Source of the DNA: a virus
DNA: 21,336 bases
Virus record (IMG/VR): IMGVR_UViG_3300028862_000115
Coordinates: 1 to 21,336 of that record
Direction: 5' to 3' (one strand)
Shown here: positions 1 to 21,336 of the stretch, in pieces
Position numbering within the stretch: position 1 is the stretch's first letter
Layout of the letters: every line of letters starts with the position of its first letter
Position numbers and translations under genes: made by a program
The notes under the pieces: model-generated
What the model saw: the letters and a program-made list of their open reading frames with translations, nothing else
What the model was told of the DNA's origin: nothing
The model's database searches: none

Positions 1-3
1 CTT

Positions 4-111
4 ATGAAACTCTTTACAACCAAACAACTGACCGGGATTATAGCAATAGTAATCGTATTAATCACTGTAGTAACATTGCTATTAACAGGTAACTTTCATT
101 ATCTAAACTAA
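4..111 (+). CDS. small one-TM membrane peptide (35 aa)
   Basis: ATG at 4 and TAA at 109-111 give a 35-aa peptide: a short polar head (MKLFTTKQLTG), one hydrophobic helix over about residues 12-28 (rich in I, V, L and T) and a short tail. It fits a single-pass inner-membrane micro-protein. Similar one-TM micro-peptides recur across this region (3493, 4589, 4699, 6573), so it is probably a real phage gene. No family is recognised. The window edge hides whether it overlaps an upstream gene. Confidence 0.5.
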   Translation: MKLFTTKQLTGIIAIVIVLITVVTLLLTGNFHYLN

Positions 112-266
112 TACCGGGTGCAGCCTGTTGGATCAGGTGTACTCACAAATCCGGGATGGTAAGCCGATGAAAAGCCAAACGAGTCGATATAAGACAGAAT
201 CATCGTATGCCAGTACATAAAGACTACGATGTAAAACAAACAACGACTATATAAGTCACAGGTGCA

Positions 267-428
267 ATGCCTAATTGGATTACGATTCTTCCTTATGTGA
301 AATGCATTAATCAGGTCGTTACTTGCAAGTCGCTGCATTACGTGAAATGCGTAGAACTGGACGTTAAGAGTAGAGCGGGTGATACTGCTCTACTATACAA
401 AGTGCAATGTTGCACAACTAAAAACTAA
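267..428 (+). CDS. possible small ORF, 53 aa, unknown
   Basis: ATG at 267 opens a 53-aa frame ending TAA at 426-428, six bases before the next start. It contains two copies of a YVKC motif and ends in a Cys-rich tail (QCCTTKN). The DNA inside holds two inverted repeats: an 8-bp stem at 369-376/387-394 and the near-palindrome GTGCAATGTTGCAC at 402-415. The segment could therefore be structured RNA or regulatory DNA instead of coding sequence. The upstream bases 112-266 show only fragments of open frame and no clear feature. Confidence 0.3.
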   Translation: MPNWITILPYVKCINQVVTCKSLHYVKCVELDVKSRAGDTALLYKVQCCTTKN

Positions 429-434
429 AATGTT

Positions 435-1007
435 ATGAAAAAATTAACGTTTACTTCATTAATAAACTCTATATTAAATAATGCAAAGATAGGAAGTATT
501 AATATAGAGTTTAAGTTGTTAGAAAATCAGAACGCTAAAAAGTGGTACGATAAAAGTTATACTTCTGACTTTTCAGAAATAAAAGAGAACACAATTTACG
601 GTGTTAAATACGATGGTTGTATAATGTTTGATTTTAAAACGGGTAAAATTGACAATCTACTTAAATCATTCTTAATCAAGTTTACCTCTCGATTTACTGA
701 ATATAGGCTTATTGATGGTCATTATAAGACCGTATCAATCAAAGATGAAGTGATGGCGAAGATAATAGAACACAATCAAGATAGAGTCGACAAAGGTTTA
801 TTCTATACAACTATATACGGTATCGGTTTTTGGGCTATCTTATCAAATAATAAGGATCAAGAAATAGCAAAAGATCTGGCTATCTATTTAAAGTCTAAAA
901 ACATTGACTATTTAAACGAGTACAGCGATGCAGGTTGGGTTTATCGGTTTAAAATTAATAAGTCTATTGAAATACATAACGAGCTATTAGCAAATTTTAA
1001 ATGCTAA
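435..1007 (+). CDS. hypothetical protein, 190 aa
   Basis: An open frame starting MKKLTF and ending NFKC. No signal peptide or membrane segment is evident. The composition is that of a soluble, Lys/Ile-rich globular protein with alternating hydrophobic strands (for example TIYGVKYDGCIMFDF) and a mid-protein stretch TIYGIGFWAIL. No catalytic motif or family is recognised. The first 15 bases are repeated exactly at 1031-1045, at the head of a 12-codon ORF just downstream. Confidence 0.75.
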   Translation: MKKLTFTSLINSILNNAKIGSINIEFKLLENQNAKKWYDKSYTSDFSEIKENTIYGVKYDGCIMFDFKTGKIDNLLKSFLIKFTSRFTEYRLIDGHYKTVSIKDEVMAKIIEHNQDRVDKGLFYTTIYGIGFWAILSNNKDQEIAKDLAIYLKSKNIDYLNEYSDAGWVYRFKINKSIEIHNELLANFKC

Positions 1008-1008
1008 T

Positions 1009-1032
1009 ATCAATCAATCTATCAATCAATAT
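1009..1032 (+). repeat. 12-bp tandem repeat plus duplicated gene start
   Basis: Two 12-bp units at 1009-1020 and 1021-1032 (atcaatcaatct, atcaatcaatat) are themselves built from ATCA tetramers. A 12-codon ORF (1031-1069, MKKLTKQTFIHF) follows directly; its first five codons are identical to those of the 435 gene. This looks like a remnant of a duplicated gene start or slippage-prone spacer. Confidence 0.6.
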
Positions 1033-1088
1033 GAAAAAATTAACGAAACAAACATTTATTCATTTTTAGGATACTAAAAAATACGATT

Positions 1089-1283
1089 ATGAAAGCAACA
1101 TTTACAAGGACTTTGACTTTTAAACAAAAGTTAATCCAACGCTATTTTGAAATGATATGGATTTACAGGGCGTATAAATCTTTTTTACCTTTTGTACTTG
1201 TGGTGATGGGATTGTTATTTGCAGCCGTGTGTTTTTGGCTGAACTATGATCCGATTAAATTTAATGAAATAGGAACGTTTTAA
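1089..1283 (+). CDS. small membrane protein, 64 aa
   Basis: The N-terminal half is basic and amphipathic (KQKLIQRYFEM). It is followed by a hydrophobic helix at about residues 33-51 (LPFVLVVMGLLFAAVCFWL) and a short polar tail. A single-pass membrane protein with its positive face inside the cytoplasm is expected. It sits 15 bases before the 1299 gene and probably shares its transcript. Function is unknown. Confidence 0.6.
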   Translation: MKATFTRTLTFKQKLIQRYFEMIWIYRAYKSFLPFVLVVMGLLFAAVCFWLNYDPIKFNEIGTF

Positions 1284-1298
1284 AAATAATATAAAATT

Positions 1299-2201
1299 AT
1301 GCAACATTTACAACATTTATCACAACAAGCCCGCAACGCATTCTATTGGACCTCAATGGACCCAGACAAACGAGGGAAACAAACAATTGATGAACACGAA
1401 TCACAATTGCAAAGTGATTTAGAATCTATTCCGGAAAATGAACACGAACGCTACATTTCAAAATATGTAGAGTTATTTGCTCACTGGTTAAGTGCTCATT
1501 CGCGATGTGCTTCGTCCGCCATAACAGGTGGTTCGGGGTTCAATGTTCGTAAAGCTGAAAAAGCAAACAATGCAGAACATAACGCTTATCAAAAATTTGA
1601 TGAATGGAGGGATAACGCAAAAAAGGCAATTGCAAAAAGGATTGAGCAAAATAAACCTGAAGCACAAAAGAGGTCTGAAGCATGGGAACGTTTGGAGCGT
1701 CAAATTTTGAGTTCTGCTGCAACTATACATGGTATTAACAAAGGACTTGAAAGAGGTTATTCAAAGGCCTTGTTTGTTTCATCTATTTATCAACATGTTG
1801 AGGTATTTGCTAAAAAAGGGGATTTTGAAACGGTTCAGCTTGCTATTGACTGCATCAGAAAATTTAATGAAACTATGAGCGTTGTAATTACTGAACGTCA
1901 CAAGTTTTTTAAATTGGCTGAGCGTGCCGAAATTAAAAAAGAAACTATTGAGGAACGTGCAGAAAAAGAAAATCAAGAGCTTTTGATTATTGGCGGCAAA
2001 GTTGTGTATAACTATGCAATTGACCGCTTGCAATTACTATTTGATGAAAAACCATCTTACAACATCATTTCGTCACTAAAGAAAAACGGTTTTCGTTGGG
2101 CGCCTTCTGAAACTGCATGGCAAAGACAATTAACTGGAAATGCTATTTATTCAACTAAATACTTTTTGAAAGAGAACAATTTATTTATACCGAAACCATG
2201 A
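1299..2201 (+). CDS. conserved Bacteroidetes phage/mobile-element protein, 300 aa
   Basis: A soluble protein in two parts. The N-terminal two thirds is helical and charged, with a distinctive conserved-looking opening (RNAFYWTSMDPDKRG) and an AHSRCASSAITG segment near residues 65-76. A long helical, probably coiled-coil stretch (KLAERAEIKKETIEERAEKE) follows. The C-terminal 60 residues hold NGFRWAPSETAWQRQLT, a motif I recall at the C-termini of DUF3560-like and related proteins of Bacteroidetes plasmids, transposons and phages. That resemblance is from memory and not tested. The biochemical role is unknown; a nucleic-acid-related role is a guess from family context. Its TGA overlaps the start of the next gene (ATGA), so the two are translationally coupled. 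Confidence 0.7.
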   Translation: MQHLQHLSQQARNAFYWTSMDPDKRGKQTIDEHESQLQSDLESIPENEHERYISKYVELFAHWLSAHSRCASSAITGGSGFNVRKAEKANNAEHNAYQKFDEWRDNAKKAIAKRIEQNKPEAQKRSEAWERLERQILSSAATIHGINKGLERGYSKALFVSSIYQHVEVFAKKGDFETVQLAIDCIRKFNETMSVVITERHKFFKLAERAEIKKETIEERAEKENQELLIIGGKVVYNYAIDRLQLLFDEKPSYNIISSLKKNGFRWAPSETAWQRQLTGNAIYSTKYFLKENNLFIPKP

Positions 2202-2479
2202 TCCACACATCCGGACCGGTGAACATCTTTGACTTGTTCACCCCAAAAGAAAAAGCAGAAAACGAACGACTTAAACAAGAAAGACAGTTAATGCAAAACA
2301 CTTGTTTATTCATCAAAACTGCATTCGATGAAAAGCAAACGAAAGAATCTATTTTTGAGCAAATAAAGAAAATAGATTTACCCTTAAATATTCATTTGGC
2401 CGTATCTGGTCGATTTTCAGAGATATGCAAATATGGTCGAATTTTGACAGAAAGAGAAAGAAAAATTTATAACATGTAA
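2198..2479 (+). CDS. hypothetical protein, 93 aa
   Basis: It starts inside the stop of the preceding gene (ATGA). It is highly charged, with a helical N-terminal half (TPKEKAENERLKQERQLM). The centre (KKIDLPLNIHLAVSGRFSEIC) could be a small globular fold. No Cys pairs, membrane helix or known motif are seen. Coupling to the 1299 gene suggests a partner or shared timing. Confidence 0.65.
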   Translation: MIHTSGPVNIFDLFTPKEKAENERLKQERQLMQNTCLFIKTAFDEKQTKESIFEQIKKIDLPLNIHLAVSGRFSEICKYGRILTERERKIYNM

Positions 2480-2527
2480 TAAAATGCCGGCATACATTGA
2501 AACGTTAACCGGCTACGAACTGCAATA

Positions 2528-2764
2528 ATGCAGAGAATTTTAAAAAATCAAATCAGAATGAAAAAGCAAAAATTGTCAATCAGCAATTTTACATTTGAGT
2601 TTTCCGGATATGGTCATTATAAAGTGACTTTCTACAGTACATTAACACATAAGAGTTGGTCGACTGTCACTCATGACATGCCTCTTATCGATGTGACGAA
2701 AAACTCAGATAGTCCGAAACAAGTTGATTTAATCAGATTAAAAAATATCTGTAAACACTTGTAG
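2528..2764 (+). CDS. conserved small phage protein, 78 aa
   Basis: The frame contains a compact beta-rich segment, FEFSGYGHYKVTFYST, followed by DMPLIDVTKNSDSPKQ. I recall this pattern in small proteins of Bacteroidetes phages, without known function. The ATG at 2528 overlaps the TAA of a 14-codon ORF (2484-2528, MPAYIETLTGYELQ) as TAATG. An internal ATG at 2558 would give the neater 68-aa form beginning MKKQKL and may be the true start. Confidence 0.65.
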   Translation: MQRILKNQIRMKKQKLSISNFTFEFSGYGHYKVTFYSTLTHKSWSTVTHDMPLIDVTKNSDSPKQVDLIRLKNICKHL

Positions 2765-2905
2765 TTCTGAAAATAACAATCTTTCACCCGTCGAAACATA
2801 TCTTCTCAGCATGAATATGTACTTATCAATCGAACGGACTGGAAAAACCCTGCAACCATTGAACCGGAAACAGGGAACTAAATACTAATTTAAAAATATA
2901 CCGAA

Positions 2906-3049
2906 ATGAAAACAGAAAACGAACTGGGCGATTTAATTAATGACCGCTTTAGAGAAGAAAACAACGGCAATGATAGCATTTTTTTCGTAGACGAGATACT
3001 CAGCGATGATACTGTTTGCCTGAATGTACACGTAGTCGTATTACGCTAG
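2906..3049 (+). CDS. small acidic protein, 47 aa
   Basis: ATG at 2906 follows an A-rich leader. The peptide is acidic (ENELGDLINDRFREENNG) with a hydrophobic tail (NVHVVVLR). Its TAG abuts the ATG of the next ORF directly (TAGATG), which supports both being real. A 25-codon ORF at 2811-2888 (MNMYLSIERTGK) precedes it and is less certain. Positions 2765-2905 otherwise show nothing recognisable. Confidence 0.5.
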   Translation: MKTENELGDLINDRFREENNGNDSIFFVDEILSDDTVCLNVHVVVLR

Positions 3050-3172
3050 ATGAATGAAAACATCAAACCCCACAAACTTATGTTTGAAAATATCTGCAAC
3101 TTTTTGTTTGAGACTGAAAAAGAATTGAATTGTATAACTTCTCCATTTGGGGATAAATACCGGAAATTATGA
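3050..3172 (+). CDS. small protein, 40 aa
   Basis: It starts immediately after the preceding TAG and ends in an ATGA overlap with the 3169 gene, so it sits in a tightly packed operon. It is soluble and charged, with a short hydrophobic segment (MFENICNFLFETEKE). No function is recognised. The support is the exact end-to-end packing on both sides. Confidence 0.5.
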   Translation: MNENIKPHKLMFENICNFLFETEKELNCITSPFGDKYRKL

Positions 3173-3483
3173 GAAAGCAAACTCCCGCACAAATAGAAGC
3201 GGCAGAAATTAAAGCGCGGTTAACTGAAATGTTAACCTATCAGATTGAAAAATTGGTAAAAAGTACTAATTTTGAACTGGACGAAATATTTGATATATTT
3301 CAAAACGCCATAAAACAACGCGGTAGTTATCATTCTGAATCTGAATTTTTATCTGAATGCAATAAGGTCTCACTTGATGGGATGGCTTATCTGGTCCCGG
3401 ATGTTGATATGGTTCAGGATCGCGAGCTAACGGATTTTTGTAAGGAAAAAGGAATAAAATTATTAACACAATACGACGTATGA
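3169..3483 (+). CDS. hypothetical protein, 104 aa
   Basis: Helical N-terminus (TPAQIEAAEIKARLTEMLTYQ), then an acidic domain with a DVDMVQDRELTDFC segment and a C-terminal KGIKLLTQYDV. It is predicted soluble with no metal-binding pattern. The start is fixed by the ATGA overlap with the preceding ORF. Confidence 0.65.
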   Translation: MRKQTPAQIEAAEIKARLTEMLTYQIEKLVKSTNFELDEIFDIFQNAIKQRGSYHSESEFLSECNKVSLDGMAYLVPDVDMVQDRELTDFCKEKGIKLLTQYDV

Positions 3484-3492
3484 ACTTAACTG

Positions 3493-3579
3493 ATGTATTT
3501 TTTGGCAATTGTATTTATACTTGCATGTACTGTTGTGATTTATATACCAATTTGGCAAGTTAAACAAACTAAAAAATAG
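3493..3579 (+). CDS. one-TM micro-peptide, 28 aa
   Basis: ATG at 3493, TAG at 3577-3579. Residues 2-20 form a continuous hydrophobic helix (YFLAIVFILACTVVIYIPI) followed by a basic tail (KQTKK). This is a classic layout for a phage or bacterial membrane micro-protein with its C-terminus in the cytoplasm. A competing 27-codon frame from 3480 shares the DNA but has no such design. Confidence 0.5.
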   Translation: MYFLAIVFILACTVVIYIPIWQVKQTKK

Positions 3580-3621
3580 TGATATGAAAACATTGAATAT
3601 TTAAAGCCTTTTCCCGCTTGC

Positions 3622-3909
3622 TTGGAACCGTCAAAAGGTCAGTATCTTGATATTTTTGAAATATCCGGCGCGACATTGGTAGCGGTCCAAAATAAAAATC
3701 TCATTGAATTGATTTTTGATGGCGTATCCTTTTATAATAACGCCGGGCGCGAATCAATGACTCCACAGGAACTTCGCGCGTCATTGGAATCGAACGCATC
3801 CCGAACGGAAAATTTCAGAGAATACGTTCAAAATTGGGTGAACAAACAAAAAGCATTACCAATACGCGAAAAAGAAAGAAAGGAAGTTACAAAAAAAGAT
3901 TTATCATAA
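3622..3909 (+). CDS. hypothetical protein with displaced start, about 95 aa
   Basis: The frame has no ATG at its head. The first usable start is TTG at 3622, but coding-like sequence continues upstream in the same frame (EYLKPFPACLEPSKGQ) to about 3586. A well-placed ATG at 3584 reads MKTLNI and stops, one frame off. A single-base deletion near 3593 would join them. The body is soluble with a helical C-terminus (TPQELRASLESNASRTENFREY). It could be a frameshifted gene, a sequencing indel, or a genuine TTG start. Confidence 0.5.
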   Translation: MEPSKGQYLDIFEISGATLVAVQNKNLIELIFDGVSFYNNAGRESMTPQELRASLESNASRTENFREYVQNWVNKQKALPIREKERKEVTKKDLS

Positions 3910-4144
3910 ATTCTTTAGCGTAAAGTCGGGCGGAGTTTCGGAGCTAAAGGGTATTTGTATAGATACATTCGACTGTATAGATTTACATTTTGAAATATAC
4001 CGGTCAAAAAAGGCCGAATACATTTGTTTGGGTGAGTATTGTGTTAGTACTGGTAGTCGCGATGGCTTTTGTAGCAACCTGATACTATTTGACTATTGTG
4101 AGTCAAAGATTAACGAATGGATTAAAAAGGAGTATAAGTTATGA
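3899..4144 (+). pseudogene. open frame lacking a start codon, about 80 aa
   Basis: The frame is open from 3842 to TGA at 4142-4144 and reads like protein (FFSVKSGGVSELKGICIDTF ... NEWIKKEYKL). It has no ATG, GTG or TTG near its head; 3899 (ATT) is marked only as an arbitrary left limit. It lies in the +1 frame relative to the gene ending at 3909. The A7 tract at 3891-3897 lies just before that gene's stop, so loss of one A would fuse the two. It ends in an ATGA overlap with a seven-codon ORF (MKNKLPA), so it was once part of the coupled operon. Six to seven Cys residues are present but not as paired CxxC. Confidence 0.5.
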
Positions 4145-4158
4145 AAAATAAACTACCC

Positions 4159-4199
4159 GCATAACGGTAGTTAACCATGAAAATAGCTTTGTGTTATGC
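4159..4199 (+). other. possible fossil attC-like site
   Basis: GCATAAC at 4159-4165 and GTTATGC at 4193-4199 are perfect 7-bp complements with the polarity of integron R'' and R' boxes, and the R'' box is followed by G as in the downstream array. The TAA that ends the seven-codon MKNKLPA ORF (4141-4164) is inside the R'' box, as if a gene had been cut here. The site is only 41 bp with no clear inner stem, so it may be coincidence or a degraded remnant. Confidence 0.3.
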
Positions 4200-4209
4200 A
4201 CTTACTATG

Positions 4210-4235
4210 ATTTATAACGACTATTTGTTATAAAT
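4210..4235 (+). repeat. 9-bp perfect inverted repeat
   Basis: ATTTATAAC (4210-4218) and GTTATAAAT (4227-4235) are separated by 8 bases. This could be an operator, a weak hairpin, or another trimmed recombination-site end, since it also shows the AACGA ... TTGTTA context. Confidence 0.5.
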
Positions 4236-4246
4236 CGCAGATTCCC

Positions 4247-4293
4247 AGAGGTCAAAATTTTGGCTTTACGGCTGTTGTTTTGACCTCTTTTTA
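4247..4293 (+). terminator. rho-independent terminator, plus strand
   Basis: The 11-bp perfect stem AGAGGTCAAAA (4247-4257)/TTTTGACCTCT (4278-4288) is followed by a run of T to 4292. It closes the upstream operon and separates it from the 4397 gene. A TTG at 4280 that could open a longer 4397 frame lies in the 3' arm and is therefore unlikely as a start. Confidence 0.85.
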
Positions 4294-4396
4294 TAGTACC
4301 ACATTCAAGGCATTTAGTATTGAGCCATACAAACGTTATACTTCGATACAAAAGTGGCTGAGAAATGAATTAAACCATATAAAACAACTATTTATT

Positions 4397-4585
4397 ATGA
4401 TCGATAAACTAATCACTTTTTATCTTGACTTTAAAAATAGTCAAATGAGCATAAATAATTATGCTGCAAAACATGAAATTTCTTGCAGTGAGTGCCTTAT
4501 TTTGTTGAATGCAGGCAAGAAACTAAACGAAAGACCAATCGAAAATATAGCTGCACCATTTCCACCTTTAAAAAATGGGCTTTGA
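4397..4585 (+). CDS. small protein, possibly HTH-like, 62 aa
   Basis: ATG at 4397 was chosen over the TTG at 4280, which falls in the terminator stem. The peptide has a helical start (MIDKLITFYLDFKNSQ), then SINNYAAKHEISCSECLILLN, whose spacing resembles a helix-turn-helix though without a convincing match. It ends in a Pro-rich tail (AAPFPPLKNG). A DNA-binding role is speculative. It is the first gene after the terminator, so a promoter is expected in 4294-4396, but no clear TAnnTTTG box was found there. Confidence 0.5.
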   Translation: MIDKLITFYLDFKNSQMSINNYAAKHEISCSECLILLNAGKKLNERPIENIAAPFPPLKNGL

Positions 4586-4588
4586 AAC

Positions 4589-4702
4589 ATGAAAACAATC
4601 AAACGGATTTATTCCAACTCTTCAAAACTGGAGCGAACTATTTTTGCTTGCTGCGCTTATTATGGAGCTATACTACTGATATTTAAAATTATCGGAGCAT
4701 GA
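4589..4702 (+). CDS. small membrane peptide, 37 aa
   Basis: ATG at 4589, TGA at 4700-4702. A basic head (MKTIKRIYSNSSKLERT) is followed by a hydrophobic helix over residues 18-36 (IFACCAYYGAILLIFKIIG). It is coupled to the next ORF by an ATGA overlap. Its function is not recognised. Confidence 0.5.
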   Translation: MKTIKRIYSNSSKLERTIFACCAYYGAILLIFKIIGA

Positions 4703-4779
4703 AAGCAACTGAAAGAATCATCCGAATTATTTTGATTTTGGGTGGATTAATTGATATTTATTTAATAATTGTAATTTAA
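4699..4779 (+). CDS. one-TM micro-peptide, 26 aa
   Basis: It starts inside the stop of the 4589 ORF. A short charged head (MKATERIIR) leads into a helix of I, L, G, D and Y residues (IILILGGLIDIYLIIVI). Two successive coupled micro-membrane proteins suggest they work as a pair. Confidence 0.45.
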   Translation: MKATERIIRIILILGGLIDIYLIIVI

Positions 4780-4792
4780 AAAGCGAAATGAT

Positions 4793-5026
4793 ATGAAGGC
4801 GAACAAAATTTTTAACGAAAGGCAGTATAACGATGCAAAAGTATGCGAAAACCCTCTTTCAGTCCAAAATAATAAGTCGAACTATGTTATTTTTGGAACT
4901 TATAGGGCTATAATTACATTTTTATATAAAAATGGCACAACCGATAATATTATTGTGAACGACTGGGGGAGTTATTCGTATTTGGAGCTGTGCGCTAGGT
5001 TTAACGAATACATATCACTATTATGA
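4793..5026 (+). CDS. hypothetical protein, 77 aa
   Basis: Soluble, beta-rich body (NYVIFGTYRAIITFLYKNG, then VNDWGSYSYLELCARFNEY). No known motif. It overlaps the next gene by ATGA at 5023-5026, so it belongs to the tightly coupled run that continues to 6554. Confidence 0.6.
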   Translation: MKANKIFNERQYNDAKVCENPLSVQNNKSNYVIFGTYRAIITFLYKNGTTDNIIVNDWGSYSYLELCARFNEYISLL

Positions 5027-5178
5027 ACCCAACTCATGGCAAACTCATCCTTACATCAGGACTGAAAGAAATAGTAATTTTGAACGACAAGCCTTTTGCT
5101 CTATTACAGAGCAAAAAGTCTGAAATGATTAAAGAAGGATACAAAAAGGAAAATTTAAAAATATATTATAAGTTATGA
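5023..5178 (+). CDS. small basic protein, 51 aa
   Basis: ATGA overlaps at both ends (5023 and 5175) fix this frame. The protein is Lys-rich (KKSEMIKEGYKKENLKIYY) with a beta-like N-terminal half (KLILTSGLKEIVILNDKPFA). No family is recognised. Confidence 0.6.
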   Translation: MNPTHGKLILTSGLKEIVILNDKPFALLQSKKSEMIKEGYKKENLKIYYKL

Positions 5179-5612
5179 AAACGAAAACAGAAACAACACA
5201 AATTAAGACCAACAGGCTGATAGCTGGGTTTATGGGCTATAATATAATCCCTTATCAACACAATGAATTTAGGCCGATATACAACGGCAATAAGTACGCA
5301 AAGACAGTCTCGGAAACCAAATTATTATGGGGTGGACTAGACATTCAGTTTACTGGTAGATTTGTTGAAAATGCAATTTATCCATTTGATACGGATTTTA
5401 GTTATCTTATTCCCGTCATTAAAAGGATTGAACAACAGGGTTATGTTGTATGTATTGCAGGGATAAAATATCAAGTTTACAGATTACTGGAGGAAAATTT
5501 ACCTATAATTGCTTTAGTGTGCGGTGATTTATCCAGAAAAACAGAAGTAACTTGCGATCTAATTACTGCTTTTATTGAATGGTATAATCGTATAAATAAC
5601 ACACCATTATGA
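5175..5612 (+). CDS. hypothetical phage protein, 145 aa
   Basis: It starts in the stop of the 5023 ORF and ends in an ATGA overlap with 5609. The sequence NRLIAGFMGYNIIPYQHNEF and the later FDTDFSYLIPVIKRIEQQGY resemble the layout of small Bacteroidetes phage proteins of the ABA-sandwich type (LIAEFMG ... W..LMPVVEKIE). This is a resemblance from memory only. It would be a small soluble protein with a structural rather than catalytic domain; the role is unknown. Confidence 0.65.
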   Translation: MKTKTETTQIKTNRLIAGFMGYNIIPYQHNEFRPIYNGNKYAKTVSETKLLWGGLDIQFTGRFVENAIYPFDTDFSYLIPVIKRIEQQGYVVCIAGIKYQVYRLLEENLPIIALVCGDLSRKTEVTCDLITAFIEWYNRINNTPL

Positions 5613-5965
5613 AAACAACAATCATTATACTTTTTGCCCTATTCGCTGCATGGATCTTATTTTTCAAAATTACCGACTATCTTTGTGGTGCAAAAAACAG
5701 TTCACTAAGACGTTTTTGGGATAAGCATTTAGTTGACTTCGGTGATCCTGTAATTATACCCGATGTAAAGTTCAATCACATTAAGCCGGTAATTCAAGAC
5801 TACAAAATAAGGGTATTCTCGAATTTTGGCGCGTATATTTGCGATATAAACGTATGCGGACATTTAGGTGCTGATACCTTACGAATTGGACAGGCCTGCG
5901 AAATAGCTTATATTGAGGATAATTTTTTACTGGTGTATAATCAACTTAAAAATCACGAAAAATGA
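5609..5965 (+). CDS. membrane-anchored hypothetical protein, 118 aa
   Basis: An N-terminal hydrophobic helix at residues 3-20 (TTIIILFALFAAWILFFK) is followed by a soluble beta-rich domain containing two Cys near GAYICDINVCGH. The anchor has no lipobox or obvious signal-peptidase site, so the protein probably stays attached to the inner membrane. Coupled by 4-base overlaps to both neighbours. Confidence 0.6.
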   Translation: MKTTIIILFALFAAWILFFKITDYLCGAKNSSLRRFWDKHLVDFGDPVIIPDVKFNHIKPVIQDYKIRVFSNFGAYICDINVCGHLGADTLRIGQACEIAYIEDNFLLVYNQLKNHEK

Positions 5966-6165
5966 GAACAAAGACCTTCTACTCTTTACACGGAGTACAA
6001 CTCACCGGCCCAATTTCGCACGAAAAAAGATTCAAAAATAAACTGATAACTTTTGTAAAAAAGTTGGGTAAAATTTACGCTACTACTGATAACTATTCAC
6101 TTGTTGAGGTCGAAGAGAGTACGGACGTGGCAGTACTGGAATCTTTAATACTTGCTGAGATATGA
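5962..6165 (+). CDS. small hypothetical protein, 67 aa
   Basis: ATGA overlaps at 5962 and 6162. It is basic at the N-terminus and acidic at the C-terminus (VEVEESTDVAVLESLILAEI), with a beta-hairpin-like centre (GKIYATTDNYSLVEVEE). No family is recognised. Confidence 0.6.
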   Translation: MRTKTFYSLHGVQLTGPISHEKRFKNKLITFVKKLGKIYATTDNYSLVEVEESTDVAVLESLILAEI

Positions 6166-6554
6166 ATATACTAAATGACAAATCAGATCAAGTAATTGCT
6201 CGTCAAAATGATATAGAGCAAGTTCAACAAGAAAAACAAGAATTTAAGCTACTCGGAACGTATTACAGAACCGCAGGACTTAATTTGTACTGTTACAACC
6301 CGCATAAAGATAAAGTCGAAGAAGTCGAAGTAAAAAGCAATTCAGCGACTTGTATTTTAATTCCTTTAGAAAAAGGGTATTTAATCGAGGATTACGAAAA
6401 ACCAAAAATTGACGTAAATCCGAACTGGGATTATTTCGAGGCATTAAACATGAAAAATGCGCTTAGTCGGGTTGATAGATTTAAGCAGGGTAAAATAGAC
6501 CAAATTTGGAATCTACGTGTACCCAATACTAAAAGTAAAATCAAATTATTCTAA
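6162..6554 (+). CDS. conserved phage hypothetical protein, 130 aa
   Basis: A polar, Gln-rich helix (residues 5-30, with QNDIEQVQQEKQEFK) leads into a beta domain (LLGTYYRTAGLNLYCYNPHK) and a C-terminal WDYFEALNMKNALSRVDRF helix. I recall the pattern 'peptide-like Tyr/Asn-rich strand, then YFEALNxKNA' from small Bacteroidetes phage and plasmid proteins without function. It is the last gene of the coupled run. Confidence 0.65.
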   Translation: MNILNDKSDQVIARQNDIEQVQQEKQEFKLLGTYYRTAGLNLYCYNPHKDKVEEVEVKSNSATCILIPLEKGYLIEDYEKPKIDVNPNWDYFEALNMKNALSRVDRFKQGKIDQIWNLRVPNTKSKIKLF

Positions 6555-6572
6555 CCTATAACCCCCAACATT

Positions 6573-6644
6573 ATGTTATTCACATTTATAATTATCTTCG
6601 CAGTTATCGCTGGTGGTATTGGTGACTTATTTAAAAAACAATAG
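6573..6644 (+). CDS. one-TM micro-peptide, 23 aa
   Basis: ATG at 6573, TAG at 6642-6644, four bases before the recombinase start. Nearly all of it is one hydrophobic helix (LFTFIIIFAVIAGGIG) capped by DLFKKQ. Its size and position between two genes make it plausible, though it is short enough to be chance. Confidence 0.4.
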   Translation: MLFTFIIIFAVIAGGIGDLFKKQ

Positions 6645-6648
6645 AAAC

Positions 6649-7440
6649 ATGGAAAAGTTCGTGATATATTGTAGAGTATCGACAAAAGAACAAGGTCTTA
6701 GTGGACTTGGACTCGATGCACAGCTTGATACTTGCCGGAATTACATCGCTCACAAGCAAGGGGAGACTATCGGAGAGTTTTTTGATATTAAATCCGGTTC
6801 ATCTAGGAATAGAAATGGGCTTAACAAAGCACTATCTACAGCAAGAGAAAAAGATGCAACTATTGTATTCTCGAAACTTGACCGTTTAGCCAGGGATTCG
6901 GAATATGCCCATGCTATAAGAAACTCCGGCGTAAAGCTGTATTTTTGCGATTTCCCAGAACTCAATACCTTACTATTTGGAATACTTGTATCTTTTGCTC
7001 AATACGAAAAAGAGAAAGGACAAGAGAGGACAAAGGATGCGCTCAGATCAATAACGAGAGAGATAGAGTTGACAGGCAGTCATACTTCAGAAAAAAGTGG
7101 AAATACCATCACCGGGCTCGGTCGCACAAAAGGAACTAAAGCCAAAGCAGATTGGGCAAAACCATCTGAATATCTAATTTCCTCATTCCGCGATAAAATT
7201 GGTTCCGATACAGACAGAAGGAGGCAATGGCTATCGATCCAGCAAATGAGATCTAAAGGTGAAACGATGGCAAAAATAGCCGATACTATGAATGCTATTG
7301 GGGAGCTTACCCCTCGCGGGTACAAGTGGTCAAGTGGGTCGGTCTGTGCTGTATTGGAGAAGTGGGGTGATTATTTTTTGGAAGCGAAACAGATTGATGT
7401 GGAACTGCCGAAATACACGTCAGCCAGCCAATGCACATAG
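6649..7440 (+). CDS. small serine recombinase (resolvase/invertase family)
   Basis: A 263-aa site-specific DNA recombinase. The N-terminal catalytic domain shows YCRVSTKEQ with the nucleophile Ser11 and Arg9, the SKLDRLAR motif at residues 75-82, and the dimer-helix region FGILVSFAQYEKEKGQERTK (110-129). The C-terminal part holds a short recombinase-type DNA-binding segment (AKIADTMNAIGELTPRGYKWSSGSV, about 208-232) and no Cys-rich zinc domain, so it is far smaller than a large serine integrase. ATG at 6649 is preferred over a GTG at 6613 because MEKFVIYCRVS is the usual beginning. The last eight codons and the TAG lie in a hairpin shared with the first cassette-array half-site, so the tail may be array-derived. 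It could serve phage integration, resolution or inversion; no inversion targets were found. Confidence 0.9.
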   Translation: MEKFVIYCRVSTKEQGLSGLGLDAQLDTCRNYIAHKQGETIGEFFDIKSGSSRNRNGLNKALSTAREKDATIVFSKLDRLARDSEYAHAIRNSGVKLYFCDFPELNTLLFGILVSFAQYEKEKGQERTKDALRSITREIELTGSHTSEKSGNTITGLGRTKGTKAKADWAKPSEYLISSFRDKIGSDTDRRRQWLSIQQMRSKGETMAKIADTMNAIGELTPRGYKWSSGSVCAVLEKWGDYFLEAKQIDVELPKYTSASQCT

Positions 7441-7458
7441 GCATTGTGTTAGGGCGGC
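7429..7458 (+). other. array left end: R' half-site with hairpin
   Basis: CAATGC (7429-7434)/GCATTG (7441-7446) is a perfect 6-bp stem over an ACATAG loop, followed by R' GTTAGGG at 7448-7454. The right arm CACATAGGCATTGTGTTAGG closely matches the R' side of the site at 9087-9143 (CACATAGGTATTGTTAGG). No convincing R'' box is found upstream inside the recombinase gene, so this is either a degraded attC or the primary insertion point of the array. Confidence 0.55.
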
Positions 7459-7520
7459 TTAACCGAATAACAGCTTCAAACTTATACAAAACCAGCCTGA
7501 CACATAGCCGTGTGTTACTG
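7457..7520 (+). other. attC-like site 1 (64 bp)
   Basis: R'' GCTTAAC (7457-7463) fits RYYYAAC exactly; R' is GTTACTG (7514-7520). The inner arm CCGAATAACAGCT matches the corresponding arm of site 2 (CGAACACAGCT) and can pair with AGCCGTGTGTTA. With the half-site at 7448 it bounds a 66-bp unit with no gene. Confidence 0.6.
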
Positions 7521-7540
7521 GCAGTTAATTCTTAATTAAA

Positions 7541-7861
7541 ATGAAAACTACAAACTCAATCAAAAAATCAGGTGCTATTGTATGGCATAAAAATGAACTA
7601 AGGGTAATTACTAATCAAAATGTAGGTAAAAATCATATTGTATTAGAAAATGTAATTAAAATAAGAAAGTCATCGGTAAGACTTGCGAAAATTGGTGATT
7701 CTGTTGAATTTAAAGACTTAACATCTTTACCTGAACGCTGCTCAAAAATGGTTGATATGAAAATAACCTACTTTACTTCAAATGGGAATGTAGGCACAGA
7801 TAAAGATATGAACGAGTTTGATAGCTCAAAGCATTCGCACTTTCGCAAGCCCTTTGTTTAA
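7541..7861 (+). CDS. cassette protein, 106 aa, unknown
   Basis: The only gene of cassette 7515-7993, starting 27 bases after R'. It encodes a small soluble protein: a basic, beta-rich first half (SGAIVWHKNELRVITNQNVG) and a tail with KHSHFRKPFV. No catalytic motif is seen. Cassettes usually carry one such compact gene ending close to attC; here the stop TAA overlaps the start of the R'' region (7859-7863). Its function is unknown. Confidence 0.7.
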   Translation: MKTTNSIKKSGAIVWHKNELRVITNQNVGKNHIVLENVIKIRKSSVRLAKIGDSVEFKDLTSLPERCSKMVDMKITYFTSNGNVGTDKDMNEFDSSKHSHFRKPFV

Positions 7862-7862
7862 T

Positions 7863-7999
7863 TGCCAGTAACGAACACAGCTACCAGCATACAGCCGATT
7901 AGCGGGCGATGAACTGTCGAACCGCTGAAATGGCAAAGCGGGCAAATAAGCCTACTAAATGTACAAATATAGGCTATGTTTGATAGGCGTGTGTTATGG
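7863..7999 (+). other. attC-like site 2 (about 137 bp)
   Basis: R'' TGCCAGTAAC (7863-7872) is the exact reverse complement of GTTACTGGCA at 7514-7523, the left end of the same cassette. R' is GTTATGG (7993-7999). The arm AACACAGCTA ... GCATACAGCC pairs with GGCTATG ... TAGGCGTGTGTT with small bulges, as in long integron attC sites. Confidence 0.75.
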
Positions 8000-8045
8000 T
8001 TTCGCTGTTTTCTTTCTTATTATTAATCAATTAACTATCATTCAA

Positions 8046-8234
8046 ATGCAAACAAATTATTCAGATTTACCACGTAAAATAAAAAAAGGTTTGAAACGTA
8101 AGCTGTTCAAAGATTTAAAAGTATGGAAGTGGAAAGAGATAAAAATAACAGGCATTGTAAAATGTTCACATAGCATATCACATAATTCCCCCGACTTTAA
8201 AGGATTTCAAATAACTGGATATAGTTTAGGATAA
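8046..8234 (+). CDS. cassette protein, 62 aa, basic
   Basis: First gene of cassette 7994-8591. ATG at 8046 is used because the longer in-frame start (7959) lies inside attC site 2. The protein is strikingly basic in its first half (RKIKKGLKRKLFKDLKVWKWK), which suggests nucleic-acid or membrane-surface binding, with a beta-like end (FKGFQITGYSLG). It stops two bases before the next ATG, so the cassette carries a two-gene operon. Unknown family. Confidence 0.6.
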   Translation: MQTNYSDLPRKIKKGLKRKLFKDLKVWKWKEIKITGIVKCSHSISHNSPDFKGFQITGYSLG

Positions 8235-8236
8235 CC

Positions 8237-8464
8237 ATGAAAGAAGAAACTATAGTTAGAGAAAATCTAATGAATCAAGAAGGTTATACAGGCTATTTCG
8301 GTAGCGAATTATGTTTGCCTCGAACACGCGACTACTCAGATAGGTGGCCAAGAACTAAATGGGTGCCTGAATTAAATCAATTCAAATGCCCTCGTTGTGG
8401 TTGGGTATCTCAATATCCAGAAGATTTTATTAAACGCTACAAGGCTCGTTGGTCTTTACAGTGA
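8237..8464 (+). CDS. cassette protein with single CPRCG knuckle, 75 aa
   Basis: Second gene of cassette 7994-8591, two bases after its partner; its stop TGA (8462-8464) abuts the R'' box. Residues 51-54 form a zinc-knuckle-like CPRCG in the context FKCPRCGWVSQYPEDFIKRYKARW. Only one CxxC is present; a further Cys at 26 is distant. It may bind zinc as a dimer, or with a partner such as the 62-aa protein. The family is not recognised. Confidence 0.65.
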   Translation: MKEETIVRENLMNQEGYTGYFGSELCLPRTRDYSDRWPRTKWVPELNQFKCPRCGWVSQYPEDFIKRYKARWSLQ

Positions 8465-8599
8465 ACCGCAACGAACTAAGCTAAGCGAAACAGCCCGATG
8501 CGGTGCGATTCGCTGTCAGCCACGCTAAAATGATAATGCGGGTACGAATACTCGTATACAGATTCAGCCAGCTTGTGAGCATGGGTGAGTGTTATAGGC
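8465..8599 (+). other. attC-like site 3 (about 135 bp)
   Basis: R'' ACCGCAAC (8465-8472) followed by GA; R' GTTATAGGC (8591-8599). R'' pairs with the cassette's left end GTTATGG at five Watson-Crick positions plus one wobble. An inner hairpin AGCGAA/TTCGCT (about 8484-8513) is present. The GAACTAAGCT arm after R'' resembles those of sites 1 and 2. Confidence 0.65.
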
Positions 8600-8609
8600 T
8601 GGCGATTCT

Positions 8610-8617
8610 TATCTTTC
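8610..8617 (+). promoter_or_regulatory. cassette-borne -7 box TATCTTTC
   Basis: TATCTTTC matches 7 of 8 bases of the Bacteroidetes -7 element TAnnTTTG and lies exactly 19 bases from the first base of R' (8591). The methyltransferase cassette has TATCTTTT at the same 19-base distance. It would drive the 8651 gene. No TTTG -33 box is present. Confidence 0.4.
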
Positions 8618-8650
8618 TTAAATATAAATCTTTTAAAAAAAAAACTAAAA

Positions 8651-9082
8651 ATGAAACAAGAATTTGAAATGACACAAGAAGAAATGGACAACATTATCGA
8701 AATTAATAAAGGTGGTGGTGATCCAGTAATGTTTTTAAGCGGTGGAACTCCAATGGGAAGTTCTTTACAAGAAAAAATAAACCAGTATTGGGAAATTCTT
8801 TCTGATAAATACGGGTTCAAACAAATGACGGTTGAAGGTAGCGCAAAAGGAAAATTATTTTTTCTTGCAGAGCCGAAGCCGATTATAGTACCAAAAACAC
8901 AAACTGAAATTGAAATTGATAAATATTTAGGCAACTCAATGGGCTATTTAAGTTCTTACGTGGCTGATTCTCTCAAAAAAATAGCGGTGCAATTGGAGTC
9001 ATGTGAATATGAATGTGAAGGCGGGTTCTTGAAAAATAACGTATCGTTTCTTGCACTCAAAAAGTTGGCGGGTCTTTTTTAA
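8651..9082 (+). CDS. cassette protein, 143 aa, conserved unknown
   Basis: Only gene of cassette 8592-9137. ATG at 8651 is preferred; a longer frame from 8585 begins within attC. Features: acidic helical start (MTQEEMDNIIEINKGGGDP), the Gly-rich turn FLSGGTPMGSS, then a helix and a strand region (MTVEGSAKGKLFFLAEP). I recall this 'GGDPVMFLSGGTPMGSSLQEK' pattern from Bacteroidetes and cassette-borne proteins with no assigned function. It is soluble, with no metal site. Confidence 0.7.
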   Translation: MKQEFEMTQEEMDNIIEINKGGGDPVMFLSGGTPMGSSLQEKINQYWEILSDKYGFKQMTVEGSAKGKLFFLAEPKPIIVPKTQTEIEIDKYLGNSMGYLSSYVADSLKKIAVQLESCEYECEGGFLKNNVSFLALKKLAGLF

Positions 9083-9086
9083 GGTT

Positions 9087-9145
9087 GCCTATAACGAGAG
9101 GCTATGTGTATGGCTATTTGCCTACACATAGGTATTGTTAGGTGC
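9087..9145 (+). other. attC-like site 4 (59 bp)
   Basis: R'' GCCTATAAC (9087-9095) is the exact reverse complement of the cassette's left end GTTATAGGC (8591-8599). R' GTTAGGT (9137-9143) fits GTTRRRY exactly. The inner stem CTATGTGTA/TACACATAG is perfect. This is the clearest compact attC of the array. Confidence 0.8.
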
Positions 9146-9201
9146 TGGCGATTCTTTCTTATATTTTTCAAAACTATATATTAATTTTAAAAGTCAATTT
9201 T

Positions 9202-9627
9202 ATGAAAACAAAAATTTATGTAAAACAAGAAGTCGAAATTACTACATTAGAAGTAAAAGCAGGTGTTAGATACTGGGAAGATTCAGAATTTAACGGAGAA
9301 AATGACACGGAAGACGGTGAATTGGTTCCGTGTAAAATTGGTTCATTATGGTGTCCGATTATTGACATTGATAACGGAATTATCACAAATTGGAAACAAG
9401 GCGTAAAAGCTGAAATTCATTACAAAGTTGTCGATAATGGAAGTTACTACTTGAAAGATTCAAACGGTAATGTTGTTGCTTCAATCAAACAGGATTATGT
9501 TCCAAAAATTCTTTGTCCAAAAGAAAACGGTTACGGTGATTACATCATTATGGACGTTGACGAAAATGGTAAAATCTCAAATTGGAAAGCGGATATTAGT
9601 TATTTCTTTCCGGATATTGAAGATTAA
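9202..9627 (+). CDS. cassette protein, 141 aa, conserved unknown
   Basis: Only gene of cassette 9138-9679; ATG at 9202 is downstream of R', and the in-frame 9142 start is inside it. A beta-rich soluble protein with two similar halves: EVKAGVRYWEDSEFNGENDT with CPIIDIDNGIITNWKQG, then YGDYIIMDVDENGKISNWKA. The repeated D-I/V-D-x-N/E-G-x-I-x-N/S-W motif suggests an internal duplication. I recall the family from bacterial genomes and cassettes, without a known activity. The -7-like TATATTTT at 9160-9167 may be its promoter. Confidence 0.75.
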   Translation: MKTKIYVKQEVEITTLEVKAGVRYWEDSEFNGENDTEDGELVPCKIGSLWCPIIDIDNGIITNWKQGVKAEIHYKVVDNGSYYLKDSNGNVVASIKQDYVPKILCPKENGYGDYIIMDVDENGKISNWKADISYFFPDIED

Positions 9628-9685
9628 ACTTAATAGGTGAGCGAAAGGTCGTTTTTCTTTCGCTTGCCTATACATAATGTTATGC
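9628..9685 (+). other. attC-like site 5 (58 bp)
   Basis: R'' ACTTAAT (9628-9634) pairs fully with the cassette's left end GTTAGGT if two G-U wobbles are allowed. R' is GTTATGC (9679-9685). The strong inner stem AGCGAAAG/CTTTCGCT is extended by ATAGG/CCTAT. Confidence 0.65.
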
Positions 9686-9743
9686 GTTTGTTGTATCTTT
9701 TCTTTGTTAATGTATGTTATATTTTCGTGTTTTGTTGAAAATA

Positions 9744-9787
9744 ATTTGATTACTGCAAGCGATAATCAAATAAGAATATTATCTTTG
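9744..9787 (+). promoter_or_regulatory. regulated promoter: palindrome plus exact -7 box
   Basis: TATCTTTG at 9780-9787 is an exact TAnnTTTG -7 element. Just upstream is the perfect 9-bp inverted repeat ATTTGATTA (9744-9752)/TAATCAAAT (9763-9771), which covers the place where the -33 box would be. This is the layout of an operator-controlled promoter for the five-gene run starting at 9818. Confidence 0.55.
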
Positions 9788-9817
9788 TAGCATAATAATT
9801 AATTAATAATTGAATTT

Positions 9818-10033
9818 ATGAAAGCAACTAACTTGGTAACAACAGAGAACACAAATAACATGGCTTATAACATGTTAGGTATGGTAGAAAAAATAGACTA
9901 CTTAAATAGCATTGAAACGATTATGAGCATGTTTATTTACGAAACAGAAGAAGTTGAAACTGCTGTTTTTGCTATTTTATTGACAGAATGTCAGTTGTAT
10001 AATGAAAAACTTGAAGCAACTATTAAAGAATAA
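9818..10033 (+). CDS. small acidic protein, 71 aa
   Basis: First gene behind the 9780 promoter. Met-rich and acidic helical protein (MAYNMLGMVEKIDYLNSI, then YETEEVETAVFAILLTECQ). Predicted soluble, all-helical; no motif recognised. First position behind an operator-like palindrome would suit an autoregulator, but no DNA-binding fold is evident. Confidence 0.6.
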   Translation: MKATNLVTTENTNNMAYNMLGMVEKIDYLNSIETIMSMFIYETEEVETAVFAILLTECQLYNEKLEATIKE

Positions 10034-10037
10034 TATT

Positions 10038-10292
10038 ATGACAACTGATACTATATACTCAAAAGTTTGTGAAATTTGCTTTGATAATGTTCTATTTTAC
10101 AGAGTAAATTACCGTAAATTATCATCAAAATTCATCAATAAATTATTAAAATATGATATTGGAAAACTTGAAATTGATAGCATTAAAATAACTGATATTG
10201 GTATTGACTGCAATTTATTCACAATGAAAATAAATCAGATTACAACAATTGAAAACATTAATATTTCACATAATAGAATACTAACAAATTAA
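10038..10292 (+). CDS. hypothetical protein, 84 aa
   Basis: ATG at 10038, four bases after the previous stop. AT-rich; Ile/Asn-rich product with alternating charged and hydrophobic residues (KLEIDSIKITDIGIDCNLF). No known domain. Part of the closely packed run 9818-10868. Confidence 0.55.
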   Translation: MTTDTIYSKVCEICFDNVLFYRVNYRKLSSKFINKLLKYDIGKLEIDSIKITDIGIDCNLFTMKINQITTIENINISHNRILTN

Positions 10293-10296
10293 AATT

Positions 10297-10494
10297 ATGA
10301 GTGAAAATAGAGAAATAATGAAAACGCTCGAGGTGTTTTTGACTGACAACAAAATACCATATATTAATTTATATTGGTCGATAAAAATTGACAGGGAGAA
10401 ATTTTCACCTCAATTATTGAAGTTATGTAATGATAACTGTATATCATTTACATTTTTTGAAAATGATTCAGAATACATTTTATATAAAGTTTAA
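10297..10494 (+). CDS. hypothetical protein, 65 aa
   Basis: Four bases after the preceding stop. A helical start (NREIMKTLEVFLTDNKI), a strand (YINLYWSIKIDREKF) and an acidic end. The alternation suggests a small alpha/beta fold. No family is recognised. Confidence 0.55.
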   Translation: MSENREIMKTLEVFLTDNKIPYINLYWSIKIDREKFSPQLLKLCNDNCISFTFFENDSEYILYKV

Positions 10495-10497
10495 ACT

Positions 10498-10707
10498 ATG
10501 GAAAATTTTTTATTTAAAGCAAGACGGGTCGATAATGGTGAATTGGTGGAAGGTATGCCAATAGAAAGTAATATAGACTGTGAAGGTTATAAATCATACA
10601 TGTTTGTAGATTGGACTGTAAAAAATACTATAACGCTAATAACAGGGAAGGCGTCTTTTGGTAAATGTGTTGAAGTAATTCCTGAAACAATAATACAAAT
10701 CAAGTAA
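10498..10707 (+). CDS. YopX-like phage protein, 69 aa
   Basis: FKARRVDNGELVEGMPIES at the start and GKCVEVIPETIIQ at the end match the pattern of phage YopX-family proteins (FKAKRxDNGEWVEG ... KCVEVDPETV). It is about half the usual length: the middle of the usual domain is compressed. Function of the family in phage biology is not established. Its presence argues that this segment is phage-derived. Its TAA overlaps the next ATG (TAATG). Confidence 0.7.
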   Translation: MENFLFKARRVDNGELVEGMPIESNIDCEGYKSYMFVDWTVKNTITLITGKASFGKCVEVIPETIIQIK

Positions 10708-10868
10708 TGAAGCCGAAAACAGATAAAAATCCAAAAGGATCAGGCGCACCAAAAAAAGAACCTACTCAACCGTTTTATTGTCGCATTCCGATAAGCATTT
10801 ATTCCGAGTTGTCTGATTATGTTCACAAAGCTGTCGAAGCGCACAAAGCCAAGTCTTTTCCAAAATAG
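10707..10868 (+). CDS. small basic phage protein, 53 aa
   Basis: ATG at 10707 in a TAATG overlap. It opens with a Lys/Gly/Pro-rich stretch (KPKTDKNPKGSGAPKKEPTQ), then CRIPISIYSELSDYVHKAVEAHKAKS, resembling the N-terminal strand and helix of small ribbon-helix-helix or primase-associated phage proteins. It may be truncated: its stop TAG is followed within three bases by the R'' box of site 6, so cassette insertion could have trimmed the C-terminus. Confidence 0.55.
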   Translation: MKPKTDKNPKGSGAPKKEPTQPFYCRIPISIYSELSDYVHKAVEAHKAKSFPK

Positions 10869-10869
10869 C

Positions 10870-11005
10870 AGCTAACGACCGAGGCTATGGGTATATTGCC
10901 CATTTGCGAGTAAATCACTTTCATAAACGCACAAAATGAATAACGGAACACAAATAATCGAACCCCCACAAGGCGGGCAAATAACCATAGGCGCATGTTA
11001 TGCCC
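10870..11005 (+). other. attC-like site 6 (about 135 bp)
   Basis: R'' AGCTAAC (10870-10876) followed by GA; R' GTTATGCCC (10997-11005). Arms CTATGG ... CATTTGC and GCAAAT ... CCATAG can pair across a long loop. The R''-side CGAGGCTATGGGTAT resembles site 4 (GAGAGGCTATGTGTAT). R'' pairs at only 4 of 7 positions with the left end of the unit before it (GTTATGC, 9679), unlike the other cassettes. Confidence 0.6.
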
Positions 11006-11015
11006 AGCCCTTTCC

Positions 11016-11023
11016 TATCTTTT
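11016..11023 (+). promoter_or_regulatory. cassette-borne -7 box TATCTTTT
   Basis: TATCTTTT sits exactly 19 bases from the first base of R' (10997), as in cassette 8592-9137. It is 15 bases before the methyltransferase ATG, giving a very short leader. Confidence 0.4.
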
Positions 11024-11037
11024 CTCGTATTTGGGAA

Positions 11038-11532
11038 ATGCCAAACTCAAACACTTTTAGCATTAAATGTATATCCAAACTGATACACAAATACCTTAAA
11101 AGTGATATGATAAGCATTGACCCATTTGCGAATAACTGTAAACTGGCAAAAATAACAAACGATTTAAACCCTGATTACGATACTGATTATCATTTAGACG
11201 CTGTTGATTTTATGAAACAGTTTGAAGATAATTCAATCGACTTCGTATTTTATGACCCGCCTTATTCATTACGGCAGGTTTCAGAATGCTATAAAAACGT
11301 AGGAATACCCGTAACAATGGAAACTACACAAAGTAGCTGGAGAACAAAGCATATAAACGAAATAGCACGTATTTTAAAACCAAACGGAATATGTATTTCA
11401 TTTGGTTGGAACAGTTCAGGAGTTGGAATTAAACGAGGTTTCGAGTTAATTGAAATTTTACTTGTCGGACACGGTGGCAGCCATAATGATACGATTTGCA
11501 CCGTTGAACGCAAACGCCCCTCTCTTTTTTAG
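11038..11532 (+). CDS. DNA methyltransferase, DPPY type, 164 aa
   Basis: An S-adenosylmethionine-dependent amino-methyltransferase acting on DNA, probably adenine N6. Motif IV is FYDPPYS at residues 71-77 (catalytic DPPY 73-76). Upstream DPFANNCKLAKITNDLNP (28-45) is the likely SAM-binding motif I region. ARILKPNGICISFGWNSSG is the strand-turn after motif IV, and the protein ends ICTVERKRPSLF. At 164 aa it is a minimal enzyme without an obvious target-recognition domain and with no cognate nuclease nearby. The ATG at 11038 follows R'; an in-frame ATG at 10936 lies within attC. Likely role: shielding phage DNA from restriction, or an orphan regulator. It is the cargo of cassette 10998-11545. 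Confidence 0.8.
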   Translation: MPNSNTFSIKCISKLIHKYLKSDMISIDPFANNCKLAKITNDLNPDYDTDYHLDAVDFMKQFEDNSIDFVFYDPPYSLRQVSECYKNVGIPVTMETTQSSWRTKHINEIARILKPNGICISFGWNSSGVGIKRGFELIEILLVGHGGSHNDTICTVERKRPSLF

Positions 11533-11536
11533 GGTT

Positions 11537-11545
11537 GGGCATAAC
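11537..11545 (+). other. terminal attC half-site (R'' only)
   Basis: GGGCATAAC is the reverse complement of GTTATGCCC at 10997-11005, and the match extends to 13 of 14 bases (GGGTTGGGCATAAC against GTTATGCCCAGCCC). No R' box follows before phage sequence resumes at the RHH gene, so the last attC is cut short. Confidence 0.7.
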
Positions 11546-11576
11546 ATCTAATATAAATTATTTTGTACCCACAAAT

Positions 11577-11783
11577 ATGGATAAACTAACTGAAACATAT
11601 AAGTTTAGAATTTCAAAACAACAACTCGAAACGTTGGATAAATTGAGAGGATTAAATGTAGATGTCAGTCAGTTTATCCGTTTGGCAATTAAAGAAAAAA
11701 TTAAAAAGGATTACAAGAAAATTAATCCTGAAAAGAAATTAAGTATAATTAAACTAAAAGAATTATACCCTAATTTATTTTAA
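11577..11783 (+). CDS. ribbon-helix-helix-like protein, 68 aa
   Basis: The ATG at 11577 was chosen because an upstream in-frame start (11535) would begin inside the attC half-site. A short strand (TYKFRIS) is followed by two helices (QQLETLDKLRG and DVSQFIRLAIKEKIKKD), the Arc/MetJ layout, with a basic C-terminal tail. It probably binds DNA as a dimer and acts as a small regulator. It marks the return of phage backbone. Confidence 0.65.
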   Translation: MDKLTETYKFRISKQQLETLDKLRGLNVDVSQFIRLAIKEKIKKDYKKINPEKKLSIIKLKELYPNLF

Positions 11784-11791
11784 AATACACC

Positions 11792-11947
11792 ATGAAAAAA
11801 CTAATCTTATTTATTGCAATTTGCATATTTTCAAGCTGCGGAATACTAAATGATCCCGGTTGTCATTCAATCGGAAAGAATCAACCGAAGCAAATGTATA
11901 AGACCTATTACTCCCAAAATGGGCAAATATTTAAAGTTGGTGAATAA
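11792..11947 (+). CDS. small lipoprotein, 51 aa
   Basis: A signal peptide with lipobox: MKKLILFIAICIFSSCG, lipidated Cys at residue 16. The mature part is about 36 residues (NDPGCHSIGKNQPKQMY), with a Tyr-rich end. It starts 8 bases after the RHH stop. Phages often encode tiny outer-membrane or periplasmic lipoproteins for superinfection exclusion or lysis (Rz1 type); which applies here is not known. Confidence 0.65.
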   Translation: MKKLILFIAICIFSSCGILNDPGCHSIGKNQPKQMYKTYYSQNGQIFKVGE

Positions 11948-11982
11948 AAAAAGCCGCCAAAATCTCTCGACTTAGACGGCTT
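11946..11982 (-). terminator. rho-independent terminator for the late operon
   Basis: Read on the minus strand, AAGCCG (11982-11977) pairs with CGGCTT (11956-11951) and is followed by a continuous T run (down to 11946). It ends the leftward late transcript after the 12007 gene. On the plus strand the T tract is poor, so it is mainly one-directional although it separates convergent genes. Confidence 0.8.
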
Positions 11983-12006
11983 ATTAAACATATTATGAAA
12001 AAACTC

Positions 12007-12624
12007 CTATTTGAAAATAAATATTTTAAGTGCGATAATTAATGTCGTTGCCAAAGTTCCACCGATAACTATTCCGTTGCGTTCGACAAAATTGCGTTTA
12101 ATGGCTTTTCTCAGGTCGTTATTCACCCGGTCGGACTTATTTATATAATCGTTTTTATTGATTATTATAGTGTCTTTTATAAATGACTGTTTTTCGCATA
12201 AGTACAATTGATTTGAGTAGCTCTCCGCCTCGTTGTGTACTTGTTCGTTTTCATTTTCGCAAGCCTCAATTTCTTTTTGCTTGGATGCAATCGTTTTCAG
12301 GCATGTAGTATCTGTTTCAGGTATTAAATTTTGCAAAGAATCTGAAATGTGTTTCTGATTTAATGCTATTTTTGCGAAGTACTTAGCATTCTCTTTGTAT
12401 TTGGCTGTTTTTTTTGCCTCCTCCGCTTTCACAGTCTCTATCTCTGCTATTTTATTAGCATCAATGATAGAAGTTAGGCTATCAACTAAATGTGACCTTA
12501 AATCGAATGTTTCTGTAGTTGAAATTACTGTGTCGGCTTTCTTTGTCGAGCACTTTGAAATGAACAAAAAAAATAGTCCTAAAACTATAATTGTGGAAAT
12601 AATCCAAAAAGTATATTTTTTCAT
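12007..12624 (-). CDS. spanin-like membrane protein, 205 aa
   Basis: A basic start and N-terminal TM helix (residues 5-22, FWIISTIIVLGLFFLFIS) are followed by a long charged, Glu/Lys/Asn-rich region, probably coiled coil (about 50-170), and a second hydrophobic helix at the C-terminus (about 183-204). The last gene of the lysis cluster, after an endolysin and a holin-like gene, is the usual place for an Rz-like spanin or another lysis accessory. Two TM ends differ from classic Rz, so the assignment rests on architecture and place. Confidence 0.55.
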   Translation of the reverse strand: MKKYTFWIISTIIVLGLFFLFISKCSTKKADTVISTTETFDLRSHLVDSLTSIIDANKIAEIETVKAEEAKKTAKYKENAKYFAKIALNQKHISDSLQNLIPETDTTCLKTIASKQKEIEACENENEQVHNEAESYSNQLYLCEKQSFIKDTIIINKNDYINKSDRVNNDLRKAIKRNFVERNGIVIGGTLATTLIIALKIFIFK

Positions 12625-12642
12625 TTTTTTTGATTTTAAAAG

Positions 12643-12692
12643 CTACATAACCATTTGAGCAGGCTTCACTAATGTGCGTTACACCTATGTAG
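12643..12692 (-). other. stem-loop between lysis genes
   Basis: CTACATA (12643-12649)/TATGTAG (12686-12692) can form a 7-bp stem around a 36-base loop, in the untranslated gap between the micro-ORF at 12734 and the 12007 gene. On the minus strand it is followed by CTTTT, so it may attenuate transcription or stabilise the mRNA. Confidence 0.4.
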
Positions 12693-12733
12693 TTTTGTTA
12701 TTTTACTTTAAAGTTTTTCATTGATTTTGTTAT

Positions 12734-12808
12734 TCACCTTGTTTGGGTAAGTCTCCGTAAATAATACGAGATAACAACGGCTGTAATTATGGCTATTGAT
12801 TCAATCAT
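12734..12808 (-). CDS. one-TM micro-peptide, 24 aa
   Basis: ATGA overlap with the endolysin stop (start 12808, endolysin TGA 12807-12805). The peptide is MIESIAIITAVVISYYLRR plus TQTR: one hydrophobic helix with a basic end. Position inside the lysis cluster suggests a holin-like or accessory membrane role. Too short to be certain. Confidence 0.45.
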   Translation of the reverse strand: MIESIAIITAVVISYYLRRLTQTR

Positions 12809-13224
12809 TTTACTTGCACGTATTTTTTACCATCGAATTTTAGTTTCTGATTTCGGTTTCCATTTGGAACAAAAGAAACATGTACCCAAGTAAAATTATG
12901 CTCATTTATTAGCTGATCGAATGGACGAGATGCCAATATGTTGAAAAGTTTTTCGTTTTCCTCTGGGCTTCCTGCGGTAATATCCGCTGCCTGACCTTTG
13001 CAGTGTTGGCTTGTGGCTACACCTCCGATTGCTTTATTTACATCATCGCTTCTGAAGCCCGAATTTACTTTTATTGATTTTCCGTATATATTTCTTAGTG
13101 GTTGCAATACATTTTCGCAAAGCAAAGTAAGGTAGTGAATTTGCTCTGCTGTTGGTTCATTTCTTAAGTTACTTTTCGTAACTGTCATTTCTTCTAAAGA
13201 GAAGTTTTTTGTTAGCTGTGTCAT
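12805..13224 (-). CDS. M15-family peptidase endolysin, 139 aa
   Basis: A zinc peptidase that cuts peptidoglycan cross-bridges or stems at lysis (peptidase M15, D-Ala-D-Ala carboxypeptidase-like). Signature: NSGFRS at residues 54-59, SQHCKGQAADI at 72-82 with ligands His74 and Asp81, and WVHVS at 113-117 with His115. The opening KNFSLEEMTVTKS is typical of Bacteroidetes phage versions. There is no signal peptide, so it needs the holin for access to the periplasm. It lies 6 bases downstream of the XhlA-like gene. Confidence 0.9.
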   Translation of the reverse strand: MTQLTKNFSLEEMTVTKSNLRNEPTAEQIHYLTLLCENVLQPLRNIYGKSIKVNSGFRSDDVNKAIGGVATSQHCKGQAADITAGSPEENEKLFNILASRPFDQLINEHNFTWVHVSFVPNGNRNQKLKFDGKKYVQVK

Positions 13225-13230
13225 GGTTTA

Positions 13231-13536
13231 TTATTTCTTTTTAGTATTCTCAATCATAACATCCTCTAATCCAGAGTGTACCATTAAAATAATCATATTA
13301 TCGTGGGTTTCAGATGTATTTTTTTCAATGTCATTTATTTTATTGAATAAAATAGTTTGGTTTTTGTCAATTACATTCAATCGCTCTTCATGTACTGCTC
13401 CTAGTTTAAAATCCTGATTGATTGCCTCATCTCTATCATTCTTGGATGTAAGAGATGATAACATTACAGGAATAAGAATAGCAAGTGCCCATCCTATAAG
13501 TGTTTTCAAATCAAAATTATATGAGTAGTTAGACAT
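13231..13536 (-). CDS. XhlA-like one-TM coiled-coil protein, 101 aa
   Basis: One hydrophobic helix near residues 12-28 (TLIGWALAILIPVMLSS) is followed by a long polar helix with heptad-like spacing (ERLNVIDKNQTILFNKINDIE). Hemolysin XhlA-type phage proteins, which work with the holin and endolysin, have a TM and a coiled coil, usually in the opposite order. It could instead be an i-spanin. On the minus strand upstream lie near-matches to the -7 box (TATCTTTA around 13570). Confidence 0.5.
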   Translation of the reverse strand: MSNYSYNFDLKTLIGWALAILIPVMLSSLTSKNDRDEAINQDFKLGAVHEERLNVIDKNQTILFNKINDIEKNTSETHDNMIILMVHSGLEDVMIENTKKK

Positions 13537-13592
13537 AATTGATAACTTTTTATTCCGTAAATATAAAGATAATTTTCTTTTTAGAAAACTTT

Positions 13593-13916
13593 TTACTGAT
13601 TATTTTCAGGATTATTTTCTTTTTTGTCAACTTCTACGCTTGTTTCTTTTGTTGTAGTAGTTGATTTAGTGCTAGTTGGGAGTTTATTAAAGAACTCTGC
13701 CGTAATAGCCCCTAAGCAAAAAAGAATAATAAATAGCAAGTATAGGAGTACGGTTTCATCAATTTTTCCACCGTTCATGCTGCCTACTATCATTTTATAA
13801 AAGAACCAAAGGCATACATATAATGCTATTGCTTTTCGGCTTGCATCGCCTTTTTGGTCTTGAAAAAATCCGGCAAACCATTTTATTAGCTTGATAAACC
13901 AGTTGTCTGCTTTCAT
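13593..13916 (-). CDS. holin-like protein, 107 aa, two TM
   Basis: Two hydrophobic helices (about residues 29-46 and 56-74) separated by a short GG-containing turn, after an amphipathic N-terminus with charges, and a hydrophilic Thr/Lys/Glu-rich tail (TTTTKETSVEVDKKE). Size, topology and position one gene before the endolysin pair fit a class II-type holin that opens the inner membrane. It overlaps the upstream gene by ATGA. Confidence 0.65.
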   Translation of the reverse strand: MKADNWFIKLIKWFAGFFQDQKGDASRKAIALYVCLWFFYKMIVGSMNGGKIDETVLLYLLFIILFCLGAITAEFFNKLPTSTKSTTTTKETSVEVDKKENNPENNQ

Positions 13917-14203
13917 TTTATGCCCCCTAAGATCGATAGTAATTGACCGGATACAATCACACCGTAGATTTCGGTATTCAATACCGCATCTTCAATCAGT
14001 TTAAAGTCGGCATCGTCCACCTCAACAAATGGTTCTGTAAATAATCTTTGAGCCAAGGAAAAGCATTTTAGTTTTCCTCCTTCTTTATTTGATAGGACGA
14101 TGTTTGATAATGCTTCGCCAGTAGTCAGCGATGCGTTGTTTTCAGTCTTTAGATCTTCACCTTTGAAATTTACTAATACTTCTTTTACCCGAATTGATTT
14201 CAT
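13913..14203 (-). CDS. conserved small phage protein, 96 aa
   Basis: Features LTTGEALSNIVLSNKEGG, then FSLAQRLF, and FVEVDDADFKLIEDAV. I recall this pattern (GEALANIVL ... LAQRL ... VEVDDAD) from a small conserved protein found next to holins and tail fibres in many phages, function not known. It is the first gene of the lysis cluster; an exact -7 box lies 28 bases upstream. Confidence 0.65.
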   Translation of the reverse strand: MKSIRVKEVLVNFKGEDLKTENNASLTTGEALSNIVLSNKEGGKLKCFSLAQRLFTEPFVEVDDADFKLIEDAVLNTEIYGVIVSGQLLSILGGIK

Positions 14204-14230
14204 ATTTTTATTTTTAATTGATTAATTCTG

Positions 14231-14238
14231 CAAATATA
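14231..14238 (-). promoter_or_regulatory. -7 box for the lysis cluster
   Basis: CAAATATA on the plus strand is TATATTTG on the minus strand, an exact TAnnTTTG. No TTTG -33 box is found at the expected 19-21 bp. The leader before the ATG at 14203 would be about 22 bases. Confidence 0.45.
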
Positions 14239-14253
14239 ATTATTTATTTTTTA

Positions 14254-16122
14254 TTATGCTACTTTCTTGAAAATTGTTTCGACGTTATAAGTACATCCTG
14301 TAAATGTACCTGTAGTTGCAACCGTTATAGCTGTTGATGCTTTGCAACGTATATTTAAAGGGTGTCCCATATATGGCACCGCTCCGTTTGCGAAGGCGAT
14401 GTTAGTCCCGATTGTGCCATTCACTAATTGGAATGTCATTGTTGCGGTTCTTGCTGTGTTTCCTTCGTCTGTATATGCGACTATTACGGTAAATGCCTCG
14501 GCACTAGATGTAGTTACTAATACATTCGCACATATTTGATAAGAACCATCTGCTGCAGACAAAGTAAATGAATGTACATTTGCATTCGCTGCCGTTTGAC
14601 CTACTGCCCGCCCTGTTTGTGACATAATAAACATACGTCTAACTGCACCTGTAGTAATGGTTCCGTAAAAAGCATCGGTATTAAACTCAAATGCCCCCAC
14701 TTCTGGAGTTGTCATCAAAGTTCCTGAATTATATTTTGCGGGTGCTGTTCCAGCTGTTGCCGATCCTGCCTTAAAATGCGTAACTGCTGTCGGAGATGTA
14801 AGTCCAAAACCAATATTTCCACTGGATAGGATTCGCATCCTTACAATATTGTTTGTTCCAAATATCAAAGCCGTCCCCCCGACAGTACCGATCGTCAAAT
14901 CTCTAGCCGTCCCCCCAGTAGCAGTATTATTAAATATATAATTAGATGTACTTCTAATCGACCCAAATAAGGTTAATGTATTTCCATCGCCCGGAGTTGA
15001 TATTGATATATATTGATTTTTAGCGGTATTAAAAACAGTGAACCTAAAATCGGCACTTGTTCCCGCGTTAGAATTATACATTTGCACGCCTGATGGTGCG
15101 TTGTAGTTGTCTGCAATTAAAACTCTGGCAGTTCCACCTGCTCCATAATCAGAAGGTGATCCGAATGTGCCTACTTCAACAGATGAAAAGGATGGATCGG
15201 TCAAAGACGATAGAATACCAACCCCACCAACCGTGGGCATGTTCGTAAACTCACCATTGGTTGCCCAAAGTTTTGTAAGTCTAGCTCCTGTCGCCCCGAT
15301 TGTTTGACCTACTGTTTGGTCGGTTAAAACTAATCCAGATGGCAGGTGGCTTAATGCTATTGCGCGAGTTTTTAAACTTAGTGTCGCAGCATCGTAATAG
15401 GTAAATTGGCTGTCGGTTGGGGTTTCTTGGATTGTCGCTATTTTCAATTCGTAACCTACATCACCAACCCTAGCAAAACCATCTTTATCGAATACTAAGC
15501 GACCATCGTTTACACCATCATATAATTTAGCACGGATGCCAACAAAAGCTCCTGTAGCAAGTCCCGCAACTGCACCATCACGAAGTATTATTTCATCTTT
15601 AGTGGTATATACTTGTTCTGCGTGAGTTTCATAAGAACTACCTACTTGTGAAATACTCTCAACATGTAATACTCCTGCATTATCTAAATTAATAGACTTT
15701 GTAAGGTCAGGACTTTTTAAGGTTGAATCATTACCTGATGTATGTTTTAAGTCAGTTGCACTTTCAAGTAATGCCTCTGTAATTTTAGCCGTTGCACGAA
15801 TAGAATCGCCATTGGCACTAGGTACGGATAGTCCAGTCATTTTATGACTATTCATATTTACATTGGCAGTCATTGCTCCGAGTGTGGTATCTCCGCCCAT
15901 TGGGTGTATTTCTGCTATGGAGCTATCTGAAACAAGCGATTTTCCGACGACCGCATCGGCCTTTCCCGATATACTCGAATCCATATTTATTAATATCTCC
16001 ACATCTAGCCCCTTTGGCTCTCCCGTAGAAACATCGTAAATCAATATCGCCTGAGAACTTTGCCCAGTCAATGTCTTTACCTCAGTCAAGGTAAGTACGT
16101 CCGTTGTTATAATTTCTGCCAT
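14254..16122 (-). CDS. tail fibre / receptor-binding protein, 622 aa
   Basis: A Thr/Ser/Gly/Ala-rich fibrous protein without signal peptide or enzyme motif. The N-terminus (MAEIITTDVLTLTEVKTLTG) is likely the attachment to the tail. Long beta-structural repeats with NMNSHKMTGLSVPSANGDS follow; this 'K/M-xGL-PxANGDxIR' form is common in phage fibre trimer shafts. The stretch SGNIGFGLTSPTAVTHFKAG followed by GTLMTTPEVGAFEF is typical of fibre tips, and the last 100 residues form a compact beta-domain. It likely binds the host surface and is transcribed from its own promoter at 16131. Confidence 0.75.
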   Translation of the reverse strand: MAEIITTDVLTLTEVKTLTGQSSQAILIYDVSTGEPKGLDVEILINMDSSISGKADAVVGKSLVSDSSIAEIHPMGGDTTLGAMTANVNMNSHKMTGLSVPSANGDSIRATAKITEALLESATDLKHTSGNDSTLKSPDLTKSINLDNAGVLHVESISQVGSSYETHAEQVYTTKDEIILRDGAVAGLATGAFVGIRAKLYDGVNDGRLVFDKDGFARVGDVGYELKIATIQETPTDSQFTYYDAATLSLKTRAIALSHLPSGLVLTDQTVGQTIGATGARLTKLWATNGEFTNMPTVGGVGILSSLTDPSFSSVEVGTFGSPSDYGAGGTARVLIADNYNAPSGVQMYNSNAGTSADFRFTVFNTAKNQYISISTPGDGNTLTLFGSIRSTSNYIFNNTATGGTARDLTIGTVGGTALIFGTNNIVRMRILSSGNIGFGLTSPTAVTHFKAGSATAGTAPAKYNSGTLMTTPEVGAFEFNTDAFYGTITTGAVRRMFIMSQTGRAVGQTAANANVHSFTLSAADGSYQICANVLVTTSSAEAFTVIVAYTDEGNTARTATMTFQLVNGTIGTNIAFANGAVPYMGHPLNIRCKASTAITVATTGTFTGCTYNVETIFKKVA

Positions 16123-16130
16123 ATCGTTTA

Positions 16131-16161
16131 CAAATATAGTGTATTAATAAATAAAATCAAA
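16131..16161 (-). promoter_or_regulatory. consensus Bacteroidetes promoter, near-leaderless
   Basis: On the minus strand TTTG (16161-16158), 19 bases, then TATATTTG (16138-16131): both boxes and spacing match the Bacteroidetes consensus. The ATG of the tail fibre gene is at 16122, only eight bases past the -7 box, so the leader should be a few bases at most. Confidence 0.7.
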
Positions 16162-16180
16162 AAAATGTGTGGTTATATGA

Positions 16181-19100
16181 TTATATGTTGGTAGCGTTCC
16201 ATATCCAATAACTGTCATCAAATACTAGTTCTATCCTATCTCCGCGAGAGCCTATAATAGCCTCGTCGACTACCGTTACCTGAATAATCTGTTTACCTCT
16301 CCATATATTAGGAGTAACCGATGTATCTAACCATCGCCCTGTAACATTCACGGCGGCGGTATTATTTCTCCTTACAGATAGAACTTGTCCACTATAAGGG
16401 AACTCAGGGAGTCCAATCGTTATATATGTTGTATTGTAGCAACTTATAATATTATCTTTGTCTGTACAATCGTAATTGGATGTGACAGATTTTGCGTGTA
16501 AGTATAGTCCATTTGTTTTTACTTTCTGAAAATATCCACCATAAGCAGGTGCAGGACTTGCATTTGTATTTACGGCATCCCCATATACGCCACATATTGC
16601 AGCTAAGCCGCTATACGCATCTGCCGCTAAGTCGCCAAATCCTAATCCAACAACAGCTCCTTTTAACTCTATTCCCGATGATACTGGTATAGCTTGTATT
16701 CCGGCTTTATTCGCAAGTATCCCTTGCGATGTCATTTCAGCAGTTTCAGAGTCGCTCGTTCTTAGCTGTATAACTCCTGTTGTATTATTAATCGTAACCG
16801 TCTGCGCTATCGTTTCAGCACCTCCAGATGGCGTATATCTTGTTATATTTGTTGTAAACTCAATTTCAAAACTACCATCGGCAAGTGCTTTAAGTCTTCC
16901 ACCAGCAGCCTCTAGTGATCCAGTGCTTCCATTAAATTTTAGATTCGGCACAAACCCAGCGTTAGTCCAGTCCACGCTCACGCTTCCATCAATAGTCCCT
17001 TGCTTAGAAATCATTAACCCATCCTTATAGATGAACCCAGCAATTTCGGCTTTATTCGCAAGTAAAAAACTGGTCGTCATCACACCGGTCGATGAATCGT
17101 ATTGAATAAAATTTTTAGGATTTTCGCCCCTGTCTCCAAAGAACATATCTCCATAAATTCGTTCGTAAGCTCTACCTGTTGATGGGTCAACTCCATATCG
17201 AATGTAATCCTTATCTACGAATGAATATCCGCTTATTCCCGCGTATTGAGTTACTGTACCTCCATTAGTTTGGTCGATGATTAAAGCAGATTGTCTAGCG
17301 AAATTGGAACTATTCCCAAGTTGAGCAATGTTATCTCCAACAGTAGGTAGCCCCGAACCATCTCCGCTACCCATAGAGATATTAATGTAATCATTACCAA
17401 CACCTACAACTTCTTTCCAGTAATATTTTACCACCTCATTTGATGATGGGTCGACTCGTTGACAATACGCATGATCTCCAACTGTAAATTGGTTTAAAAC
17501 AGTTCCATTTTTTATGTCAAGAGAGCAAACTGTATAAGCAGCATTTGAGGAGTCAACAGCCGAAACAGTCATAGCCGCAGCAGAGTAAATATGAATACCG
17601 CCATAAATAGAGACCTGATTAATTACAAGTTCGTTTACTGTTAACGTCTTTCTCACATTGAGTTTATCAATATCCAGCACATAATCTTGATTTGCATCCT
17701 TGTATATAGCGAACCCGTAACCACCTATTTGCCCCTGTAGATAAGAAGTAGACTGCATCTTGCCATCTACATATAAAGTATCCTCAAATCTCGTTTTTGA
17801 CTTAGAGAATTGCTCTGGGCCATCTTTACGCAAGTATCTACTGTCAAGTAACAGTGCAGCTTGTTCCGATAGTTGCTGCGCTGAAAGCATATTGCTACTA
17901 AGCACCTTTATGTCGCCCTGTATTATTTGAACCGAATTTTTAGCCGATGTAGGTTTCTCTGCAATAGTTATGTTCCATTCTGGCAATAACACTCCAGTCT
18001 TGTAGTTTATAGACAGATTAGTAATAGTCAATTTTACTGCGTCAGTAGTTCCGAATATATGTTCGTCCTTTAATAGGATAAGCGAACCTATTTGGATTGA
18101 ATCATTAATCGATGCATTCATTTCCAAAAATACGGCAGATGGTTTTATTGCGTAAGTCGGATTTTCATTGTTCGTTTTTAATAACTCGTTATTAATATAT
18201 GCTTCAAGTCTATTTTCTGCCTCGTAAACATAAGGGTAATAAGGCATTTCTATGTTAGTAAAAAAGAATTTATCTCCAATCGATGCATTGAGAACCATAT
18301 TCGGATACATTAATTTAGTTGCCGTAAGATTCGCGGACGACTTTATCAAGCTTAATCTCCAATGTGACCCCGTTATGGTCGTGTCGGGATAGATATGGAA
18401 TGCAGTTACAGGGCTTTCATCTCTTGCAATTACAAATTCATAATCACCCGCAAGCATCCCTGACGAAAACATTACGGTCATATCTTTATTTGGAGCGACT
18501 AGTGGATCCCATATACGGTGCTTGTAATCAGCGTCTGATTCACTGCCACCTTGCGATGAATCCCAGATATTTTTTACCCAAATATCGAAAGTTTCTTTAT
18601 ATGTATTGGTGGGATGTCGGGTAATGTTTGTTAGTCCTTGCGTTACAGTCATTGGAGCATGGTCGGAATTTCCACCCATAGATGTATCAACCGTAATTTT
18701 ATAATTACCCGGGGCCATGTCAATGAACGAAAATTCATTAATCAGAGAATATGCGGGAGGATTGAAAACTGTAAGTGCCATCACGGACGAATCAATGACT
18801 GCATTGGTTGAAACATCTATAATTTTTACTGTTTGTTCGTAAGCATAAGAGAAGTTAGTAGATGCATTATGACTAACATCAAATGTTATCCCAAACGATA
18901 TGTTATCAAATTCGGCTGTGGTATTGAAATTACCCGTAGTCAAATTCCAGTTGTGACTAGCCCCTCTCGATGTTCCAATATATTTACATACCGACATAGC
19001 ATTTGCAACCACCTGATTCAAACTTGTATCAGTGCCATTATAGTCGTCGTTCAACACTTGTTCTACTCCCACAATTTCATCTAATGTCCCGGTCGATGCG

Positions 19101-20956
19101 TTTTGGAACGTAGGATAAATAGATGATACATCTGCCACCGACCCTTTCCGTATTCCGTAAATAGCTTCTGCCGATTCGGATATTACATAATCTACCGGAT
19201 TAAAATTATAACCAAGTTGCTTATCCGAATACCCAAGTTCATAAGCGTAATGGCTTGAATCTGCTACCGAGCCAATCGACGCATCGTTCCAACCTTGCAC
19301 GTATTCCCTGTACGAAGCGGGCATTAAATTGGTATATGGTACATTTTGGGTAAATTCGTTATTATCTGGGTCGTCAATGTATTGGGATGTTGAACTATCA
19401 AAATACCTATATGGTAAATTTTTGTCAGACCCTCTCCCTGATAATCTAGTATAGACAGGTGTGTTAGGATTGACACGCTCTATACTTATGAGTCCGTTGT
19501 CAAATCCATATTCAAAAACGATAAGATGCGGTGAATTAACCATTCTTGTTGATTTTAATACATCTCCTACATTATCAATAGTAATTTCAGGGTATGTTGC
19601 AATTAAATAATCAGTTAATTGAGTAAATTCGGCATCACTTGGGACATGCCATCCATCAGTTGAATCAATTAATCCGTGTTCATTATCAACCGCATACCAA
19701 TTATAAAGCCTTCCATAAGCAGCAACCATTAAAGCCTCGGTAGTAAGTTCGTCTGTTGGAACAAAAGCATCATCGTTCTTTCCATATACAGCGCAAGCAC
19801 CAACAGTGTCAGCAGCCCACGCAACATCGCTTAAATTTGTTGGTATAGTTGTTCCGTCAGCATATTTTGTAGTCTTTAAATTAGTCGTTGTCCAAACTTG
19901 TAATCCTATCTTTGTTCCATAGTAATTATTACCATCTGCATCGGAAAAAGCATTCGGTATAATTGTACCATCTGAAAGTAAATCTTCACCTGATAGCAAA
20001 GGGCGAACTAAACGTATCCCAAATCCATTTCCATAACTAGTAAATATTGTAAAATTCGTTCTCCCATAATCATTAATACAAAAAAAAGCATCCTTACCAA
20101 CTGGATTAACGTTATTTATATATAACGACATATAATTACCTAAAAATTGATAACCTCCTAAGGCGTTTCTAATCGCACTCGGCAACGCCCCAAATCCAAA
20201 CCTATCAGTGCCAAATATAGTAGGGTCACCACTATCATTCCAACGAGGGTGAAGGGCAGTGTCGTGTGATACGATTAATTCCGCCACATACCCCAGCCGT
20301 ATAGTCATTATCCCACCATCGCTTGCAATTTTCCACCTTAGTCCATAAATATCATATAGTCCGGTCAGTAAACTCCATAAGGTCTCACGAGAAAAAGATG
20401 TAGTTACAACGGAAGTTCCATCGTAAATAATCGGGTTTATATTATCCATGTACAAAGGGTCGAGCACCATCTGCCATACCCCAGCCCCAAAATAATAGTC
20501 AAGGTTTATATTGAACCGTTCAACGAATTGTGTAACGGTGAGTGCCAATGTCGGACTATAAGATGTGGGCTGCTTAACGTTCGGAGTAATAGTTACGAAA
20601 TCAGCAAATTCATATCGCTCTAAATCAGCTCTTTGAGATTTATAAATTAATGTATATTTATATCGTAACGACGAAGTGTCTTTTACTAGCGCAGGAGTTA
20701 ATGTCGATAGATAATATCTTTCCCCTCTATAATCCACATACCATAATCTATCGAACGCAGGGATTACAGCAGGGTCAACAAACATATCGCAAGTGATAGT
20801 TGCTGCTCCCATTTCAGCTTCATTATATGTAAAGCCCTCAACATCGAAGTATTGCAACCCGACACTCCAAAAAGTGAGCACTTGTCCTTGAAAAGACAGC
20901 ACTTTTGAATTAAATGCTAATGCATGGTCTTTGCCCGTATATAATCTTGTTCTCAT
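16181..20956 (-). CDS. tail tip protein with inserted FISUMP domain, 1591 aa
   Basis: A very large virion protein at the tail end. Residues about 1-230 form a base domain (for example YSPTLALTVTQFVERFNINL; the start overlaps the previous gene by ATGA). Residues about 238-470 carry FISUMP sequence (C-type lectin-like fold family): GFGALPSAIRNALGGYQFLG and NGFGIRLVRPL come first, then GLQVWTTTNLKTTKYADG, YGRLYNWYAV and GWHVPSDAEFTQLTDYL, so the two halves appear in reverse order. About 478-560 resumes the tail protein (FEYGFDNGLISIERVN, RGSDKNLPYRYF). About 590-1000 is a beta-rich exterior part, and 1040-1590 is a fibre-like end with DPSTGRAYERIYGDMFFGDR. Likely roles are tail assembly and host contact. 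No peptidase motif was recognised. Confidence 0.75.
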   Translation of the reverse strand: MRTRLYTGKDHALAFNSKVLSFQGQVLTFWSVGLQYFDVEGFTYNEAEMGAATITCDMFVDPAVIPAFDRLWYVDYRGERYYLSTLTPALVKDTSSLRYKYTLIYKSQRADLERYEFADFVTITPNVKQPTSYSPTLALTVTQFVERFNINLDYYFGAGVWQMVLDPLYMDNINPIIYDGTSVVTTSFSRETLWSLLTGLYDIYGLRWKIASDGGIMTIRLGYVAELIVSHDTALHPRWNDSGDPTIFGTDRFGFGALPSAIRNALGGYQFLGNYMSLYINNVNPVGKDAFFCINDYGRTNFTIFTSYGNGFGIRLVRPLLSGEDLLSDGTIIPNAFSDADGNNYYGTKIGLQVWTTTNLKTTKYADGTTIPTNLSDVAWAADTVGACAVYGKNDDAFVPTDELTTEALMVAAYGRLYNWYAVDNEHGLIDSTDGWHVPSDAEFTQLTDYLIATYPEITIDNVGDVLKSTRMVNSPHLIVFEYGFDNGLISIERVNPNTPVYTRLSGRGSDKNLPYRYFDSSTSQYIDDPDNNEFTQNVPYTNLMPASYREYVQGWNDASIGSVADSSHYAYELGYSDKQLGYNFNPVDYVISESAEAIYGIRKGSVADVSSIYPTFQNASTGTLDEIVGVEQVLNDDYNGTDTSLNQVVANAMSVCKYIGTSRGASHNWNLTTGNFNTTAEFDNISFGITFDVSHNASTNFSYAYEQTVKIIDVSTNAVIDSSVMALTVFNPPAYSLINEFSFIDMAPGNYKITVDTSMGGNSDHAPMTVTQGLTNITRHPTNTYKETFDIWVKNIWDSSQGGSESDADYKHRIWDPLVAPNKDMTVMFSSGMLAGDYEFVIARDESPVTAFHIYPDTTITGSHWRLSLIKSSANLTATKLMYPNMVLNASIGDKFFFTNIEMPYYPYVYEAENRLEAYINNELLKTNNENPTYAIKPSAVFLEMNASINDSIQIGSLILLKDEHIFGTTDAVKLTITNLSINYKTGVLLPEWNITIAEKPTSAKNSVQIIQGDIKVLSSNMLSAQQLSEQAALLLDSRYLRKDGPEQFSKSKTRFEDTLYVDGKMQSTSYLQGQIGGYGFAIYKDANQDYVLDIDKLNVRKTLTVNELVINQVSIYGGIHIYSAAAMTVSAVDSSNAAYTVCSLDIKNGTVLNQFTVGDHAYCQRVDPSSNEVVKYYWKEVVGVGNDYINISMGSGDGSGLPTVGDNIAQLGNSSNFARQSALIIDQTNGGTVTQYAGISGYSFVDKDYIRYGVDPSTGRAYERIYGDMFFGDRGENPKNFIQYDSSTGVMTTSFLLANKAEIAGFIYKDGLMISKQGTIDGSVSVDWTNAGFVPNLKFNGSTGSLEAAGGRLKALADGSFEIEFTTNITRYTPSGGAETIAQTVTINNTTGVIQLRTSDSETAEMTSQGILANKAGIQAIPVSSGIELKGAVVGLGFGDLAADAYSGLAAICGVYGDAVNTNASPAPAYGGYFQKVKTNGLYLHAKSVTSNYDCTDKDNIISCYNTTYITIGLPEFPYSGQVLSVRRNNTAAVNVTGRWLDTSVTPNIWRGKQIIQVTVVDEAIIGSRGDRIELVFDDSYWIWNATNI

Positions 20957-21336
20957 AATGGTAGCAATGTTCTTGGATCGGAAACATATAAAACTAATTT
21001 GAATGCGTATGCGGATTTTTCCACCTCAATTACACGTGGATGGTGTGATTCCGGGTCGTTTGATTTAGCGTATCCAGTAACCTTTACCCCTTTCCAATAA
21101 TTGTACAGGGTAATCGGTAAGGCTTTTCGTAAATCCACGCCATCAGTAATCGCAAATAACGAATCCCAAAAAGCGTTTACGGAAGCGTTTACCGAACTTG
21201 AACCACCCAACGCTAATAATGTAACTTCGTAGTCGAACGGCTTCATGGTTGTATATGGATACACCTCTACCGCTGCCGATTCTGGATATTCTTGCTTTTC
21301 GTAATCCTTTATCGGAGGCATAACAATATCATCCGA
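20953..21336 (-). CDS. tail protein, partial at window edge
   Basis: The frame stays open to the window edge: SDDIV precedes the Met at 21321, so that Met is probably internal and the gene's true start is outside. Visible are 127 residues including YTTMKPFDYEVTLLALGGSS, a DLRKALPITLYNYWKGVKVTGYAK segment and the end VLYVSDPRTLLPL. Its place just before the tail tip gene suggests a distal tail or baseplate component. It ends in an ATGA overlap with the 1591-aa gene, so expression of the two is coupled. Confidence 0.65.
   Translation of the reverse strand, partial: SDDIVMPPIKDYEKQEYPESAAVEVYPYTTMKPFDYEVTLLALGGSSSVNASVNAFWDSLFAITDGVDLRKALPITLYNYWKGVKVTGYAKSNDPESHHPRVIEVEKSAYAFKLVLYVSDPRTLLPL

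Follow-up and report, generated by a model that had tools for sequence, protein, structure and literature searches.

A gene-cassette array in a phage with a likely Bacteroidota host, with units that probably begin with a hairpin and a putative fixed landing site

INTRODUCTION

In the conventional integron the attC site follows the gene, and the integrase, IntI, is defined by its I2 insertion. With attC after the gene, a conventional array should end in a full hairpin. The class 1 integron and the Vibrio superintegron use a tyrosine recombinase with a landing site beside its gene, and folded hairpin sites with GTT/AAC cores. The I2 helix is considered to be what enabled IntI to recombine single strands (PMC7790495). 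In the reverse integron of Treponema, the integrase and the cassette genes read in the same direction; intI reads toward attI, with the array further downstream (PMC3607928; PMC4909258). Clusters of attC sites without an integrase have already been published from phages, for example from Polaribacter phage P12002L (Qi, 2023; PMC9892861). These phage CALINs carry small cassettes, often methyltransferases, and IntI1 acts on five of the six phage attC sites that were tested. The study takes the sites for attC of the host type, with the cut at G|TT, and mentions neither a fixed site of insertion nor hairpins that precede their genes, start codons within attC or a recombinase of the phage's own (PMC9892861).

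Here we consider a virus fragment of 21,336 bases from IMG/VR, the whole of which we call the window, and in it the interval 7429-11545. This interval holds a real cassette array. Like the phage CALINs, it has attC-like sites and small cassettes, among them a methyltransferase, and lies in a phage without an integrase; like IntI integrons, it has folded hairpin sites with GTT/AAC cores and, in its relatives, a tyrosine recombinase with a putative landing site beside its gene. Unlike in IntI integrons, the genes point toward the recombinase, the hairpin is 5' of the gene, the cut would fall at AA|C and the recombinase lacks I2. As in Treponema, recombinase and cassette genes read the same way, but here the array is upstream and reads into the recombinase (G004 and L293, discussed below). 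Judged from sequence, the array appears integron-like in its working, yet differs from an integron on two defining points, the position of attC and IntI: attC 3' of the gene with a G|TT cut, which integrons and CALINs have, is not what is found here. In our view the stretch is probably an array of gene cassettes that occupies an attI-like site of fixed position ahead of an RHH gene; the phage is probably one of Bacteroidota, and a tyrosine recombinase would move the hairpin-first units at AA|C.

ANATOMY OF THE ARRAY

About five cassette-like units lie in 7448-11545, with hairpins between them. GTT-type boundaries are at 7448, 7514, 7993, 8591, 9137, 9679 and 10997, and AAC-type boundaries at 7471, 7872, 8472, 9095, 10876 and 11545. 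The window contains two or more attC-like sites with R''/R' cores and an L''/L' stem between them. Each unit opens with 8-15 nt (GTTA...) that are reverse-complementary to the unit's own end (...TAAC), as at 7514-7528 with 7858-7872 and at 10995-11011 with 11531-11547. This match of ends, which the original prediction does not mention, is the firmest single observation on the array. When all starts in the window were scored against all ends, own start-end pairing reached 59 vs. 25 for pairing with neighbours, and only 4 of 5040 permutations of the start-end pairing attained 59. The best permutation joins the start at 9137 with the end at 10876, making 9137-10876 one unit. GTT 9679 has no partner end of its own in this scoring, and is doubtful as a boundary because the start at 9137 pairs best with 10876. 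The original prediction had counted seven G|TT cut points and six attC-like regions; the GTT and AAC boundaries stand, whereas 9679 is partnerless, 7448 is the right half of a site only, and 8591 is weak alone, with an independent-model score of 16.3.

All features given here are on the + strand. To the left of the array is a serine recombinase gene (6613-7440; Pfam Resolvase, 4e-23), for which no close relative was found among viral contigs; its last codons enter the half-site that ends at GTT 7448. The left end of the array (7420-7513) is decayed by sequence and folding: after this half-site come 64 nt that hold no gene, and then a weak hairpin that precedes GTT 7514. The first full cassette (7514-7872) carries a 106-aa ORF (7541-7861), and its start, GTTACTGGCA, pairs with its own end, TGCCAGTAAC. 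Within 7873-8472, an attC-like region (7873-7992) precedes a cassette (7993-8472) with ORFs at 8049-8234 and 8237-8464, the second zinc-ribbon-like; the leader of this cassette is 93% identical to L164, a locus with related sites, over 30 nt. A 46% identical homolog of the zinc-ribbon protein is an ordinary gene outside the array (L081, 2349-2585). Within 8473-9095 follow another attC-like region (8473-8590) and a cassette (8591-9095, ORF 8651-9082) with an own pairing of 9. The stretch 9096-10876 holds an attC-like hairpin (9096-9136; stem 9, hairpin z -4.0) and the large unit 9137-10876, which has six small ORFs, an own pairing of 7.8 and a possible decayed internal site at 9634-9679. In 10877-11545 a last attC-like hairpin (10877-10996; stem 7.7) precedes a cassette (10997-11545; own pairing 12.8) that carries a DNA methyltransferase (PHROG 11619, 6e-52), as the original prediction had said; it probably protects phage DNA from host restriction. 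The attI-like flank of the landing site (11542-11576) runs from the array edge to the gene of an RHH protein (11577-11783; PHROG 25647, 1.6e-13).

Two further repeats deserve mention. Unrelated cassettes in the window (8591-8610 and 9137-9156) and in L164 and L179 have a leader in common behind their GTT core (GCTGGCGATTCTTTCTTA or TTTTCTTTCTTA); it may be a signal for expression that travels with the cassette. At 4165-4193, 3.3 kb left of the array, there is a short attC-like repeat, CCGCATAAC-28 nt-GTTATGCAC, which scores 33.8 and is almost stemless; it was left out of the array.

A site model of two arms and a stem was trained on ten sites, solely from L164, L179 and L180 and none from the window. 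It gave 35.3 at 10997, 31.3 at 7993 and 22.4 at 7514; unrelated sequence, 3.3 Mb with strands counted, scored 25.3 at most. Walking leftward from 11545 yielded three chained units, while two units were obtained from only 1 of 150 random TAAC edges. The walker, with its null, and the arm model trained outside the window replaced a generic inverted-repeat detector, which was dropped as it found more links in a reversed control than in the real sequence. The strict pattern RYYYAAC-N20..50-GTTRRRY has no match in the window, and an Rfam search of the window gave no attC match. The window sites are weaker than those of G004 and of a shorter-armed type, which is common to L179, L164 and L180.

The same features could be read as chance motifs and intergenic terminators among ordinary small phage genes, with no cassette system. 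GTT and AAC are common in the AT-rich DNA of the window, the folding z-scores of several hairpins there are modest, and with a loose detector the controls yield as many links. This reading is hard to credit in view of the permutation test, the independent model, the chain walk vs. its null and the covariation in related hairpins described below, and it is contradicted by L179, which has the same flank and site family with different units. The mobile cassette array that had been predicted inside a phage is upheld by the start-end permutations, the outside-trained model and the chain walk, and by the different cassettes that relatives carry at the same flank.

RELATED LOCI AND A PROBABLE FIXED LANDING SITE

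L179 is on the same contig as L252. The RHH gene to the right of its array is 82% identical in DNA to that of the window, and the array has three units of window-like build with different genes; one of its sites is 81% identical to window 9091-9157. L253 has the flank in common with the window and includes little of the array side. Comparing related phages at the same locus, as had been suggested with the original prediction, gave the same RHH flank with entirely different cassettes (window, L179/L252 and L253): the right flank is constant and the contents have been exchanged. Among relatives found through the RHH gene, an array edge is upstream of the gene in L252-L257 and L261, and in L252, L254, L255, L256, L257 and L261 a unit ends 30-60 nt upstream, with one to five units chained to it. 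Strong single edges occurred at none of 989 null sites. The RHH gene is a simple marker for finding further such loci. Other searches were negative: neither DNA similarity to the window nor the RHH protein was found in named phages, and the relatives of the M15 endolysin (80 loci) include none that is syntenic.

Three separate comparisons place the start of homology at the TAAC core or no more than one base from it, with different cassettes on the array side: that of the window with L252 and L253, where it marks the start of the landing-site flank, that of the recombinase-bearing pair G004/L250, and that of L254/L255. Homology that starts at TAAC is the trace expected from site-specific insertion at a fixed place. 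A conserved flank, a candidate attI, lies beside a Xer-like recombinase in G004/L250 and beside RHH in the window group.

The decayed left end (7420-7513), the partnerless GTT 9679 and the growth of 9137-10876 to six ORFs would suit a dead remnant, i.e. an old fixed and immobile array in which hairpins are kept only as terminators or translation signals. Close relatives, however, differ wholly in what they carry at this site, and in the window the ends of the first and the last full unit are nearly intact, so that we regard a dead array as improbable.

L180 is a contig of a Bacteroidales assembly with the same site family and a methyltransferase 91% identical to that of the window, which makes a Bacteroidota host likely on sequence grounds. 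In L180 (897-1673) the loop of an attC-like hairpin encloses this methyltransferase, and after it comes a unit of 57 nt that has matched ends and no gene. One scan found relatives of the methyltransferase at 115 viral-contig loci, and the same patterns gave 49 in cellular genomes; since they are plentiful in viral contigs, the cassette pool may be phage-borne. Croceibacter phage P2559S has its methyltransferase among ordinary genes, going by annotation only, and the edge walker found no units in the methyltransferase region of Polaribacter phage P12002L. Outside the array, the gene at window 5175-5612 belongs to the phage operon, and its 70% identical homolog (L177, 374-778) sits between two attC-like sites in G004; possibly a phage gene turned cassette, or the reverse.

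HAIRPIN STRUCTURE AND POLARITY

To examine the hairpins as a family, 29 from diverse arrays were aligned, the shorter-armed sites of the window being excluded. Paired bases fill 96.2% of the cells, and 17 of 23 pairs have changed on both sides, with a covariation score of 0.64 vs. 0.15 in shuffles; the pairing figures are inflated, since the stem offsets were those that gave the most pairs. A G-T pair is kept in 28 of the 29 hairpins, for which the choice of offset offers no explanation. The G-T position is a C-A mismatch on the other strand, and the two strands are thus not equivalent, as in attC sites.

The hairpin appears to come before the gene. All 16 array right edges are a bare ...TAAC with no hairpin after them. 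The best stems after right edges score 2-7.1, in the range of random sites (median 4, maximum 9.1), while internal boundaries have a median near 12. As bare right edges are the rule, random truncation does not account for the missing last attC of the window. The single cassettes of L144 and L293 each have a left-hand hairpin but lack one at the right. The main ORF has an in-frame ATG within the upstream hairpin in 16 of 41 cassettes, that of the window methyltransferase among them, and several of these have no other ATG for 100-300 nt; such genes can be mobile as working units only if the upstream hairpin travels along. The frame of the window methyltransferase is open from the hairpin ATG at 10936 across GTT 10997, with another ATG at 11038. 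The linkage of hairpin and gene across repeated cassettes is mixed and at most suggestive: the best protein-similar pair in one array shares its upstream hairpin (0.98 vs. 0.62 downstream), but a second pair shares the downstream hairpin instead. In the window itself, polarity is read from one edge and one start codon. The unit-walk, edge, hairpin-start and linkage analyses used scripts written for this case, again with stem offsets chosen to maximise pairing. Bare right edges, left-only hairpins and hairpin-borne starts together suggest that the mobile unit is probably hairpin plus gene, cut at AA|C, with the genes toward the landing site. Because the genes read toward it, a Pc promoter at the landing site could not serve them.

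THE RECOMBINASE

No tyrosine integrase or recombinase is encoded on the 21-kb fragment, in agreement with the predicted lack of an integrase beside the array. Related phages are informative. The viral contig G004 (IMGVR_UViG_3300043411_001575; 169 kb) has about 40 sites between 77 and 115 kb, most of its 39 units have own start-end pairing, and the same strand encodes a 298-aa tyrosine recombinase directly past the right edge, which is bare. L250 has a 79% identical recombinase with the same flank and just 70 nt of array side. A recombinase about 50 nt beyond an array edge was seen in three loci only, G004, L250 and L293. Among 295 Bacteroidia genomes, the best relative is 45% identical; a unit edge closely precedes it as well, and the region has phage-like genes. 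The G004 region at ~77-115 kb, with loci L242, L243 and L247, amounts to about 40 cassettes in one viral contig, many with related DNA methyltransferases; several different genes there share the hairpin-borne leader MIDRITEQPFCQTRV.

Solved XerA-type enzymes are Xer-type resolution recombinases, and we know of none beside cassette arrays. They are the closest solved relatives of the G004 recombinase (PDB 4a8e, 156 bits; 5hxy, 110 bits). The G004 enzyme matches IntI4 only in two blocks, which flank the site of the extra residues of IntI. At this place the edge recombinase counts about 25 residues, compared with about 69 in IntI4, and is without I2. From its position, we infer that this Xer-like recombinase moves the cassettes.

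The original prediction explained the array by host cassettes gained with an integrase supplied in trans, which would mean ordinary integron cassettes inserted by a host IntI. A related reading is an ordinary CALIN, in which host cassettes were inserted at G|TT by the IntI of the host or of a co-infecting element, with attC 3' of the gene and the terminal attC lost by chance. The R''/L''/L'/R'-like anatomy, the GTTA cores and the published phage CALINs with methyltransferase cassettes and IntI1-reactive sites (PMC9892861) all fit it. Against both stand the 16 of 16 right edges without a hairpin, the left-hand hairpins of isolated cassettes, edges that point to a cut on the AA|C side, start codons within upstream hairpins, and an edge recombinase without I2 in relatives. 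True IntI (TIGR02249 above the cut-off) is moreover present in 1 of 295 Bacteroidia genomes, and this genome (G156) has no array by the edge-walk method. Insertion of ordinary host cassettes by a host IntI is not supported, and we consider an ordinary CALIN unlikely.

A MODEL FOR CASSETTE MOVEMENT

In the hairpin-first reading that we favour, a tyrosine recombinase would recognise the folded coding-strand hairpin, and circular cassettes would be joined to the landing site by a cut at AA|C. In every cassette the hairpin would then lie 5' of the gene, the genes would point to the landing site, and the newest cassette would adjoin the RHH gene. The enzyme would be the Xer-like recombinase found at the same edge in related phages; in the window phage it may be encoded elsewhere or supplied by another element. 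An empty site, a circular cassette or activity has not been observed. More generally, we tentatively propose, as a possibility that we hold with less confidence than the reading of this one array, that Bacteroidota phages run an integron-like system of their own, with an I2-less Xer-type recombinase, hairpin-first cassettes, an AA|C core and a fixed site beside the recombinase's own gene or RHH, in which the hairpin provides the start codon and an N-terminal leader.

The array thus appears to be of a known broad kind in a new arrangement: the literature searched, which covered few subscription papers, contains no description of hairpin-first polarity, attC-borne starts, a fixed RHH-linked site or an I2-less recombinase at phage arrays. 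If the model is true, phages keep a dedicated cassette locus at which anti-restriction and accessory genes are exchanged, beyond picking up stray host cassettes. There would then be a second way of moving cassettes via folded sites, with an enzyme without I2, which would call into question the need for the I2 helix. The recombination hairpin would also be translated as the front of the gene that it mobilises.
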